This document shows, piece after piece, positions 1-64,000 of a stretch of DNA of 64,000 bases. The position numbers were made by a program, and so were the translations under genes. The stretch is from an uncultured bacterium (GTDB lineage: Bacteria; Cyanobacteriota; Vampirovibrionia; Gastranaerophilales; Gastranaerophilaceae): NCBI GenBank assembly GCA_949286705.1, contig CASEDF010000001.1, forward strand, positions 124,001 to 188,000, given 5' to 3'. The notes below the pieces were generated by a model. The model had not been told where the DNA came from and ran no database searches. It saw only the letters and a program-made list of their open reading frames with translations. How positions within the stretch are numbered: position 1 is the first letter of the stretch; every line of letters begins with the position of its first letter.

Positions 1-347
1 AGCATATAAATCAAACCCTGCGCATAGTGTAAATCCGCATTTTTCGGATTTTGTTTCATTAATTTATCGAGTTCAGCTTGAGCAGGCGCCAGCTTATATT
101 GTTTCGCCATAGAAATAATCTGCAATGCCTGAGCATCAAGATTATTCGGATTTTGTTTTAAAAGGTTATTCAAAGCCGCATCCGCTTCTGAATAATTGTT
201 ATATTCAATCATTTTACTGATTTCCGGATATTTTTGCGAAACCTTATTTTTCTCAACCTTTGCTTCCAAATTAGCTGCAAACACTGTAGAAGAACACATA
301 ATACCTGTAAGAACCATTGCTGATACTAATAACTTTTTACAACTCAT
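1..347 (-). CDS. TPR-repeat exported protein, N-terminal part (cut by window edge)
   Basis: The reading frame starts at an ATG at 347, behind an AGGAG ribosome site, and runs off the left edge after 115 residues. The first 24 residues form a signal peptide (basic MSCKK, hydrophobic core, cleavage after VFA), so the protein is exported. Residues from about 37 show tetratricopeptide-type helical pairs with the NNLDAQALQI and NADLHYAQGL signatures. TPR proteins are protein-interaction scaffolds; no specific partner can be named. The gene is divergent from xerC across a 78-bp AT-rich gap. Confidence 0.8.
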   Translation of the reverse strand, partial: MSCKKLLVSAMVLTGIMCSSTVFAANLEAKVEKNKVSQKYPEISKMIEYNNYSEADAALNNLLKQNPNNLDAQALQIISMAKQYKLAPAQAELDKLMKQNPKNADLHYAQGLIYM

Positions 348-425
348 ATTATCTCCTGCTTTTTTACTATTCTAAATATTATAAATATATTGTATAATAT
401 ATATTATAAAAAAGCAATACGGTGA

Positions 426-1343
426 ATGATGGGTTTAAACGCAAATTCAAAGCAAGATCTGGAAGATTTCAAATCATATATTTTAGTAGAAAAAAACTTT
501 TCCGAACATACGGCAAAAGCTTATTGTTCGGATGTTTTAAGTTTTCTTGTTTGGATTGATGACACTTCATGTGAAAATGTTAACTTTTCCAAAGTCAGGG
601 ATTATCTTCATTTTATCCAAAAATTCAATTACAAAAAAACTACAATTGCCAGAAAAATTGCATCACTAAGAACTTTCTACAAATTTCTTTACAGAGAAAG
701 AAAAGTAAACTCAAATCCGGCAATGAATTTAACATCTCCCAAGCGTCCGAAATCTCTGCCCAAATTTTTAACACCGGATGAAATTGAAAAAATTCTTAAC
801 AATGTAAAAATTGACACACCTGCGGGATTTAGAAACAGAGCTATTCTGGAACTTTTGTGGGCAACGGGAATGCGGGTATCCGAACTCAGCGGATTAAATT
901 TCGGGGATTTGAATTTAGAAAACAATGAAATCCGTGTTTTCGGAAAGGGTGCCAAAGAAAGAATAATTCTTGTAACTGACAGGGCAAAAACTTACCTTGA
1001 AAGATATATAACTTCAGCCCGTATGCTTATACCAAAAGGCTTTAGGGTGGAAGAACCGACGGAAAGCTCGCCTGTTTTTATTAATAACACAGGCTACAGG
1101 CTTCAAACAAGAACTATCCGTAACGTCATAAATGAAACCGTTGACAAAATTGAATTACCAAAAAAGGTTACACCTCACGTATTCAGACACAGTTTTGCAA
1201 CTCATTTGATAGAAAACGGTGCAGATTTGCGTGTGGTGCAGGAACTTTTAGGTCATGCCAGTATTTCCAATACGCAAATTTACACACATGTTTCCATGCA
1301 GCATATGAAAGAAGTCTACAATGAAGCTCACCCGAGAGCCTAA
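426..1343 (+). CDS. xerC: Tyrosine recombinase XerC-like
   Basis: This 305-residue tyrosine site-specific recombinase would resolve chromosome dimers at dif together with a partner. The N-terminal SAM-like core-binding domain (about 10-95) is followed by the catalytic domain. It carries R150 (ATGMRVSEL), K174/K177 (GKGAKER), H251 and R254 (HVFRHSFATH), H277 (LGHAS) and the nucleophile Y286. The end, EVYNEAHPRA, resembles XerC. A second Xer protein at 38762-39619 supplies the likely partner, so assignment as C rather than D rests on similarity of the tail only. Two adjacent ATG codons (426, 429) are possible starts. The stop codon shares CTAA with the convergent pseudopilin gene. Confidence 0.88.
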   Translation: MMGLNANSKQDLEDFKSYILVEKNFSEHTAKAYCSDVLSFLVWIDDTSCENVNFSKVRDYLHFIQKFNYKKTTIARKIASLRTFYKFLYRERKVNSNPAMNLTSPKRPKSLPKFLTPDEIEKILNNVKIDTPAGFRNRAILELLWATGMRVSELSGLNFGDLNLENNEIRVFGKGAKERIILVTDRAKTYLERYITSARMLIPKGFRVEEPTESSPVFINNTGYRLQTRTIRNVINETVDKIELPKKVTPHVFRHSFATHLIENGADLRVVQELLGHASISNTQIYTHVSMQHMKEVYNEAHPRA

Positions 1344-2132
1344 AGCCACGGATAATCATCCTTTATTTCCCAGCCGTCAAGGAATATAAGCTGACCGCAT
1401 AAATTATAGACATCATCATCACCAACTTCTCCTCGGCATGCCCGCAAATATTGATTGCGAGAGGTATAGCTTGAGTATTGATAAAAACCAAATTTATTTG
1501 CACGAACATCTAATGTCATCAAAAAGACATCCTTACCAATAATATTTGGTGAATTAAAACCATTTACATCTGTTTTAAACATTATATTTGTATAACCATG
1601 CTTTAAGCAATTACCATCATTATCCCTTTCAAAACAGCCTGTCCCAAGTCCAATACCTACAAGCACATTATTTGAAAGTGTAAACCAATACAAAGCACTT
1701 TGCCTAACCACTGTATCATTAGGAATACTGTGTGAATATGGTCTCGGTAACAAAATAGGATTTTTGTAGCCGTAAACCTCAGAAACTTTTACATAAGGCT
1801 TTAAATACGTATTAAAAAAATTGGTTAATATCTCTTTTGGATCCAGACTTCCTACAGATGATTCATATATATATGCTAACCCCCAATTAGAAATATCCCC
1901 ATTATCAACCTGTGCGCGTGTAATTGCTTGAGCAAGTATTGAGTAACTCTGTTTTAACTTAGAAACTGTCTCTTTTTTAGTGTAATTCGATATTAGTGTA
2001 GGAATTGTCATTGCCGCAACTATTCCGATAATACCTAACGTTATCAAGACTTCGGCAAGCGTGAAACCCTTGCTATATCTACTTAGAAGAGTCGTCCCCC
2101 CCCCCGACATTTCTAAACTCTTTATTTTCCAT
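1340..2132 (-). CDS. Type II/IV pseudopilin-like protein with a poly-G leader (as sequenced, out of frame with its best start)
   Basis: The product has a prepilin peptidase motif (KG before FTLAEVLITLGIIGIVAAMT, with Glu at +5) and a hydrophobic N-terminal helix, followed by about 210 residues of globular domain rich in Tyr, Asn and Gly. It would be an inner-membrane pseudopilin or minor pilin. The best start is ATG 2132, because AGGAG lies six bases upstream (2139-2143). That frame passes eight codons, enters a run of ten G (2096-2105 as C on the plus strand) and then stops. With nine G it would read directly into the pilin. As sequenced, the pilin frame is open upstream to an ATG at 2197 that overlaps the stop of the MFS gene as ATGA but has no ribosome site. 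See the finding on phase variation. Confidence 0.8.
2096..2105 (-). repeat. Poly-G tract (10 G) in the pseudopilin leader
   Basis: Ten consecutive C on the plus strand are ten G in the mRNA sense. The run starts right after the ninth codon of the reading frame that begins at ATG 2132. Nine G would join that start to the pilin frame; ten and eleven G both lead to an early stop. A homologous tract of nine G lies at 29457-29465. Confidence 0.95.
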
Positions 2133-2193
2133 ACTTTTCTCCTTTTTTTTATGTTTTTATTATACCAATTTATTTTTATTTTGACAATAAATA

Positions 2194-3765
2194 TCATTTA
2201 TTATTTCGATCGTATAAAGATTTATTTGATTTAATAAATAGCAGCAAAGGAATAATTATAAAGCATAACAGCCCGAAAATTCTGAAAGAATCAATAAATG
2301 CCCAAAGTGTTGACTGCTGAACCAATTGTTTATACAGAGTTGTCTGTGCCATATAATTTGCAACGGAAAGCTCCGTATATTGAGATAAAGCTGCTGCGGT
2401 ACTTTGGAGTCTTTCCATATAAACACCGTTTAATTCGGATAATTTCCCGACCATCATATACTGATGCATTTGCGCAAATCTTGAAAGCATGGTTGCAACT
2501 AACGATGTACCGATTGCACCGCCGATTGTTTTTAACAAATTTTGAATACCGGATGCATTTGTCATCTGATCATTTCTCAATGTATCAACAGACAGGTTTA
2601 TAATCGGAATCATTGCCAACCCCATACCCATACCCATTAAAAAGTTAGGTATCATAATATTTATGCTTGCAATCTGTAAATTCAAAAATCCCAAAACAAG
2701 ACCGCCGGTACCAATCAAAGATAACCCGATTACAACCATCAACCGGTTACTGATTTTGTTGGAAATATTTGCGACAATTACCATGGATAGTAAACTTCCC
2801 AAACCCCTCGGCATCATGGAATATCCGCTTAAAAATGCAGTATAACCCATCATACTTTGCAAAAATTGAGGCAAAATCGCAATAGACGCATACAAAACCG
2901 CTTGAATTACAACCTGCATTGCAGTTCCTGCAAGAAAATTCATATCCTTAAACACACTCAAATCAATAAGTGTATCTTTGCGGTAAATCTGAGATATAAA
3001 AAACGAAATTCCCGCAACACATGAAACCGTAAACATCCAGCACACCCACGTTGCATTAAACCAGTCCGCATTATTACCTTTGTCCAAAACTATCTGCAAA
3101 CAAGTAATCCAAACAACCAGAAGAAAAAAACCGAGAGCATCAATTTTTACACCTTTTTGACGCTTGGCATACGGAGGGTCGACAAGAATTTTTTTACACA
3201 TTAGTGCTGCAATACAACCAAAAGGCACATTTATAAAATAAATCCACGGCCACGTCCAGTTATCGGTAATCCATCCGCCCAATACAGGTCCTATAATCGG
3301 CGCAATAATTATACCCATACCAAACACAGCCATTGCTTTCGGACGTTCTCTTTTGGGAAAACTTTCAAGCATTATGGCTTGCGAAATCGGTACAATACCG
3401 CCGCCGCCAAACCCTTGCAAAACTCTTGCCAGAACCATTGTTAATAATGAATTTGCAAGTCCGCACAACAATGACGCTATAGTAAACAACAAAATACTTA
3501 TTATAAAAAAGTTTTTCCGCCCGAAAACCTTGCTGAACCAATCAACTGCCGGAATTACAATACCGCTTGCAATCAAATAACTTGTTAAAATCCAGATGGA
3601 TTCATCACGCGTAACCGAAAAACTTCCAGCCATATGCGGTAATGCTACGTTTGCAATTGTTCCGTCCAGAACAAATATAAATACCGCAAGCAATACAGCC
3701 GATGCCGTAAGCCACGGGTTTTTGGGATAATATTGATTTTCTTCTTCTATTGCATCAGTCGACAT
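2194..3765 (-). CDS. DHA2-family MFS multidrug efflux pump (EmrB/QacA type), copy 2 of cluster 1
   Basis: A 523-residue, 14-helix proton-driven drug exporter of the inner membrane. Family signatures are LDGTIANVALPHMAGSF at the end of helix 1 (D34), LQGFGGGGIVPISQA (about 115-130) and the antiporter motif C segment GPVLGGWITDNWTW followed by FINVPFG. The start ATG lies inside the upstream MFS gene (11-bp overlap, 3755-3765), so the two are translated as a pair. The whole group reads marR, membrane fusion protein, MFS, MFS. Tandem DHA2 genes behind one adaptor are unusual. They may be alternative pumps or a heteromer; the sequence does not decide. The stop overlaps a possible upstream start of the pseudopilin. 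Confidence 0.92.
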   Translation of the reverse strand: MSTDAIEEENQYYPKNPWLTASAVLLAVFIFVLDGTIANVALPHMAGSFSVTRDESIWILTSYLIASGIVIPAVDWFSKVFGRKNFFIISILLFTIASLLCGLANSLLTMVLARVLQGFGGGGIVPISQAIMLESFPKRERPKAMAVFGMGIIIAPIIGPVLGGWITDNWTWPWIYFINVPFGCIAALMCKKILVDPPYAKRQKGVKIDALGFFLLVVWITCLQIVLDKGNNADWFNATWVCWMFTVSCVAGISFFISQIYRKDTLIDLSVFKDMNFLAGTAMQVVIQAVLYASIAILPQFLQSMMGYTAFLSGYSMMPRGLGSLLSMVIVANISNKISNRLMVVIGLSLIGTGGLVLGFLNLQIASINIMIPNFLMGMGMGLAMIPIINLSVDTLRNDQMTNASGIQNLLKTIGGAIGTSLVATMLSRFAQMHQYMMVGKLSELNGVYMERLQSTAAALSQYTELSVANYMAQTTLYKQLVQQSTLWAFIDSFRIFGLLCFIIIPLLLFIKSNKSLYDRNNK

Positions 3766-5338
3766 TATTTTCTACCTTCACGGCTGCATGTTTTTCACTT
3801 TTTAATATAAACATAAACGGAATTAAAATAAAACATGCAATAGCAAAGATTTTAAATGTTGTCATATAAGCACAAAGAGTTGACTGCTGAATCAGCTGAT
3901 TATAAAGCATTTTGCCTGCCATATATGTTGCATTCATACTGTCACCTGCCATAGAAATGAACGACCCCGCATAACTGTTTAATCTTTCGATAAAAACAGA
4001 ATTTGTATCTACCAAAGATTTTACAAGACCGTTATGATGAACTTGTGAAAATCTTGAAATCATAGTTGCAACAAGCGATGTACCGATTGCACCGCCGATT
4101 GTTTTTAATAAATTTTGAAGCCCTGACGCATTTGTCATCTGTTCATTTCTTAACGTAATACAAGATAACGTTGTAATCGGCATCATAGTGAACACCAGCC
4201 CGAATCCGAATACAATATTCGGGATAACAATATTCAACATGCTTATTTGAAGGTTTAATCCGCCGAGCATCCAGCCGCCGACACCTAAACAAAAAAGACC
4301 GACAAGCCCGTAAGTTCTATACGTAAATTTTCCGCCCAGACATCCGAAAATAATCAATGCAGTTAGTGCGCCGACACCTCTCGGCATAACTGCAACGCCG
4401 CTTGTAAATGCGTCATACCCGAGCATATTTTGAAGCATCTGCGGTAATATTGCAAGTGATGCCAGTAAAACCGCGTTCAACAAAATAAGCATTATTGTTC
4501 CGCAAAGATAATTTCCGTCACGAAGCACATCAAGTTTTATCATAGGCTTTTTGCCTTTAACCTGTGAAACAAAGAATAAAACCGCACCGATTAACGCAAC
4601 AGCTGAGAACCAGCAGACCCACGGCGCATTAAACCAATCCGCGTCATTACCTTTATCAAACACAATCTGCAATGGTATCAGCCATACACAAAGCCACAAA
4701 AACCCGAACTTATCAAGATGTGTATTTTTTTGGCGTCTGGCATACGGAGGATCCTCGAGATATTTTTTTGCCAGAGCAATACACAAAAACCCGAAAGGCA
4801 CATTTATAAAAAAGATATACGGCCAAGACCAGTTTTCCGTAATCCATCCGCCCATAACAGGTCCCAAAATCGGCGCCACAACTACAACCAGACCAAATAC
4901 GGACATAGCTTTGTTTCTCGCCTCACCCGTAAAACTCTCCATTGTAATTGCCTGCGCCATAGGCATTAAACATCCGCCGCCAATCCCCTGCAATGCACGG
5001 GCTATTACTATCATTCCAATTGAATTTGAAACCCCGCACAAAAATGACGCAAGTGTAAAAATAAACACTCCTATCATAAAGAAATTTTTTCTTCCTAAAA
5101 ATTTACAGAAAAAATCCACCATAGGTATAACAATACTGCTTGCCATCAGGTAACTTGTCAAAACCCAGATAGATTCCTGATTGCTGACGGAATAACTTCC
5201 TGCAATATGCGGCAGTGCAACGTTTGCAACGGTTTCATCCAATGCATACATAAATGTTGCAAGAATAACCGGCATTATTATAAACCACGGGCTTCGCGAT
5301 GGTTTCCATTCAGTATCTTGAGTGACTGCTTCGGACAT
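3755..5338 (-). CDS. DHA2-family MFS multidrug efflux pump (EmrB type), copy 1 of cluster 1
   Basis: A 527-residue inner-membrane transporter closely similar to its downstream neighbour. It has LDETVANVALPHIAGSY with an acidic residue in helix 1, RALQGIGGGCLMPMAQA, and GPVMGGWITENWSWPY before FINVPFG. EmrB-type pumps work with an EmrA-type adaptor and a TolC-like channel, all encoded here. A GGGGAG ribosome site precedes the ATG. A perfect 10-base-arm hairpin lies in the short gap behind the adaptor gene (5351-5371) and could alter relative expression of adaptor and pumps. Which substrates it exports cannot be read from the sequence. Confidence 0.93.
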   Translation of the reverse strand: MSEAVTQDTEWKPSRSPWFIIMPVILATFMYALDETVANVALPHIAGSYSVSNQESIWVLTSYLMASSIVIPMVDFFCKFLGRKNFFMIGVFIFTLASFLCGVSNSIGMIVIARALQGIGGGCLMPMAQAITMESFTGEARNKAMSVFGLVVVVAPILGPVMGGWITENWSWPYIFFINVPFGFLCIALAKKYLEDPPYARRQKNTHLDKFGFLWLCVWLIPLQIVFDKGNDADWFNAPWVCWFSAVALIGAVLFFVSQVKGKKPMIKLDVLRDGNYLCGTIMLILLNAVLLASLAILPQMLQNMLGYDAFTSGVAVMPRGVGALTALIIFGCLGGKFTYRTYGLVGLFCLGVGGWMLGGLNLQISMLNIVIPNIVFGFGLVFTMMPITTLSCITLRNEQMTNASGLQNLLKTIGGAIGTSLVATMISRFSQVHHNGLVKSLVDTNSVFIERLNSYAGSFISMAGDSMNATYMAGKMLYNQLIQQSTLCAYMTTFKIFAIACFILIPFMFILKSEKHAAVKVENNVD

Positions 5339-5350
5339 TTTCTCCCCTTA

Positions 5351-5371
5351 AAAGCCGGCAATGCCGGCTTT
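5351..5371 (-). other. Intercistronic hairpin between adaptor and pump genes
   Basis: The arms AAAGCCGGCA and TGCCGGCTTT are perfectly complementary, with one base between them. On the mRNA strand the hairpin is followed by TTTTAAGGGGAG, the ribosome site of the pump gene. It could act as a partial terminator, an mRNA-processing or stability stem, or a repetitive palindrome. Confidence 0.65.
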
Positions 5372-5381
5372 GTAAACTCTC

Positions 5382-6383
5382 TTATCTTATTTTTACCTTG
5401 GGAACAACTGACATTCCGGGAACTACGTTGTACTGTTCAGGATCAATTTCTTCCGTAAATATAATTTTTACAGGCACCCTTTGAACAATCTTAACGAATG
5501 AACCTACGGCGTTTTCAGGCGGGAATAAACTTGCTTTTGCGCCCGAACTTCTCTGAATACTGTCAACTTTTCCTTTAAATACTTTATTCGGATAGGTATC
5601 TACCTTGATATCAACAGGCTGACCGGGTTTCATATGACGAAGCTGATTTTCTTTATAATTTGCAACAACCCAGATGTTATCAGGCACGATTGTGAATAAA
5701 GGCGTTCCGACCTGAACATACATACCTTTTTCAACCCTTCTTGAAGCAACCGTTCCTGACTGCGGGGCATAAATGTTTGTATATGAAAGGTTAACTTCTG
5801 CCTGATCTTTTTGAGCTTTCAAAACTTTCAAATCAGCGTCGGCAACTTTGCTGTCATTATCGGAAAATATTGACTGCTCCGCCGTTACCTGTTGAGCTTT
5901 TGAACTGTCATATTTTGCCTGTGCAGCATCAAGTGTCTGTTTTGAAACCGCACCTGCTTCATACAAATTTTTATATCTTTCCAAATCTTTTTTTGCAACT
6001 TCAATATTTGTATTTGCCGCATTAAGATTTGCTTTTGCATTCTGCTGGTTTAATAACGCTCTTTCATACTGAGCCGTCATCTGATCAACTTTAATTTTAT
6101 AATCCGTATCATCAATTCTTGCAACCAGATCGCCTTCATTAACCCTCTGGTTATCTTTTATTAAAACTTCAACAATCTGACCGCTAACCTTTGGCGCGAC
6201 AGATACGGTTGTTGTTTCAACATACGCATCATCGGTTGATTGATATGTTAATACATCTACTATAAAATATGCCAGTAATGCCAGACCGACTATTGCAATC
6301 GCAATTATAACCGGCTTTTTAAACATTTTATTTTCTTTTGGTTGTTCTTGTTTTTCCTCTGTTTGAATTTCCTTTTCTTCCAT
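5382..6383 (-). CDS. emrA: HlyD/EmrA-family membrane fusion protein (cluster 1)
   Basis: A 333-residue periplasmic adaptor that bridges an inner-membrane MFS pump to an outer-membrane channel. After an acidic cytosolic tail there is one membrane helix (about 25-46, VIIAIAIVGLALLAYFIVDV). It is followed by a lipoyl-like half (VAPKVSGQIVEVLIKDNQ), a coiled-coil hairpin rich in Ala, Gln and Lys (about 75-190), the second lipoyl half (YAPQSGTV) and a beta-barrel domain ending in VVPGMSVVPKV. It is 9 bp downstream of marR and 43 bp upstream of the first pump. Its closest relative in the window is the protein at 58137-59126, with nearly identical passages such as KASLFPPENAVGSFVKIVQR. Confidence 0.92.
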   Translation of the reverse strand: MEEKEIQTEEKQEQPKENKMFKKPVIIAIAIVGLALLAYFIVDVLTYQSTDDAYVETTTVSVAPKVSGQIVEVLIKDNQRVNEGDLVARIDDTDYKIKVDQMTAQYERALLNQQNAKANLNAANTNIEVAKKDLERYKNLYEAGAVSKQTLDAAQAKYDSSKAQQVTAEQSIFSDNDSKVADADLKVLKAQKDQAEVNLSYTNIYAPQSGTVASRRVEKGMYVQVGTPLFTIVPDNIWVVANYKENQLRHMKPGQPVDIKVDTYPNKVFKGKVDSIQRSSGAKASLFPPENAVGSFVKIVQRVPVKIIFTEEIDPEQYNVVPGMSVVPKVKIR

Positions 6384-6392
6384 TTTGACCTC

Positions 6393-6857
6393 TTATATTT
6401 TCAATTCTATCAGCTCTTCAAATCTTTCTCTAACTTTTTTTAACGAATTATACAATCCGTCAAGTTCTTCTTCAGAAACAACTTTTTTGGTTTCTGATAT
6501 ATAACTTTCAATTTTTTTGTTAATATTTTTTAACATTTTATAACCTGATTCAGTTATTGCCATTTTTCTGACAAGTCTGTTATTTTTCGTATCAACAAAA
6601 CGGGTAATTAAGCCCTTTTCTTCAAGGGAATTTAAAATTCTGCCTGTATTTGCCCTGTCTTTTATAATAAGTTTTGCAAGATCTCTCTGACAAATTCCCT
6701 GATGACAAGATATTATATCAAGCGCAACATATTCATCCAAGAACAAACTTATATTAAGTTTTTCCATAACCTGCATACCGAGAATTTTCATGACTTTTGC
6801 GGTTTTTTCAAGTTCATAATTCAAAGTATCAGTATAATGTTTGAGTTTTTTGTACAT
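6393..6857 (-). CDS. MarR-family transcriptional regulator (cluster 1)
   Basis: A 154-residue winged-helix regulator. The DNA-binding part is seen in ISCHQGICQRDLAKLIIKDR (recognition region, about 50-70) followed by ANTGRILNSLEEKGLITRF and the wing VDTKNNRLVRKMAITESG. Such dimers repress drug-efflux genes and release DNA when a ligand binds. It is first in an operon with the adaptor and the two pumps, and is divergent from the outer-membrane factor gene. The 16-bp palindrome at 6902-6917 in the shared promoter region is its likely operator. Confidence 0.9.
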   Translation of the reverse strand: MYKKLKHYTDTLNYELEKTAKVMKILGMQVMEKLNISLFLDEYVALDIISCHQGICQRDLAKLIIKDRANTGRILNSLEEKGLITRFVDTKNNRLVRKMAITESGYKMLKNINKKIESYISETKKVVSEEELDGLYNSLKKVRERFEELIELKI

Positions 6858-6901
6858 TCAACTTCCTTTTCAAATCTTAACATTATGTTGTAAAAAAAAT
6901 A

Positions 6902-6917
6902 TGTTGCATATACAACA
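6902..6917. promoter_or_regulatory. Candidate MarR operator of efflux cluster 1
   Basis: TGTTG and CAACA form an inverted repeat with six bases (CATATA) between, in the 89-bp gap between the divergent marR and outer-membrane factor genes. The second efflux cluster has a different palindrome at the same place (59629-59652). Assignment to this regulator is inferred from position. Confidence 0.6.
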
Positions 6918-6978
6918 ATATTATGCTAACATATCATTATAAAAAATGCAAGTAAAAATTTTATATGAGGAAGAGAAA

Positions 6979-8376
6979 TTGAAAAAGGCAATAGCAGCAA
7001 CACTTATAGCAGGAATATTAATAATGAATGCAGCCCAGATTTTTGCAATTGAAGATGTAAAAAAATCAACTGCAACCCCAAAAGAATTCAAAAGCATGGC
7101 GAAAAAAAATAAAAAAGTTAACAACGATTACAAATACGCTTATGTAAATATGGACTGGTGGAAAAATTTCAACGATGAAAATTTAAACAGTTATATAAGA
7201 AGGGCAATTGAAAACAACTATGATTTAAAAATGGCAACTCTCGCGGTTGAAGAATATTACCAGCAGACAAGAGCACAATTCGCGAACGAATTGCCGACAG
7301 TTACGGCAGGATTTGCGCCGAATTTATTGAAAATGCCCGGCGCCACCAACACAACAGGAATGTATGCGGTTCCGGCAATTGCAAACTATGAAATAGATTT
7401 GTTCTTAAAAAACAGAGATAAAACCAAAGCCTCCAAAAAGTTATGGGAAGGTTCACAGCTTGATGAAAGAAGTGCCTATATTTCAGTTGCATCAGCTGTC
7501 GGCACAACTTATTTGAACATAGTCATGCTGGACAAAATTATTGAAATACAGGAAGAAATCGTAAAAGACAGAAAAGAAATATATGATTTAATGGTTTTGA
7601 GCCACAGCGAAGGACTTGCCTCAACAGCTGATACTGTCAGGGCAAACAAATCCTACGTAAGCGGCAATACAAATCTTATTGACTTAAAAAAACAACGTGA
7701 AACAATGCTTCATCAATTATGCGTTTTAATTGGCGAAAGTCCTGAAAACTCTGATACATTACAGCGGGCATACCTTGATGACCTTGATTTTACAGGAGTA
7801 ATTCCGGCTGAAATATCGTCAGATGTAATAATTCAACGTCCTGATTATATGAAAGCCGAAAAAATGGTAGAAAAAGCAGGAATTGACGTCCGCGTTGCAA
7901 AAAAAGAATTTTTACCGTCAATAAGCTTAACCGGACTTGCATTATTTAACGCAAATGATTTAGGAAGCATTTTCTCAACAAAAGGAATGCTGGCAATGCT
8001 CGGCGGTTCAATTATGTATCCGTTCTTTACCGGCGGTTCAAGATTTGCAAACCTCCGAATAAGAAAAGCTGAATATGAAAGGATTTTACAAAATTATTAC
8101 AAGACAAACCTGACAGCAATTCAGGAGGTAAATGATTCACTTGTAAGCATAAAAATGGATACCGATAAAATGACGGAAACCGAAAAACAGGCAAAACTTG
8201 AAAAAGCCGACTTCGGTTACAATACCCACAAATACAATGAAGGAACAATTTCAAAACTTGATTTAATCCAGTTTAAAGAAAACCTTTTAACAATGGACAA
8301 ACTGGTAGCACAAAATAAAGTCGACTGTCTGGTAGATTACATAGGTCTTTATAAAGCAGTCGGGAGCAAATTATAA
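6979..8376 (+). CDS. TolC/OprM-like outer-membrane efflux factor (cluster 1)
   Basis: An outer-membrane channel that completes the tripartite pump. The chosen start is TTG 6979, because GAGGAAGAG lies just upstream and the following KKAIAATLIAGILIMNAAQIFA is a clean signal peptide. The frame is open further up to 6946, but that would spoil the signal. The mature part shows the OEP duplication, with VNMDWWKNFNDENLNSYIRR near the start, helical coiled-coil stretches, and the second half repeat PEISSDVIIQRPDYMKAEKMV. It is divergent from marR and the pump operon. The homologue at 59675-61072 has the same length and FANELP motif. Confidence 0.9.
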   Translation: MKKAIAATLIAGILIMNAAQIFAIEDVKKSTATPKEFKSMAKKNKKVNNDYKYAYVNMDWWKNFNDENLNSYIRRAIENNYDLKMATLAVEEYYQQTRAQFANELPTVTAGFAPNLLKMPGATNTTGMYAVPAIANYEIDLFLKNRDKTKASKKLWEGSQLDERSAYISVASAVGTTYLNIVMLDKIIEIQEEIVKDRKEIYDLMVLSHSEGLASTADTVRANKSYVSGNTNLIDLKKQRETMLHQLCVLIGESPENSDTLQRAYLDDLDFTGVIPAEISSDVIIQRPDYMKAEKMVEKAGIDVRVAKKEFLPSISLTGLALFNANDLGSIFSTKGMLAMLGGSIMYPFFTGGSRFANLRIRKAEYERILQNYYKTNLTAIQEVNDSLVSIKMDTDKMTETEKQAKLEKADFGYNTHKYNEGTISKLDLIQFKENLLTMDKLVAQNKVDCLVDYIGLYKAVGSKL

Positions 8377-8418
8377 AAATCTAAATCATCACCTCTTTAC
8401 TTTAAAAGTGAAACCTTG

Positions 8419-8443
8419 CCGGCAGAAATGCCGGTTTTTTTTT
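8419..8443 (+). terminator. Rho-independent terminator after the outer-membrane factor gene
   Basis: The stem is CCGGCA with a GAAA tetraloop and TGCCGG, followed by nine T. It lies 43 bp after the stop of the channel gene and just before the convergent gene at 8450-8749. Confidence 0.9.
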
Positions 8444-8449
8444 AATATT

Positions 8450-8749
8450 TTAAGCAGGAATTTTTTGCAAAAGTTTAATATTCAATGTTTCATTGGAATT
8501 TTTAAATGCAATTCTGTTGATGCTTCCGAGTTCAAGACGCCTCAAAGGTTCGCTCCTGAATAAAACATTTTTGTTACCGAAAGTATTCAAAATAATGTAG
8601 TTTTGAATAGAAAAATCAAATTGAATTGTAATCAAAACCTCATAATCCAAATCCAGCTGAAAATTACAACCTGAATTGGTACCGATAGTTATGACATTTT
8701 TTCCGGAAAAAATCCGCTCATTATTATTTGAAGAAATTATTATATCCAT
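8450..8749 (-). CDS. Small FHA-like protein (degenerate)
   Basis: A 99-residue cytosolic protein. ITIGTNSGCNFQLDLD resembles the beta3-beta4 region of forkhead-associated domains (IGR..CDI.L.D). The phosphothreonine-binding Arg is a Thr here, however, and no Ser/His recognition pair is visible. I read it as a short, probably non-canonical FHA fold. It stands alone between convergent and divergent neighbours, so context gives no role. Confidence that the gene is real is fair; the fold is a weak guess. Confidence 0.55.
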   Translation of the reverse strand: MDIIISSNNNERIFSGKNVITIGTNSGCNFQLDLDYEVLITIQFDFSIQNYIILNTFGNKNVLFRSEPLRRLELGSINRIAFKNSNETLNIKLLQKIPA

Positions 8750-8904
8750 AATTCAAATTATAAAAACAATAATAAATTTCAAACATTCACCTGTTGGGGA
8801 AAATTATAAATCAAGTTGCTAAAATTTCATTTAAATGAATGGTTGATTTTTGAAAAAAGATTATTAATATATATGTGAGATAGTATAAACACGAGGGTAA
8901 TATC

Positions 8905-9465
8905 ATGTCAAATTATTCCGGAAATTCATTACTAACAGGCATTTATGCCGGCTTAACAAATACATATTCTTATCTTGCACAGCTTAACCCTGATGGTGTA
9001 ACTTTAGACAGCATTTCAAACGCAAGAACGGACTCAAAAAATTATTTAAACCTTAACCAGAGTTTTGCATCTTATCTGCAAACCAACTTTAACGCTATTG
9101 ATAAAGACGGCGACGGTGTAATAGGCTCCGATGAAATTACAAATTATACAAATATGTTATCAACACAGGGGCTTACAAGAGCACAATTAACCCAACTTGC
9201 GGCTTCCGGCGCATCCGGACTCTCAACAGATACAATAAACAACATTCTTGAACATTTTGACGAAATGGATACAAACCATGACGGAAAAATTACCAGTGCT
9301 GAAATCTCTGCATACAATGTAGATGCTTCCCGTCAGGAAAAAATTGACGAATTTAATCACAAAAGAGCAACCAATATGTCAACTTTCTACGGTGATGATT
9401 CCTCTTCAGATGTGGACTCATACAGTATGTTAAGCTATAAATATAAAAATTATAATAAATCTTAG
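8905..9465 (+). CDS. EF-hand calcium-binding protein
   Basis: A 186-residue protein with two canonical EF-hand loops: DKDGDGVIGSDE (66-77) and DTNHDGKITSAE (122-133). Both have acidic residues at positions 1, 3 or 5 and 12. No signal peptide is visible, and the N-terminus is rich in Ser, Asn and Tyr. It probably binds calcium as a sensor or structural protein; its partner is unknown. It is preceded by GAGGG and followed by a strong terminator, so it is monocistronic. Confidence 0.85.
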   Translation: MSNYSGNSLLTGIYAGLTNTYSYLAQLNPDGVTLDSISNARTDSKNYLNLNQSFASYLQTNFNAIDKDGDGVIGSDEITNYTNMLSTQGLTRAQLTQLAASGASGLSTDTINNILEHFDEMDTNHDGKITSAEISAYNVDASRQEKIDEFNHKRATNMSTFYGDDSSSDVDSYSMLSYKYKNYNKS

Positions 9466-9504
9466 TAACAAAGTATAAACCTGTATGGTTTATAAAAAAA
9501 GGAA

Positions 9505-9540
9505 AAACGGTCAAAAATTTACAATTGACCGTTTTTTATT
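9505..9540 (+). terminator. Rho-independent terminator after the EF-hand gene
   Basis: The 10-base arms AAACGGTCAA (9505-9514) and TTGACCGTTT (9525-9534) are perfect complements, with a 10-base loop and a T-rich tail. Confidence 0.92.
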
Positions 9541-9607
9541 GCCTTCTGTTTAAAACTTATTTTTTTTATGATAACATTAATATGGAAAATATATGAAAGG
9601 AGTTTTT

Positions 9608-10237
9608 ATGTGTAAAAAATTACTTATTCTATTTTCTGTAATTTTCTTTGGAATTCAAATGGCACAAGCTTTTGAATTTGACAGCATAAAAGAAAATGAA
9701 CAGGCAGTTTATTACACACAAACAAAAGTTTGGGACAAAGGCGGAATGGCTGATGACAGAATTGTTTTGACAAAAAAAATGTCACCTGGATCCGGCGGTT
9801 ATTCTGAATATTATTATAGCGACGGGAAAATCGCGGTTCCTTTGACCTCAAATTTTGAATTTTTATTTGAAGGCAAACTTATAACCGTAAACAATGCCGA
9901 TTTGGAATTTAATGAAATCGTTTACGAAAACGGAATTTTCTCTGAACAACCTCTGCCGGTTGAAGAGGTGCAAAAAATATTCCCTGATGTTGAAATCGTA
10001 AAAATTTCTCAATTTAAAAACGGTGAAATAACAATTAAAAAGGGCTGGTTTAAAGAAAAAACCGTTTTATTGTTAAACGATACTGATTTAACATTTTACA
10101 AATACTCATACAGACCGGATAACAGTATTAAAAATCCATATATCACAGGTTTAATAACATTGAAAAAACGCGGCAAAATAACTTTTTCACACTACGGTGA
10201 CAAAGAAGATATGCTGACAATTTACGTAAAAAATTAG
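9608..10237 (+). CDS. Exported protein of unknown function
   Basis: The start is taken as ATG 9608, because AAAGGAG at 9596-9602 is well placed for it and the product then begins with a typical signal peptide (MCKKLLILFSVIFFGIQMAQA). The frame is open to another ATG at 9593, but that overlaps the ribosome site itself. The mature part (about 190 residues) is beta-rich with no motif I recognise. It is 12 bp upstream of a TPR gene that also encodes an exported protein, so the two form an operon. Confidence 0.75.
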   Translation: MCKKLLILFSVIFFGIQMAQAFEFDSIKENEQAVYYTQTKVWDKGGMADDRIVLTKKMSPGSGGYSEYYYSDGKIAVPLTSNFEFLFEGKLITVNNADLEFNEIVYENGIFSEQPLPVEEVQKIFPDVEIVKISQFKNGEITIKKGWFKEKTVLLLNDTDLTFYKYSYRPDNSIKNPYITGLITLKKRGKITFSHYGDKEDMLTIYVKN

Positions 10238-10249
10238 GAAAGGGTATTT

Positions 10250-10852
10250 ATGAAAAAATTATTACTCACACTGGTTGCCGTTCTGGCTTTATCAACGGCA
10301 GTTTACGCAAATGCACAGTCTGACTATCAAGCAGGTAAAAAAGCTTATGCGGAAAAAAATTATGAACAAGCTTTAAATTACTACAAATCCGCCATCAAAG
10401 CTAATTCAAAATTTGCCGATGCATATTACGGTAAAGGTGAAACAGAAATTGAATTACAAAAATATGATGATGCCGTAGAATCTTTTACAAAAGTAATTAA
10501 GCTAAAACCTCATTCTGCAGACGGTTATTACGGCAGAGGTGCTGCTTATGCAACAAAAACCGAATACAAAAAAGCAGAAGCTGATTTGACTAAAGCAATT
10601 TCTCTTGATCCAGATGATTTTGAAAAATATGAAGCCCGTGCAATGGTCTATTATCAATTAAAAGATAAAGAAGCAGCTTATAATGATGTTGAAAAAGCAA
10701 TGGAAGTTGCTCCCGAAAGAGGAGAACCTTATATGCTTCGCGCAATGCTTGAATTCGGAGATTTAAAATTCTTTAGTGCATTCAAAGACTACAGAAAATT
10801 TAAAAAGCTCGACAGAAAATATCAAAAATCTCTGGAAAAAGCGAAGAAATAA
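10250..10852 (+). CDS. Exported TPR-repeat protein
   Basis: A 200-residue protein with a signal peptide (MKKLLLTLVAVLALSTAVYA) and about four tandem tetratricopeptide repeats: YQAGKKAYAEKNYEQALNYY, ADAYYGKGETEIELQKYDDA, ADGYYGRGAAYATKTEYKKA, then a more diverged one. These build a periplasmic interaction scaffold. It shares an operon with the exported protein upstream, and a bidirectional terminator follows. No specific partner is evident. Confidence 0.88.
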   Translation: MKKLLLTLVAVLALSTAVYANAQSDYQAGKKAYAEKNYEQALNYYKSAIKANSKFADAYYGKGETEIELQKYDDAVESFTKVIKLKPHSADGYYGRGAAYATKTEYKKAEADLTKAISLDPDDFEKYEARAMVYYQLKDKEAAYNDVEKAMEVAPERGEPYMLRAMLEFGDLKFFSAFKDYRKFKKLDRKYQKSLEKAKK

Positions 10853-10855
10853 TAT

Positions 10856-10886
10856 AAAAAAGACCGGAAAATTTCCGGTCTTTTTT
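10856..10886. terminator. Bidirectional terminator
   Basis: A/T-flanked GACCGG and CCGGTC arms sit between the convergent TPR gene and OmpH/Skp-like gene. Runs of A and T on both sides let it serve both strands. Confidence 0.9.
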
Positions 10887-11346
10887 ACTTAACAGATTTT
10901 GCAACCTCACCAGTTATATCATCACCGCCAAAAAGAACAATATTTTTAGGCAAAACAAGGTTATAATTCATTCCTTTGGCTTTTTCAACAACAATTGCCT
11001 TAATACTTGAATCTATCTGCATTAACTTTGTATTGTATTCATTGTCAAGTGCAACTTTTTGATTATTAATATCATTTCTGTATTTTTCTTCTAATTGAGC
11101 AATTTTTACAGGATCCGTTTCTTTGGAAATTTCGGCTCTTGCTTTATCAACAGTTGCTTTCATCGTATCTAATTTCTTTTGCTGCTCGGCTTTTAATGCT
11201 GTAACCTGTGAAGATTTCGAAATTAACGACTGGACATCAACAACCGCAACTCTGTAACCCGTATCCGATATTGCTTTACTGTTAATTGAATACCCCGCAA
11301 CAAAAGCTATCAAACAAATTGCAATAAACCATAAATGTTTTTTCAT
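10885..11346 (-). CDS. OmpH/Skp-family periplasmic chaperone-like protein
   Basis: This protein of about 153 residues has an N-terminal membrane or signal segment (MKKHLWFIAICLIAFVAGYS) followed by the Skp signature YRVAVVDVQSLISKSS. A long charged coiled coil (about 55-110) and a short C-terminal beta part complete it. Skp/OmpH proteins hold outer-membrane proteins unfolded in the periplasm, which fits the many barrel proteins here. The start at 11346 is preferred over 11373, because AAAGGA lies properly upstream of it. It is divergent from pgk. Confidence 0.82.
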   Translation of the reverse strand: MKKHLWFIAICLIAFVAGYSINSKAISDTGYRVAVVDVQSLISKSSQVTALKAEQQKKLDTMKATVDKARAEISKETDPVKIAQLEEKYRNDINNQKVALDNEYNTKLMQIDSSIKAIVVEKAKGMNYNLVLPKNIVLFGGDDITGEVAKSVK

Positions 11347-11480
11347 AATTATAAATCCTTTCTTTAAACCCATGTTATCCGCTTTTTTTTATTTTTTAAA
11401 ATTCGACAGTCAGGTAAAAATAGTTTTTGCGAAAATTTTATGTTTTAGGTAAAATAATTGTATAAAAGAAGGAGAATTTT

Positions 11481-12683
11481 ATGAAAAAATCAATTAAAGA
11501 TTTAGGTGACATCAAAGGAAAAAGAGCATTAGTCAGAGTTGACATTAATGTTCCTTTGGATGCAGACAAAAACGTAACTGACGACACTAGAATTCAGGCA
11601 ATTTTACCGACTGTAAATTTCTTAAAAGAAAAAGGTGCAAAAATTATTCTTATGGCACACCTTGGCAGACCAAAAGGTGAAGCAAACCCTGAATTTTCTT
11701 TAGCACCTGTTGCAAAATATTTATCAAAAGTTTTAGGTGAAGACGTATTATTTGTATCAACTCCTGTCGGCGAAGGCGCAGAAAAAGAACTCGAAAAATT
11801 ACAAGACGGTCAGGTTGCTTTATTGGAAAACATCCGTTATTACAAAGCTGAAGAAGCAAAAGACGATGATATGACATTTGCAAATGAACTTGCAAAGCTC
11901 GGCGATTTCTACGTAAATGATGCTTTCGGTGCTGCACACAGAAACCACACTTCTACTGCTAAACTTGCAAAAGTTTTAAAACCGGCTGTTTCAGGTCTTT
12001 TAATGGAAAAAGAATTAAGATGCTTATCTCAAGCTCTTGACAACCCGACAAGACCATTCACTGCAGTTGTAGGCGGTGCTAAAGTTTCTTCAAAAATAGG
12101 TGTTTTGGAAAACTTAATCGACAAAGTTGATAACTTAATTATCGGCGGCGGTATGGCTTATACCTTTGTAAAAGCTAACGGCGGAAAAATCGGTAATTCT
12201 ATTTGCGAAGATGACCAATTAGATGTTGCAAAAGCTATTGAAAAGAAAGCTAATGATAAAGGTGTCAAATTGGTTATGGCAACTGATGTTCTTGTAACTG
12301 ACGATTTTTCAGGCAACGGAACAAATAAAGTTGTTGATATCAGAAATATTCCTGACGGATTTGAAGGTGTTGATGCTGGTCCTGACTCGCAAAAGGCTTT
12401 TGCTGATGTAATTAAAGACTCAAAAACCATTTTGATGAACGGTCCTGTAGGCGCATTTGAAAACCCTGCATTTGCAGAAGGAACAAAAGCTGTATTAAAA
12501 GCAATTGTTGAAGCAACCAAAAATGGTGCAATATCCGTTATCGGCGGCGGAGATTCAGTGTCCGCAGCTAAAAAATTCTGCAATGCTGAAGACTTCACAC
12601 ACGTTTCAACAGGCGGCGGAGCTTCTCTTGAATTTATTGAAGGAAAAGTTCTTCCCGGTGTTGCAGCATTGGATGACAAATAA
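11481..12683 (+). CDS. pgk: Phosphoglycerate kinase
   Basis: A 400-residue glycolytic enzyme that transfers the acyl phosphate of 1,3-bisphosphoglycerate to ADP. The substrate-binding N-lobe shows RVDINVPLD (about 19-27), LMAHLGRPKG and NDAFGAAHRNHTST. The nucleotide C-lobe shows AVVGGAKVSSKIGVLENL, GPVGAFE and the glycine-rich IGGGDSVSAA. Length and motifs match the usual single-domain-pair enzyme. AAGGAG precedes the ATG. It stands alone with its own terminator, not in a gap-pgk-tpi operon. Confidence 0.98.
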   Translation: MKKSIKDLGDIKGKRALVRVDINVPLDADKNVTDDTRIQAILPTVNFLKEKGAKIILMAHLGRPKGEANPEFSLAPVAKYLSKVLGEDVLFVSTPVGEGAEKELEKLQDGQVALLENIRYYKAEEAKDDDMTFANELAKLGDFYVNDAFGAAHRNHTSTAKLAKVLKPAVSGLLMEKELRCLSQALDNPTRPFTAVVGGAKVSSKIGVLENLIDKVDNLIIGGGMAYTFVKANGGKIGNSICEDDQLDVAKAIEKKANDKGVKLVMATDVLVTDDFSGNGTNKVVDIRNIPDGFEGVDAGPDSQKAFADVIKDSKTILMNGPVGAFENPAFAEGTKAVLKAIVEATKNGAISVIGGGDSVSAAKKFCNAEDFTHVSTGGGASLEFIEGKVLPGVAALDDK

Positions 12684-12706
12684 TTATAAAAATCATACAA
12701 AAGATG

Positions 12707-12733
12707 AGCGGCTGTTATTCAGCCGCTTTTTTA
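12707..12733 (+). terminator. Rho-independent terminator after pgk
   Basis: The arms AGCGGCTG (12707-12714) and CAGCCGCT (12720-12727) enclose a TTATT loop and are followed by a T run. The hairpin overlaps the 3' end of the convergent small gene. Confidence 0.9.
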
Positions 12734-12996
12734 TTTCTTATAGCTGTTTTAATTCCGTCAATCATCCCAAAAACCAGCGCACATCCGCCATTTAATACAA
12801 GGGATGACTTTTTATCGGATTTCAATGCTTTTGTAAGTTTTTTTGAAACCTGTTCAAATACAACACCGAACCCGCCCCAGATTACTGCTGTTGTTAATCC
12901 GGCACGAACGGGCGATACATAGTGATTATTTTTTGCCTCCCTTTTTTTGGCAGTAAAATTTACTGCCGGGGTATATGTAATATTATTTATTCTCAT
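12715..12996 (-). CDS. Small membrane protein of unknown function
   Basis: About 93 residues from ATG 12996 (MRINNITYTPAVNFTAKK); the frame continues upstream without a better ribosome site. Two hydrophobic segments, TTAVIWGGFGVVFEQV (about 36-51) and SLVLNGGCALVFGMIDGI (about 65-82), suggest a two-helix membrane protein. The short NFTAKK stretch recalls N-termini of lineage-restricted small proteins, but I cannot name a family. It is convergent with pgk and overlaps the pgk terminator. Confidence 0.55.
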   Translation of the reverse strand: MRINNITYTPAVNFTAKKREAKNNHYVSPVRAGLTTAVIWGGFGVVFEQVSKKLTKALKSDKKSSLVLNGGCALVFGMIDGIKTAIRNKKAAE

Positions 12997-13099
12997 TTTT
13001 ATAATCCTATGTAAAATATATAACACGCGTCATTTTTTAAAACAAGAGGCGGTGTAAAATTATTTAACATAAACTTATTATTTATGATATTATGTAGAT

Positions 13100-15451
13100 A
13101 TGTTGAAAGAGTGGAGGATAAAAGAAGACCAAAGCGGAGAAAAGTCTTTAATAAAAAGGCTTTTATTTTCACGCGGAATAAAAACCGACAAAGAAATATA
13201 TGAATTTCTTCATCCGCTTGAAATGACACCGTATGACTCGAATGTTTTTGTTGATATGGAAAAAACAATCGAAAGACTTTCAAACGCCGTTGATAACAAT
13301 GAAAAAATTGTTATATACGGTGATTTTGACGCAGATGGTGTAACTTCCACCTCTCTTTTATACAAAACTTTTAAATATTTGGGGGCAGACGTAAATTATT
13401 TTATTCCTGACAGAGATAAACAAGGCCATGGATTTGACACAAAAGCTCTTGTAAAACTTATGACAACCGTAAAACCAAAGGTCATAATCTCTGTTGACTG
13501 CGGAATTAGCGACGTTGAAGCTGTCAATTTTATAAACAGTTTTAAGATTGATGTAATCATTACAGACCACCACGAAGCACCCGAAGAACTCCCGAAAGCT
13601 TTTGCCATAATAAACCCGAAAGCGCCAAATGCTCTGGATGAAAATCTGACGGCGAAAGATATTGAAAGTTTGACATCTCTTGCCGGTGTCGGAGTTGCCT
13701 TCAAAGTTGCCCAGGGTCTTTTGAAACACTATAACAAAACAGAATTTATATATGAAATACTGCCGTTTGTCGCGGTCGGAACAATCTCTGACATTGTACC
13801 TTTAATCGGCGAAAACAGATACCTTGTTACTAAAGGGCTGGAATTAATCTCTCAGGGCAAGCATTATGGTATAAAAAGACTTTTGGAAAGTGCCGGATAT
13901 AAAGTTGAAAAAGGTATAACCTCAGAAAACATCGCCTTTGGCGTTGCACCGAGAATAAATGCATCCGGACGTCTTGATACCGTTGAAGATGCTGTCAAAA
14001 TCCTTATTTCAGACAACAAACAGGAAATTGAAACATCTGTAATATCTTTGAATAACTTTAACAAAGTCCGGCAAGAACTCTGCCAGAATATGTTTCTTGA
14101 AGCGGAAGAAATGCTTAAACAAGAAGGCAACAGAAACCCTGCGATAATTCTTTACAAACCCGAATGGCATATAGGAATTATCGGCATTGTTGCGTCAAAA
14201 CTTGTTGAAAAATATTATAAACCTACATTTTTAATGACATATTCCGAAGAAACCCAACAATTCAGATGCTCTGCGCGTGGTGTAGAAGGGCTTTCTTTAT
14301 ATGATATTATAAGCGCCAATTCAGAACTTTTAGACGGATTCGGCGGTCATAAGCTTGCGGCAGGCTTATATTTTTCCAAAGAAAAATCCTCTTTTGAACA
14401 GGTAAAATCTGCCCTGAATAAAACCGTAAAAGAAATGCTTAACGGGCAGGAATTAAAACCGTTTATTGATGTGGATGCTGAAGTTTATCCGACGGATATT
14501 AACGTTGAACTTGTAGAAGAAATTTCCCAAATGGAGCCTTTTGGTGCTTCAAACCCGAGTCCGATTTTTGCAATTAAAAATTTAAAAATTAAAGAAAAAA
14601 GACTTATGGGGGAAAATAAAGACCATTTAAGGCTTACCGTTCAATCAGGAACATGTGAATTTACCTGTGTCCGCTGGCAGATGGGCGACATTTCTCTTGT
14701 TCCGGGTGATATGATAGATATTGCTTTTCATCCGCAAATTAATGAATATAACGGCAATACAAGCGTTCAATTGATTATTGATGACATACATTCAGATTTG
14801 CTGAAAAATGATGAACCGCAAGAGGTTGGCTTAAAACTATATGACCACCGCAAAAAAACAAATATTTTACCGCTCGTAAACGATTACGTTAAAAATTCCA
14901 AACAAAATATAATGATTTTTGCGGAAAGCAAAGCCGTAAAAGATTTGCTAACACCTTTTTCAAACCTTATTACAAGAACTTTTACAAGAGAAAAAGTCAC
15001 GCCGTGTGACGCTTTGATGTTTTTTGACTATCCTGCGGATAAAGAAACTTTTGACTATATTATTGAAGAAGCCCACCCATCATCCATTCATTTTATGAAC
15101 TACAACATAAAATATTTTGATGACAAAGAATTCTTAACAACTTTTATAAAAATGCTCCGCTATGCAGAACATAATAATGAGGGAAAAGTTAATTTTCTGC
15201 GCTGCTCCAGCGCTCTCGGCAAATCAGTTGAAACTGTTTTGACTTTATTAGATTTGTTTGAAGATGTTGATTTTATTAAAATTTCAGAAAAAAATCATGA
15301 ATTTTATAAAATTCAGCTCAACGAAATAAAAGATTTGTCGCCGGTTTTGCATAATGAAAAATTTCAGGAAGTAAAAAATCTTATAGAAGAATGTGAAAAA
15401 TTCCAAAAAAATCTTCTGGAAAATGACTTAACCGCTTTAGATCTTGTTTAA
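13100..15451 (+). CDS. recJ: Single-stranded-DNA-specific exonuclease RecJ
   Basis: A 783-residue 5'-3' exonuclease of DNA repair and recombination. DHH-phosphoesterase motifs are intact: YGDFDADG (73-80), SVDCG (131-135), TDHH (155-158), then RINASGRLDT. The DHHA1 motif GFGGHKLAAGL is near 413-423 and is followed by the OB-fold region. A C-terminal extension of about 200 residues beyond the OB fold, ending in a helical tail, makes it longer than the E. coli enzyme but similar to other RecJ with an accessory domain. It stands alone, divergent from the small membrane protein. Confidence 0.95.
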   Translation: MLKEWRIKEDQSGEKSLIKRLLFSRGIKTDKEIYEFLHPLEMTPYDSNVFVDMEKTIERLSNAVDNNEKIVIYGDFDADGVTSTSLLYKTFKYLGADVNYFIPDRDKQGHGFDTKALVKLMTTVKPKVIISVDCGISDVEAVNFINSFKIDVIITDHHEAPEELPKAFAIINPKAPNALDENLTAKDIESLTSLAGVGVAFKVAQGLLKHYNKTEFIYEILPFVAVGTISDIVPLIGENRYLVTKGLELISQGKHYGIKRLLESAGYKVEKGITSENIAFGVAPRINASGRLDTVEDAVKILISDNKQEIETSVISLNNFNKVRQELCQNMFLEAEEMLKQEGNRNPAIILYKPEWHIGIIGIVASKLVEKYYKPTFLMTYSEETQQFRCSARGVEGLSLYDIISANSELLDGFGGHKLAAGLYFSKEKSSFEQVKSALNKTVKEMLNGQELKPFIDVDAEVYPTDINVELVEEISQMEPFGASNPSPIFAIKNLKIKEKRLMGENKDHLRLTVQSGTCEFTCVRWQMGDISLVPGDMIDIAFHPQINEYNGNTSVQLIIDDIHSDLLKNDEPQEVGLKLYDHRKKTNILPLVNDYVKNSKQNIMIFAESKAVKDLLTPFSNLITRTFTREKVTPCDALMFFDYPADKETFDYIIEEAHPSSIHFMNYNIKYFDDKEFLTTFIKMLRYAEHNNEGKVNFLRCSSALGKSVETVLTLLDLFEDVDFIKISEKNHEFYKIQLNEIKDLSPVLHNEKFQEVKNLIEECEKFQKNLLENDLTALDLV

Positions 15452-15526
15452 ACAAAATATATTATGCTATACTAAAAAATGAACAACAAAACACTGTTTT
15501 TCGTTGTATATATGTAGGAGAACGAC

Positions 15527-15997
15527 ATGAAAAAATTTTTATCAACTATTTTTATATTAATTATGTTTACAGGCATACAAACCCTTGCTGATGATGCGGC
15601 AGATGCAAAAGCTTTTTTCAATAAATATGTAAATGCAGCAAATACTTATAGTACAACTATTCCGAATTTTTATTCACCGAATGCAAAAATTATAAGACAG
15701 GTTGTAAAACCTGACGGCTCTCTTGTAAATGTGAGCACAAATACTTCAACTTATATGAAACAATTAAAACTTGGTCAGGCTACGGCAAAACTCAGAAAAT
15801 ACAAAAACACTTATCGCAATATTACTGTTACAAAAGTTGCTAACGGTTACAAAGTAAGCGCCGAACGTCAGCCGACAGGCGAAACTTATTGGTTGAAAAC
15901 ATATCAAATAGTTCAAAAACAGCCGAACGGCGACTGGAAAGTTATTGAAGAATTAATGCAGACAAAGGAACAAATTTTCTTAAGATATGCTAAATAA
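15527..15997 (+). CDS. Exported NTF2-like protein
   Basis: A 156-residue product with a signal peptide (MKKFLSTIFILIMFTGIQTLA). It is followed by a domain with the helix-strand pattern of SnoaL/NTF2-like folds: AKAFFNKYVNAANTYSTTIPNFYSPNAKII, then YKVSAERQPTGETYWLKTYQIVQKQPNGDWKVIEE. No catalytic residues can be assigned. GTAGGAG precedes the start. The stop lies 11 bp inside the aroC reading frame, so the two are translationally linked although they are unrelated in function. Confidence 0.72.
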   Translation: MKKFLSTIFILIMFTGIQTLADDAADAKAFFNKYVNAANTYSTTIPNFYSPNAKIIRQVVKPDGSLVNVSTNTSTYMKQLKLGQATAKLRKYKNTYRNITVTKVANGYKVSAERQPTGETYWLKTYQIVQKQPNGDWKVIEELMQTKEQIFLRYAK

Positions 15998-16997
15998 TTT
16001 CAGATTTTTAACAGCCGGCGAAAGCCACGGCAAATGTTTAACAGCGATAATAGACGGAGTTCCGTCAAACCTGACTGTTGATATTGATTTTATCAACAAT
16101 GAATTAAAACGCCGCCAAACGGGTTATGGCAGAAGCTCAAGAATGCAGCTGGAAACAGATACCGTTGAAATAACCGCAGGAATCCATAATGGCAAAACAA
16201 CAGGTGCTCCTTTATGTCTTGTTATTTACAACAAAGATTTCAACGAAAAACCGCCGTTTACAAAATTCCGTCCGGGTCATGCGGATTTTGCCGGAAGCAT
16301 AAAATATAATCTATCTGATTTGCGAGATGTTCTCGAACGTTCAAGCGCCAGAAAAACAGCAATTGAGGTTGCTGTCGGTGCTGTTGCAAAAATTATTTTA
16401 AAAGAATTTGGTATAACTTTTTCTTCAAAAATTTTACAAATAGGTTCTGTTACAGAAAATTTTGAAAAAGAAATAGATATGGCAAAAGATCAGGGTGATT
16501 CGCTCGGCGGAAAATTTGAGGTTATATTCAAAAATCTTCCGATAGGTTTAGGTTCTTATGTTCAATGGGATAGGGGATTAGATGGTAAAATTGCTCAGGC
16601 GGTTATGAGTATCGGTGCTGTCAAAGCCGTTGAATTTGGTAAAAATCCTCTCGGGGAAAAGGGTTCCGAATATCATGATGAAATATTTTTTGAAAACGGA
16701 AAATTTATCCATAAAACAAATAACGCCGGCGGAATTGAAGGCGGAATGACAAACGGTGAAGATTTAATTGTTCGTGCTGTTATGAAACCTATTCCGACTA
16801 TGTCAAAACCCTTAAAGACAGTTGATAAAGAAACTCTTCAGATGTGTGAGGCGCATTTTGAACGTTCTGACACCTGCGCTGTTGAAGCGTGTTGTGTTGT
16901 TGCTGAAGCAAGAATTGCTTCTGTTCTGGCTGATGAATTAATGCAAAAATTCGGCGGTGACAGCATAGACGAAATGAAAAAACATTACAAAGAATAA
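15987..16997 (+). CDS. aroC: Chorismate synthase
   Basis: This 336-residue enzyme catalyses the last shikimate-pathway step, anti-elimination of phosphate from EPSP using reduced FMN. Signatures are AGESHGKCLTAIIDGVPS near the N-terminus, RRQTGYGRSSRMQLETD, the SSARKTA loop and GGIEGGMTNGEDLIVR. It is a little shorter than the 360-390 residues common in the family, mainly through a short C-terminus. The aroB and aroK genes are 4-5 kb away, so the pathway is only loosely clustered. Its 3' end overlaps the convergent TIM-barrel gene by 13 bp. Confidence 0.97.
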   Translation: MLNNFRFLTAGESHGKCLTAIIDGVPSNLTVDIDFINNELKRRQTGYGRSSRMQLETDTVEITAGIHNGKTTGAPLCLVIYNKDFNEKPPFTKFRPGHADFAGSIKYNLSDLRDVLERSSARKTAIEVAVGAVAKIILKEFGITFSSKILQIGSVTENFEKEIDMAKDQGDSLGGKFEVIFKNLPIGLGSYVQWDRGLDGKIAQAVMSIGAVKAVEFGKNPLGEKGSEYHDEIFFENGKFIHKTNNAGGIEGGMTNGEDLIVRAVMKPIPTMSKPLKTVDKETLQMCEAHFERSDTCAVEACCVVAEARIASVLADELMQKFGGDSIDEMKKHYKE

Positions 16998-17821
16998 TAA
17001 TATTCTTTCAAAATCTGCGCATCGTCCTCAATATTCGGGCTTTCGCAAACAAGCGCTCCTTTGACGTTAAAATCTTTCAAAGCTTTCAAAACAGCTTGAT
17101 AATTCATATCTGATTCTTCAAGAATAAGGTGCTGGCGCTCTCCTTTATCCGTATATTCAATCCCTGCAAGATGTCCGTGAAAATTTTCTAACGCCTGAAC
17201 TCCTAACTCTTTTCCAATTCTTTCCAAAACGTATGCTATTTCGTCATAAGTATTATATTGACCGCCTGTTCTTGCGTGAATATGAGAAAAATCAATGCAC
17301 GGCAAAACCTGTTCAAACTCTTTTGAAAGTCTTATAATTTCTTCAAAATCACCCCATTGAGTTGCTTTTCCCGTGGTTTCCGGACGAATCCATACATTTA
17401 TTTTTTCTTTTTCCAAAATATCAACAATTCTTTGAGTCTGATTTTTAACCTGATTGTAAACGATTTCTTTATCTTTACCCATATAAAAAGCCGCATGATA
17501 AGTTATGCTGTATGCTCCTACATCCTCAGCAACCCTTGCTGTATCAATAATTCTCCCAACGCTTGCATCAATTTTTTCTTCTTCTTTGGAATTCAGATTA
17601 ATATAAAAAGGACCATGTGCTGTTATAACAAGGTTTTCTGAATTACTCTTTATAAAATCTTTTGATTTATCGGTAATTCTAACCCCGTGGACAAATTCCA
17701 TCTCCATGCCGTCAAGATTTAAGTCTTTCAAAATACCAAACGCTTCCGGATAACTGCCTTTTCCTGTCGCAAGAGGCATTCCGGCAGTCAGAAAATTTAA
17801 TTTATCCAATATTTTTTTCAT
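16985..17821 (-). CDS. AP-endonuclease-2-like (endonuclease IV fold) TIM-barrel protein
   Basis: A 278-residue TIM barrel of the xylose isomerase-like/AP endonuclease family 2 superfamily. It shows metal-ligand stretches in the expected order: ITAHGPFYINL, ITYHAAFYMG, IRPETTGK, CIDFSHIHART, and ENFHGHLAGIEYTDKGERQHLILEES. The last corresponds to the H..D..H region of endonuclease IV. This may be a DNA-repair endonuclease or a sugar isomerase relative. Conservation of the Nfo-like order favours nuclease, but the spacing differs from classical Nfo. It is co-directional with the cysteine-rich gene upstream, with a one-base contact. Confidence 0.72.
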   Translation of the reverse strand: MKKILDKLNFLTAGMPLATGKGSYPEAFGILKDLNLDGMEMEFVHGVRITDKSKDFIKSNSENLVITAHGPFYINLNSKEEEKIDASVGRIIDTARVAEDVGAYSITYHAAFYMGKDKEIVYNQVKNQTQRIVDILEKEKINVWIRPETTGKATQWGDFEEIIRLSKEFEQVLPCIDFSHIHARTGGQYNTYDEIAYVLERIGKELGVQALENFHGHLAGIEYTDKGERQHLILEESDMNYQAVLKALKDFNVKGALVCESPNIEDDAQILKEYYYSL

Positions 17822-18219
17822 TAAACTTTAACCTTTAACATGGCTTCAAGAATTTCCGCAGCATCAGAAACAAACTTTGAACAATGAGCTTTTTTATTCT
17901 CTGACGGAACATCTTTGGACAAAATTCTGCAGCAGGTAAATTTATTGCGTTTTTTGAATTCTTCCAAAAATTCTGCTGCTTTTTGACGTGCTGTAACCTC
18001 GTTTCCTTTTGTATTTTCCCTGCCGAAATTATAACCCAAAACAATTTGAGATCCTGCAATAGTTCCGCAAAGGCAACCTGAGGACATGCCGCCTGAAAAA
18101 GTTGTTGCACAAGGCAGTAAATCCTTCGGGCACAACCCCTCATCTATTGCTGCACGAATAATACTCTCAGAGCATGAATACCCTTGATTTACATAATAAT
18201 CTTTTGCTCTTTCTTTCAT
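17821..18219 (-). CDS. C_GCAxxG_C_C family protein
   Basis: A 132-residue cysteine-rich protein. YVNQGYSCSESIIRAA, FSGGMSSGCLCGTIAG and the later paired CC match the C_GCAxxG_C_C (split-Soret-like) family, thought to bind a redox or metal cofactor. Its function is not established. It shares an operon with the TIM-barrel protein. The ATG at 18219 has a hydrophilic start and no signal, so it is cytosolic. Confidence 0.78.
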   Translation of the reverse strand: MKERAKDYYVNQGYSCSESIIRAAIDEGLCPKDLLPCATTFSGGMSSGCLCGTIAGSQIVLGYNFGRENTKGNEVTARQKAAEFLEEFKKRNKFTCCRILSKDVPSENKKAHCSKFVSDAAEILEAMLKVKV

Positions 18220-18259
18220 ATAAATATTTTATGTTAAAACTTTTATTTTTTCAATAAAC

Positions 18260-18475
18260 CTATTCAAAATCCAACAAATCTTTTGGTTTTATTTTTAAAA
18301 CATCTGCTATTATTTTTAATTTTGAAAGAGTTATATCTGTTTTGGCAGTTTCTACCATGGCTATTGTTGATCTTGAAATTCCCTCCACCGCAAGAAAATC
18401 ATCCTGCTTTATATTCTTTTCTTTTCTCAATTTTTTAAGATGTTTTGCAAATTTTTGTAAATATTCATTGTTCAT
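18260..18475 (-). CDS. XRE-family helix-turn-helix regulator
   Basis: A 71-residue single-domain regulator covering the five-helix XRE fold: KHLKKLRKEKNIKQDDFLA, then GISRSTIAMVETAKTDITLSKLKIIADVL. It is divergent from a 20-codon ORF with a strong ribosome site (18597-18659). An inverted repeat ACTGA/TCAGT covers the shared promoter region, so autoregulation is likely. It resembles the 72-residue XRE protein at 49769-49987 in size and C-terminus (LLDF), and that gene too is divergent from a tiny ORF. Confidence 0.88.
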   Translation of the reverse strand: MNNEYLQKFAKHLKKLRKEKNIKQDDFLAVEGISRSTIAMVETAKTDITLSKLKIIADVLKIKPKDLLDFE

Positions 18476-18493
18476 TTATATATTATCAGCTAT

Positions 18494-18515
18494 ACTGACA
18501 TTATATAAAATCAGT
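18494..18515. promoter_or_regulatory. Candidate XRE operator
   Basis: ACTGA (18494-18498) and TCAGT (18511-18515) form an inverted repeat with 12 bases between. It spans a TATAAT-like box on the minus strand (18500-18505) that would serve the XRE gene. A TTGACA at 18520-18525 on the plus strand lies beside it. Confidence 0.4.
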
Positions 18516-18596
18516 GAGATTGACATTTTTTTATTGTTGTTTTTTTATATAAAAAACTAAACTGTAATATAAAAGACTTATAGATAAGGAGAAAAT

Positions 18597-18659
18597 ATGA
18601 AAAAATACGGATTTATCAAATATTATATCTATTTAAATAAAAAAAGAGCCTTTTTTTAA
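18597..18659 (+). CDS. Candidate 20-residue peptide
   Basis: An ATG with AAGGAG five bases upstream starts a 20-codon frame (MKKYGFIKYY..., ending KKRAFF). It is basic and rich in Tyr, Phe and Ile. The ribosome site is as strong as those of real genes here. The frame ends inside the hairpin that terminates dnaN from the other strand. It could be a small protein, a leader peptide or chance. The divergent XRE gene makes a regulated small protein plausible. Confidence 0.35.
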   Translation: MKKYGFIKYYIYLNKKRAFF

Positions 18660-18666
18660 AAGGCTC
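18636..18666 (-). terminator. Rho-independent terminator of dnaN
   Basis: GAGCCTTTT and AAAAGGCTC form the stem. On the minus strand it is followed by seven T. It is 44 bp beyond the dnaN stop. Confidence 0.88.
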
Positions 18667-18709
18667 AATAAATGGATATAAAAACATTACGTCACAAGAC
18701 GCAATTCTG

Positions 18710-19831
18710 TTACCTTATCTGAACAGGCATAATCAAACATACGAAATCTTCTTCGCTGTTCGGTCTTAATACTGTTGCAGATAATCCTGTGTTTAAACCT
18801 ATTTTTACTTCTTCACAATCAATATTTTTCAATGCTTCAAGTACATATTTATAATTAAATGCTATAAGCAAAGGTTCAGATGTGTATTGAATATCAATCT
18901 TTTCTTCTGATTTACCTGAATCCGGTGTATCTGCATTCAAGGTTAATTCATTATCCGCAAAGTTCATTTTTACAATGCTTGTTTTTTCATTAACCATAAT
19001 TGACACACGCTCAAGTGCGGATATTAATTGTGAAACATTTACGACAGCTTCTTTCGGACTTTCTGACGGTATTAATTGATTGTATTTCGGAAATTGTCCG
19101 CTCAAAAGACTTGATATTGTCGTTGTTCTTTCAGATTTTATTATTAATTTTGTTTTTTCAATATAAATTTTTACACTATCTTCATCAATATATGCACTCA
19201 TTTTAATGAATTCATTAAGCGTTTTTGCAGGGATAATAAGTTGTTTTGTTTTATTCTCTTTATTATCAATATGCTCTCTAACACGTGCAAGTCTGTTTCC
19301 GTCGGTTGAGGCAATTTCAAGAACCTGACCTGAAATATCACAGACTATACCTGATAAAAGATTACTTGTTTCATAGCCGGCCGCAGCAAATCCTGCCTGT
19401 CTTATTGCTTTTGAAAAAGGTTTTAATTCTATTTCAAAACTTTCTTCATCACTCACGTCAACATTATATACTTCCGGCGGAAATTCGTTTGCTGAAATAC
19501 CAATAATATCAAATTTTGAATTTTGGCAGGTAATATTAACACTTGTTTCACCTTCCGGCATTTCAAAAGTTATTAATTTATTACCCAATTTTGATACAAT
19601 TTCATTTAAGGTTTTTGAAGGGAGTGTAATTTTGCCGTTTTCTTCAACTTGAGCATCAACCAATGCTGTTACAGTCAAATCCAAATCTGTTGCGACAAGT
19701 CTTATGGTACCTTTATCAACAGTTTCTATTAATATATTCATAAAAACAGGCTGCAAAGCTTTCATGCTTGTTGCACGCTCTACTATTTTTATACCCTCAA
19801 ACAAATCCTCTTTTTTTACGACAAATTTCAT
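18710..19831 (-). CDS. dnaN: DNA polymerase III beta subunit (sliding clamp)
   Basis: A 373-residue clamp that forms a dimeric ring on DNA and tethers the replicative polymerase. Three clamp-fold domains are recognisable: MKFVVKKEDLFEGIKIVERAT at the start, TLPSKTLNEIVSKL and ATDGNRLARVREH in the middle, and the conserved end VLRPNSEEDFVCLIMPVQIR. Its length is typical. It is not accompanied by dnaA or recF. The region immediately upstream holds repeated DnaA-box-like motifs and very AT-rich DNA. Confidence 0.97.
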   Translation of the reverse strand: MKFVVKKEDLFEGIKIVERATSMKALQPVFMNILIETVDKGTIRLVATDLDLTVTALVDAQVEENGKITLPSKTLNEIVSKLGNKLITFEMPEGETSVNITCQNSKFDIIGISANEFPPEVYNVDVSDEESFEIELKPFSKAIRQAGFAAAGYETSNLLSGIVCDISGQVLEIASTDGNRLARVREHIDNKENKTKQLIIPAKTLNEFIKMSAYIDEDSVKIYIEKTKLIIKSERTTTISSLLSGQFPKYNQLIPSESPKEAVVNVSQLISALERVSIMVNEKTSIVKMNFADNELTLNADTPDSGKSEEKIDIQYTSEPLLIAFNYKYVLEALKNIDCEEVKIGLNTGLSATVLRPNSEEDFVCLIMPVQIR

Positions 19832-19899
19832 TAAAAGCTCCTTTTATAATCCTTTAACTAAATTTTATAATAAAAATGTTTTCAAAACAAACTAATGTA

Positions 19900-20240
19900 A
19901 AGAAGTTTAAAAAACTATAGTTCGGGTTTTCTTTTTGTTCAAAATTTTATTTATTAAATATTATATTAAAATAATAAATTATAAATATAATCATAATAAT
20001 AAGCCTTAAATATTTGTAGAAAAGTGTTTAAAAGTATTATTATTATTGATTTTTAATAGTAGAAAGATTTGTAGAAAAAATAATAATAAAAACATAAAAA
20101 AGTAGAAAAAAATAAAACAACAAAAAATACGGTAGAAAACTCATGGGTTTTCTACTGTATTTAACATGTTTTTCTACAGCAATACATCAAAAGGATGATT
20201 TTTTTAAGTTTTATTTAAAAATATCCGTTATTATTACAAA
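19900..20240. other. Candidate replication origin (oriC) next to dnaN
   Basis: This gene-free 420-bp gap has an extremely AT-rich half (about 19935-20110). It also has a cluster of the 9-mer TTTTCTACA or its complement TGTAGAAAA: exact at 20015-20023, 20070-20078 and 20170-20178. One-base variants lie at 20101-20109, 20131-20139 and 20148-20156, and a weaker one near 20058-20066. The 9-mer differs by one base from the cyanobacterial DnaA box TTTTCCACA. The variants at 20131-20139 and 20148-20156 form a hairpin (GTAGAAAAC, six bases, GTTTTCTAC). AT-rich unwinding region plus a box cluster beside dnaN is a classical origin layout. Confidence 0.6.
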
Positions 20241-20252
20241 AGGAGTTATTTT

Positions 20253-20618
20253 ATGTTTAATTCGGTAAACAATCCATTTAACAGAAAAATAGAATCCTCA
20301 ACTTCCTCAGACAGCAATAAACACCAACAACCCCGTGAACAAAAAAAAGAAGAAAAGAAATATCTTGAACAGGAAGAACAGGACGAAGTTAAAATCGGCG
20401 GGCTTCCTTTGTTGACTGAAGACGAAGTTCTTATGATGACAAAATCATATATTAATAATTTAAAAGCCGAACACGAAGATAATCCAAAAATAATTAATAA
20501 ATTAGACAAATTTCTTGAAAAATTTGACGTCCAAAAATTCATGAAAAAAAATCCGAAAATGACCAGTCCGGATTTTTATATGGTAATATATAATGAGACA
20601 GAAGGACTGGTTAAATGA
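20253..20618 (+). CDS. Conserved-looking hypothetical protein, highly charged
   Basis: A 121-residue cytosolic protein with a strong AAAGGAG ribosome site. The first 50 residues are disordered and polar (SSTSSDSNKHQQPREQKKEE). The second half is helical (LLTEDEVLMMTKSYINNLKA and FLEKFDVQKFMKKNP). I recognise no family. It is first after the candidate origin and overlaps the next gene by 4 bp (ATGA type), so the two are co-translated. Confidence 0.7.
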   Translation: MFNSVNNPFNRKIESSTSSDSNKHQQPREQKKEEKKYLEQEEQDEVKIGGLPLLTEDEVLMMTKSYINNLKAEHEDNPKIINKLDKFLEKFDVQKFMKKNPKMTSPDFYMVIYNETEGLVK

Positions 20619-20956
20619 TAAAATATATAGCTCCCATTGCGCTTTTAACAATATCAAATGTTTTTATGACATTTGCATGGTACGGACATTTAAGATTTAG
20701 AAATACGGCATTAATTCTCGTAATTCTTGCAAGCTGGGGAATTGCGTTTTTTGAATATTGTTTTCAGGTTCCGGCAAACAGAATAGGCTATGATGTCTAT
20801 AACGCAGCTCAATTAAAGACTATTCAAGAAGTTATTACCCTTCTTGTTTTCAGCGGATTTTCAGTCTGGTATTTGAAAGAGCAGTTCCGCTGGAATTATC
20901 TAGTCGGTTTTTTATTCATAATTCTTGCAGTATTTTTTATTTTTAAGAAATGGTAA
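20615..20956 (+). CDS. DUF486 (DMT-like) small membrane protein
   Basis: A 113-residue protein with four predicted membrane helices. VFMTFAWYGHLRF, WGIAFFEYCFQVPANRIGY, and QLKTIQEVITLLVFSGFSVWYLKE are hallmark stretches of the DUF486 family, related to small multidrug-resistance/DMT proteins. Substrate and role are unknown. It overlaps the upstream hypothetical gene by 4 bp, and its stop overlaps the convergent aroB by 14 bp. Confidence 0.88.
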   Translation: MIKYIAPIALLTISNVFMTFAWYGHLRFRNTALILVILASWGIAFFEYCFQVPANRIGYDVYNAAQLKTIQEVITLLVFSGFSVWYLKEQFRWNYLVGFLFIILAVFFIFKKW

Positions 20957-22010
20957 GAATATCATTAAATTCAAATTCTTTTACAGTTGAATAATCAACA
21001 GGCAGAATAAATCTTATAAAATCCGATGTTGCTTTTTTATCTGTTTTCATAACGGGAATAACTTTTTTCAGGTCAAAATCAGGAATTTGTTTAAAGTTGA
21101 ATTTTTTGACAATATCCTGCATAAAAAACATATAATTTTTGTCAATAAGATTATTTTTCAAAGCAAGATTAAAAGCAAAATAAATTCCTGCAACCACACA
21201 TTCACCGTGAGTGTATTTTTTGTATTTTGTAAGTTTTTCAATTGCATGACCCCAGGTGTGGCCAAAGTTTAAAATTTTTCTTAAACCGGATTCTTTTTCG
21301 TCATTTTCCACAACGGAAATTTTTAAAGAAATACAAATTTTAATCAATTCTTTTAATGTTGTCATATCATAATCAAGAATTTTTTTATAATTTGCATCCA
21401 AAAAATTAATAAGGTTGAAGTCATCGGGGCACATGCAGCTTTTTTCAATAAATGCGTATTTTACAACTTCACCAAGTCCTGTTTTAAAAATTCTTTCATC
21501 AAGAGTTTTCAAGAAATTTGTGTTGATAATAACCGCTTTCGGCTGGTAAAAAGATCCGATAAGGTTTTTCCCGAAAAAAGAATTCACTGCGGTTTTTCCT
21601 CCGACGGAACTGTCAACACATGCCAAAAGAGTTGTCGGGACTTGAATAAAATCAATCCCGCGCATATAACTCGATGCCGCAAAACCTGCGATATCACCGG
21701 CAACACCGCCCCCAACCGCAATGATTGCATCTTCACGGGTTAATTTTTTTTCAAGACAAAATTTGAGTATTTTTTCGTAATTTTTTAAATTTTTTTGTTC
21801 TTCGCCGTCTTTTAAAATAAATTTGTCTTCTTTTTCAAATCCTAGCAGATTACCGTATAACTTATCAACTTTTTGTGAAATAACAACAACAAATTTTTTT
21901 CCTTTTAAATAAGAAAAGATTTGGTTTTTTAATTCTTTTATATCGTTATTTTCAATAATAATCGGATAACTTTTTTCGTTTTCTTTAATTTTTACGGTTA
22001 AAGTAATCAT
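20943..22010 (-). CDS. aroB: 3-dehydroquinate synthase
   Basis: A 355-residue NAD- and metal-dependent cyclase of the shikimate pathway (DAHP to 3-dehydroquinate). It shows IIAVGGGVAGDIAGFAASSYMRG (NAD loop), QVPTTLLACVDSSVGGKTAVN, and the metal-binding LNFGHTWGHAIEKL with downstream HGECV. aroK lies immediately upstream with an ATGA overlap (22007-22010), so they form a translationally coupled pair. Confidence 0.97.
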   Translation of the reverse strand: MITLTVKIKENEKSYPIIIENNDIKELKNQIFSYLKGKKFVVVISQKVDKLYGNLLGFEKEDKFILKDGEEQKNLKNYEKILKFCLEKKLTREDAIIAVGGGVAGDIAGFAASSYMRGIDFIQVPTTLLACVDSSVGGKTAVNSFFGKNLIGSFYQPKAVIINTNFLKTLDERIFKTGLGEVVKYAFIEKSCMCPDDFNLINFLDANYKKILDYDMTTLKELIKICISLKISVVENDEKESGLRKILNFGHTWGHAIEKLTKYKKYTHGECVVAGIYFAFNLALKNNLIDKNYMFFMQDIVKKFNFKQIPDFDLKKVIPVMKTDKKATSDFIRFILPVDYSTVKEFEFNDILTIS

Positions 22011-22510
22011 TTAATAACCCTCATAATTTTATTAACGACTTCATCAGGCGTTTTGTCACAGGTGTCAACAGTGAATTGAGCCTTTTCGTAATTTCCGGCG
22101 CGTTTTTTTAATATAAAAGCAATAGAATCAACAGAAAAATTTTTATGCAAAAGAGGTCTGTGGATTTCGGATTTTATACGCTGAAAAATACATCCGGGAG
22201 TTGCTTTTAAATAAATAACAATACCGTATTTTTTAAGAATTTTTCTTGTTTCTTCATCCTCAAAAGCCCCTCCGCCAAGCGCCATAACCAAATTTTTATG
22301 ACTTGTAAATTCAAAAATTTTTAACTTTTCTATTTTTCTGAAATACTGTTCTCCGAATTCGTTAAAAATATTTGTGACAGTCATGTTTTCGGATTTTTCA
22401 AGTTCTTTATCAATATCAATAAAATCATATCCGATTTTTTTTGCCAAAAGCTCACCTGCGGTAGTTTTTCCGCACCCCATCATTCCCGTTAAAACAATTA
22501 AACTCTTCAT
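22007..22510 (-). CDS. aroK: Shikimate kinase
   Basis: A 167-residue P-loop kinase that phosphorylates shikimate at the 3-hydroxyl. The Walker A is GMMGCGKTTAGELLA (9-23), the substrate-binding acidic pair is in FIDIDKELE, and the lid and Gly-rich stretch is LVMALGGGAFEDEETR, with RPLLHKN behind. It is upstream of and overlaps aroB. The gene is divergent from der. Confidence 0.95.
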   Translation of the reverse strand: MKSLIVLTGMMGCGKTTAGELLAKKIGYDFIDIDKELEKSENMTVTNIFNEFGEQYFRKIEKLKIFEFTSHKNLVMALGGGAFEDEETRKILKKYGIVIYLKATPGCIFQRIKSEIHRPLLHKNFSVDSIAFILKKRAGNYEKAQFTVDTCDKTPDEVVNKIMRVIK

Positions 22511-22546
22511 GGTGTAATTTTAACATAAACATGGTATACTAAGTTT

Positions 22547-23875
22547 ATGAAAAGAAAACCAATAGTAGCAATAGTCGGTCGTCCGAATGTCGGAAAATCA
22601 ACCTTTGTAAATCGTCTTGTCGGCGCAAGAAACTCAATAGTAGACGATTTGCCTGGTGTTACCCGTGACAGGATTTATTTTGATGTAGAATGGCAGAATA
22701 AAGTTTTCACCTGTATTGATACCGGCGGAATTGTTCCCGGAGATGAAGATGAGATTATGCTTTCTATTTTTGATCAGGCAAAAATAGCTTGTGATGAAGC
22801 GGATAAAATAATTTTTCTTGTTGACGGAAAAGAAGGTGTTAATCCTGTTGATTATGATATTGCAAATATTTTAAGACAAACCGACAAACCGGTTTTTCTT
22901 GCGGTAAATAAGCTTGATAACCCGAATTCACAATATATGACAAGCGATTTTTATTCACTTGCAATAGGGGAACCTATAGGAATTTCAGCATTACATGGTT
23001 CCGGCGGTGTGGGGGATTTGTTAGATCTTATAACAGAAGATTTTGAGATTGACGAAAACCCTGAAAAAGACGAAACAATAAAGATAGCAATAGTCGGCAG
23101 ACCAAATGCCGGTAAATCTTCAATTGTTAATGCATTGTTGAATGAAGAAAGAGTTATTGTTTCCGATATATCAGGAACAACAAGGGACAGTATTGATGCA
23201 AAGATTAATTATAAAGACAAAGAATTTGTAATAGTTGACACAGCAGGCATCAGAAAGAAATCAAAAGTCGATTGGGGTGTGGAAAAGTTTGCCGTCGACA
23301 GAGCCATCCGCTCAATTCGGGATTGTGATGTTGCAGTTCTTGTTATTGACGCAACTCAGGGAATTTCAGATCAGGATAAAAAGATTTCATCAATCATAAC
23401 GGATGCAGGGAAAGGTTTGATTGTTGCTATTAACAAATGGGATTTGATAGAAGACAAAAAATCAAATACCATTAATCAGTTTGATAAAAAACTTGCAAAC
23501 GATATACCTTTTTTGGACTTTGCACCGAAAATTTATATCAGTGCTGTAACCAAACAAAGGTTAAATCAGATTTTTGAAAAGGCGCAGGAAGTTTATGAGC
23601 AGTCTACAAAAAGAGTTTCAACAGGTTTGTTGAATAAGATTGTGAACGAAGCCTATACTCTTAATCCGCCGCAAAGTGTTAAAAATAAACGATTGAAGAT
23701 TTTATATTCAACACAGATTAATGTTCAACCTCCGACATTTATAATTTTTGCGAACAATGCTGATTTATTAAAGGATCATTATAAGCGTTATTTAGAAAAC
23801 AAATTGCGCGAGGCGTTCGGATTTTTCGGGACACCGATAAGGATTTCCGTCAGGGAACGAAAAAATAAAAATTAA
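22547..23875 (+). CDS. der: Ribosome biogenesis GTPase Der (EngA)
   Basis: A 442-residue tandem-GTPase protein required for maturation of the 50S subunit. The first G domain begins VAIVGRPNVGKSTFVNRL with DTGG and NKLD. The second begins AIVGRPNAGKSSIVNALL with DTAGIRKKSKV and NKWD. A KH-like C-terminal domain ends in GTPIRISVRERKNK. All motifs are intact and the length is typical. The stop shares TTAA with the convergent hypothetical gene. Confidence 0.97.
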   Translation: MKRKPIVAIVGRPNVGKSTFVNRLVGARNSIVDDLPGVTRDRIYFDVEWQNKVFTCIDTGGIVPGDEDEIMLSIFDQAKIACDEADKIIFLVDGKEGVNPVDYDIANILRQTDKPVFLAVNKLDNPNSQYMTSDFYSLAIGEPIGISALHGSGGVGDLLDLITEDFEIDENPEKDETIKIAIVGRPNAGKSSIVNALLNEERVIVSDISGTTRDSIDAKINYKDKEFVIVDTAGIRKKSKVDWGVEKFAVDRAIRSIRDCDVAVLVIDATQGISDQDKKISSIITDAGKGLIVAINKWDLIEDKKSNTINQFDKKLANDIPFLDFAPKIYISAVTKQRLNQIFEKAQEVYEQSTKRVSTGLLNKIVNEAYTLNPPQSVKNKRLKILYSTQINVQPPTFIIFANNADLLKDHYKRYLENKLREAFGFFGTPIRISVRERKNKN

Positions 23876-24270
23876 GGTGTTGTTTTGCGTTTAAACAATC
23901 CGATAAAAGAATTCCAGCCTTTTTGAATACCGCTCCATGCTTTTTTTGGTAAATCTTTTATATTTGTCCATGTAATTTTTGTTATAAAATTTTTAACACA
24001 TTTAAGTTTTGATGCGCCAAAAATCAATCCTGCAGCTGCCATAAGACCAAATAGCCATTTTTTCCAGGCAGGGTTTCCTTCGTTTTTTAGGTTACTCGGT
24101 TTAAATTCATCTTTTTTGGGTTGAGTATTCATTTGAGGCAGCGGGTCAGGAAGAGTTTCCAATGCCGGATGCCCGTAATATCTCGGTTGAGTTCCCTTTA
24201 TATATGCCGGTGCATCAAATCCTAATACACCTGCGGAAGCTAAAGCATCTAAATCATTTATCCAGGACAT
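23872..24270 (-). CDS. Small hypothetical protein with a GFDAPAYIKG motif
   Basis: About 132 residues from ATG 24270, which has AAAGGAG upstream; the frame is open to 24309 without a better site. The N-terminus MSWINDLDALASAGVLGFDAP and the following proline-rich part (PRYYGHPALETLPDPLP) look like lineage-specific small proteins. One hydrophobic helix, WLFGLMAAAGLIFGASKL (about 72-89), precedes a Trp/Lys-rich tail. It is probably membrane-attached; the function is unknown. Confidence 0.6.
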   Translation of the reverse strand: MSWINDLDALASAGVLGFDAPAYIKGTQPRYYGHPALETLPDPLPQMNTQPKKDEFKPSNLKNEGNPAWKKWLFGLMAAAGLIFGASKLKCVKNFITKITWTNIKDLPKKAWSGIQKGWNSFIGLFKRKTTP

Positions 24271-24393
24271 ACCTACTCCTTTATATGTATATAAAGTTTT
24301 TTTCATCAAAAAAATTGCCTTTTGAAAAAAAATTGTAACTTTTTTGTGATATAATCAATGGAGAAACCCTTTTTGGAACGGAAGGAACGGCAA

Positions 24394-25950
24394 ATGGAAA
24401 AATATTATTTAACAACAGCAATTGATTATGTAAACGGTGCTCCCCATATAGGTCATGCTTATGAAAAGATTTTGACGGATATTATAGCAAGACATTATTC
24501 ACAAAGAACGAAAGTTTTCTTTTTAACCGGAACTGATGAGCATGGTATAAAAATCCAAAAAACCGCAAAAGAACAAGGTATTACACCTAAAGAACTCTGT
24601 GACATAAATGCCAAAAAATTTCAGGACGCCTGGAAATCTCTTGATGTTGATTATACTAAATTTATAAGAACAACAGATGAATATCACGAAAAAACGGTTC
24701 AGAAAATATTTCAAAAATTAGTTGAAAAAGGTGATATTTATAAACATTCTTATGAAGGATTATACTGTTCCGGATGTGAATGCTTTTTGAGCGAAAAGGA
24801 TTTGACGGAAGACGGTTTGTGTCCCGATCACCTTAAAAAACCGGAATTAGTCAAAGAAGAAAATTATTTTTTTAAACTTTCAAAATATAAAGATGCAATT
24901 ATCAAACATATAAAAGAAAATCCTGATTTTATAGTGCCGTCATTCAGGGCAAATGAGGTTTTAAACCAGCTGGAAGATATTCAGGACATATCTGTATCCC
25001 GTGCAAAAACCAATGTTCAGTGGGGTATAGATGTTTTGGATGATCCTGATCAGGTAATATATGTCTGGATAGATGCACTTTCAAATTATATTACGGCAAT
25101 CGGTTATGATACCGAAAATCCGTCAGAATTATACAAAAAACTCTGGCCGGTTGATGTTCATGTGATAGGAAAAGATATTTTAAAATTCCATAGTATATAT
25201 TGGCCGGCATTTTTGCTTGCTCTGGATTTGCCGCTGCCAAAACATATTTTTGCGCATGGCTGGATTACGATAGATGAATCCAAGATGTCAAAATCTCTCG
25301 GTAATGTAATTTCTCCGACGGCTGTTCTGGAAAGTTTTAATTTGGAATATCCGGATGCATTCAGATATTATATGGCAACATCAGCTCCATGCGGTCGTGA
25401 CGGGAATTATTCCGACGAAGATTTTAAAGAAAAAGTTAATGCTCACCTTGCAAACAGCATGGGAAATCTTTTGAACAGAACCCTTTCAATGCTTGTAAAA
25501 TACTTTGACGGTGAGGTTAAACCTGAATTTAAAGTTCAATCCGATTTGTTTAAAAAGGCTTTAGGAACAATTAAAATAGTTGAAAATCACTTTAATCATT
25601 TTGAGATTGCGGAAGCAGCGCAGGAGATTATCGGACTTGTTGATATGACAAATAAATTTGTAACCGATAATGCCCCGTGGACTCTTGCAAAAGAGGAAAA
25701 ATGGACGGAGTGCGGACAGGTTTTGACAACGGTTTTAGAGATTATGTGCATAGTAACTGCGCTTATTTATCCTTATTGTCCGAATATTGCGCAAGAAATG
25801 GCAAAACAATTGTCTTTTGATCTTAGTATAAAACTTGATGATTTAACCTGCGACAATATAAAAACCGGCAAACTTATTTCAAAAGATGAGATAAAACCCG
25901 TCTTTTTACGTGTTGACAGTGAACTTGCCGATAAATCAAAGAAAAAATAA
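24394..25950 (+). CDS. metG: Methionyl-tRNA synthetase
   Basis: A class I synthetase of about 518 residues charging tRNA-Met. The start is ATG 24394, because GGAAGG precedes it and the family N-terminus KYYLTTAIDYVNGAPHIGHAY follows directly. The HIGH motif is at 18-21. A single zinc knuckle region is YCSGCECF...LCPDH, and the KMSKS loop is in ESKMSKSLGN. The anticodon-binding helices follow, and the C-terminal tRNA-binding extension found in some MetG is absent. A terminator follows at 25972. Confidence 0.96.
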   Translation: MEKYYLTTAIDYVNGAPHIGHAYEKILTDIIARHYSQRTKVFFLTGTDEHGIKIQKTAKEQGITPKELCDINAKKFQDAWKSLDVDYTKFIRTTDEYHEKTVQKIFQKLVEKGDIYKHSYEGLYCSGCECFLSEKDLTEDGLCPDHLKKPELVKEENYFFKLSKYKDAIIKHIKENPDFIVPSFRANEVLNQLEDIQDISVSRAKTNVQWGIDVLDDPDQVIYVWIDALSNYITAIGYDTENPSELYKKLWPVDVHVIGKDILKFHSIYWPAFLLALDLPLPKHIFAHGWITIDESKMSKSLGNVISPTAVLESFNLEYPDAFRYYMATSAPCGRDGNYSDEDFKEKVNAHLANSMGNLLNRTLSMLVKYFDGEVKPEFKVQSDLFKKALGTIKIVENHFNHFEIAEAAQEIIGLVDMTNKFVTDNAPWTLAKEEKWTECGQVLTTVLEIMCIVTALIYPYCPNIAQEMAKQLSFDLSIKLDDLTCDNIKTGKLISKDEIKPVFLRVDSELADKSKKK

Positions 25951-25971
25951 AAAACATAACGAAAAATTTAG

Positions 25972-25998
25972 GCTCTTGTTACAAACAGGAGCTTTTTT
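25972..25998 (+). terminator. Rho-independent terminator after metG
   Basis: GCTCTTGT and ACAGGAGC pair (one G-U) and are followed by six T. Confidence 0.85.
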
Positions 25999-26023
25999 AA
26001 ATAACTTCGTTTTCCGAAAAAGA

Positions 26024-26047
26024 AAGTCTCGTCGAAAGACAAGACTT
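26024..26047. repeat. Short palindrome with GAAA tetraloop
   Basis: AAGTCTCGTC and GACAAGACTT pair except for one C-A mismatch around a GAAA loop, in the gap between metG and the U32 peptidase gene. It has no T tail, so it is probably not a terminator. It may be a small leader structure of the downstream gene. Confidence 0.4.
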
Positions 26048-26129
26048 ATAAATATACATTTACCCCACATCTTTTATAACATAAAAAAATATGATTGTCA
26101 AGTGGTGTGTATTGTACTAAAATAAATTT

Positions 26130-27884
26130 ATGAAGAAAGTTGAACTGCTTGCTCCCGCAAAAGATAAAGAAACAGCAATTGCCGCAATAAATTACGGCTG
26201 CGATGCGTTATATATAGGTGCCAAAAGTTTTGGAGCAAGGCAAAATGCGGGTAATTTGATTGAAGATATCAGGGAAGTTGTTGAATATGCCCACAAATTT
26301 TATGTAAAAGTTCATGTGACGATTAACACTATACTGGATGATAAAGAATTAATTTTGGCAAAAAGATTGATACAAGATCTTTATGATACTGGAGTAGACG
26401 CTATAATTGTTCAGGATACGGGGATTTTGGAGCTTGCCATAAAAGGTGAACTCCCGCCTATCCCTATACATATAAGCACACAATGTGATAACAGAACGCT
26501 TGAAAAGGTCAAATTTTTTGATGAAATCGGTGTTTCAAGAATTATTCTTGCCCGTGAACTTTCTATTGAACAGATAAAAGAAATTTGTACAAATACAAAA
26601 ACAGAGATTGAAACATTTATACACGGCGCCTTATGTGTATCCTACAGCGGGCAATGTTATATGAGCTGTTCTAATGGCGGGCGATCAGCAAACAGGGGTG
26701 AATGCGCTCAAAGCTGCCGGAAAAAATACACTCTTATTGACGAAACCGGTAAAATTTTAGCAAAAGATATGTATCTTTTGAGTTTGAAAGATTTTAACGC
26801 CTCAAATCATTTGCAAAAATTGGTTAATGCAGGTGTCAAATCTTTTAAAATAGAAGGCAGATTGAAGGATATAAATTATGTAAAAAATGTCACGGCATAT
26901 TATAGAACCGAGCTTGATAAAATATCTGAAAGAACATCTTCCGGCAAGGTTTTTCTTGATTTTGAACCCGATGTTAATAAGAGCTTTAATAGAGGTTTTA
27001 CGGATTATTTTCTTGAAAAAAGAAAAGAATGTTTTAATTTCGGAACGCCGAAATCAACGGGTGAAAAGCTCGGTAAAATTACCGCCGTCGGCAAAGATTA
27101 TTTTGAAATAAATGCATCATTGAGTCCTCAGGACGGTCTGTGTTATTTTGTCGACGGGGAGTTGTGCGGTTGTCTTGTGAATAAAGTCGAAGGGAACAGA
27201 ATTTATCCGAATAAAACGGATAATTTAAAAAAAGGAATGACAATTTACAGAAATTTTGATTCAAAATTTGAAAAACAGCTTACTAATTCCAAAACCCGCC
27301 GCAGAATCGAGGCAAAATTTTTGTATAATGAAGGTGTTTTGCATGTTATTGATGAGGACGGAAATGAAGCTGCGATGGCTGTTGACACCCTTGACACTCC
27401 CCAAAACCCCGACAAAATGCTTGAAAATTTTAAAACCCAGTTAAAAAAATCTGGCGAAAGCGATTTTTATATAACAGATATTCAAATAAACGGCGATTTG
27501 CCATTTCTTCCGATTTCTGAAATAAATAATCTGCGCCGTGATATTCTGGATAAACTTATGGAAGAACGAATTAATAACTATGAACGTGATGTTCAGCAGC
27601 CTTTGCATTATGCGGAATTTCCGGTAAAAAATCTTGACTACAGAGCAAATATCCATAATCACGAAGCAAAAAGTTTTTATGAAAATTGCGGCTGTGAAAT
27701 TTGTGAGATGTCTTATGAAAGTACAAAACCGAAAAATGTTGAACTTATGCGCACAAAACATTGTCTGAAATATGCCTTTGATATGTGTAAATTAACTGTA
27801 AATTTGTTTTTGATTGACGAAAAAGGCAAAAAATATTCGCTTAAATTCGATTGTAAAAATTGCGAAATGGTAATAATCGGTTGA
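26130..27884 (+). CDS. Peptidase U32 family protein (RlhA/YdcP-like)
   Basis: A 584-residue protein starting with the family hallmark KVELLAPAKDKETAIAAINYGCDALYIGAKSFGAR. It carries the cysteine cluster of the U32 family (IHGALCVSYSGQCYMSC...GECAQSCRKKY), expected to bind an iron-sulfur cluster. U32 members such as RlhA hydroxylate 23S rRNA, and others act in tRNA or ubiquinone hydroxylation, so an RNA-modifying role is more likely than proteolysis. A C-terminal extension with CGCEICE and further Cys is present. It is monocistronic; which U32 subgroup is uncertain. Confidence 0.88.
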   Translation: MKKVELLAPAKDKETAIAAINYGCDALYIGAKSFGARQNAGNLIEDIREVVEYAHKFYVKVHVTINTILDDKELILAKRLIQDLYDTGVDAIIVQDTGILELAIKGELPPIPIHISTQCDNRTLEKVKFFDEIGVSRIILARELSIEQIKEICTNTKTEIETFIHGALCVSYSGQCYMSCSNGGRSANRGECAQSCRKKYTLIDETGKILAKDMYLLSLKDFNASNHLQKLVNAGVKSFKIEGRLKDINYVKNVTAYYRTELDKISERTSSGKVFLDFEPDVNKSFNRGFTDYFLEKRKECFNFGTPKSTGEKLGKITAVGKDYFEINASLSPQDGLCYFVDGELCGCLVNKVEGNRIYPNKTDNLKKGMTIYRNFDSKFEKQLTNSKTRRRIEAKFLYNEGVLHVIDEDGNEAAMAVDTLDTPQNPDKMLENFKTQLKKSGESDFYITDIQINGDLPFLPISEINNLRRDILDKLMEERINNYERDVQQPLHYAEFPVKNLDYRANIHNHEAKSFYENCGCEICEMSYESTKPKNVELMRTKHCLKYAFDMCKLTVNLFLIDEKGKKYSLKFDCKNCEMVIIG

Positions 27885-27919
27885 CATATCCTTAAAAAAC
27901 CTTAAATATAATACAAAAG

Positions 27920-27941
27920 TATGAGTTAAAAAAAACTCATA
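27920..27941. other. Hairpin in the gap before the TPR gene
   Basis: TATGAGTT and AACTCATA are perfect inverted arms with six A between. They lie 35 bp after the U32 stop and 38 bp before the TPR gene. No T run follows, so termination would be weak. Confidence 0.45.
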
Positions 27942-27978
27942 TCATGTATGATAGGTATGTAAAACCAGAGGTATGTAA

Positions 27979-29373
27979 ATGGGGTTGAATTTAAACAGCG
28001 TATATCAACGTCCATATTTTATACAAGACAGGCGCAATCAGGTCAGAAAAAAACAAGACGAAGAGCGCTCAACTTCTAATGCTCAAAGAGAAGAACAGAC
28101 AAATCAAAATGCCAGAAGCAGAGGACTTCAATACGTTGAGCATAATAATTACGCTGCATATCAACCGGTTCATACCGAACACCCCGTTCAATACCCTAAC
28201 GAAGTTGCAACAGCTCTTGCACAGCGTAACCCCAATATAAACATTGCCCAAATTCTTAAAGATTTTAAAAATACGGCAATAGCAATAGGAACGCCCGATG
28301 ATTTGAAAGAAGAAGTCAGCGGATATCTTGCGCTGATAGAAAAACAGGTTACAAAAGAAGCCCCGAACAGCAAACTTATTAAATCAAATCTTAAAAATGC
28401 AGCTTCAATTTTAGATAATTATATTTCCAAAACGCTGGATAAAGATTCAAAAGTTGTGGAAAATTGGGTTGATGCTCTGTTTTTACAGCAAATAGACTTT
28501 AAATATAATGAAAATGACGTTAATCCTGATTTTTTGGTAAAATTTCCCGAAGAAACTCAAAACAGAACCGTTCAAGCGGAGGAAGTTCAAAAAGAGCAGA
28601 TAAATCCTTTTATTCCGCAGGATAAAGAACTTAAAAAGCTCTTTATAAAAGCAAAAAAAATGTCTTATGCAAACAAACCCAAAGAAGCAATAGAAGCTTT
28701 TCAAACCGCCCTTGAGCGCGCAAATGAGGTGGATGATAAAGAAACTCAGTCAAAAATATTTTTAGAAGTCGGTAAAATTTATGATGATCATGATTATCTT
28801 GCGCAGGCCTTGAAAAGTTACAATCAGTCAGTTCAAAGAACAAAAGACTGCAACGTAAAAACCCGCGCGCATTATTCTATGGCTGAGATTTATAATGATG
28901 TAAATCAGATTGAGCCTGCAATAGATCATTATTTCAGTACGGCATCTTATGCGGGCGAAGCCGAAAATCTTTCCGCGCAATCTAAATCCATGACAAAAAT
29001 CGGAAATATTTATTCTGATATGTATGAACAGACTGCTTTTGATTATTATGAAATAGCCGATACAATTGCGGATGAAACTGATAATGCAAAAGTGAAAGGT
29101 TATGTTTCATCAAGCATCGGCGATGCTTATGACAAATTCGGCGATTCACCAGAAGCTTTGAAAGCATATTCAAAAGCCGTCAAAAATTATCTTGATGCGG
29201 ATTCTCCTGAGAAAGCCGCTCAGAATTATTTGAATGCCGCAGAAATTATGCTTGAGTACAAAAATGAGAATAAAGCTAAGAGTCTGCTTGAAAAAGCTCA
29301 AAAATTGGCGCGTCAGACAAATAATTTGAATTTAATGACAGAAATAAGTAATAATCTGGTAAGTATTTCTTAA
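27979..29373 (+). CDS. Cytosolic TPR-repeat protein
   Basis: A 464-residue protein with a long polar, disordered N-terminus (Gln/Asn/Arg-rich, 1-80), a helical middle, and six or more tetratricopeptide repeats from about 215 on. Examples are LFIKAKKMSYANKPKEAIEAF, SKIFLEVGKIYDDHDYLAQALKSY, and KGYVSSSIGDAYDKFGDSPEALKAY. No signal peptide is visible. It acts as an interaction scaffold with unknown partners. It stands directly upstream of the poly-G pseudopilin locus but has its own stop and 56-bp spacer. Confidence 0.85.
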   Translation: MGLNLNSVYQRPYFIQDRRNQVRKKQDEERSTSNAQREEQTNQNARSRGLQYVEHNNYAAYQPVHTEHPVQYPNEVATALAQRNPNINIAQILKDFKNTAIAIGTPDDLKEEVSGYLALIEKQVTKEAPNSKLIKSNLKNAASILDNYISKTLDKDSKVVENWVDALFLQQIDFKYNENDVNPDFLVKFPEETQNRTVQAEEVQKEQINPFIPQDKELKKLFIKAKKMSYANKPKEAIEAFQTALERANEVDDKETQSKIFLEVGKIYDDHDYLAQALKSYNQSVQRTKDCNVKTRAHYSMAEIYNDVNQIEPAIDHYFSTASYAGEAENLSAQSKSMTKIGNIYSDMYEQTAFDYYEIADTIADETDNAKVKGYVSSSIGDAYDKFGDSPEALKAYSKAVKNYLDADSPEKAAQNYLNAAEIMLEYKNENKAKSLLEKAQKLARQTNNLNLMTEISNNLVSIS

Positions 29374-29429
29374 TTATTGTCTAAAATAAAAAATTTTGTT
29401 AAAATAAAACCAAAACAAGGAGAAATAAG

Positions 29430-30718
29430 ATGCGTTATAAAGAGTTTAAAAATTTCGGGGGGGGGCGACTCTCCTAAGTAGACAGGACAAGGGTTTTGAC
29501 GGTATTGGTTGTGTAAAGTTACTAAGATACTATGATACTAAGGCAGTAAGAAGTAACAGAAAAGTAGGTCGTCATTACTATGCCGACAGAAAAGTTTACC
29601 GTCGGGTTAGTAAACCCGACCTACAACATGTCATCCTGAAGTGCCTGAGGCACGACACCACACCAGACATTGGTGGAACTTGCCATGTCATCCTGAACTG
29701 CCAAAGGCAGGACACCATACTTGACATTGGTCAACCTCTACACGTCATCCCGCATTTATTGCGGGATCTAAATAAAAATATCAAGAGATTTTTCTTTTCC
29801 TCTCGCAAAACAATACTCAATTGTTTTGCTCGGCAGAGAGCTCAGAATGACAAGAATATCATCCCTCGCCCCTTGGGGAGAGGGTGTCACGACGTGACGG
29901 GAGAGGGGCTAAGTGGCAAAAATGTGAGCGAAGCTCACAGTAAACACTTAGTGCCTTACTGTCTTAGTAACTTAGTATCTTCTAAAAAAATTGCCTTTAC
30001 CTTAGCGGAGGTTTTGATAACCCTCGGTATAATCGGCATTGTGGCAGCGATGACAATTCCGACGCTTGTTTCAACATATAGCAAAAAAGTTTTGCATTCT
30101 CAATTTTTAAAAACTTATAGTGATATTCAAAACGCCGCAAAATTATTTCAGCTTAATAATGATATTACAGTGTATGAGTTTAGTCATCATGGTAATACTG
30201 CTAACGAAACGTTAAAAGAATTAATGTCTTGTTTTAAAGGGACTAAAGAAGGAGATCGCGTAAATAGTGATTATGATGACGAAATAGAAGGGAGTGTATC
30301 TTTTGAAAATGCAATTGGTTATACTCCCAAAAATCTTGCAGGAAAAGCACAAAAAATTCATCCTTGTGATAAAACAGTTATAACTGAAGAAATAGGCGGC
30401 AGATTTTTTTCAATGGATGATCCTGTAAGTGTTTATAATAATCCGCCCAATGGACCTAAATTATGTGTAGATATAAATGGCAGAAAAGGTCCTAATATTT
30501 ATGGCTATGATTGGTTTGTATTTACATTTACAAAAGATGGAGGCGTTAAACCATATATAGGGAGAGAAATGGAAAATCTCGGACCTGATATGAATAATCC
30601 TGAAACTGCTTGCAGTTATACTTATGAAAAAGCAACTTATACCTGTGCTTATTATGCTGCAACAAATACGAGTCCGGAAGATCCGTCAAAAAATTATTGG
30701 GAAGATTTTTTAAAGTAA
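29430..30718 (+). CDS. Pseudopilin-like protein interrupted by repeats; poly-G start out of frame as sequenced
   Basis: AAGGAG followed by ATG 29430 starts a frame of eight codons, then nine G (29457-29465), then CGACTCTCC and a TAA. With ten G the frame would be open through to the pilin stop at 30718. The pilin frame itself has a TAA at 29447 and no ATG before the pilin core, only a TTG at 29759. The leader is homologous to that of the pseudopilin at 1340-2132. Between the leader and the prepilin motif (SSKKIAFTLAEVLITLGIIG) lies about 500 bp of palindromic and tandem repeats without an in-frame stop. The C-terminal globular part, about 210 residues, resembles other pseudopilins of this type with paired Cys near the end. 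Confidence 0.75.
29457..29465 (+). repeat. Poly-G tract (9 G) in the second pseudopilin leader
   Basis: Nine G follow the ninth codon after ATG 29430. One more G would put the start in frame with the pilin. The flanks (ATAAAGAGTTTA upstream, CGACTCTCCTAAGTAGA downstream) are shared with the tract at 2096-2105. Confidence 0.95.
29510..29990. repeat. Palindromic/tandem repeat cassette inside the pseudopilin leader
   Basis: The stretch begins with AAGTTACTAAGATACTATG-type repeats and ends with similar repeats in the opposite sense (CTTAGTAACTTAGTATC). Inside are nested palindromes (GTAGGTCG 29564-29571 with CGACCTAC 29617-29624; GTCGGGTT 29601-29608 with AACCCGAC 29613-29620) and two tandem 57-bp copies at 29628-29684 and 29685-29741. 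A GTCATCCCGC/GCGGGAT hairpin comes next, then the GTCACGACGTGAC-centred element near 29865-29920 that is also found inverted at 44169-44220. The whole insert keeps the pilin reading frame open. Confidence 0.8.
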
Positions 30719-30721
30719 TAA

Positions 30722-32146
30722 TTACTTTATAACTTCAATAAATTCATAATCCGTCAAATACGGCATGTGGCTTTCTGTTATCAATTCACCGGGCAGCAAA
30801 ACAGCAATCCCCGGCGGGCATTCTGCAATTATTTCTGCGGAAATCCTGCCGATTGCTTCTGTTTTCGGGATAGTTTCTTTTTCCGAATAATATGCCTCGC
30901 GCAAGTTCATTTTGATAACCGGTGTAAGCATCGGCATGTGTTTTTTATTTTCAAGATAACAGATGTCTGAATAATTTGTTCTGTCAATTTTTTTCAGGCA
31001 TTCAACGAGATACTGAATGTCAGAGCGTTTGTTGCCGATGTTTGATAACAATAAAAGTCCTGCGTCAGATGCGCTTTCAACCTCTATATTAAAATCAATT
31101 TCCAAAATGGATTCAAGCCTTTTGCCGGATAAACCGTCAGCTTTGATAAACACTTTTGTAACATCTGTTTTATATCCGAAATCAGGTTTTAATTGATGAA
31201 TATGTTCTAATTTATCAATTTCACGGCGTAGATATTTTGCGTTGGAAACTGCTCTTTGAAGTTGTTTTCTGCCCCTTGGGCTTTCAAGGTTTGCTCTTGC
31301 CGCATCAAGACTTGCAAGAAGCATTAAAGAAGGGCTTGTTGTGTGTAAAAGTTTTAGAGCTTTTTCAACAGCGTCAACATCCAGAATAGAATTTTCCGCT
31401 ATGTGGAGCATGGAACTCTGGCTCATGCTGCCGCCTGTTTTGTGAAGCGAATGAACAACGGCATCCGCGCCGAGTTTTAAGGCAGATGTCGGTAAATGAT
31501 CGTTAAAATTCCACAAACACGCATGCGCTTCGTCAACAATTAGTGGAACATTGTATTTTTTGCATACTGCGGAAATTGATTTTATATCAGATACAACGCC
31601 TTCGTATGTAGGGTTTGTAATCCAAACCATTGACACATCTTTGTTGGTTTTAAGTAATTCTTCAACGCGGTCAGGGTTTACATTCCCCCATATTCCCCAG
31701 TCTTCAAATCTTTCGGGAATAAGCCATAATGGTTCTGCGCCGGAAATTATCATACCTGTCAGAACTGATCTGTGGCAATTTCTGTTTGTTATAATTTTTT
31801 GTCCCTGTTTGGTTAAACCCATTGCTAGCGCAAGGTTTCCCGCAGTTGAGCCGTTAAGCAAAAAGAAAGTTTTTTGGGCGCCGAAAGCTTTTGCAGCAAG
31901 TTCTTGCGCTTCTTTTATCGGACCTGTTGCAGGATGAAGTGTTCCTAAATTATCGAATTCGTCAGTTGTATCAACTGCTAAAGCTTTTTTACCTATAAGC
32001 TGTTTGAATTCAGGTAATGCACCGTTGCCTTTTGTATGACCCGGAATGTGAAATTGATATGTAGGATTGTCGTAAGCCTTTTTTAATGCTTCTACAATCG
32101 GGGCATGGGTTTTTGTATATTTATAATTTTTTGTTACAGTTGTCAT
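30722..32146 (-). CDS. Orn/Lys/Arg decarboxylase-family PLP enzyme
   Basis: About 474 residues from ATG 32146 (MTTVTKNYKYTKTHAPIVEAL); the longer open frame upstream overlaps the divergent porin gene and is not credible. This fold type I PLP enzyme has FHIPGHTKG near the N-terminus, FLLNGSTAGNLA, the aspartate in LIVDEAHACLW, and the PLP lysine in VVHSLHKTGGSMSQ. The family includes arginine and lysine decarboxylases of the short YaaO/SpeA type without the N-terminal wing domain. The substrate cannot be settled from sequence; a role in polyamine synthesis is a reasonable inference. Confidence 0.9.
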   Translation of the reverse strand: MTTVTKNYKYTKTHAPIVEALKKAYDNPTYQFHIPGHTKGNGALPEFKQLIGKKALAVDTTDEFDNLGTLHPATGPIKEAQELAAKAFGAQKTFFLLNGSTAGNLALAMGLTKQGQKIITNRNCHRSVLTGMIISGAEPLWLIPERFEDWGIWGNVNPDRVEELLKTNKDVSMVWITNPTYEGVVSDIKSISAVCKKYNVPLIVDEAHACLWNFNDHLPTSALKLGADAVVHSLHKTGGSMSQSSMLHIAENSILDVDAVEKALKLLHTTSPSLMLLASLDAARANLESPRGRKQLQRAVSNAKYLRREIDKLEHIHQLKPDFGYKTDVTKVFIKADGLSGKRLESILEIDFNIEVESASDAGLLLLSNIGNKRSDIQYLVECLKKIDRTNYSDICYLENKKHMPMLTPVIKMNLREAYYSEKETIPKTEAIGRISAEIIAECPPGIAVLLPGELITESHMPYLTDYEFIEVIK

Positions 32147-32210
32147 AGTAATAATAATATACAATAAAAAAAATTTAAATTGCAATATCTTTATGATATA
32201 ATTAATATTT

Positions 32211-33485
32211 ATGAAGACCTTTTTACAAACGGTTTTAATTATATTGTTTACATTTATCTCAGGGAGTGCTTTTGCGGTGGAAGGACTTTCTGTCGAAAAA
32301 AATGTTACGGATGGCGAAATTTTGCTGCCCGAAAATACAAAGCTGCCTGCAAGGGATTTGAATAATGACGGAGTTATTGATAGCAAAGATTTGTTAATTG
32401 ATACGGCAGAAGAAAACTTTTTTATGTTTAATCATCTTGGCGATCCTATTAACAGGGAAGAAGGTTCGTTGTTTTATAAAGTGGAAAAAGCTTTAAAGGC
32501 TGAAGTTACAAGAACGGATTACAGCAATTATCTTTTGAAAGATATTTTAACGGTTGATTTGGATAAAGGTCCGGTAGACAGAATTCAATTTTATGGCAAA
32601 TACCGCGGTAATATGTCGTTTAATTTTGTTGAACAAGGTGATTATGACGGGGATTATGATATCACATCAATTGACGTCGGTATGATGGGACAGTTTAACC
32701 CGCAATATAAAACGGATTTTAAATTACAGTTTAAATTTACGCCCACGTCGGAAAGGACTTTTTTTCAGAATCTTATAAGTGACGCATATATCGTAAACAC
32801 GGCAATACCGCATCATCAAATAATGCTCGGGAATTCCCGTAATCAGGTTGGTGTTGAGGGCGGAATGAGTACAACATATGTGCCGTTTGTTTTGAGGTCA
32901 CAAATCGCAAGAACATTTGCAAATACCCGTGCCTTTGGTGCAAGGGTTATAGGAAATTATTCTCTTGTGGATTACAGTTTGGCTTTTAACAGTTCGGACA
33001 GGTTTTTCAGGGAATTTTTCCCCGGAGCTGAATTTACGGGCTGGGTGAATTTGAAGCCGCTCGGCAAAACCAACGGTAAATACGGAAAACTTGTGATGGG
33101 CGGCGGTTTAAATTCCGGCAGGCGTCATGAAGATTATACCGTTGGCGGTGCATATATAGGCTGGAATTATAAAGATTTTATGATAAATGCAGAATATTCT
33201 GTTGCCGACGGCTATAATGCAAGAGTTCTTTCAACCGATAAAGCAGAGGGTTTTTATACAACCGTGGGTTATAAATTGACTCCGAAAATTCAGCTTGTGG
33301 CGCGTTATGACCAATTTGACCCCAATAAAGATATGTCCGGTGATATTAGGCGAGAATATTCTGCCGGTATAAACTATTTTGTAATCGGACAGGGCATGAG
33401 AATTTTATTAAATTATGTTTATTGTGACAATCAAAATACGGAAGACAGTCACAGACTTATTTTAGGCACGCAAATATTATTGTAG
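32211..33485 (+). CDS. Outer-membrane porin (phosphate-selective porin O/P-like)
   Basis: A 424-residue protein with a signal peptide (MKTFLQTVLIILFTFISGSAFA) and a calcium-loop-like stretch DLNNDGVIDSKD (about 48-60). Some 300 residues of amphipathic beta strands follow, ending in the barrel-closing GTQILL. The strands around LVARYDQFDPN and EYSAGINYFV...RILLNYVY resemble the porin O/P family. It would form a diffusion channel in the outer membrane. It is divergent from the decarboxylase across 64 bp. The family name is a moderate-confidence call; the beta-barrel nature is clear. Confidence 0.82.
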   Translation: MKTFLQTVLIILFTFISGSAFAVEGLSVEKNVTDGEILLPENTKLPARDLNNDGVIDSKDLLIDTAEENFFMFNHLGDPINREEGSLFYKVEKALKAEVTRTDYSNYLLKDILTVDLDKGPVDRIQFYGKYRGNMSFNFVEQGDYDGDYDITSIDVGMMGQFNPQYKTDFKLQFKFTPTSERTFFQNLISDAYIVNTAIPHHQIMLGNSRNQVGVEGGMSTTYVPFVLRSQIARTFANTRAFGARVIGNYSLVDYSLAFNSSDRFFREFFPGAEFTGWVNLKPLGKTNGKYGKLVMGGGLNSGRRHEDYTVGGAYIGWNYKDFMINAEYSVADGYNARVLSTDKAEGFYTTVGYKLTPKIQLVARYDQFDPNKDMSGDIRREYSAGINYFVIGQGMRILLNYVYCDNQNTEDSHRLILGTQILL

Positions 33486-33524
33486 AAAATTATTCTGCAA
33501 TCAGCACGAAAAAGATAAGAAATA

Positions 33525-33710
33525 CTATTTAACGTCGTCTTTGATAACGATGAGATTATTCATAATTTTCATTGCGCAGGTCGGCAAAACAACATGCTCC
33601 AAGCCGTCAGCAATGCTTAAAATTTTTCCTGCGCCCAGTACAACATCTTCGCCTTTGTACTGAAATTTGTAATCAGTTTTTCTGTCAGAACGGATTGTGA
33701 TTTTGTCCAT
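33525..33710 (-). CDS. Small hypothetical protein
   Basis: A 61-residue protein with an AAAGGA ribosome site, last in the hisS group. The sequence alternates short strands (MDKITIRSDRKTDYKFQYKG, EDVVLGAGKILSIAD) and has a single Cys. It is cytosolic, with no family recognised. It lies 14 bp behind the nucleotidyltransferase-like gene. Confidence 0.6.
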   Translation of the reverse strand: MDKITIRSDRKTDYKFQYKGEDVVLGAGKILSIADGLEHVVLPTCAMKIMNNLIVIKDDVK

Positions 33711-33724
33711 TGTTTTTTCCTTTA

Positions 33725-34057
33725 CTAGTCTTTCATTATACCGAGAGCATCAAAAAATATGCCCTCTTCCATTACTTCATTATACAGGTCTTCATCCTTT
33801 TTGAAACCCTCCATTGTATAAGGATAAAGGTCGATACAAACATTCATTTCGGTTTCAATTTTTCCGATAATCGGCCAAATTTCTTCGCGTTTTGCCTTAT
33901 CTTCCGTGTCAAAAATTGCAACAAGTTCAATGTCTTCACCTTCATGGTTTTTGCCGTCCAAAAATTGACCGAAAAGATAAATACCCTTAAAATCGTCGAA
34001 TTTTTTTCGGAACGCTGATGTCAAAACTTTTATGACGTCGTGAACCGGACTTGTCAT
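33725..34057 (-). CDS. Degenerate nucleotidyltransferase-fold protein
   Basis: A 110-residue protein whose GIYLFGQFLDGKNHEGEDIELVAIFD aligns with the minimal nucleotidyltransferase motif (GS..RG....SD.DL). The motif Ser is Gln and the second catalytic Asp is Glu, so it is probably inactive or altered. AAGGAG precedes the ATG. It overlaps the end of hisS by 4 bp (ATGA), which ties its translation to the synthetase. Confidence 0.6.
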   Translation of the reverse strand: MTSPVHDVIKVLTSAFRKKFDDFKGIYLFGQFLDGKNHEGEDIELVAIFDTEDKAKREEIWPIIGKIETEMNVCIDLYPYTMEGFKKDEDLYNEVMEEGIFFDALGIMKD

Positions 34058-35289
34058 AGTATACTCCTTAATTCTTGTCTTGAAACGGTTTTTTGTTCAC
34101 CTGTCGCAAGATTTTTTACGGAAACTTTGCCTGCTTTAATTTCATCTTCGCCTAAAATTAAAGCGTAATCCGCAACTTTTGAAGCCTTTTCAAGTTGTTT
34201 TGTAAATTTTTTATTACTCAGGTCAAATTCTATATTAAATCCGTCATTGCGCAGCTCTTCCGCAAGTTCAAAGGCATCAACCGGAGAAGTTGAAACAATA
34301 TAGCCGTTGAGTTTTTGAGGTTCAGAATCAGGTAAAAGGGAATTTAATCTTTCCATCCCCATTGCCCATCCGACAGCAGGTGTGTCGTCGCCGCCGAGAT
34401 TTTTTACAAGACTGTCATAACGACCTCCGCCGCAGACGGCATTTTGGGAACCTAAATTGTTTGATTTAATTTCAAAAACGGTTCTGTTATAGTAATCCAA
34501 CCCTCTTACCAACAACTTATTTACATTGTATTTTACGTTTAATTTATCAAGATAAGTCTTTAATTTTGCAAAATGTTCCGCGCATTCTTCACAAATATAA
34601 TCAACCTGGATAACTTTTTGGATTTCGGGTTTTTCAAAAATAGCTTTGCAGCTTTCGACTTTGCAATCCAAAAGTCTCAACGGATTTTTTTCATATCTTG
34701 TTTTGCAGTCATCGCAAAGGTTATCAAATTCGGGTTTTAAAACTTCTTTAAGTCTTTTTTTGAATTCTTCGCGGCATTTAGGGCAGCCGAGAGAATTTAT
34801 TTCAACATCTAAATCGTTAAGTCCGAGGGATTTCAGATAATTTACTGCCATCAAGATAACCTCTGCATCAGCTGTCGGTTCTTTTATTCCGAACATTTCA
34901 ACGCCGACTTGATGAAATTGTCTTTGTCTGCCTTTTTGCGGGCGTTCGTATCTGAACATAGGGCCTTTATACCATAATTTTACGGGAGGAGATAATCTTG
35001 CCATTCCGTTTTCAATGTATGCTCGAACAACGCCTGCCGTGTTTTCGGGGCGAAGTGTTAATGAACGTTCGCTTTTTTCAAAGGTGTACATTTCTTTATT
35101 TACAATATCGGTTGTATCTCCTACACCGCGCGCAAAAAGTTCCGTTGCTTCAAAAATCGGTGTTCTTATTTCTTTATACCCGTATCGGCTAAAGATTTTC
35201 AGGGCATTTTCTTCCAGAATATGCCATTTGTCAACCTCTTGAGGTAAAATGTCGTGTGTTCCTTTGATTACATTGATGATTTTTGTCAT
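34054..35289 (-). CDS. hisS: Histidyl-tRNA synthetase
   Basis: A 411-residue class II synthetase charging tRNA-His. It shows KGTHDILPQEVDKW at the start, motif 2 with RPENTAGVVRAYIENG and YKGPMFRYERPQKGRQRQFHQVGVE, the histidine-specific LVRGLDYYNRTVFE, and motif 3 in PAVGWAMGMERL. The anticodon domain closes the protein. A C-rich insert (CPKCREEF...CDDC) is present, as in many bacterial HisS. It heads a group with two small genes. Confidence 0.97.
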   Translation of the reverse strand: MTKIINVIKGTHDILPQEVDKWHILEENALKIFSRYGYKEIRTPIFEATELFARGVGDTTDIVNKEMYTFEKSERSLTLRPENTAGVVRAYIENGMARLSPPVKLWYKGPMFRYERPQKGRQRQFHQVGVEMFGIKEPTADAEVILMAVNYLKSLGLNDLDVEINSLGCPKCREEFKKRLKEVLKPEFDNLCDDCKTRYEKNPLRLLDCKVESCKAIFEKPEIQKVIQVDYICEECAEHFAKLKTYLDKLNVKYNVNKLLVRGLDYYNRTVFEIKSNNLGSQNAVCGGGRYDSLVKNLGGDDTPAVGWAMGMERLNSLLPDSEPQKLNGYIVSTSPVDAFELAEELRNDGFNIEFDLSNKKFTKQLEKASKVADYALILGEDEIKAGKVSVKNLATGEQKTVSRQELRSIL

Positions 35290-35333
35290 ACGTTGATTAT
35301 AGTAAGTTAAGTTTTGATTGTCAATCGGTATAT

Positions 35334-35360
35334 TAAAAAAGCTCCCAAAAAGGAGCTTTT
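35334..35360 (-). terminator. Rho-independent terminator of the ctpA-type gene
   Basis: AAAAGCTCC and GGAGCTTTT arms with a T run on the minus strand. It sits 7 bp beyond the protease stop and before hisS. Confidence 0.88.
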
Positions 35361-35367
35361 AAATCCT

Positions 35368-36588
35368 CTATTGATTTGCCACAGCGCTGCCCCGTGTCAT
35401 ATTTTGCATAATCTCAATTGCTTTTTTAAGCTGAACATCGTCTTTATTTTTCACGTTTTCTTCGGTCAATTCAACAACCAGATCGGGCGTTATACCTTTT
35501 TTGTTGATATCAGTGCCGTTTGGCGTTAAATATTTTTGAATTGTTATATTAAGACCAGATTCATACGGCAATTTGTTAATTTCTTGAACAAGACCTTTGC
35601 CGAAAGACTGCTCACCGATTATAACACCTCTGTGGTTATCTTTAATCGCGCCGGAGAAGATTTCGCTTGCAGAGGCAGAACCTTTGTTAATCAGAACCAC
35701 GAGAGGTTTATCGGTTACCATACCTTTTGCCGCGCGCTGGGTTTCTTTGTAGCCGTCCCTGTCAACTGTACTTACGATTACACCGCCGTCTAAAAACATA
35801 TCGGAGATGTAAATGGCGTTACTTAAAAGTCCGCCGGGGTTTGATCTTAAATCAATAATAAACCCTTTTTTATCTTTTGAGTTAACCAGAATATCACTGA
35901 ATTCTTTTGCGGCATTACGGCTTATAAAAGAACTCAATCTTATATATCCGATGTCATTCGGCAATGTAATATTATCGGGCAATTTTTGTGAAATTGATTT
36001 GATTTCAATTTCCGCACGGGTAATTGTGTATAATTTCGGTGCCGTATCTTTACGTTTGATAAGCAAAGTGACGGTTGTGCCTTCTTTGCCGCGGATTTGG
36101 TCGGCAGCTTTATCAACGGTAATCCCTTTTGTGCTTTTGCCGTTGATTTCAAGAATTTCGTCGTCAGCCAAAAGTCCTGCTTTTTCCGCCGGTGTGTCTT
36201 CAATCGGTGCGATTACCATTAATTTGCCGTCTTTAACGCCTATTTGTATCCCGATACCTTTTAAGGAACCTTTGATTGAGCTTGTTTCTTCCGCAAATTC
36301 TTTAGGGTCTAAAAATTTTGTGTACGGGTCATTTAAACTCGCAATCATTGTATTGATTGCAACATAGGCATCTTCGTTGGTTTTTATAACATTATCGTAT
36401 TTGTGACGCCATTTTGACCAATCCTGATCATTATTTGTCTGGTCTACAAATTTTGCATTCACAAGCCTCCAGACATTGTCGTAAAGCTCGACGGGCGTGT
36501 ATGCCATACTGTAATTTTTGACGACACATCCGAATAATATCAGAAATGTCCACAAAAATATAAAACTTTTTCTCATAATATTTCTCAC
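35368..36588 (-). CDS. ctpA: C-terminal-processing protease (S41 family)
   Basis: A serine protease of about 406 residues that trims C-termini of envelope proteins. The chosen start is GTG 36588, because GGAGG lies nine bases upstream; ATG 36576 is the alternative. The N-terminal hydrophobic stretch FIFLWTFLILFGC is a signal, possibly a lipobox although the residue before Gly is Phe. A PDZ domain follows (IGIQIGVKDGKLMVIAP...GLLADDEILEINGKS). The catalytic Ser is in NKGSASASEIF and the Lys in IIGEQSFGKGLVQ. The product is periplasmic. It is monocistronic. Confidence 0.92.
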   Translation of the reverse strand: MRNIMRKSFIFLWTFLILFGCVVKNYSMAYTPVELYDNVWRLVNAKFVDQTNNDQDWSKWRHKYDNVIKTNEDAYVAINTMIASLNDPYTKFLDPKEFAEETSSIKGSLKGIGIQIGVKDGKLMVIAPIEDTPAEKAGLLADDEILEINGKSTKGITVDKAADQIRGKEGTTVTLLIKRKDTAPKLYTITRAEIEIKSISQKLPDNITLPNDIGYIRLSSFISRNAAKEFSDILVNSKDKKGFIIDLRSNPGGLLSNAIYISDMFLDGGVIVSTVDRDGYKETQRAAKGMVTDKPLVVLINKGSASASEIFSGAIKDNHRGVIIGEQSFGKGLVQEINKLPYESGLNITIQKYLTPNGTDINKKGITPDLVVELTEENVKNKDDVQLKKAIEIMQNMTRGSAVANQ

Positions 36589-36688
36589 TAAATATTCCTC
36601 CACCTAACTCTTACGTTTTTATAGATGTTTTTTTTAAAAATTAGTTCCATAAAAATTTAAAAGTCTTACAATATAATACCATATATAT

Positions 36689-36716
36689 AAAAAATGTGGA
36701 AGTCTTCCACATTTTA
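36689..36716 (-). terminator. Rho-independent terminator of tdk
   Basis: AAAATGTGGAAG (36691-36702) and CTTCCACATTTT (36704-36715) are perfect inverted arms with one base between, overlapping the tdk stop codon. Confidence 0.8.
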
Positions 36717-37334
36717 CTTATGTTCAAATTGTAAAAGTCTTAAGCCTCTTTTTTCCTTAGGATGTGAGTCAGGTAGTTCATAACACTTAATACATCGGGC
36801 TTCATAAGTTTCATCTCCGCCAATCATAATAAGCGGTGAGTTTTTATCAGCAGGTTTGCCGTCAATAAGTCTTTGAGTTCTTGTTGCTTCATCGCAGCCG
36901 CATTTCATGCAAACTGCATGAAGTTTGTCAACAGATGTTGCAATGCACATTAATTCGGGCATAGAACCAAACGGTTCTGCTTTAAAATCAAGTTCCAAAC
37001 CGGTTCCGATTACTCTTTTGCCGTCTTGCATAAGTTTTGAAATAACTTTTACAATATTGCTGTCAAAAAATTGTAATTCATCAATTGCGACAATTTCATC
37101 TTCAGGTTTTACAATACTCAAAATTTGTATTGAATGTTTAACCTTAATTGCATCAAGCCATAAACCGTTTCTTGATTCAATATAATCACCTTTTGTACGT
37201 GTGTCCACATCAGGTGAAATAACTTTGACTTTTTTCTTTGCAATAATACAGCGTCTTATTCTGCGCAAAAGTTCTTCTGTTTTGCCGCAGCTCATCGGAC
37301 CTGTAATCAGTTCAAAACTATACCCTTGTATCAT
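36714..37334 (-). CDS. tdk: Thymidine kinase
   Basis: A 206-residue type II thymidine kinase of pyrimidine salvage. The P-loop is GPMSCGKTEELLRRI (12-26), followed by DVDTR and the Walker-B-like AIDELQFFD. Lasso-region motifs and a four-cysteine zinc site (CMKCGC and CIKCYE) are present. Length is typical. It stands alone with its own terminator. A gap upstream holds no recognisable regulatory element. Confidence 0.96.
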   Translation of the reverse strand: MIQGYSFELITGPMSCGKTEELLRRIRRCIIAKKKVKVISPDVDTRTKGDYIESRNGLWLDAIKVKHSIQILSIVKPEDEIVAIDELQFFDSNIVKVISKLMQDGKRVIGTGLELDFKAEPFGSMPELMCIATSVDKLHAVCMKCGCDEATRTQRLIDGKPADKNSPLIMIGGDETYEARCIKCYELPDSHPKEKRGLRLLQFEHK

Positions 37335-37472
37335 CCCTATATCCCCAAAAATTTGTCGTATCTTTTACACTTTTTATTATACTCCCGAACAAGGTTTTTG
37401 AAAAGTATACATTACGAATTTGTTAAGCAAAATTTTTTTGTTGTAATGCAAAATTATTATAAAAATGCAGGA

Positions 37473-38273
37473 TTAATGTATATTATATTTAGAATTTTTG
37501 CTTAAGATTTTGTCTTTGAGTTTTTTCAAACCGGCGCCGTAGAAGTATTTTAACTGTTCAGGGAAGCTGTCTTCTATATCCAAAAGGTACATGTCGTGGA
37601 CTATAAATTCTTTTAAAAGGAACACAATTTGCGGGTTTTTGGTCCAGATAGCTTTTGATTCCGATTTGCCGAAAAGACCTTCGGTATTGTCTGCCAGAAG
37701 AAATACCATACGTCCCCCGAGTGACAGTTCAAGTTCTCTGCCGTTTTTGTGTTTAAATACGGTGCCAAACGGACATTGAAAATTGTCATAGCCAACAATT
37801 TTTATGTCAAGACCTCTGTTGTAAGCGTCAAAAAGATACTGTTCAATATATTTGAAGTCATGCGACCAGATTTCAAGATATATATCTGATTTGGCGGATT
37901 TTATTATTTCCGTCATTTTTTCTCTTATTTCAGATATTCCCGAAACGGGATGTATGGGGTCATTGTAGTCGTTTTTGACATCAGGAAGCTTTTTTTCCAA
38001 AAAATCAAGATTGGATTCAAATTTTCGTCTGTAGCGTTTTGTCAAATCTTTAGGTTTAATCGGAATAAAAGTTTGAGGTTTTTCGCCGGTAGAGGATACA
38101 ATTTTTGCCGTTTCAAGAGATTTGAGGGTGTCGTAAGCCCTTGATTGCGGTATGTCGGCAAGTTTTGCAACTTCATAACCTGTTGCAGGATATTTTTTCA
38201 AAAGTGCAATGTAGACTTTTGCCTCATAGCTGTTTAATCCGAGTTCTTTTAAGCTTTCTATTACGTCATTCAT
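37473..38273 (-). CDS. TrmB-family transcriptional regulator
   Basis: A 266-residue regulator. The N-terminal winged helix (LKELGLNSYEAKVYIALLKKYPATGYEVAKLADIPQSRAYDTLKSLE) is followed by a short coiled coil and the TrmB effector domain (IYLEIWSHDFKYIEQYLFDAYNRG). TrmB proteins respond to sugars in archaea and some bacteria. Here no sugar-uptake genes adjoin it: the neighbours are gloA and tdk, so its target is unknown. A terminator separates it from gloA upstream. Confidence 0.85.
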   Translation of the reverse strand: MNDVIESLKELGLNSYEAKVYIALLKKYPATGYEVAKLADIPQSRAYDTLKSLETAKIVSSTGEKPQTFIPIKPKDLTKRYRRKFESNLDFLEKKLPDVKNDYNDPIHPVSGISEIREKMTEIIKSAKSDIYLEIWSHDFKYIEQYLFDAYNRGLDIKIVGYDNFQCPFGTVFKHKNGRELELSLGGRMVFLLADNTEGLFGKSESKAIWTKNPQIVFLLKEFIVHDMYLLDIEDSFPEQLKYFYGAGLKKLKDKILSKNSKYNIH

Positions 38274-38303
38274 AAGGCAATTATATCATATTTTTTCAAA
38301 ATA

Positions 38304-38329
38304 AAAAAGCGGGAGTTTACCCGCTTTTT
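38304..38329 (-). terminator. Rho-independent terminator of gloA
   Basis: AAAAAGCGGG and CCCGCTTTTT arms with the six-base loop AGTTTA, at the gloA stop and 31 bp before the TrmB gene. Confidence 0.88.
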
Positions 38330-38711
38330 ACCAAACAACTTTTTCTATAAGTTCAATTTCATATCCGTCAGGATCTTTAATGAATGCAATTTTTGTACCT
38401 TTTCCGTTTAAATCATAAGGTTCATACAAATATTCATAGCCAAGTTTGTGAAGTTTTTCCGTGAATTCGTCAAGCGATTTGACGGAAAAGGCAAGATGTC
38501 CGAAACCTGTGCCTAAATCGTAGCCGTTTTCGGGTGTTTCGTCATTATATGTCAGTTCTAACTGCGTTGTGCCGTCCTCATCATTTAAAAAATACAGTTC
38601 ACAGTCCTCAAGGCGTTTTTTCTTATCCAGTGTCATATTCAAGAGTTCGGTATAAAATTTTACGCTTTTTTCAGCGTCTTTTACTCTTATCATTGTGTGT
38701 AACAGTTTCAT
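38328..38711 (-). CDS. gloA: Lactoylglutathione lyase (glyoxalase I)
   Basis: A 127-residue metalloenzyme that isomerises the methylglyoxal-glutathione hemithioacetal. Metal ligands are visible in order: His5 (LLHTMIRVKD), Glu in TTQLELTYN, His in GFGHLAFSV and Glu in DGYEIELIEK. Length and the YLYEPYDLNGKGTKIAFIKDPDG segment match GloA. The ribosome site AGGAGG lies inside a 9-bp hairpin (38711-38738). It is downstream of xerD on the same strand. Confidence 0.93.
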   Translation of the reverse strand: MKLLHTMIRVKDAEKSVKFYTELLNMTLDKKKRLEDCELYFLNDEDGTTQLELTYNDETPENGYDLGTGFGHLAFSVKSLDEFTEKLHKLGYEYLYEPYDLNGKGTKIAFIKDPDGYEIELIEKVVW

Positions 38712-38738
38712 AAAATCCTCCTTATAAAAAGGATTTTA
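38711..38738 (-). promoter_or_regulatory. AT-rich hairpin covering the gloA ribosome site
   Basis: AAAATCCT (38712-38719) pairs with AGGATTTT (38730-38737), enclosing the AGGAGG and abutting the ATG. It could lower translation at low temperature or be a simple chance stem. Confidence 0.4.
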
Positions 38739-38761
38739 CCATGACGGTTTTTGATGCGCAA

Positions 38762-39619
38762 TTAGTCTTTATTAATTGAAAAGTATACTTCTTTCAGGCG
38801 TTTTTTGCTTATATGTGTATAAAGCTGAGTTGTTGAAACGTCACTATGACCGAGAAGTTCCTGCACAACACGCAAATCAGCTCCGTTTTCAAGTAAATGT
38901 GTTGCAAAACTGTGTCTGAGAGTATGAGGGGAAATAGTTTTGTGGATTTTTTTGCCCTGAGCATGTATGAAATTATAAACATCCTGACGGGTCAGCTCTC
39001 TCCCGTTTTCGTGGATTAAAAGTCTTTTTGTATTCAATCTGTATTTTTGGATTAAATAATCTCTTTCCGGCATATAATTTTTAACTGCCGTAACGGCTTT
39101 TTTGCCCATAGGCACAATTCTTTCTTTGGAACCTTTTCCGTAACACTGGATATATTTGGCATTTAAGTCATAATCGTTTATTTTTAAATTGACAAGTTCG
39201 GAAACACGGAGTCCGCAGTCGTACAAAAGTTCAAGGATAACTTTTTCAAGTTTTGTCAAATGCTGGTTTAAAAGGGTTTCAATTTCTTGAAGGGTCATGA
39301 CTTTAGGGAGTTTTTTGGGGACTTTGGGCTGTTCAAGAGTGAGTGTAGGGTTTGATGTGCAGTAATTATTGGCGCATAACCATTTGAAAAATCCCCTGAG
39401 CGATGCAATTTTTCGCATTACACTTGTCGGTGAATAGTGTTTTTCATGAAGATTTCTTATGTATGTTGTAATTTGACTTCTGTTTATATTTGATAGTTCG
39501 CATTTTATATCGGACATAAAATCTGTCAAATCGCGTCTGTATGCCTGGGTTGTGTTTTCAGACAGACCCTTTTCTATTTCCAGATATTCCAAATATTCCG
39601 ATAGAAGCTGCATGCTCAT
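38762..39619 (-). CDS. xerD: Tyrosine recombinase XerD-like
   Basis: A 285-residue tyrosine recombinase, the likely partner of the xerC product for dimer resolution at dif. The core-binding domain starts LLSEYLEYLEIEKGLSENTTQAYRRDL. Catalytic residues are R138 (CGLRVSEL), K162/K165 (GKGSKER), H232 and R235 (PHTLRHSFATH), H258 (LGHSD) and Y267. Which of the two proteins is C and which D is inferred only from N-terminal style. It lies between a histidine kinase gene and gloA, all on the minus strand. Confidence 0.86.
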   Translation of the reverse strand: MSMQLLSEYLEYLEIEKGLSENTTQAYRRDLTDFMSDIKCELSNINRSQITTYIRNLHEKHYSPTSVMRKIASLRGFFKWLCANNYCTSNPTLTLEQPKVPKKLPKVMTLQEIETLLNQHLTKLEKVILELLYDCGLRVSELVNLKINDYDLNAKYIQCYGKGSKERIVPMGKKAVTAVKNYMPERDYLIQKYRLNTKRLLIHENGRELTRQDVYNFIHAQGKKIHKTISPHTLRHSFATHLLENGADLRVVQELLGHSDVSTTQLYTHISKKRLKEVYFSINKD

Positions 39620-39667
39620 ATTTCAAATTATAAGGCTTTTTTGAAAACTTTTAATGCTTTAAATGAA

Positions 39668-40378
39668 TTATTTTCTTGGTAAAGTAAAAGAAAATCGAGT
39701 GAATTCCCCCGGTTCACTTTCTACGGAAATTTTACCGCCGTGTGCAGTTATTATTTCTTTTACTATATAAAGCCCCAGACCGGAGGCAAGTGATTTGCTG
39801 TCACAGCTCATTGACACAAATTTGTCAAAAATTTCATTGGGATTTTCAAGTTTAAAATTACAACCTTTGTTTTCTATAGACATGCAAATATTGTTGCTTT
39901 TTTCAGAAAGTTTAATCAGTATTTCGGAATTTGCGGGTGAATATTTTGCAGAATTGCTTAAAAGATTATTAATTGCTCTTGTTATTTCAAGTATATCTAT
40001 CTCTATTGTTGTGTTTTTTAATCCATTTACAACTTTTACGGTTTGATTTTTATCTGCGAGAAGATATTTGAATTCGTCTATAGTGGAGTTTAAAAATATA
40101 ACAAAATTAACGGGAACTTTATGTATATAATAAACTTTATTGTCCAGCTTGTATCTGTCCAGAACATTTTCAATTAAGTTCTGCATATATTTTAAACCAA
40201 ACATTAAACTGCTGAGTATTTCGGTTTGGTAATTATTTAAAGGCGATAATTTTGTATCCTGCAGTAATTTGAGAGCCATAAGTCCTGAACTTACAGGATT
40301 TTTTAAATCGTGTGAAACCATTGCTAACAGGGATTCTTTGTCCTGTGTTTTGTTTTTTTCTTTTTGCGTATTATTCAT
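39668..40378 (-). CDS. Soluble orphan sensor histidine kinase
   Basis: A 236-residue kinase with only a dimerisation/phosphoacceptor domain (H-box MVSHDLKNP, H23) and a HATPase domain (N-box NNLLSNSAKYSP, then GLGLYIVKEIITAHGGKISVESEPG). There is no sensor or membrane segment, so it must be driven by a partner protein. No response regulator lies nearby. It is divergent from dnaG across 112 bp. A second protein of the same build is at 50858-51637. Confidence 0.9.
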   Translation of the reverse strand: MNNTQKEKNKTQDKESLLAMVSHDLKNPVSSGLMALKLLQDTKLSPLNNYQTEILSSLMFGLKYMQNLIENVLDRYKLDNKVYYIHKVPVNFVIFLNSTIDEFKYLLADKNQTVKVVNGLKNTTIEIDILEITRAINNLLSNSAKYSPANSEILIKLSEKSNNICMSIENKGCNFKLENPNEIFDKFVSMSCDSKSLASGLGLYIVKEIITAHGGKISVESEPGEFTRFSFTLPRK

Positions 40379-40490
40379 TAATCTTTATCGGTAAGTACCA
40401 TAATTAAATATTACAGATTTTTTTTGATTTAGGATATTAGCCATGCGGGTAGAATTTTGCTTAAAAAAATATTAATGATAAAATGTAGTT

Positions 40491-42368
40491 ATGGCAGATA
40501 CTCTGGAAGAATTAATATCTCAAATAAAAGACAGGCTGGACATAGTTGATGTCGTATCAGAACAGGTGGTTCTTAAAAAATCAGGCAGTCATTATTGGGG
40601 TTTGTGTCCTTTTCATAAAGAAAAAACACCGTCTTTTTCAGTAAATCCTCAGTTGGGAATTTACAAATGTTTTGGCTGCGGTGCAGGCGGCGACGCGTTA
40701 TCTTTTATTATGAAAACAAAAAACATTGAGTTTATGGATTTGATAAAAGATCTTGCACAGGAATTCGGACTTGAACTGCCGAAAAATCTCCGGCATGGCG
40801 AAGCGTCCAAAGATGTCAAACAGCAAATGATGAACGCCTGTGCGCGTGCGGTCGAGTTTTATTCAAATGGTTTATTAAAAAATTCCGATTCAACAACGGA
40901 AAATGTTTTGAAATATCTTACAAAACGCGGGATTTCAAAAGATATTATCAAGAAGTTTCATCTCGGTCTTGCACCGAAAAGCTACACGGCATTATATGAT
41001 GAATTGAAAAAAGATTTTTCCGATGAAATTTTGGAAAAAGCCAATCTTATAATCCCGGGTAAAGAAAGCCGTTTCATTGACAGGTTCAGAAACAGGGTTA
41101 TAATTCCTATTCAAAATGAATTCGGGGATTTTGTGGCTTTTGGTGCGCGTGCAATTGAGGAAGGGCAATCGCCCAAATATTTGAATTCATCCGATTCGCT
41201 TATTTATAACAAAAGCAAGCTTTTATACGGATTATATACGGCAAAAGATGCCATAAAAGAGCAGGATAGCGTTGTTTTGATGGAAGGATATTTTGATGTT
41301 ATCTCCGCTCAGGCGCACGGGATTGAAAATTGTGTTGCAGCCTGCGGAACAGCTTTGACTCAGGAACACGTTAAACTTCTTTCACGCTATACAAAATCAA
41401 GAAAAATTTATCTTTCTTTTGATACTGATTCAGCCGGTCAAAAAGCTACTGACAGGGGCGCTGAAATTATTAAAGAAGTTTTTGAAGGTGTCGGAAATAT
41501 AAAACTTTTTGACGAAAGCTATATATCAACTTCTGACGATAAATATGCCTGTGAAATCCGCGTAATTTCACCGCCGGAAGGTAAAGACCCCGATGAATTT
41601 ATACGTTCGGTCGGTGCTGAAAGTTATAATCAATATATGGAGCATGCTCCGCTTTTGATTGATTTTCAATTGAATAATATTTTGAAAGATAAAGATAAAT
41701 ATAAAACTCCTATTGAAAAAGCACGTTTTGTTAAAACGATTATTCCTGTTTTACAGGAAATCGGCAATAAAATTGTTCGCGCCGAATATACAGAAATGGT
41801 TGCTCAGGCGCTTGATTTGGACGGTAAAGTTTTGGCAAGAGAAGTTAATTCTTTTTCGCAATCAAAAACAGTTCCTGAAAGTTTTGTTAAGAATGTAACA
41901 AAAAATGTTTCAATTATGGAAAAAGCGCAAAAAAATTTATTGAGTGTTTTTCTAGTACCCGAAAGCCCCTTAAGTTTTGATACAATCAAGACTATAATTG
42001 GCGATACGGCATTTGAAAATGAAACGTTAATAATTGTAAAATCTACAATTGACAAATTAACATGTACCGTAAATAATGTAAAGGAATTAATTGAACATTT
42101 ATATACGGAATTCATTCAAAATCCGGAATTACAGGCAATTGTAACCGATTTGATAGGTACTTCAGAAAGTTATAAAAATCTGTCCCAAAAAGACTTTGAA
42201 AATATAATTAAAGAAAATATTAATAAAATAAATCAATGTCAGCGGGAAAAAGAAAAAGAACAAATTCGCAGTTTATATAAAAATGTAAATGACGACGATA
42301 CAGAAGCCCTGAAAATTCAAATGCAATTAAGAGATAAAATTAATAATCGGAGAAAAATTAATGAGTAA
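40491..42368 (+). CDS. dnaG: DNA primase
   Basis: A 625-residue primase that makes RNA primers for lagging-strand synthesis. The N-terminal zinc ribbon uses C39, H42, C60 and C63 ([14 protein letters not shown]...[10 protein letters not shown]). The TOPRIM core shows [13 protein letters not shown] and [17 protein letters not shown] helicase-binding C-terminal domain of about 190 residues follows. The gene overlaps the start of rpoD by 8 bp, the core of the macromolecular-synthesis operon, here without rpsU. Confidence 0.97.
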
Positions 42369-43464
42369 AAAAAGACAACCCAATTCCTCAGTTGTAAGCG
42401 TTATGGAAGATGAAACATTAGATTTACACGATTTAGATGAGGATGCTGTTTTAGGTTCCGAAAATGATAGTGTTAACTACATGAATATGGATATTAGTAC
42501 TGATAATATTGAAGATATTGTTACCTCTAAAATTGGCAATAAGATGAATATGGATGATATTTATATGATGTCCGGTTCCGATGAAGAATCTGAAGATGCT
42601 GATTTTGAATTGCCAAAAGGTATTGCGGTTGATGATCCTGTTCGATTATATTTAAGAGAAATCGGAAGAATTAAACTTTTATCTGCAAAGGAAGAAATTG
42701 AACTTGCAAGAAAAATTCTTCAAGGCGGTACTCCGGGTGCTATTGCAAAAAGAAAACTTGTTCAGGCAAACCTGCGTTTGGTTGTTAGTATTGCCAAAAA
42801 ATATGTAGGACGCGGGATGCTGTTTTTAGATCTTATTCAGGAAGGCAACTTAGGTTTAATCCGTGCGGCTGAAAAGTTTGACCATGAAAGAGGTTTCAAA
42901 TTTTCAACATACGCAACATGGTGGATAAGACAGGCAATTACTCGTGCCATTGCCGATCAGGCAAGAACAATTCGTATTCCCGTACATATGGTTGAAACAA
43001 TTAACAAGTTGAAAAAAGTTACCCGCCGTTTGGCTCAGGAACTTTCAAGAAAACCGACCGAAGATGAACTCGCAATTGAAATGAATGTTTCTATTCCGAA
43101 ACTTCGTGAAATTATTAAAATCGCTCAGGAACCTTTATCTCTGGAAACTCCTATAGGTAAAGAAGAAGATTCCCGCTTAGGTGATTTTATTGAAGATAAG
43201 GAAGCTGACGCTCCTATTAAAACTGTTGCATCCGAACTTTTGAGAGAAGATCTTGCAGAAGTTTTATGCACATTATCTCCGAGAGAACGGGATGTTTTGA
43301 GATTGCGTTTCGGTATGGATGACGGACGCCAGAGAACTCTTGAAGAAGTAGGACAATTGTTCGGTGTAACCCGCGAGCGTATCAGACAAATTGAAGCTAA
43401 AGCTTTGAGAAAACTTCGCCACCCGAACAGATCCAAACGCTTGAGAGAATATGTAGAATCATAA
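42361..43464 (+). CDS. rpoD: Primary sigma factor RpoD (SigA)
   Basis: A 367-residue group 1 sigma-70 factor. After an acidic N-terminus of about 85 residues come region 1.2 ([22 protein letters not shown]), region 2 ([58 protein letters not shown]), region 3 ([13 protein letters not shown]) and region 4.2 ([20 protein letters not shown]). This is a full housekeeping sigma, similar in region 2 to cyanobacterial SigA. It is co-transcribed with dnaG, with a bidirectional terminator behind. The consensus TTGACA/TATAAT boxes found elsewhere in the window fit it. Confidence 0.97.
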
Positions 43465-43468
43465 TAAA

Positions 43469-43492
43469 AAAGGCTGACATTTGTCAGCCTTT
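43469..43492. terminator. Bidirectional terminator after rpoD
   Basis: AAAGGCTGAC (43469-43478) and GTCAGCCTTT (43483-43492) enclose the loop ATTT. It serves rpoD and, from the other side, the small gene at 43527. Confidence 0.88.
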
Positions 43493-43526
43493 AAATTTGT
43501 GTGTGAGTAAATGTGATTTTATAAGT

Positions 43527-43916
43527 CTAAATTTCAAATTCTTTGTTTAGTGCTTGAATAAATGGGGATGAAGCCATTTTTCTTTCCATGTCAATCATTG
43601 CAAAATTATTATCCAATTCTGCAATGCCGTCTGTTGTAGCAGCCGAAATCGCTGTGTCTTTAAGGTTTAAGCCTTTTAATGCATCGCCCCAGAACGCTTT
43701 GTCGATTTTTGTGCCTGTCGGTTTTGCAAAATTAATTCCGTAAGCACTTGCTGCTGTTTGGGTAAGCAGATCTTCGCCCAAATCTTTTACAAATTTGTTG
43801 TCTACTACCTGTTCCGTTACCTTTTCTTCCTTCTGAACATCTTTGGAGTTCGGCATTTCTTTGCCGATTCTTAAGTTGTTTACCTTTCCTTTTCCGTTAA
43901 ATTCGATTGCCATCAC
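43527..43916 (-). CDS. Small hypothetical protein, paralogue A
   Basis: A 129-residue protein with N-terminus MAIEFNGKGKVNNL, from ATG 43913 or 43916. It contains a Lys/Glu-rich linker and a helical second half. It is a paralogue of the protein at 44376-44777 (shared start pattern and a mid-region DNKFVKDLGEDLLTQ resembling DNKHIGEYGDKLLEQ). There is no signal and no recognised family. The gene is bracketed by the inverted repeat TGTGAGTAAAT in its leader and trailer. AAAGGAG precedes the ATG. Confidence 0.7.
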   Translation of the reverse strand: MMAIEFNGKGKVNNLRIGKEMPNSKDVQKEEKVTEQVVDNKFVKDLGEDLLTQTAASAYGINFAKPTGTKIDKAFWGDALKGLNLKDTAISAATTDGIAELDNNFAMIDMERKMASSPFIQALNKEFEI

Positions 43917-44375
43917 ATGACTCCTTTTATTTACTCACATGTAATTTATCGGTATGTTTTTAATTTTCTTTAACATTAATTCAATTTTTCATCTATTTAT
44001 TTTACAAAACTTTACATAAAAACTATTATAGGTATCTTATTTTGTTCACTTTTTTTTATTGCGATGTAAAAAGAAAAAGTGAACCGAAAAAGAAAAGCAC
44101 GCTGTTTATTTGCAATCCTTTGGATTGCTCAAGCCCTAACGGGCGCACTCCGTGCCGTTGCAGGATTTAGCCCCTCTCCCGTCACTACGTGACACCCTCT
44201 CCCCAAAGGGGCGAGGGCTAAAATCCTGCAATCTTAAACCGCGCCTAAAGACAACGGCGACGGAGTTCTCCGCCCGCCTTCAGCCTCTGCTCGCTCACGC
44301 GTTGGCACTTGTTTTATGTAAAAAAAAGACCGGACATGCCGGTCTTTAAATTTTGTGAGTAAATGTGATTAATCT
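43917..44375. repeat. Gene-free palindromic repeat region
   Basis: From 44090 to 44320 the base composition jumps to GC-rich. It holds nested inverted repeats: ACTCCGT.CCGTTG near 44146-44160 opposes CAACGG..ACGGAGT near 44251-44266. Inside, GCAGGATTTAGCCC opposes GGGCTAAAATCCTGC, and the centre is GTCACTACGTGAC. The inner element recurs inverted at 29865-29920. The left part (43917-44090) is plain AT-rich sequence with the leader of the neighbouring gene. No protein-coding gene is credible here. Confidence 0.75.
44321..44347 (-). terminator. Terminator of small gene paralogue B
   Basis: AAAGACCGG (44325-44333) and CCGGTCTTT (44339-44347) enclose ACATG, followed on the minus strand by a run of T. 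Confidence 0.88.
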
Positions 44376-44777
44376 TTATGAAATACCAAAGATATCTTTT
44401 AAAACGTTGAATTCAGATGAGCCAAAAAGTTGTTCTGTGTGTTGTGTTGTTGTTAACTCATCAAGTGCCGCTACCGCACCTCCGACGTTGTTTGCAATAC
44501 TTGCATATTGAGCTACTGTTGGCATTTTAGGATTTTTAATACCTGCCATTGCAAACATTTCTGATAATTCAGCCCGGTCGGTCTCGGGAATTCTTGAAGC
44601 CTGAACAAATCCCGGTTGAACCTGTTCTAACAATTTGTCTCCATATTCGCCGATATGTTTGTTATCAGTGATATTTACTTCGACTTTTTCTGCTCCGGAA
44701 GTATTTTGTGCTTTTGTGCCGCTTGTAACAAACAAATTCTTGTTTACATTTCCGTTTCCGTTAATCTCGAATGCCAT
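44376..44777 (-). CDS. Small hypothetical protein, paralogue B
   Basis: A 133-residue protein beginning MAFEINGNGNVNKNL, closely patterned on paralogue A at 43527-43916, with the matching block ITDNKHIGEYGDKLLEQVQPG. It is cytosolic, helical and of unknown function. Its leader (ATGTGAGTAAA, then AAGGAG) and trailer (TTTACTCACA on the mRNA strand) carry the same inverted repeat as paralogue A. That suggests duplication of a whole unit, or shared post-transcriptional control. Confidence 0.7.
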   Translation of the reverse strand: MAFEINGNGNVNKNLFVTSGTKAQNTSGAEKVEVNITDNKHIGEYGDKLLEQVQPGFVQASRIPETDRAELSEMFAMAGIKNPKMPTVAQYASIANNVGGAVAALDELTTTQHTEQLFGSSEFNVLKDIFGIS

Positions 44778-45062
44778 ATCCGATTTCTCCTTTTTTACTC
44801 ACATTCTCTTAATAATACTTTTTCCTATTTTCAAGATTTTCATCTATACATTTAAAAAGTATTTTCATATTTAAAAATTGCGCAATTGTTATATACTATT
44901 TACATATTGTTACAATTGTTTACATTTTAAAAAAATAAAAAGTCCCGTTGCATAAGGGTTTTCAAAAATTTAAGCTATAACTAGCCATATGGGTAATAGA
45001 TTATTGGGGAATATTTGTTAGTATAAAAATATGAAGATATATTATTAAGAAAAGGAGAAGTT

Positions 45063-45308
45063 ATGATTGAAGAAAATAAAATATTAACTGATAGAGAAAT
45101 TGAAGTTTTGTATTATATGACAAAAAGTTTAACTAATAGAGAGATAGCTGCAATACTTGATATTACGCATCATACAGTTAAGGCTCATATAAGTGCGATA
45201 TTGAGAAAGCTTGAGTGTAAAAACAGAACAGAAGTTGCATTATACGCGGTTCAGCATAATTTATTTGATAATTTGTTTACTCATCGTCCAGACTTAGAAC
45301 AGCCATAA
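45063..45308 (+). CDS. LuxR/GerE-type helix-turn-helix protein
   Basis: An 81-residue stand-alone DNA-binding domain: [55 protein letters not shown]. All LuxR_C hallmarks are present, but there is no receiver or ligand domain. AAGGAG precedes the ATG. The start is about 285 bp from the nearest gene in a quiet AT-rich gap. The 3' end overlaps convergent lepA by 32 bp. It could be the output of the orphan kinases only through a separate receiver, so targets are unknown. Confidence 0.9.
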
Positions 45309-47079
45309 ATGCTTCTTGCGGAACTTCTACCCGTCCGATAGATTTCATGCGTTTTTTACCTTTTTTCTGTTTTTCCAGAAGTTTGCGTTTACGTGAAATG
45401 TCGCCGCCGTAGCATTTATCAAGAACATTTTTGCGCATGGCTTTGATATTTGTTCGGGCAATTACGCGTCCGCCAATTGCAGCCTGTACCGGTACTTCAA
45501 ATAATTGGCGCGGAATAATTTCTTTTAATTTAGCTGTTAATTTTTGACCTATATAAAAAGCATTGTCTTCATGACAGATAACGGAAAGTGCGTCAACAAC
45601 TTCACCCGCAAGCATAATATCAAGTTTTACAAGTTTTGAACGTTTGTAATCTTTAAATTCGTAATCCATGCTTGCATAACCTTTTGAGCGGGATTTCAGC
45701 TGGTCATAAAAATCAGTGATAACTTCGCTCAACGGGATTTCATATTCAAGACTTGCCCTGACCTTATCAAGATATGACATATTAATAAAAATTCCGCGTT
45801 TTGATTGCGCCAGATCCATTAAGGTCCCGACGTAGTCATTCGGCGTAATTATCTGAACTTTTACGTAAGGTTCTTCAATATAATCTCTGTACTGCGGTGC
45901 CGGAAGATTCGCGGGGTTGTCGATTTCAACCATTTCTCCGTTTGTTTTGTAAACATGATAAACAACCGATGGTGCGGTTGTTACAAGTGAAAGGTTGTAT
46001 TCGCGTTCAAGCCTTTCTTGTGCGATTTCCATATGCAGCATCCCTAAAAAACCGCATCTGAACCCGAATCCCAGTGCGCTGGAGGTTTCCGGTTCAAAGG
46101 TTATGCTGCTGTCATTGAGTTTTAATTTTTCAAGCGCTTCTTTCAGGTTGTGGTAATCGTCGTTATCTACCGGATACATACCGGAAAATACCATAGGCAG
46201 TGCTTCTTTGTACCCCGGTAAAGGTTCTTTTGCAGGTTTTTCAACGCTCGTGATTGTGTCACCGACAAATCGGGTTAATTCTTTTATTGAACCTGCAAAA
46301 TATCCTACATCACCGCATACAAGTTCATTTACCTGCACCCGTGTCGGTGTCAGGTAGCCGAGTTCTACTATTTCGTATTCTTTGCCGGATGCCATAAATT
46401 TGACTTTTTCATTAAGTTTCATTTTGCCGTCAATAATTTTGAAAAAGCAAAGGGTTCCGAGATACTGATCATACGCGCTGTCAAAAACAAGCGCTCTTAA
46501 CGGTTTATCTGATGTGTCAACAGGCGGCGGAATAAAATCAACAACCGCTTCCAGAACGTCTTCAATTCCGATTCCGGCTTTTGCGCTTACAGGAATTGCC
46601 ATTGAGGCATCAATTCCCAAGACTTCTTCAATTTCTTGTTTTACGCGTTCCACATCTGCTGACGGCAAATCAATTTTGTTTATAACAGGGATAATTTCCA
46701 GATTTTGTTCAATTGCAAGGTATACATTTGCCAGTGTTTGCGCTTCAACACCTTGAGTCGCATCAACAATTAAAAGTGCACCTTCACATGCCGCAAGTGA
46801 TCTTGAAACTTCATAGGAAAAATCAACATGCCCGGGAGTATCAATCAAGTTCAAGATATAATCTTTACCGCTTTTGGATTTGTAATTCATTCGAGCGGCA
46901 TTCAGCTTAATTGTAATACCGCGTTCGCGTTCAATATCCATTGAATCCAGAAGCTGATCCTGCATGTCGCGCTCTGCAACCGTGCCGGTATATTCCAGCA
47001 ATCTGTCCGCCAATGTTGACTTGCCGTGGTCTATATGTGCAATTATACAAAAATTTCTTACGTTTTCCCTGTACTTCAT
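45277..47079 (-). CDS. lepA: Elongation factor 4 (LepA)
   Basis: A 600-residue ribosome-binding GTPase that back-translocates stalled ribosomes. The G domain shows [33 protein letters not shown] and NKIDLPSAD. Domains II and III follow, then the LepA-specific C-terminal domain with [12 protein letters not shown] and the Lys/Arg tail of [19 protein letters not shown] type. Typical length. It is preceded by no operon partner except the small gene at 47117. Confidence 0.98.
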
Positions 47080-47116
47080 ATCTTCAATTATATAGGAAAA
47101 ACAAAGAACTTCAATA

Positions 47117-47317
47117 TTATTGCTTTATTTCTATGCTGAATTCGTCAATGTCTTCGTAAATCTGTGTGGTTTTTTCAACAATCGTATTGATAAGTGTCAG
47201 TGCATAATAAGGTTTTTCATCTTTTTGCATACAATTTTCCAATACATCTGCAGCACAGCTTTGCAGCTCATTGATTTCTCCGATTTTCAACAGCCATTCT
47301 TCAATTTTATTCTTCAT
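47117..47317 (-). CDS. Small helical hypothetical protein
   Basis: A 66-residue acidic helical protein ([26 protein letters not shown]) with an AGAGGAA ribosome site, 37 bp upstream of lepA on the same strand. There is no known family. It could be lepA-linked only by position. Confidence 0.55.
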
Positions 47318-47478
47318 AATAATTCCTCTTTTTTATTTTAACCTGTTTTTTATTTTTTGTCAAGTGGGCTGAATAATTAAATTTTAATATTACATTGTAT
47401 GGTTAAATATAAGATTAGAATTAAGCATAAATCCATAATATTATATTGTCAAGTTAAATGTAAGAGTGAATGTCAGTC

Positions 47479-47646
47479 ATGGATAGAAAACTTATAAGAA
47501 ACGGTAACGGTTGGGCTTTAACACTGAATAAAACAATATTGAATCTTTTGAAGATTACACCTGAAACGGATTTGGTGGAATATACCATAGAAGGTGACAA
47601 ACTTATTATCACGAAAAGCCCGAATAAAAGAGCGGATAAAAAATAA
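47479..47646 (+). CDS. AbrB/MazE-type small DNA-binding protein (orphan antitoxin-like)
   Basis: A 55-residue frame not covered by longer ORFs: MDRKLIRNGNGWALTLNKTI, then LKITPETDLVEYTIEGDKLIITK. This is the swapped-hairpin AbrB/SpoVT/MazE fold (R.GNG....L.K..L..L.I..ET.....EGD..II). Such proteins are transcription regulators or antitoxins. No toxin gene adjoins it: bioD is next and lepA is divergent upstream. It could regulate a gene elsewhere or be a lone antitoxin. Confidence 0.75.
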   Translation: MDRKLIRNGNGWALTLNKTILNLLKITPETDLVEYTIEGDKLIITKSPNKRADKK

Positions 47647-47709
47647 ATTTGTTTATAACATTTGTTAAAACCTGCATTGTAAAAGTTTATTTTATGCTAG
47701 TATAAAACT

Positions 47710-48429
47710 ATGTTAGAGTTATTTGTATCCGGAGCGGAGAAAAACAGCGGCAAAACATTTATCACGGCAGGACTTGCTGCGACTATGCAGAGTCTCGGAT
47801 ACTCTACATGTGTTTACAAACCGGTTCAGACGGGCGCGATTGAAAAGAGCGGGTTTATTCAGGCGCCGGATTTGGCTTTTGTTAAATTTATCGATCCTTA
47901 TATAAAAACTTATTTTTCATATCTTTTGAAAAATGAAGCTATACCTTTGATTGCAGCGGAACTTGAACATACATATATTAATAAAGACGTAATTTTTCAG
48001 GATTTTGCAAGTATTAAGCGTGAATTTGAATGCACGCTAATTGACGGGACAATGGGGCTTGCTACACCTCTGGCGGATAAATTTTTAGAACAGGATCTGG
48101 TAAAAATGCTTGAGGTGCCTGTGCTGTTGGTAGTTTCTCCGAGTGAAAATTCCGTGAATAACACACTTGCAAATATTAATCAGGCTGTTGCATCAGGTGT
48201 GAAAATCCGCGGTGTTATTATAAACGACTGCCAGGAAGTTATTCATGACCTGAATATAAAATCAATGCCAAAATTAATTGAAAAATATACGGATACAAAG
48301 ATTTTGGGTGTTATGCCCCATATTGAAAATTTGAAAAAAATTAACCCGAATGATTTGATATCAAATGTTTTGACGGGAATTGACATTGAAAGCGTTTTTG
48401 ATGTCAAAATTGCAAAACTTGAGCTATAA
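47710..48429 (+). CDS. bioD: Dethiobiotin synthetase
   Basis: A 239-residue P-loop carboxylase-like enzyme of biotin synthesis (7,8-diaminopelargonate plus CO2 to dethiobiotin). Motifs are FVSGAEKNSGKTFITAGLA (P-loop), CVYKPVQTGA, LIDGTMGLATPLA and the C-terminal adenine-binding GVIINDCQE. No other bio genes are in the window. The isolated position suggests a scattered or incomplete pathway. Its 3' end overlaps the convergent gene by 6 bp. Confidence 0.88.
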   Translation: MLELFVSGAEKNSGKTFITAGLAATMQSLGYSTCVYKPVQTGAIEKSGFIQAPDLAFVKFIDPYIKTYFSYLLKNEAIPLIAAELEHTYINKDVIFQDFASIKREFECTLIDGTMGLATPLADKFLEQDLVKMLEVPVLLVVSPSENSVNNTLANINQAVASGVKIRGVIINDCQEVIHDLNIKSMPKLIEKYTDTKILGVMPHIENLKKINPNDLISNVLTGIDIESVFDVKIAKLEL

Positions 48430-48933
48430 AATTTCTTCTCCGAATTCAACAGAGGGTTTGTGTTCTTTTAAGATTTTGTCAATTTCATCACGTGCTTCAA
48501 GTTTTGAAGAGAGTTCTTTTTTTTCAAGATTATATTTTTTGCAGAGTTTTTCGTAATAATATAACTGTTTTTTTGTCGGGGATTCTTTTGACATTTTGAC
48601 CTGACGCAAAAATTCGCGTTTTTTCTTTTCAAATTCTTTTTGTGCCTGAATTAAAGGCTTCTGTGATTTTTTATAATCATAATATTTTCTGCATTCTTTT
48701 AAATATTTTTCCGTATCTTTTAAAAACTGTTCATCGTCAAGCAGATTTTCCAAAAATTCAAAGCGGGAGTTGTTGATTTCAAGATAATATTTTTCATCCT
48801 CAATAAATTTTTGCATAATTTCATCAACAGATAATTCAGGTGATTTTTTCACTAATGCACGCAAAAAATTACACAGAGCAGCTTTTTGTGTTTTTGAAAA
48901 ATCAAGATATATCTGCTTTTTAATCTCGTACAT
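48424..48933 (-). CDS. Coiled-coil hypothetical protein
   Basis: A 169-residue, strongly charged, mostly helical protein (KEFEKKKREFLRQVKMSKESPTKKQLYYYEKLCKKYNL). No signal or family. The tail region KKQLYYYEKLCKKYNL resembles a short helix-hairpin seen in varied phage and regulatory proteins, which is not diagnostic. Codon use matches the neighbours. Confidence 0.55.
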   Translation of the reverse strand: MYEIKKQIYLDFSKTQKAALCNFLRALVKKSPELSVDEIMQKFIEDEKYYLEINNSRFEFLENLLDDEQFLKDTEKYLKECRKYYDYKKSQKPLIQAQKEFEKKKREFLRQVKMSKESPTKKQLYYYEKLCKKYNLEKKELSSKLEARDEIDKILKEHKPSVEFGEEIL

Positions 48934-49325
48934 ACAACTACCTTAAAAAAGTATAACGAAGTATAACTTTCAGAATTTCGCAAACCGGCGGATCATTCTG
49001 CCCCCGTGCGGTCCTCATAAAACCGTGCGCATATTCCTAACGCGTGAACAAATCTTTGACCGAAAATTTGTGTGTTAATTCAGACTTGCCAAATTTCAAC
49101 AACTTTCTAACAATAGGATTTGTCTGGCGAGACAAACGAATTTGTTCAGAAACTTCATTACCTCTCGTCTCTTGAGAATTTGATATTACTCTTAAGTTTT
49201 GTTCGTTTCTCTCATCCATAACGTAATTATACCTCGTTATACTTTATTAAAGAAATTTGTTAAGATGAAATTGCTTTAAAAGTATATAAACTTTATATAT
49301 TGTTACAATTGTGATTATTGATACA
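48934..49325. other. Gene-poor accessory region with palindromes
   Basis: No convincing gene. Around 48985-49040 the base composition rises. On the minus strand the stretch reads GCACGGTTTTATGAGG, which recalls the conserved tail of group II intron maturase regions, but no intron is visible. A TTTGTCT/AGACAAA palindrome lies at 49119-49136. A 60-codon frame at 49037-49219 (minus) covers it and could be a chance or relic frame. Confidence 0.4.
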
Positions 49326-49402
49326 TGTTATATTATTATTGTTTTGAAACAATAGCGGAGCCGTAGGCGGGAGCGTCGTTGAAAAACAATAATAATATAA
49401 CA
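49326..49402. repeat. Perfect 20-bp inverted repeat with 37-bp loop
   Basis: TGTTATATTATTATTGTTTT (49326-49345) and its exact complement (49383-49402) flank a GC-richer loop (GCGGAGCCGTAGGCGGGAGCG). It ends five bases before the -35 box of the antisense RNA promoter at 49408. It could be a miniature mobile element relic, or a structured RNA or terminator for the minus-strand transcript. Confidence 0.8.
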
Positions 49403-49407
49403 ATCTA

Positions 49408-49435
49408 TTGACTTTGGCTCAAAATACGTTATAAT
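49408..49435 (+). promoter_or_regulatory. Promoter of the candidate antitoxin RNA
   Basis: TTGACT (49408-49413), 16 bp, TATAAT (49430-49435); the expected transcription start is near 49442. Confidence 0.75.
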
Positions 49436-49441
49436 GTATGT

Positions 49442-49544
49442 ATAGGGAAAAGCCCTAAAGGGTGTCATCCTTTAGAGCTTTCATAACTCCCTATGAATTC
49501 AGGATTAAAAGTTCCAGTATCTCCAGTGCTGGAACTTTTGTTTT
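49442..49544 (+). ncRNA. Candidate antitoxin RNA, antisense to the 33-codon ORF
   Basis: About 103 nt between a near-consensus promoter and a Rho-independent terminator. The RNA folds well: an outer stem ATAGGGA (49442-49448) with TCCCTAT (49488-49494). Inside it AAAGC (49449-49453) pairs with GCTTT (49477-49481) and CTAAAGG (49455-49461) with CCTTTAG (49469-49475). The terminator stem is AAAAGTTCCAG (49507-49517) with CTGGAACTTTT (49529-49539), followed by GTTTT. The 3' half is complementary to codons 17-33 and the trailer of the ORF on the other strand, as in TxpA/RatA-type systems. Confidence 0.7.
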
Positions 49545-49592
49545 GTACTTATAGATAAGAAAATCAATAAGTACAATTAAGCCCATCTTCAT
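49491..49592 (-). CDS. Candidate type I toxin: 33-residue hydrophobic peptide
   Basis: ATG 49592 is preceded, seven bases away, by AAAGGAGGTG, a complete complement of the 16S rRNA tail and the strongest ribosome site in the window. The peptide starts MKMGLIVLIDFLIYKYK and continues with a second hydrophobic helix (ALEILELLIL). The promoter is TTGACA, 17 bp, TATAAT (49693-49665). The 5' leader contains ACCTCC, able to pair with the ribosome site. An antisense RNA covers its 3' half. Short membrane-active peptides with these controls are type I toxins; no homologue is recognised by eye, so toxicity is inferred. Confidence 0.6.
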   Translation of the reverse strand: MKMGLIVLIDFLIYKYKTKVPALEILELLILNS

Positions 49593-49597
49593 AGTTT

Positions 49598-49646
49598 CAC
49601 CTCCTTTCCGCTTTAGTCCCATAACAAGTCTGTGTCGGCGGAGGTT
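49598..49646 (-). promoter_or_regulatory. Leader hairpin masking the toxin ribosome site
   Basis: On the mRNA strand ACCTCC (from 49645 downward) can pair with GGAGGT (49604-49599), extended by CCG with CGG across a small bulge. This would hide the AGGAGG of the candidate toxin, as in other type I toxin mRNAs. Confidence 0.55.
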
Positions 49647-49664
49647 TTGGAGTTCCCTGATATT

Positions 49665-49693
49665 ATTATATAGTTATATATTAATTATGTCAA
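49665..49693 (-). promoter_or_regulatory. Consensus promoter of the candidate toxin gene
   Basis: TTGACA (49693-49688), exactly 17 bp, TATAAT (49670-49665). A start near 49658 gives a leader of about 65 nt before ATG 49592. Confidence 0.85.
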
Positions 49694-49768
49694 CAAAAAC
49701 AGGAAATATTATTAATAAATTAGGTTTTATGTTCTTGACTAAGTTGTAAATTATAGGATAATTAATTT

Positions 49769-49987
49769 ATGAAAGACAATAAAGAATTTATTATTAAGCT
49801 TGGCAATAGAATAAAGACCTTAAGAACATCAAGGAAATTAACGCTTGAAGCTTTTTGTTATTTAAACGGTCTGGAGCCGTCAACGATTATGAGAATTGAA
49901 AAAGCGCAGACTACGGCTAAAATTACAACGTTGCTGAAAATTGCTCAAGGTTTTGATTTGACGCTTTTGGAGTTATTGGATTTTTAG
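49769..49987 (+). CDS. XRE-family helix-turn-helix regulator
   Basis: A 72-residue single-domain regulator: KLGNRIKTLRTSRKLTLEAF, then GLEPSTIMRIEKAQTTAKITTLLKIAQ, ending LLELLDF. It is divergent from the candidate toxin gene. Its own promoter TTGACT (49735-49740), 16 bp, GATAAT (49757-49762) places the start of transcription near the ATG itself, so the mRNA may be leaderless. It could regulate the neighbouring toxin promoter, the same arrangement as the XRE/tiny ORF pair at 18.3-18.7 kb. Confidence 0.88.
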   Translation: MKDNKEFIIKLGNRIKTLRTSRKLTLEAFCYLNGLEPSTIMRIEKAQTTAKITTLLKIAQGFDLTLLELLDF

Positions 49988-50027
49988 TAATATTCAAAAT
50001 AACTTATTTTAGTGTTATAAATAGATT

Positions 50028-50861
50028 ATGACTATTCAGGAGATTGTAAAAATTTTGACCGATGCGGGGATTGAGCCTAATGAGGCGAATGTTGAGGTTA
50101 AAATGCTTATTGAGCATTTTGCCGGATTTGGCGTAAAAGATATTCTTATGGGTAAAAAGCTTGACCCTCAAAAGCTTGAACTTGTTAAAGAAAAGGCTGA
50201 ACTGCGTGCCAGAACACGCCAGCCTGTTCAGCATATCATAGGGTTTGCGGATTTTATGGGGGAAAAATTTATTGTTAATAAAAATGTTTTAATCCCCCGT
50301 GATGAAACGGAAATTCTTGTCAGAAAAGCGGTTGAAATTATTAATGAAAATAATTTTCAAATAGCGCTTGATGTCGGAACAGGCACGGGCTGTATTGCAT
50401 GTATGATTGCAAAACTTACCGGTTGTCAGGTAATCGGGCTTGATATATCCAATGAAGCTCTGAATACTGCGCTTGATAACGCATCAAGGTTGAATTTATT
50501 TAATAAGGCGATTTTTAGAAAGTCGGATATTTTTTCTAATGTAAAACCCGGTGAAAGCTTTGATATAATTGTTTCCAACCCGCCGTATATTCCGCCTTGC
50601 GAAAAAAATAATATCCAGCCGGAGGTTAAATTTGACCCGGAAATGGCACTTTTTACCGAAGATGCAAAAGGTCTGGAATTTTATGAAAAAATTACAAAAA
50701 ATGCGCCTCAAATTTTGAATAAGGGCGGATATCTTTTGTTTGAACTTGGTATAGGACAGGCTGAAGATGTCCGAAAAATTATGGAATCTGCCGGATTTAG
50801 CCAGATAGAAATTATTAAAGACCTTGCAGATATTGACCGTGTAATTTGGGGCAGAATTTAA
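50028..50861 (+). CDS. prmC: Release-factor glutamine methyltransferase PrmC (HemK)
   Basis: A 277-residue SAM-dependent enzyme that methylates the GGQ glutamine of RF1 and RF2. The N-terminal helical domain is followed by RQPVQHIIGFADFMGEKF, the SAM loop ALDVGTGTGCIACMIAKL and the catalytic NPPY motif (VSNPPYIPPCE). GLEFYEKI and GGYLLFELGIGQ close the fold. It is not next to prfA as is common. The stop shares TTAA with the convergent kinase gene. Confidence 0.95.
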   Translation: MTIQEIVKILTDAGIEPNEANVEVKMLIEHFAGFGVKDILMGKKLDPQKLELVKEKAELRARTRQPVQHIIGFADFMGEKFIVNKNVLIPRDETEILVRKAVEIINENNFQIALDVGTGTGCIACMIAKLTGCQVIGLDISNEALNTALDNASRLNLFNKAIFRKSDIFSNVKPGESFDIIVSNPPYIPPCEKNNIQPEVKFDPEMALFTEDAKGLEFYEKITKNAPQILNKGGYLLFELGIGQAEDVRKIMESAGFSQIEIIKDLADIDRVIWGRI

Positions 50862-51637
50862 ACACAATTTTCATAGTAGAATTTTCCGACGGCTTCTTTA
50901 GGTATTTCAAAACCTAAAACGTTTGTCTGGTTTATTGAACTTTCCGCGATTATTCTGCCGTTATGTTTTTCAATTATTTTATTAACAAGAAAAAGACCGA
51001 TGCCTGTTCCTATTTTGTCATATTTTTCCGTGTAATATGTGTGAAATTGGAATTCTTTTCTCATTTTTTCAGGGTTTATATAACCGCTGTGGCTTTCAAA
51101 TTTTACGGAAAAATTGTTGTTTTTTTCTTCTAAGTAAATTTTTATTATTGAGTTTTTAAATGCCGTATTAAGTGTATGAAATAAAATAGTCTGGATTACT
51201 TTTGTTAAACGTATTACATCACCTGAAATTATAGGGTTTTTAATTTCTGGTATAACTACTATTTTTATATTGTTTTCGGTTAAATATTTATTGGTCTTTT
51301 TAATAGTATTTTCAATTATTTGCATAATATTAAAATGAGAATAATTAAGTTCAAGTTCTTCTATGTCAAATTTGTATGTTGAAATTAATGTGGCGACCAT
51401 TGTGTACATATAGTTGCAGGATTCAAGAGTCAAATTCAGCATTTCGGATTGTTCATAGTTTAATTTACCGAATTGACCGTTAATCATCATATCCAATACT
51501 CTTATTTGTGCTAAAATCGGCGTTTTTAAATCATGTGTCAAGATTTCTACAAAACTTTTTTTTAAATTTTCTAAATCTTTGTTATTAATTATTTCGGTGC
51601 AAAAATTAGCACAATTGCCTTGTGTATCTTTAAACAT
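50858..51637 (-). CDS. Soluble orphan histidine kinase with weak N-box
   Basis: A 259-residue kinase with H-box EILTHDLKTPILAQ (H35) and the ATP-binding GTGIGLFLVNKIIEKHNGRI. The usual N-box (N..NA..F) reads ILFHTLNTAFKNS, so ATP binding could be weakened. No membrane segment or sensor domain and no adjacent response regulator. It is built like the kinase at 39668-40378, and both may receive signals through partner proteins. Confidence 0.82.
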   Translation of the reverse strand: MFKDTQGNCANFCTEIINNKDLENLKKSFVEILTHDLKTPILAQIRVLDMMINGQFGKLNYEQSEMLNLTLESCNYMYTMVATLISTYKFDIEELELNYSHFNIMQIIENTIKKTNKYLTENNIKIVVIPEIKNPIISGDVIRLTKVIQTILFHTLNTAFKNSIIKIYLEEKNNNFSVKFESHSGYINPEKMRKEFQFHTYYTEKYDKIGTGIGLFLVNKIIEKHNGRIIAESSINQTNVLGFEIPKEAVGKFYYENCV

Positions 51638-51760
51638 AAATCCGCCTTTCTGAAAGTATAATCATTTTATCCGACAGCATGGCAAAACTGTATTGCCCGA
51701 TTGGATATAAATATTCACTTAGTTGAAAAATTTTTTATTTGGATATGTTATTATTAGTTT

Positions 51761-52291
51761 ATGAAAATTTTTTATCTTGACATAAATGAATACTCCGTGG
51801 ACATAGATTTTTTAAAAAGCTTTGGCGACAGAAAATTTCTTTCCGAGAAAAAGGAAATACAGCACTGTTACGGGAGATTTTTAGTCAAAACAGCAGCAAA
51901 AGAGTTTTTTATGCTTAATGACACTGAAATTGTAATTGTTAATAAAAAACCGCGATTTAAAAACAGTGAACTTCATTTTAGTATTTCACACTCAAATAAT
52001 ATTGTAATGGCGGCTTTTGATGAAAATCCGGTAGGCTTGGATATAGAATTTATGAAAGAAAGAAATTTTAAAGAAATTTTTGAAAGATATAATTATAAAG
52101 GTAAAAATATTTCTAAAGAATTGTTTTACAAGTTTTGGACGGAATATGAAGCGGATATCAAGCTTCAAGGTTCACCAAAAACAAAAATAACTTTTCCTTT
52201 TAAAGATAATTTTATGGTTACCGTTGCCGGAAATTTTGATGAAAATTATCAAATTTATGAATTTTCAAAGACAGGTTTTAACTGTGTCTAA
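51761..52291 (+). CDS. 4'-phosphopantetheinyl transferase (Sfp/AcpT-type)
   Basis: A 176-residue enzyme that transfers the phosphopantetheine arm of CoA to a carrier-protein serine. The superfamily motifs are VGLDIEFM (Mg-binding Asp and Glu, about 91-98) and FWTEYEADIKL (W-(S/T)-x-x-E-A-x-x-K, about 125-136), with LHFSISHS before the first. It is shorter than Sfp (about 220). No polyketide or peptide synthetase is nearby, so the target may be the fatty-acid carrier protein or one encoded elsewhere. Confidence 0.85.
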   Translation: MKIFYLDINEYSVDIDFLKSFGDRKFLSEKKEIQHCYGRFLVKTAAKEFFMLNDTEIVIVNKKPRFKNSELHFSISHSNNIVMAAFDENPVGLDIEFMKERNFKEIFERYNYKGKNISKELFYKFWTEYEADIKLQGSPKTKITFPFKDNFMVTVAGNFDENYQIYEFSKTGFNCV

Positions 52292-53081
52292 AGTCTATTT
52301 TGTAATTAAATTTGTGTTTTTTGCAGTACTGTATAATATTATGTTTCATGAAAAACCAGTATTCTCTGTTTTTATCAATATAAATTTCTTTGTATTTTTC
52401 ATAATATTCAGGGTAATTACTCTGGATAAAATTTAATATTGTTGTTTTGTAGGGCTGGCGCAGGTTAAGATTTTCAAACCAGTATTCGTCAACAAAGCCC
52501 TTGGCTTTTTCTATAATTTCTTCATAATCTGTTATATACGGGAATATCGGTGAGATGCAAAGTATTGTATAAATTCCTTCATCATGAAGCTTTTTAAGAG
52601 CTTGTAATCTTTTTTTGACAGGTGTTGTATTTTCGCAGCATTTAACGAATTTTTCATCAAGAGTATTAACGGACATTGATACTCTGGCTTTCATATTTTT
52701 TAGAATATCAATATCTCTTAAAACTAAATCTGATCTGGTACAAATTGTCAGATTGCAGCCTATTTCCTGTAGACGTTCAAGAATTGCACGTGTATTTTTG
52801 TATTCTTTTTCAATCGGATTATAAGGATCTGTAACAGTGCTCATCAAAATATTACGATCTTTGACTGTTCTTTTTGTTCTTACAACGCCATCCCAGCGTT
52901 TTACATCAATAAATTCTCCCCAGTTTTCACCCGTATGATTTGTAAATTGCTGCATAAAACATGCATAACAATATAAGCATCCGCTTGCACAACCGGTGTA
53001 CGGGTTAATTACATAACTGTAACCCCTGAATGATGTTTTTGAAAAAATATTCCCTACCGGTATTTCTTTAATTTCTAACAT
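52278..53081 (-). CDS. Radical SAM protein, SPL-like (Rv2578c type)
   Basis: About 267 residues from ATG 53081 (MLEIKEIPVGNIFSKTSF); upstream only a TTG start is available. The iron-sulfur motif is CASGCLYCYA (Cys-x3-Cys-x2-Cys), followed by GENWGEFIDVK and the TVTDPYNPIEKEYKNTRAIL segment typical of spore-photoproduct-lyase-like proteins of the Rv2578c group. Its reaction is not known. It converges on the phosphopantetheinyl transferase gene with a 14-bp overlap. Confidence 0.85.
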   Translation of the reverse strand: MLEIKEIPVGNIFSKTSFRGYSYVINPYTGCASGCLYCYACFMQQFTNHTGENWGEFIDVKRWDGVVRTKRTVKDRNILMSTVTDPYNPIEKEYKNTRAILERLQEIGCNLTICTRSDLVLRDIDILKNMKARVSMSVNTLDEKFVKCCENTTPVKKRLQALKKLHDEGIYTILCISPIFPYITDYEEIIEKAKGFVDEYWFENLNLRQPYKTTILNFIQSNYPEYYEKYKEIYIDKNREYWFFMKHNIIQYCKKHKFNYKIDFRHS

Positions 53082-53193
53082 AATATTATTATAGTTATAT
53101 ATGCTTTTTTTGTCTACTGGCAAATATTTAATTATTATTTAAACATAAATAACAATTTAGTCAAAGTATAGTTAATAAAAATTAATTTATAAG

Positions 53194-54183
53194 TTAATTT
53201 TTAAAACCGTCAGGATTATTTTTATGCCACTTCCATGCAGAAGCTATAATATCTTCCGGATTTACATAAACAGGTTTCCAACCCAATATTTTTTCTGCTT
53301 TTTCATTGGAAGCTATTAATTGTGCCGGATCACCGGCTCTTCTTGGACAAATTACGGCAGGAATCGGATGACCTGTGACTTGTCGTGCGGTTTCAATTAT
53401 TTCTTTTACGCTGAAACCGACACCGTTTCCGAGATTAAATATATCACTTTTTTCTGTTTTTTTAAGATAATCAATTGCAAGAATATGTGCCTGCGCAAGA
53501 TCTGTTACATGAATATAATCTCTTATGCAAGTTCCGTCTTTTGTTTCGTAATCATCGCCAAAAATTTTAATATTTTCTCTTTTATTATTCGGTACCTGTA
53601 ATATAAGAGGTATAAGGTGTGTTTCCGGGGTATGGTCTTCACCGATTTTTCCGCTTTTGTGAGCACCTGCTGCGTTAAAATATCTTAATGAAACATATTT
53701 TATGTTATGTGCTTTAGAAACCCATTTAAACATTTTTTCCATTGAGAGTTTTGTTTCACCGTATGTATTTATGGGTTCTGTTTTATCTGTTTCTTTTATG
53801 GGAATATTTTCCGGTTCGCCGTAAGTTGCAGCTGTGGATGAAAAAATTATTTTGTCAATATTATTTTCAACCATAGATTTTAAAAGAACCATAGTGCCGT
53901 ACAAATTGTTGTCATAATATTTTAAAGGGTCTGTCATACTTTCAGGTACAAGCGAGCTTGCAGCAAAGTGAATTACCGCATCAATTTTTTCTTTTTTAAA
54001 AACATTATCAAGGAATTCTTTATTCCGAATGTCGCCTTTGTAAAATTTTGCATCAGGATGGATTGCATCTATATGACCTGTCTGTAAATTATCAATGATA
54101 ACGGTTTCCTGTCCCTGTTCTATTAATTCATAAACTGTATGTGAGCCAATATAGCCTGCTCCGCCTAAAACTAAAACTGCCAT
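53194..54183 (-). CDS. galE: UDP-glucose 4-epimerase
   Basis: A 329-residue SDR enzyme interconverting UDP-glucose and UDP-galactose. The NAD loop is LVLGGAGYIGSHTVYEL, the catalytic triad lies in SSTAATYG and TYGETKLSMEKM (Tyr and Lys), and substrate binding is in RYFNAAGAH. Length typical. It is divergent from a sugar porter, which suggests a shared role in galactose use, though no other Leloir genes are here. Confidence 0.96.
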   Translation of the reverse strand: MAVLVLGGAGYIGSHTVYELIEQGQETVIIDNLQTGHIDAIHPDAKFYKGDIRNKEFLDNVFKKEKIDAVIHFAASSLVPESMTDPLKYYDNNLYGTMVLLKSMVENNIDKIIFSSTAATYGEPENIPIKETDKTEPINTYGETKLSMEKMFKWVSKAHNIKYVSLRYFNAAGAHKSGKIGEDHTPETHLIPLILQVPNNKRENIKIFGDDYETKDGTCIRDYIHVTDLAQAHILAIDYLKKTEKSDIFNLGNGVGFSVKEIIETARQVTGHPIPAVICPRRAGDPAQLIASNEKAEKILGWKPVYVNPEDIIASAWKWHKNNPDGFKN

Positions 54184-54295
54184 AAATTCCCCCTTTTTAA
54201 ATCATTATATTATAAACAGTATTATTTGAAAACCTGCTTGAAAAAGTTAAAAAATACGTTATAATAAAAAGGTAAACACGTTTTCCGGAGTTAGA

Positions 54296-55657
54296 ATGAA
54301 ATATTTATGGTTATATGTTGTTGCAATTGTTGCATCATTAGGCGGCTTGTTGTCAGGGTTTGATACGGGAGTAATTTCAGGTGCTTTGCTTTATATAAAT
54401 GAAACCTGGAATTTGTCTGATTACCTGCAGGGAATTCTTGTAAGTTCAGTATTAATCGGAGCTGTTATAGGCGCTGCAACAAACGGAATTTTGGCGGATA
54501 TATTCGGTCGCAAAAAGATTATTATAGCGACTGCATTAATATTTATAACGGGTTCAATTCTTTGCGGTTTGGCTCCTAATATTTACGTTTTGATATTATC
54601 AAGAATTCTTGTGGGTTTGGCTGTCGGGATTGTTAATTTTGTTGTACCGTTGTATTTATCGGAAGTTTCGCCGAAACAGCTCAGGGGAACTCTTGTTTCA
54701 CTTTATCAGTGGGCAATTACGGCAGGAATTTTATTTTCCTATGTAATTAATGCGGCTTTTGCACAGGCTGTATATAGCTGGCGCTGGATGCTTTTTGCAG
54801 GAGTTTTTCCGGGGCTAATTCTTTTAATCGGTATGATGTTTTTGAGTGATACTCCCCGTTGGCTTGTCAGCAAAAATCGAGATGATGAGGCTAAAAAAGT
54901 TTTTCAAAAAATTGAACCTGATATTGATGTTGACGAAGAAATAAGACAGATTAAAGAAACTTTAAAACCCGAAAAAGATACGGTTGATAAAAAATTCAGA
55001 TTTAAAAAATGGATGATAATGCCGTTTATTGTGGGTATCGGTATTATGTTTGCGCAAATTTGTACAGGTATAAATACAATTATTTATTATGCGCCTACAA
55101 TATTTAAAATTGCCGGATTTGATTCAAATCTTAATGCAATTTATGCAACGACGGGCATTGGTGTTGTTAACTTTTTAATGACGGTTGTCGCAATATTTTT
55201 TACGGACAGACTCGGAAGAAAACCTTTATTATATTTCGGTTTGACAGGGGTCATGCTAAGTTTGTTAGCTCTTGGATGTGCTTTTCAATTTGAACATGTT
55301 TTGGGCGCAAATTTAAAATGGGTTGCTGTCGGAAGTTTAGTTTCTTATATTGTATGTTTTGCGTTTAGTCTGGGACCTGTGGGCTGGGTTCTTGTATCAG
55401 AAGTATTTCCGCTTAAGATAAGAGGTTTGGCAATGAGTATTTGTACTGTTTCAAACTTTGCCTTTAATTTCTTTGTTGTCGGAAGTTTTCCGATTTTGAT
55501 TAACAGGCTTGGCGGCGCAATAACTTTCTGGGGCTTTGCAGCCGTATCTTTCCTTTGCATATTGTTTGTATTCTTCTTTGTTCCGGAAACAAAAGGAATT
55601 TCTCTGGAGCAAATAGAATCCTACTGGCTCAAAGGTGTTAAACCGCGTGATTTTTAA
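54296..55657 (+). CDS. Sugar porter-family MFS transporter
   Basis: A 453-residue, 12-helix sugar:proton symporter of the inner membrane. Family hallmarks are GLLSGFDTGVISGALLYI in helix 1, ADIFGRKK, RILVGLAVGIVNFVVPLYL, the loop DTPRWLVSK (PESPRWL type), the FTDRLGRKPLL repeat and the C-terminal PETKGISLEQIE. Likely substrates are galactose, xylose or arabinose. The divergent galE favours galactose, but this is inference. The 3' end meets the nitroreductase gene with 3 bp between. Confidence 0.92.
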   Translation: MKYLWLYVVAIVASLGGLLSGFDTGVISGALLYINETWNLSDYLQGILVSSVLIGAVIGAATNGILADIFGRKKIIIATALIFITGSILCGLAPNIYVLILSRILVGLAVGIVNFVVPLYLSEVSPKQLRGTLVSLYQWAITAGILFSYVINAAFAQAVYSWRWMLFAGVFPGLILLIGMMFLSDTPRWLVSKNRDDEAKKVFQKIEPDIDVDEEIRQIKETLKPEKDTVDKKFRFKKWMIMPFIVGIGIMFAQICTGINTIIYYAPTIFKIAGFDSNLNAIYATTGIGVVNFLMTVVAIFFTDRLGRKPLLYFGLTGVMLSLLALGCAFQFEHVLGANLKWVAVGSLVSYIVCFAFSLGPVGWVLVSEVFPLKIRGLAMSICTVSNFAFNFFVVGSFPILINRLGGAITFWGFAAVSFLCILFVFFFVPETKGISLEQIESYWLKGVKPRDF

Positions 55658-55660
55658 AAG

Positions 55661-56533
55661 CTATTGAGCATTATAGAAAAATCTTTTAACCTTTTCGACA
55701 AAAGACATTTCACGATTGCCTTTTTTAACTGAAACCATGGTAAACGGTTCCGGCTGCGGTGCTCTGTGGTAGGTTATGTCTTTTGGTCCGAAAAGCATTA
55801 CGTAAGATAATTTATACTTTTCCGGAATTTCAAGCTGTTTGCAAAGCTCCGGCATGAATCTCAAAACACCGTATGCAAGTCCGCACCAGCATGTTGCAAC
55901 TCCTAAACTCTGTGCATAAAGTTCAAAGTAGCTTAATGCAATAATCGGGTCTACATCTTTGCACGGGGCATCAACAGGTGATGATACAACAACCATGTGC
56001 GGTGCACCGCGAAATATTACGTCATTTCCTTTTAAGATAGCATTTTTATACCTTGCAAATTTTTTTAATGCTCCGTTGATTCCGGGTTTTGATATTATTT
56101 CAATGAGTTTTTTGTTTGTGTATTCTCTGAAATCATTCATTACGTCAACATCATCAATGAAAGAAAAGTGTAACTTATGGTTATTTACCCCTGTCGGAAC
56201 CCAGTTGAGCATATTTTTTAATTTTTCCATAACTTCAGGCGCTAAATTTTCGGATTTGTAGCGTCTGTAACTGCGTCTGTTTTTAATCAAATTAAGAATT
56301 TCATCAGGATTGTATTGTTGAACAGCATCAGATTCTTCGGGATTTTTACCGAAAATGGATAAAGCGCCCGTCGGACAAACTGTCAGACAATGCTGGCAGC
56401 CTATACATCTTTTTTCTCCGTTTTCTGCTGTTTTCGGAATATTATTTTCGTCAAATTCCAGTGCTTTTGATAAACAATCATTAATACATTGTCCGCAGTG
56501 AATACATTTGCTTTCATCAATTTTTAAATTCAT
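55661..56533 (-). CDS. Nitroreductase with N-terminal 2[4Fe-4S] ferredoxin domain
   Basis: A 290-residue protein. Residues 1-60 hold two ferredoxin clusters (CIHCGQCINDC and CIGCQHCLTVC). The rest is an FMN-dependent nitroreductase-like fold (RRSYRRYKSENL, WVPTGVNNHK, ...GVATCWCGLAYG). This fusion is common in anaerobes, where ferredoxin-type electrons drive reduction of nitro compounds or quinones. It is 50 bp downstream of the efflux operon in transcription order. The role in drug handling is only suggested by neighbourhood. Confidence 0.88.
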   Translation of the reverse strand: MNLKIDESKCIHCGQCINDCLSKALEFDENNIPKTAENGEKRCIGCQHCLTVCPTGALSIFGKNPEESDAVQQYNPDEILNLIKNRRSYRRYKSENLAPEVMEKLKNMLNWVPTGVNNHKLHFSFIDDVDVMNDFREYTNKKLIEIISKPGINGALKKFARYKNAILKGNDVIFRGAPHMVVVSSPVDAPCKDVDPIIALSYFELYAQSLGVATCWCGLAYGVLRFMPELCKQLEIPEKYKLSYVMLFGPKDITYHRAPQPEPFTMVSVKKGNREMSFVEKVKRFFYNAQ

Positions 56534-56583
56534 ACAAACTCCTTTTTTTTAAATTATAAAAGCTAAATGAATTTTATGCAAGA

Positions 56584-58134
56584 TTAATTTTCTCTACGGC
56601 TTTTAATATTAACTTTCAGTGCAAAAGCATAAGGTATTAAGATAAATGCGAGAAGTGCAAAAAGTTCAAATACATCAACAAAAGCCATTAATCTTGACTG
56701 CTGTACGAGTTGTTTGTAGAAAAAGCCGTTTGCTTTGTGTTGCGCAAAAACACTTGATGCGGAGACCATAAAAGTATTAACCATAGCCGCAAACTTATGC
56801 TGGAAAACAAGGTTAAAGTTAGAAAGATGTCTTACAAGATAAACCTGATGCATTTGAGAATGTCTGGCAACAAGGGTAGATGACATGGAAATTACAAATG
56901 CTGTTGCAACACATTTGCATAAACTGTGTAAACTTGCTCCGTTGGATAATTCGGATTTCGGCAACGTTCCCAAAACAAGCGATGATACAGGAATAAACAC
57001 AAGAATTACCCCGACACCCATAATAATATTAGGTATTGCAACATAAGTGAATGAAACCGATAAATTGAGGTTCATAAACATTATTGTCGAAAGACTTAAG
57101 AAGAAAAATCCCGATGCAATTAAAAATCTGTTGTCTATAACATTCATTAAAGGTCCTATAATAAGAAGCATTATAACGCAGGAAATTACACGCGGAGCAA
57201 GAGAAAAGCCGCTCAGCATTGCAGTATACCCCATCATGTTTTGTAAGAATTGCGGCAGCAAAAGAATTGTAACGTAAATAATAACGTTTACGGAGGACCC
57301 CAAAAGAGTTCCGATAAAGAAATTTTTATCTTTAAAGATTCTTAAATTTATTAAAGCATGTTTGCATTCAAGTTCCCATACAATGAAAAATGCCATTGCG
57401 CAGGCTGAAATTCCGGCAAGCCATGAAATCCATGCGCAGTCAAACCAGTTGTATTGCTGTCCCTTATCAAGCACAACCTGCATTGTTAAAAGCCAGACGA
57501 CAAGCGATATCATGCCGGGGAAATCTATTTTTTCGATTTTTTTTCTTATTTCCAGCTCAGGAATATTGCAATGAACCAGAATTACCGAAATTATCCCTAT
57601 CGGTATGTTAATATAATAAATCCACTGCCAGGCGGAATTATCTACAATAAACCCGCCGAATGACGGTCCTAAAATTGAAAAAACCATAACCGCAAGTCCG
57701 AATAATGACATTGCAAGTCCTCTTTTTTCAAAAGGAAAACTCTCAAGTAAAATCGCCTGTGAAATAGGCATCATAGGACCTCCGCCTATCCCTTGTATTA
57801 ATCGTCCCAAAACCATAAAATTCAAATTCGGCGCAACCGCGCAAATTAATGAACCGACCGTAAAAATGGAGATAAAGACTTTTAAAAAGTTTTTGCGTCC
57901 CATAAAGTTTTCAAGCCAGCCGGTCATAAGAATAAGACAGGCGTTCGCAATCATATAGGAGGTGATAACCCAGTTGGCTTCATCAATAGTTGAGCCGAAA
58001 TATCCTGCAATATGGGGGATTGCAACGTTTGTGGCAGATGTCGCAAGCATTGCAAATGCAGTCGGCACAAGAATTGAAATTGAGATGAGCCACAACGGGG
58101 CTTTTTGGGGTGTTTTTATTACTTCATCGGTCAT
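56584..58134 (-). CDS. DHA2-family MFS efflux pump (cluster 2)
   Basis: A 516-residue, 14-helix pump paralogous to the two in cluster 1. It has TSATNVAIPHIAGYFGST, LIQGIGGGPMMPISQAI, and GPSFGGFIVDNSAWQWIYYINIPIG. The acidic residue after helix 1 that the first cluster has as LDGT/LDET is here ATSATN, so proton coupling may differ. One MFS gene is present, whereas cluster 1 has two. It is 2 bp behind the adaptor gene, so co-translated. Confidence 0.92.
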   Translation of the reverse strand: MTDEVIKTPQKAPLWLISISILVPTAFAMLATSATNVAIPHIAGYFGSTIDEANWVITSYMIANACLILMTGWLENFMGRKNFLKVFISIFTVGSLICAVAPNLNFMVLGRLIQGIGGGPMMPISQAILLESFPFEKRGLAMSLFGLAVMVFSILGPSFGGFIVDNSAWQWIYYINIPIGIISVILVHCNIPELEIRKKIEKIDFPGMISLVVWLLTMQVVLDKGQQYNWFDCAWISWLAGISACAMAFFIVWELECKHALINLRIFKDKNFFIGTLLGSSVNVIIYVTILLLPQFLQNMMGYTAMLSGFSLAPRVISCVIMLLIIGPLMNVIDNRFLIASGFFFLSLSTIMFMNLNLSVSFTYVAIPNIIMGVGVILVFIPVSSLVLGTLPKSELSNGASLHSLCKCVATAFVISMSSTLVARHSQMHQVYLVRHLSNFNLVFQHKFAAMVNTFMVSASSVFAQHKANGFFYKQLVQQSRLMAFVDVFELFALLAFILIPYAFALKVNIKSRREN

Positions 58135-58136
58135 TA

Positions 58137-59126
58137 TTATTTAACTTTTACCTCCGGAACAACTGACATGCCGGGTACTATATTGTATTTTGAAATATCT
58201 TCGGTGAATACAATTTTAACAGGAACTCTTTGAACGATTTTAACGTAGCTGCCGACAGCGTTTTCAGGCGGGAAAAGACTTGCTTTTGCACCGCTTGCTC
58301 TTTGAATACTGTCAACTTTTCCCTGAAACTTTTTGCCTCTGTAAGTATCAACTTTAATTTCAACGGGTTGTCCGGGTTTCATATTTGCAAGTTGAGTTTC
58401 TTTAAAGTTTGCAACAACCCACATTTTTTCGGGAACAATTGCAAACATCGGCTGTGCAACTTGTACGTAATTTCCCTGTTCAACTGAGCGGTTTGTGATT
58501 AAGCCTTCTTCAGGAGCGTAAATTTTGGTATATGAAAGATTTAATTCATCCTGTTCAACTTCGGCTTCCAGTCTTTTTATGGAGGCGGAAATTTCATCAT
58601 ACATTGCTTTTGCCGCGTTGCTGCCTGATTGAGCCGAGGTTAATTTGTTCAGGCTTGAATCGTAATCCTGTTTGGAGGCAATGCCTTTTTCAAACATTTT
58701 TGAGTATCTTTCATAATCGTTTTGTGCAAATTCCAGGTCGGATAAACTTTTTGTAACCTGATTTTCCGTTCTTACGAGCGATGCTTTTGCTTCTTCAAGT
58801 TTTGCTTTTGCCTGTTGAAGTTTTACTTCATAATCTTTCGGGTCAATTTCCAAAAGTAAATCACCTTTTTTAACAAGCTGGTTATCGTCTATTAACAATT
58901 TTAAAACAGGTCCTTCAACTCTTGGGGCGATTGATACTATATGTCCTTCAACAAATGCGTCATCCGTTGATTGATAAAATATTGAATGTATTGTAAAATA
59001 TATACCGAATATTAAAAATATTATTGCGGTTACGGAAGGTACAATTACTCTTTTTTTCATATATTCGGGGCGTGTATCAACGTTTTCTTCCATAGTATTT
59101 GTTCCGTGGTGATCTATATTTTCCAT
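58137..59126 (-). CDS. emrA: HlyD/EmrA-family membrane fusion protein (cluster 2)
   Basis: A 329-residue periplasmic adaptor built like the one at 5382-6383: cytosolic tail, membrane helix (VIVPSVTAIIFLIFGIYFTI), lipoyl halves (VSIAPRVEGPVLKLLIDDN and YAPEEGLITNRSVEQG), coiled coil of about 110 residues and the C-terminal YNIVPGMSVVPEVKVK. It links the MFS pump to the outer-membrane factor. It follows the MarR gene by 13 bp. Long identical stretches with cluster 1 show a duplicated module. Confidence 0.92.
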   Translation of the reverse strand: MENIDHHGTNTMEENVDTRPEYMKKRVIVPSVTAIIFLIFGIYFTIHSIFYQSTDDAFVEGHIVSIAPRVEGPVLKLLIDDNQLVKKGDLLLEIDPKDYEVKLQQAKAKLEEAKASLVRTENQVTKSLSDLEFAQNDYERYSKMFEKGIASKQDYDSSLNKLTSAQSGSNAAKAMYDEISASIKRLEAEVEQDELNLSYTKIYAPEEGLITNRSVEQGNYVQVAQPMFAIVPEKMWVVANFKETQLANMKPGQPVEIKVDTYRGKKFQGKVDSIQRASGAKASLFPPENAVGSYVKIVQRVPVKIVFTEDISKYNIVPGMSVVPEVKVK

Positions 59127-59139
59127 TTAATTTCTCCCA

Positions 59140-59595
59140 TTAAATTTGTAGTTTAACTTTGTCTTTCATGTTATCAAGCATTTTTTCAAGAATTTGCAAG
59201 CATATTTCAAGTTCTTCTTTTGAAATTCCTTTAGTAATTGTTTTTCTTATATCCACAATTACGGGGTGAATAATTTCTCTTAAATTTCTGCCTTTTTCCG
59301 TTACGACTATTTTGTATATTTGTCTGCCGTTTGAACTGTTAACCCGTTTGACGAGTTCTTTTTCTTCAAGAATATTTATTATTCTGCTGACATTCGGTCT
59401 GTCTTTGTATGTAAGTTCGGAGATTTGTCTTTGATATAATTCTCCGTGTTCAACAAGCAGTGATAATATCAAATACTGTTCGGAGGTTATTTCAAATCCC
59501 TTTTCCGCAAATGTTTGCAGTGCAAGCCCGCGGGATAAAATTCCCGTTGCCACAAGCATTGCTCCAACTCTTTTTCTTAAGGGGTTATTTTTCAT
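59140..59595 (-). CDS. MarR-family transcriptional regulator (cluster 2)
   Basis: A 151-residue winged-helix regulator (ELYQRQISELTYKDRPNVSRIINILEEKELVKRVNSSNGRQIYKIVVTEKG). It heads the pump operon and is divergent from the outer-membrane factor gene. The palindrome at 59629-59652 in the shared gap is its likely operator. Its recognition region differs from the cluster 1 regulator, matching the different operator sequence. Confidence 0.9.
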   Translation of the reverse strand: MKNNPLRKRVGAMLVATGILSRGLALQTFAEKGFEITSEQYLILSLLVEHGELYQRQISELTYKDRPNVSRIINILEEKELVKRVNSSNGRQIYKIVVTEKGRNLREIIHPVIVDIRKTITKGISKEELEICLQILEKMLDNMKDKVKLQI

Positions 59596-59628
59596 ATTTT
59601 ACTTTTTATTTTTTTATTATAAAATATT

Positions 59629-59652
59629 CTTGTGTTATAATCATAACACAAG
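59629..59652. promoter_or_regulatory. Candidate MarR operator of efflux cluster 2
   Basis: CTTGTGTTAT (59629-59638) and ATAACACAAG (59643-59652) are perfect 10-bp arms with four bases between. A TATAAT at 59636-59641 lies across the centre, so binding would block the promoter of the outer-membrane factor. Confidence 0.75.
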
Positions 59653-59674
59653 AAAAAAATAATGGAAGAGGAAT

Positions 59675-61072
59675 ATGAAGAAATTTTTAATTATACTTTT
59701 AACCCTGACTATTGTTGTGCCTGCGGCATGTGCAAAACAGTCAAAAGCTGAAATTAAACATGAACAAAATAAAATACATTATCTTAATTTATCCTGGTGG
59801 GAAAAGTATCAGGATCCGATTTTAGTTAACAATTTAAAAAAACTTTACGAAGTTAACTACGATTTAAAAAATGCCGAATTAAAGGTTAAAGAAAATGAAA
59901 AACTTGTAAAAATTCAATTTGCGAACGAATTGCCAATGCTGACTTTTGACGGCTCATTGGGCAGACAGTTCAGATCATCAAACCAGCAGTTCGGAGATAT
60001 GTTGATACCGAGTTTTGCCCAGTATAATTATCAATTACCGTTAACAATGACTTATGAAATTGATATTTGGGGAGCAAACAGACTTAAAACAAAAAGTATA
60101 CAAGAACAGCTTGCAATCATAAAACAGGCGGAACGTGCAACATATATTGCACTAACATCTGATTTTACGGCTGATTATTTTAATCTTATAAAAACTGACA
60201 GATTTTTGCAGATTCAGGATGAGCTTGTAGCGTTGCAAAATGATATTGTGGAAAAGACTATAAGTAAATATGATGCCGGTTTGTGTACAATAAACGAAGT
60301 TTTGGCGGAACAAAAGCTTCTTACCCAAATGAAAGAAGAAAAGAATAATTTACTTGAAAAACAGGACGTTTTGGCAAGCGGTTTAAGGGTTTATCTTTCG
60401 ATGAAAGAGGGCGAGCCTGAAAGAGCAAAGTATGATAATTTGCAATTATTGACGGGAATTCCGCTTGAATATGACACATCAGTTATTGAAAACAGACCTG
60501 ATTATTTGCAGGAAGAGGCAAATATTAAACGAATGGGGTTTGATGTAAGAATTGCAAGGAAAGAATTATTGCCCAAATTCGTTATATTCGGTCAAATCGG
60601 TTTGAACGCATATCATCTGGATACTTTGTTTAACAGTTATTCGCAATTATTTAATGCGGGGATTTTGCCTTCATTTGATTTGTTTGCAGGCGGAAGAAAA
60701 ATGGCGCTTTTAAAGTTGAGAAAATTTCAGTATGAAGAAGCCCTCAACAGTTATCAAAAAACCATACTTGAGGCTATAAAGGAAATCAATTTAGGGCTTA
60801 TGTCATATAAAACCGCAATGAAAAATTATGATGAAACGACTGACAGATTAAAAATGCAGGACAAGATTTACCAGCTTATGGAGGACAAAAGACAAATCGG
60901 CGCTGCATCTGATGTAGAAGTTCTTTATAGTAAAGAAGCACATCTTTTGATGGAAAAAGAGGAAATATCAAATAAAATTAATTATTTGATATCTTCAATA
61001 TCTCTTTATAAATCAGTCGGCGGAGTTGATTTGTATTCAATCAATACCACAGTTCAAAAAGAAGATATTTAA
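59675..61072 (+). CDS. TolC/OprM-like outer-membrane efflux factor (cluster 2)
   Basis: A 465-residue outer-membrane channel with signal peptide (MKKFLIILLTLTIVVPAACA). It has the same opening repeat as the cluster 1 channel (YLNLSWWEKYQDPILVNNL) and the FANELP motif. The second half repeat begins YDTSVIENRPDYLQEEANI. If the Cys in the AACA end of the signal is the lipidated residue, it may be a lipoprotein, but the box is not classical. It is divergent from the pump operon; together the four genes make a complete tripartite exporter. Confidence 0.9.
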   Translation: MKKFLIILLTLTIVVPAACAKQSKAEIKHEQNKIHYLNLSWWEKYQDPILVNNLKKLYEVNYDLKNAELKVKENEKLVKIQFANELPMLTFDGSLGRQFRSSNQQFGDMLIPSFAQYNYQLPLTMTYEIDIWGANRLKTKSIQEQLAIIKQAERATYIALTSDFTADYFNLIKTDRFLQIQDELVALQNDIVEKTISKYDAGLCTINEVLAEQKLLTQMKEEKNNLLEKQDVLASGLRVYLSMKEGEPERAKYDNLQLLTGIPLEYDTSVIENRPDYLQEEANIKRMGFDVRIARKELLPKFVIFGQIGLNAYHLDTLFNSYSQLFNAGILPSFDLFAGGRKMALLKLRKFQYEEALNSYQKTILEAIKEINLGLMSYKTAMKNYDETTDRLKMQDKIYQLMEDKRQIGAASDVEVLYSKEAHLLMEKEEISNKINYLISSISLYKSVGGVDLYSINTTVQKEDI

Positions 61073-61146
61073 CTGTAAAGAAAATATAAAAATTCGTCAG
61101 TAATTTAACAATTATATGATATTATATATTTGAAAGGAGCTATGTT

Positions 61147-61347
61147 ATGTACAGTGTTTATACGGAAAAAAATCATTCAAGTCTTACAAAAACATTAATC
61201 GGTGAATTCAAAGATTACGATGAAGCAATGGATTGCGCTGAAAGTGCAGTTGAAGGCAAGCCGGAATTAAGATATATAGTTGAAGAAACGGATGGACACT
61301 TTAACAGTTACGGTGAATTGGTAACAACAATTGTAGCTGAAAGTTAA
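61147..61347 (+). CDS. Small hypothetical protein
   Basis: A 66-residue, acidic cytosolic protein (KTLIGEFKDYDEAMDCAESAVEGKPELRYIVEETDG) with a strong AAAGGAG ribosome site. The alternation of strand and helix suggests a small alpha/beta fold. It is 14 bp upstream of the M48-like gene in the same direction, so co-transcribed. Unknown function. Confidence 0.65.
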   Translation: MYSVYTEKNHSSLTKTLIGEFKDYDEAMDCAESAVEGKPELRYIVEETDGHFNSYGELVTTIVAES

Positions 61348-61361
61348 TTTTAAGGGATAGT

Positions 61362-62135
61362 ATGAAAAAGATTTTATTTTTAGTTATTGCGGTAATTTTT
61401 TCCGCAGGATATATTTTGGCAGCAGAAAATTCTGTTGATGAAAGCTCTGTGCCTGTAGAAAATACTATACAAGAAGTTGTTGTACCACAAGCAGATGCAG
61501 CTAATGAGGAAGTAATAGTTCGTGAACAGACTATTCAACAAAAAATAAATGATGTGGCTTTTAAAATTCTTAACGCAAATAAAATTGATAAAAGAATTAT
61601 ATTTGTATATGATAAAAAAGCTAAAAAATCATTGCTAAAATCTGCAGATGAGGTTACTAAAAGACAGGTCGTATTATATGAAAATGATATTAAGTTCATA
61701 TCTAATGAGGATGAGCTTGCAGCATTTTTAGCACGTGGAATTTCAATGGCTTTAAAATCATTCGGAGGTGTTTGGAATGGCAGTTTAAATGCAGTTGAAG
61801 TAAAGGCTGCTCCTAAAATTTATGAAATATTTGCGGATAAAAGGGCTGTTGATTTTATGGTTAATGCGGGATATCATCCTGTAGGACTTATAACATATTT
61901 GAATAAAGCATTTCCTCAAAAAAGGTTTGATAGATTTTCAAATACGAATTTAACCTCTAAAAGGCTTGCCATAATTTATGAATATATTTATACAAAATAT
62001 CCTTATTATCTTAAAAATAATAAATACTTTGAATCCGAAAGCTATCAAAATTTTTTGTTGAATTCGCAATATAACAGAAAATTGTTGGAAAATAAGATAA
62101 AAAACAAATCTCACGAGGAATTAAAATATGAGTAA
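61362..62135 (+). CDS. Exported M48-peptidase-like protein with a lost zinc site
   Basis: A 257-residue protein with a signal peptide (MKKILFLVIAVIFSAGYILA), an acidic linker, and an M48-like helical domain (about 60-230). Where M48 enzymes have DELA.VLAHE(I/L)xH, this reads DELAAFLARGISMAL (118-131), so both zinc His and the catalytic Glu are replaced. The third-ligand segment EIFADKRAVDFMVNAGYHP (155-173) keeps the Glu and the GYDP-like turn. It is probably a non-catalytic M48 relative acting as an envelope chaperone. It overlaps the next gene by 8 bp. Confidence 0.68.
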   Translation: MKKILFLVIAVIFSAGYILAAENSVDESSVPVENTIQEVVVPQADAANEEVIVREQTIQQKINDVAFKILNANKIDKRIIFVYDKKAKKSLLKSADEVTKRQVVLYENDIKFISNEDELAAFLARGISMALKSFGGVWNGSLNAVEVKAAPKIYEIFADKRAVDFMVNAGYHPVGLITYLNKAFPQKRFDRFSNTNLTSKRLAIIYEYIYTKYPYYLKNNKYFESESYQNFLLNSQYNRKLLENKIKNKSHEELKYE

Positions 62136-62688
62136 ATTCATCTTGGTTATGCTTTGTTTTTTAATCTGTATGCCTGCATGTGCTGCCATTCTTACGGATG
62201 AACTTGTTGAGTCGACATTATACGATACAAATAAGCCGGAGGCGCATACATCTTATAATTATCAAAGCACGGAAAGGCTTCCTGTGAGGTTGAGAATTGT
62301 TGAAAAAATTTCGTCTGAAAAAGATGTATATGAAGGACAGGAAGTTTCTTTCAAGGTGCAGACAAGTGTTTATTACAAAGGAAAACTTGTAATAGAAAAA
62401 GGTACAATTGTGCCTGCAAGAGTTGAAACTCTTGTCAAAAGCGGCATGAATGGTATACCTGCAGGTATTATTGTCGGGAATTTTAGTTTTGAAAATATTT
62501 CAAAGGGGCAAATTACTGATAGTTATGAAATTACAGGTCAGGACAGAAGTCTGTGGGTTTTTCCGTTGAAATGGGCTTTAACTTTTCTTCCGCCGACCGG
62601 ATCTTTAACTAATTTTATAAAAGGCGGACATGCTAAATTAAAAGAAGATAAAACAATAGAAATTTATTATTACCCGAATTGGATATAA
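62128..62688 (+). CDS. Exported protein of unknown function
   Basis: A 186-residue product with signal peptide (MSKFILVMLCFLICMPACA, possibly a lipoprotein-like Cys). It is followed by a beta-rich domain (LPVRLRIVEKISSEKDVYEGQEVSFKVQ, then GTIVPARVETLVKSGMNGIPAGIIVGNF). I recognise no family. It overlaps the M48-like gene by 8 bp; the pair probably acts together in the envelope. Confidence 0.7.
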   Translation: MSKFILVMLCFLICMPACAAILTDELVESTLYDTNKPEAHTSYNYQSTERLPVRLRIVEKISSEKDVYEGQEVSFKVQTSVYYKGKLVIEKGTIVPARVETLVKSGMNGIPAGIIVGNFSFENISKGQITDSYEITGQDRSLWVFPLKWALTFLPPTGSLTNFIKGGHAKLKEDKTIEIYYYPNWI

Positions 62689-62690
62689 TT

Positions 62691-63032
62691 ATGGATGATA
62701 TATTTGAACGACTTGTGAAGTCTGAATTCCGCAGCAGATTTAAGCTTAAAGATAGGGATAAATTGTATATCAAAGAAAAAGGTCTTGATACAATAAGGCG
62801 CCATGCTGAAGAGTTTATTGCAAAAAGAATTGCACCTGCCAATATCCTAAATGACGGAAAGCAAACTCCAATGAAGGGTCATCCTGTTTTTATAGCACAG
62901 CATGCAACAGCTTCCTGTTGCAGAAAATGTATTAATAAATGGCATAAAATTTCCTGCGGCAGAGAACTTTCCGCAAAAGAACAGGAGTATCTTGTGAATA
63001 TTATTATGCAATGGATTGAACAACAAATGTAA
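62691..63032 (+). CDS. DUF4186 family protein
   Basis: About 113 residues from ATG 62691 (MDDIFERL); the frame is open to a TTG at 62679. The family hallmarks are FRSRFKLKDRDKLYIKEKGLD, DGKQTPMKGHPVFIAQHATA and CCRKCINKWHKI, with a Cys/His set that may bind a metal. The DUF4186 function is not known. It follows the exported protein by 2 bp. Confidence 0.85.
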   Translation: MDDIFERLVKSEFRSRFKLKDRDKLYIKEKGLDTIRRHAEEFIAKRIAPANILNDGKQTPMKGHPVFIAQHATASCCRKCINKWHKISCGRELSAKEQEYLVNIIMQWIEQQM

Positions 63033-63100
63033 CAGAATTTCTACAGATTTTACAAAACCACTTTTTTTATAATAGAATTATATTAAGGGATACAAGATAT

Positions 63101-63751
63101 ATGAAAAAAATAATTTCTGCAAAAGAAGCTGCAAATATGATAAAAGACGGTTCTTCAATTATGGTCGGCGGATTTTTGAGCTGCGGCACACCCGACAAGA
63201 TTATCGATGAGCTTGTAAAATTGAATGTATCAGATTTGACAATGATTTGTAATGACACATCAACACCCGGAAATGACAGAGGCAAACTCATAGAAAACAG
63301 ACAGGTCAAAAAGGTTATAGCTTCTCATATCGGTACAAATCCCGAAACCGGACGCCAGATGCATGACGGCGAAATTGAGGTGGAACTTGTTCCTATGGGG
63401 ACATTGATTGAAAAAATAAGAGCAAAAGGTACAGGGCTTGGAGGTGTTTTGACTCCTACAGGCGTCGGAACGATTATTGAAGAAGATAAACAAACTATGA
63501 CCATTGACGGTAAAAAATATATCTTTGAAAAACCTTTGGGCGCTGATTTTGCATTAATTTACGGAACAAAAGTTGACAGATACGGTAATGTATCATTTGA
63601 AGGTACAACAAGGAATCATAATACTATAATGGCAACTGCTGCAGAAACCGTAATTGTTCAGGCAGACGAGCTTGTAGATTGTCTGGATCCCAATGAAGTT
63701 GTAATACCGGGGCTTTTTATAGATTATGTTGTTGCAGGTGAGGAGAATTAA
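63101..63751 (+). CDS. atoD: CoA-transferase subunit A (3-oxoacid/acetate type)
   Basis: A 216-residue alpha subunit of a two-subunit family I CoA transferase. It has MVGGFLSCGTPDKIIDEL, GTNPETGRQMHDGEIEVELVPMGTL and GLGGVLTPTGVGT, followed by FALIYGTKVDRYGNVSFEGTTRN. The beta subunit starts immediately behind. The acyl acceptor (acetate, acetoacetate or butyrate) is not settled by sequence; in gut anaerobes such enzymes serve short-chain fatty-acid metabolism. It stands 68 bp after the DUF4186 gene. Confidence 0.92.
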   Translation: MKKIISAKEAANMIKDGSSIMVGGFLSCGTPDKIIDELVKLNVSDLTMICNDTSTPGNDRGKLIENRQVKKVIASHIGTNPETGRQMHDGEIEVELVPMGTLIEKIRAKGTGLGGVLTPTGVGTIIEEDKQTMTIDGKKYIFEKPLGADFALIYGTKVDRYGNVSFEGTTRNHNTIMATAAETVIVQADELVDCLDPNEVVIPGLFIDYVVAGEEN

Positions 63752-64000
63752 ATGGCAGTAGCGTTACAGGAATTATCAAAAGAAAAAATCCGCGAAATTA
63801 TTGCAAAAAGAGCCGCAAAAGAATTTCAAAACGGTGACGTGGTTACTCTCGGTATAGGTTTGCCTACTGCTGTTGCCGATTATGTGCCGGAAGGAATTAA
63901 CGTAACTTTTCAATCCGAAAACGGACTTTTGGGAGTAGGGAAAAGCCAGAAAGGCGATTTTATTGATAAAAAAATTATAAACGCAGGCGGCGGATATGTG
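63752..64000 (+). CDS. atoA: CoA-transferase subunit B, N-terminal part (cut by window edge)
   Basis: The ATG at 63752 follows the stop of subunit A at once, with GGTGAGGAG upstream. The visible 83 residues begin MAVALQELSKEKIREIIAKRAA and include the conserved GDVVTLGIGLPTAVADYVP. The catalytic-glutamate motif SENGLLGVG sits near residue 65. This is the expected beta subunit of the same enzyme. The frame runs off the window end. Confidence 0.92.
   Translation, partial: MAVALQELSKEKIREIIAKRAAKEFQNGDVVTLGIGLPTAVADYVPEGINVTFQSENGLLGVGKSQKGDFIDKKIINAGGGYV

Follow-up and report, generated by a model that had tools for sequence, protein, structure and literature searches.

The 421-bp intergenic region beside dnaN in an uncultured Gastranaerophilales bacterium is, with high probability, its chromosomal replication origin (oriC), one of an order-wide set in which position 6 of the DnaA box appears to have shifted and the initiator DnaA to carry a compensating change, D433K. 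The window analysed is a 64,000-nt stretch of DNA (C1:124001-188000, where contig C1 is 255,550 bp long and belongs to a 1.85-Mb draft genome of 41 contigs), and this region of it is very probably where copying of the chromosome starts. The 9-mer TTTTCTACA is strongly supported as the predicted DnaA box of the order. Several independent sequence signals underlie both the oriC and the DnaA-box readings; DnaA would bind the region, melt it and start replication there.

Few regulatory words in bacteria are as conserved as the DnaA box, whose consensus has C at position 6. Gastranaerophilales are non-photosynthetic relatives of cyanobacteria that are common in the gut. A whole order of gut bacteria using another letter, together with a change at a base-reading residue of the initiator, would make a clean and directly testable case of initiator-origin coevolution. 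If the reading is true, it amounts to a natural one-residue specificity switch, with an initiator and box that have ceased to cross-react with the cyanobacterial pair. It would also supply an origin marker and a motif for genome annotation, coverage-based growth-rate estimates and future plasmid design; default motifs fit the group poorly.

The intergenic region

The features below were placed using the ORF map, base composition, Pfam matches and comparison with relatives.

18710-19831, minus strand: dnaN, DNA polymerase III beta clamp, 373 aa (Pfam PF00712, PF02767, PF02768)
19832-20252, no strand: proposed oriC intergenic region, 421 bp, 82.4% A+T (from ORF map, composition and V-shaped contig skew)
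19936-19944, minus strand: TTTTGAACA, second motif conserved across the order's origin regions; may be an additional DnaA site, between the unwinding element and dnaN
19946-20003, no strand: stretch with 96.6% A+T, putative duplex unwinding element, overlapping the trio (from composition)
19988-20002, minus strand: DnaA-trio-like repeat TTA TTA TTA TGA TTA (dnaN sense), 12 nt after the box at 20015-20023
20015-20023, minus strand: predicted DnaA box TTTTCTACA, exact, closest to the unwinding element and in the same relative position in relatives
20070-20078, minus strand: predicted DnaA box TTTTCTACA, exact
20101-20109, minus strand: predicted variant DnaA box TTTTCTACT, differing at position 9
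20131-20139, minus strand: predicted variant DnaA box TTTTCTACC, differing at position 9
20132-20155, no strand: inverted box pair with an 8-bp centre, GTAGAAAA-CTCATGGG-TTTTCTAC on the plus strand
20148-20156, plus strand: predicted variant DnaA box TTTTCTACT, differing at position 9
20170-20178, plus strand: predicted DnaA box TTTTCTACA, exact
20253-20618, plus strand: divergent 121-aa ORF directly flanking the proposed origin, without a Pfam match

Six TTTTCTAC sites in both orientations fall within 164 bp between dnaN and the divergent gene. The first-pass annotation had described them as three exact and three one-base-variant boxes in about 165 bp, and all were found again, at 20015-20178; the single-base change of each variant is at position 9. 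The 255-kb contig has 21 copies of the 8-mer TTTTCTAC, six of them in the cluster, and the rest of it holds at most one copy per 500-bp stretch. There are 41 copies of TTTTCTACA genome-wide (1.85 Mb, 41 contigs), forming no second cluster in the assembly; no other listed place has even two within 500 bp. TTTTCTACA is one mismatch from the cyanobacterial motif, as had been stated, and two from the E. coli motif; the cyanobacterial difference is T rather than C at position 6, and the box of the order thereby departs from the canonical TTWTNCACA, with its C at that position. No TTTTCCACA box is present in the intergenic region 19832-20252. Most members of the family keep the inverted pair around CTCATGAG, in many cases as the perfect palindrome GTAGAAAACTCATGAGTTTTCTAC.

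Read in the dnaN sense, the last TTTTCTACA (20023-20015) is followed by a 12-nt spacer, then TTATTATTATGATTA (20002-19988), then sequence of 97% AT that continues to 19946. Most relatives have TTATTATTACTATTA or CTACTACTACTA 12-15 nt after the last box. A basal unwinding system (BUS) is recognized by three or more DnaA-trio repeats no further than 16 bp from a DnaA box, and three TTA units lie 12 nt from the box here. In published surveys of bacteria the box-trio spacer peaks at 10-13 bp with a maximum near 16 (PMC8287927), and the DnaA-trio is 5'-CTA-3' on the corresponding strand (PMC8235120). The succession of box, spacer, trio and ~97% AT sequence has the architecture of the bacterial basal unwinding system.

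Of the features that identify an oriC, the window holds a box cluster, a skew minimum (at the resolution of the method), an AT-rich element and a linked dnaN. The candidate oriC with a variant box that the first-pass annotation proposed thus stands, backed by the skew V and by an array, trio and AT-rich element that recur across the order; the AT-rich stretch that it placed beside the boxes is the one at 19946-20003, and the dnaN that it placed next to the cluster adjoins the intergenic region. It was also right that dnaA is not nearby, the sole copy lying on another contig, at C3:30409-31794. The encoded protein matches PF00308 (AAA+), PF11638 (N-terminal) and PF08299 (C-terminal helix-turn-helix) above cut-off. 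On the other flank, several genomes of the genus also have the start region of the 121-aa ORF upstream of their array.

GC skew

The cumulative GC skew that had been suggested as a check was computed, in this draft assembly, over the whole of the 255,550-bp contig. It describes a clean V whose lowest point, C1:146507 (window 22507), is 2.4 kb from the box cluster. A two-mean change-point falls at 146 kb with a bootstrap interval of 140-154 kb, inside which lies the cluster (144.0-144.2 kb), and a skew as deep as the observed one did not arise in any of 20,000 block permutations. No comparable minus-to-plus switch was found in 20 stretches of contigs C2, C3, C4 and C6 (C5 and C7-C41 were unsampled). 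A distant minimum accompanied by another box cluster, which had been named as the outcome that would speak against an origin here, was seen in neither of its parts: the assembly has no other TTTTCTACA cluster, and the sampled contigs lack such a switch.

A genome from another family of the order (G046) behaves likewise. On its 852-kb contig C1, dnaN lies at 263 kb and the skew switches between 260 and 266 kb, from -0.107 at 240-260 kb to +0.116 at 266-286 kb. All seven stretches left of dnaN have skew of -0.17 to -0.07, and 12 of the 13 to its right have +0.04 to +0.16.

The box across the order

Named relatives were Candidatus Gastranaerophilales and Melainabacteria MAGs, 52 of which have at least 300 bp upstream of dnaN. 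At least three copies of TTTTCTACA are present upstream of dnaN in 46 of these 52 named genomes, and the totals over all 52 are 240 TTTTCTACA, one TTTTCCACA and one TTTTCAACA. With the other eight positions held exact, T stands at position 6 in 239 of 241 near-exact sites, and C at position 8 in 239 of 242 and at position 5 in 239 of 261. Positions 5 and 9 allow some change, position 9 being the most tolerant across relatives. In an unbiased 9-mer count over 50 dnaN-upstream regions of the order, TTTTCTACA and its overlapping shifts rank first, with 191 occurrences in 42 genomes against 0.85 expected. In genomes of the phylum outside the order, clusters near dnaN are made up of TTTTCCACA, TTATCCACA or TTGTCCACA, and each of these boxes has C at position 6.

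Three genomes of the family (G016, G134 and G022; loci L259, L261 and L263) have no cluster at dnaN. Loss of the motif was considered for them and rejected: each has a five-box array 5-6 kb away, which indicates that linkage to dnaN was lost locally and the array retained. One further genome of the family, G017 (L091, L109, L265, L266), is very AT-rich, has N433 and a long branch in the tree, and shows no DnaA-box-like array near dnaN or dnaA.

Two readings would deny the repeats their role at an origin. Chance or low sequence complexity might be imagined to have produced a cluster of AT-rich 9-mers in a region that is 82% A+T and so favours T-rich words, the more so as single-mismatch box matches are in slight excess over the whole window (58, with 43 expected). 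When the AT-rich intergenic sequence itself was shuffled with a Markov model, no more than three TTTTCTAC copies appeared in any of 20,000 trials, against the six observed, and the conservation across the order (the 191 occurrences above) already refutes this reading; we rejected it, and its probability is negligible. It is also very unlikely, if less extremely so, that the repeats are sites of another protein, for instance one that represses dnaN or the divergent gene, with the origin elsewhere nearby. The location between two divergent genes and the operator-like inverted pair with its conserved centre are what such sites would look like, but four observations speak against it: the distance to a trio and AT-rich element is nearly constant at 12-15 nt, the skew switches at the site in two families, the array is kept away from dnaN in G016, G134 and G022, and the motif is one base from the cyanobacterial DnaA box.

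The DnaA recognition helix and position 6

In E. coli DnaA, bases are read by residues 399, 423, 432-435 and 438-439, among which the Asp-His pair 433-434 is highly conserved (PMC5043019; see also PMC7561715). The recognition helix reads NKKHTT in the window's genome versus RDHTT in E. coli, B. subtilis and M. tuberculosis; the canonical pair is there represented by K433 and a retained H434. We compared 73 DnaA proteins of the phylum, using E. coli numbering. Residue 433 is D in all 22 cyanobacterial-type outgroup proteins, K in 45 of the 48 from the order (R in two and N in one), and T in three from the sister order. Genomes that have both D433 and a box cluster carry C at position 6. The order occupies one side of a well-supported branch (98/94) of the tree, rooted at its midpoint, which is consistent with a single D-to-K change. 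DnaA has the contact string RPRKHTTLY in families f2, f3, f4 and part of f6, where cyanobacteria have RPKDHTTLY, so that 433 is there the only listed contact position to change residue class; the box of these families is likewise TTTTCTACA. The window's own family differs at residue 423 too (P to E).

In the sister order (G127, G143, G153; L186, L187, L188, L256, L257) the helix is RTHSS (T433, S435, S436) and no canonical box array is visible near dnaN. No clear repeated 9-mer was found near dnaN or dnaA in these three genomes, and these genomes may use yet another box that has diverged more. G127 has a CTA trio just upstream of dnaN.

In the E. coli DnaA-DNA complex it is the 3' part of the box that the recognition helix reads, and the group exposed at the base is an amino donor in cytosine and a carbonyl acceptor in thymine. 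Asp433 would accept a hydrogen bond from the cytosine amino group, and Lys would donate one to the thymine carbonyl, so exchanging an acceptor for a donor would fit the exchange of cytosine for thymine at position 6. On this basis we infer a causal link between D433K and the position-6 change. The two would most likely have been fixed together, the C to T change being tolerated alongside Asp433 to Lys in the ancestor of the order. A stricter version, in which a single D433K, arising once in that ancestor, switched position 6 from C to non-C (T, or A in some genera) and the origins were rewritten to match, has in our estimate about an even chance. D433K and the box change are essentially one event on the tree, which makes this a correlation between lineages rather than repeated covariation and leaves cause unproven by it.

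The oriC and its boxes could instead be genuine and D433K incidental, the box change having drifted with low G+C or position 6 being set by other residues (423, 436, 439). This seems unlikely to us, though it deserves serious weight. The genomes are AT-rich (the window is about 35% G+C), C-to-T is the common direction of change, the tree offers one clear D-to-K event, and some genera have A at position 6 with K433 unchanged. Yet C is kept at position 8 (239/242) and as the main base at position 5 (239/261), a pattern other than general AT drift that weakens a purely compositional explanation, and 433 alone changes residue class in the f2, f3, f4 and part-f6 proteins.

The motif TTTTGAACA bears on how the link should be worded. 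It is enriched near origins across the order: 30 of 50 genomes have it there, with 48 copies in total against 1.7 expected, and L044, L078, L084 and L088 are among the relatives concerned. Most of the window's genus have one copy between the AT-rich element and dnaN. In four other genera of the family (G020, G027, G033, G034) it outnumbers TTTTCTACA in the origin regions, with four to six copies and few or no TTTTCTACA, and K433 is unchanged. That TTTTGAACA can largely replace TTTTCTACA despite K433 means that the relation of residue to base is not one to one; the order may perhaps be better described as needing a non-C base at position 6.

Proposed initiation and comparison with known origins

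In the origin reading, DnaA encoded elsewhere in the genome would recognize the TTTTCTACA array by means of the helix-turn-helix in its domain IV. Starting at the box at 20015-20023, it would form an ATP-dependent filament reaching over the trio at 19988-20002, and would then melt the 97% AT element at 19946-20003 and load the helicase.

The oriC of Synechococcus elongatus PCC 7942 (dnaN-linked, 11 TTTTCCACA boxes; PMC3480399) is similar in its intergenic position beside dnaN, its distant dnaA and its TTTTCNACA box array. It differs in having C, not T, at position 6 and no clear V-shaped skew, and DnaA of the sampled cyanobacteria has D, not K, at 433. The Bacillus subtilis oriC BUS (boxes 6/7, spacer, DnaA-trios; PMC8287927, PMC10721633) shares the order of last box, 12-15 nt spacer, trios and AT-rich duplex; here the box sequence is shifted, the trio is TTA-rich with one TGA unit, and there is no obvious second box in tandem beside the last one. 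The nearest precedent is Epsilonproteobacterial DnaA (H. pylori, A. butzleri; PMC5043019) with its preference for T at position 5, likewise a lineage-wide change in box preference with the same recognition helix altered, although there position 5 and residues 435, 438 and 439 vary, and here position 6 and residue 433. Thermotoga maritima also pairs a divergent DnaA with a divergent box, AAACCTACCACC (PMC10225481), but that is a 12-bp motif rather than a one-base shift.

The open-access PMC literature yielded nothing relevant on origins of Gastranaerophilales or Melainabacteria, or on TTTTCTACA as a DnaA box; subscription papers and DoriC tables fell outside this scope, and database entries may list predicted origins for such drafts.

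Some members of the family encode a second, divergent DnaN-like protein, at G025:C3:35066-36133 (26% identity) and G119:C22:28511-28855.
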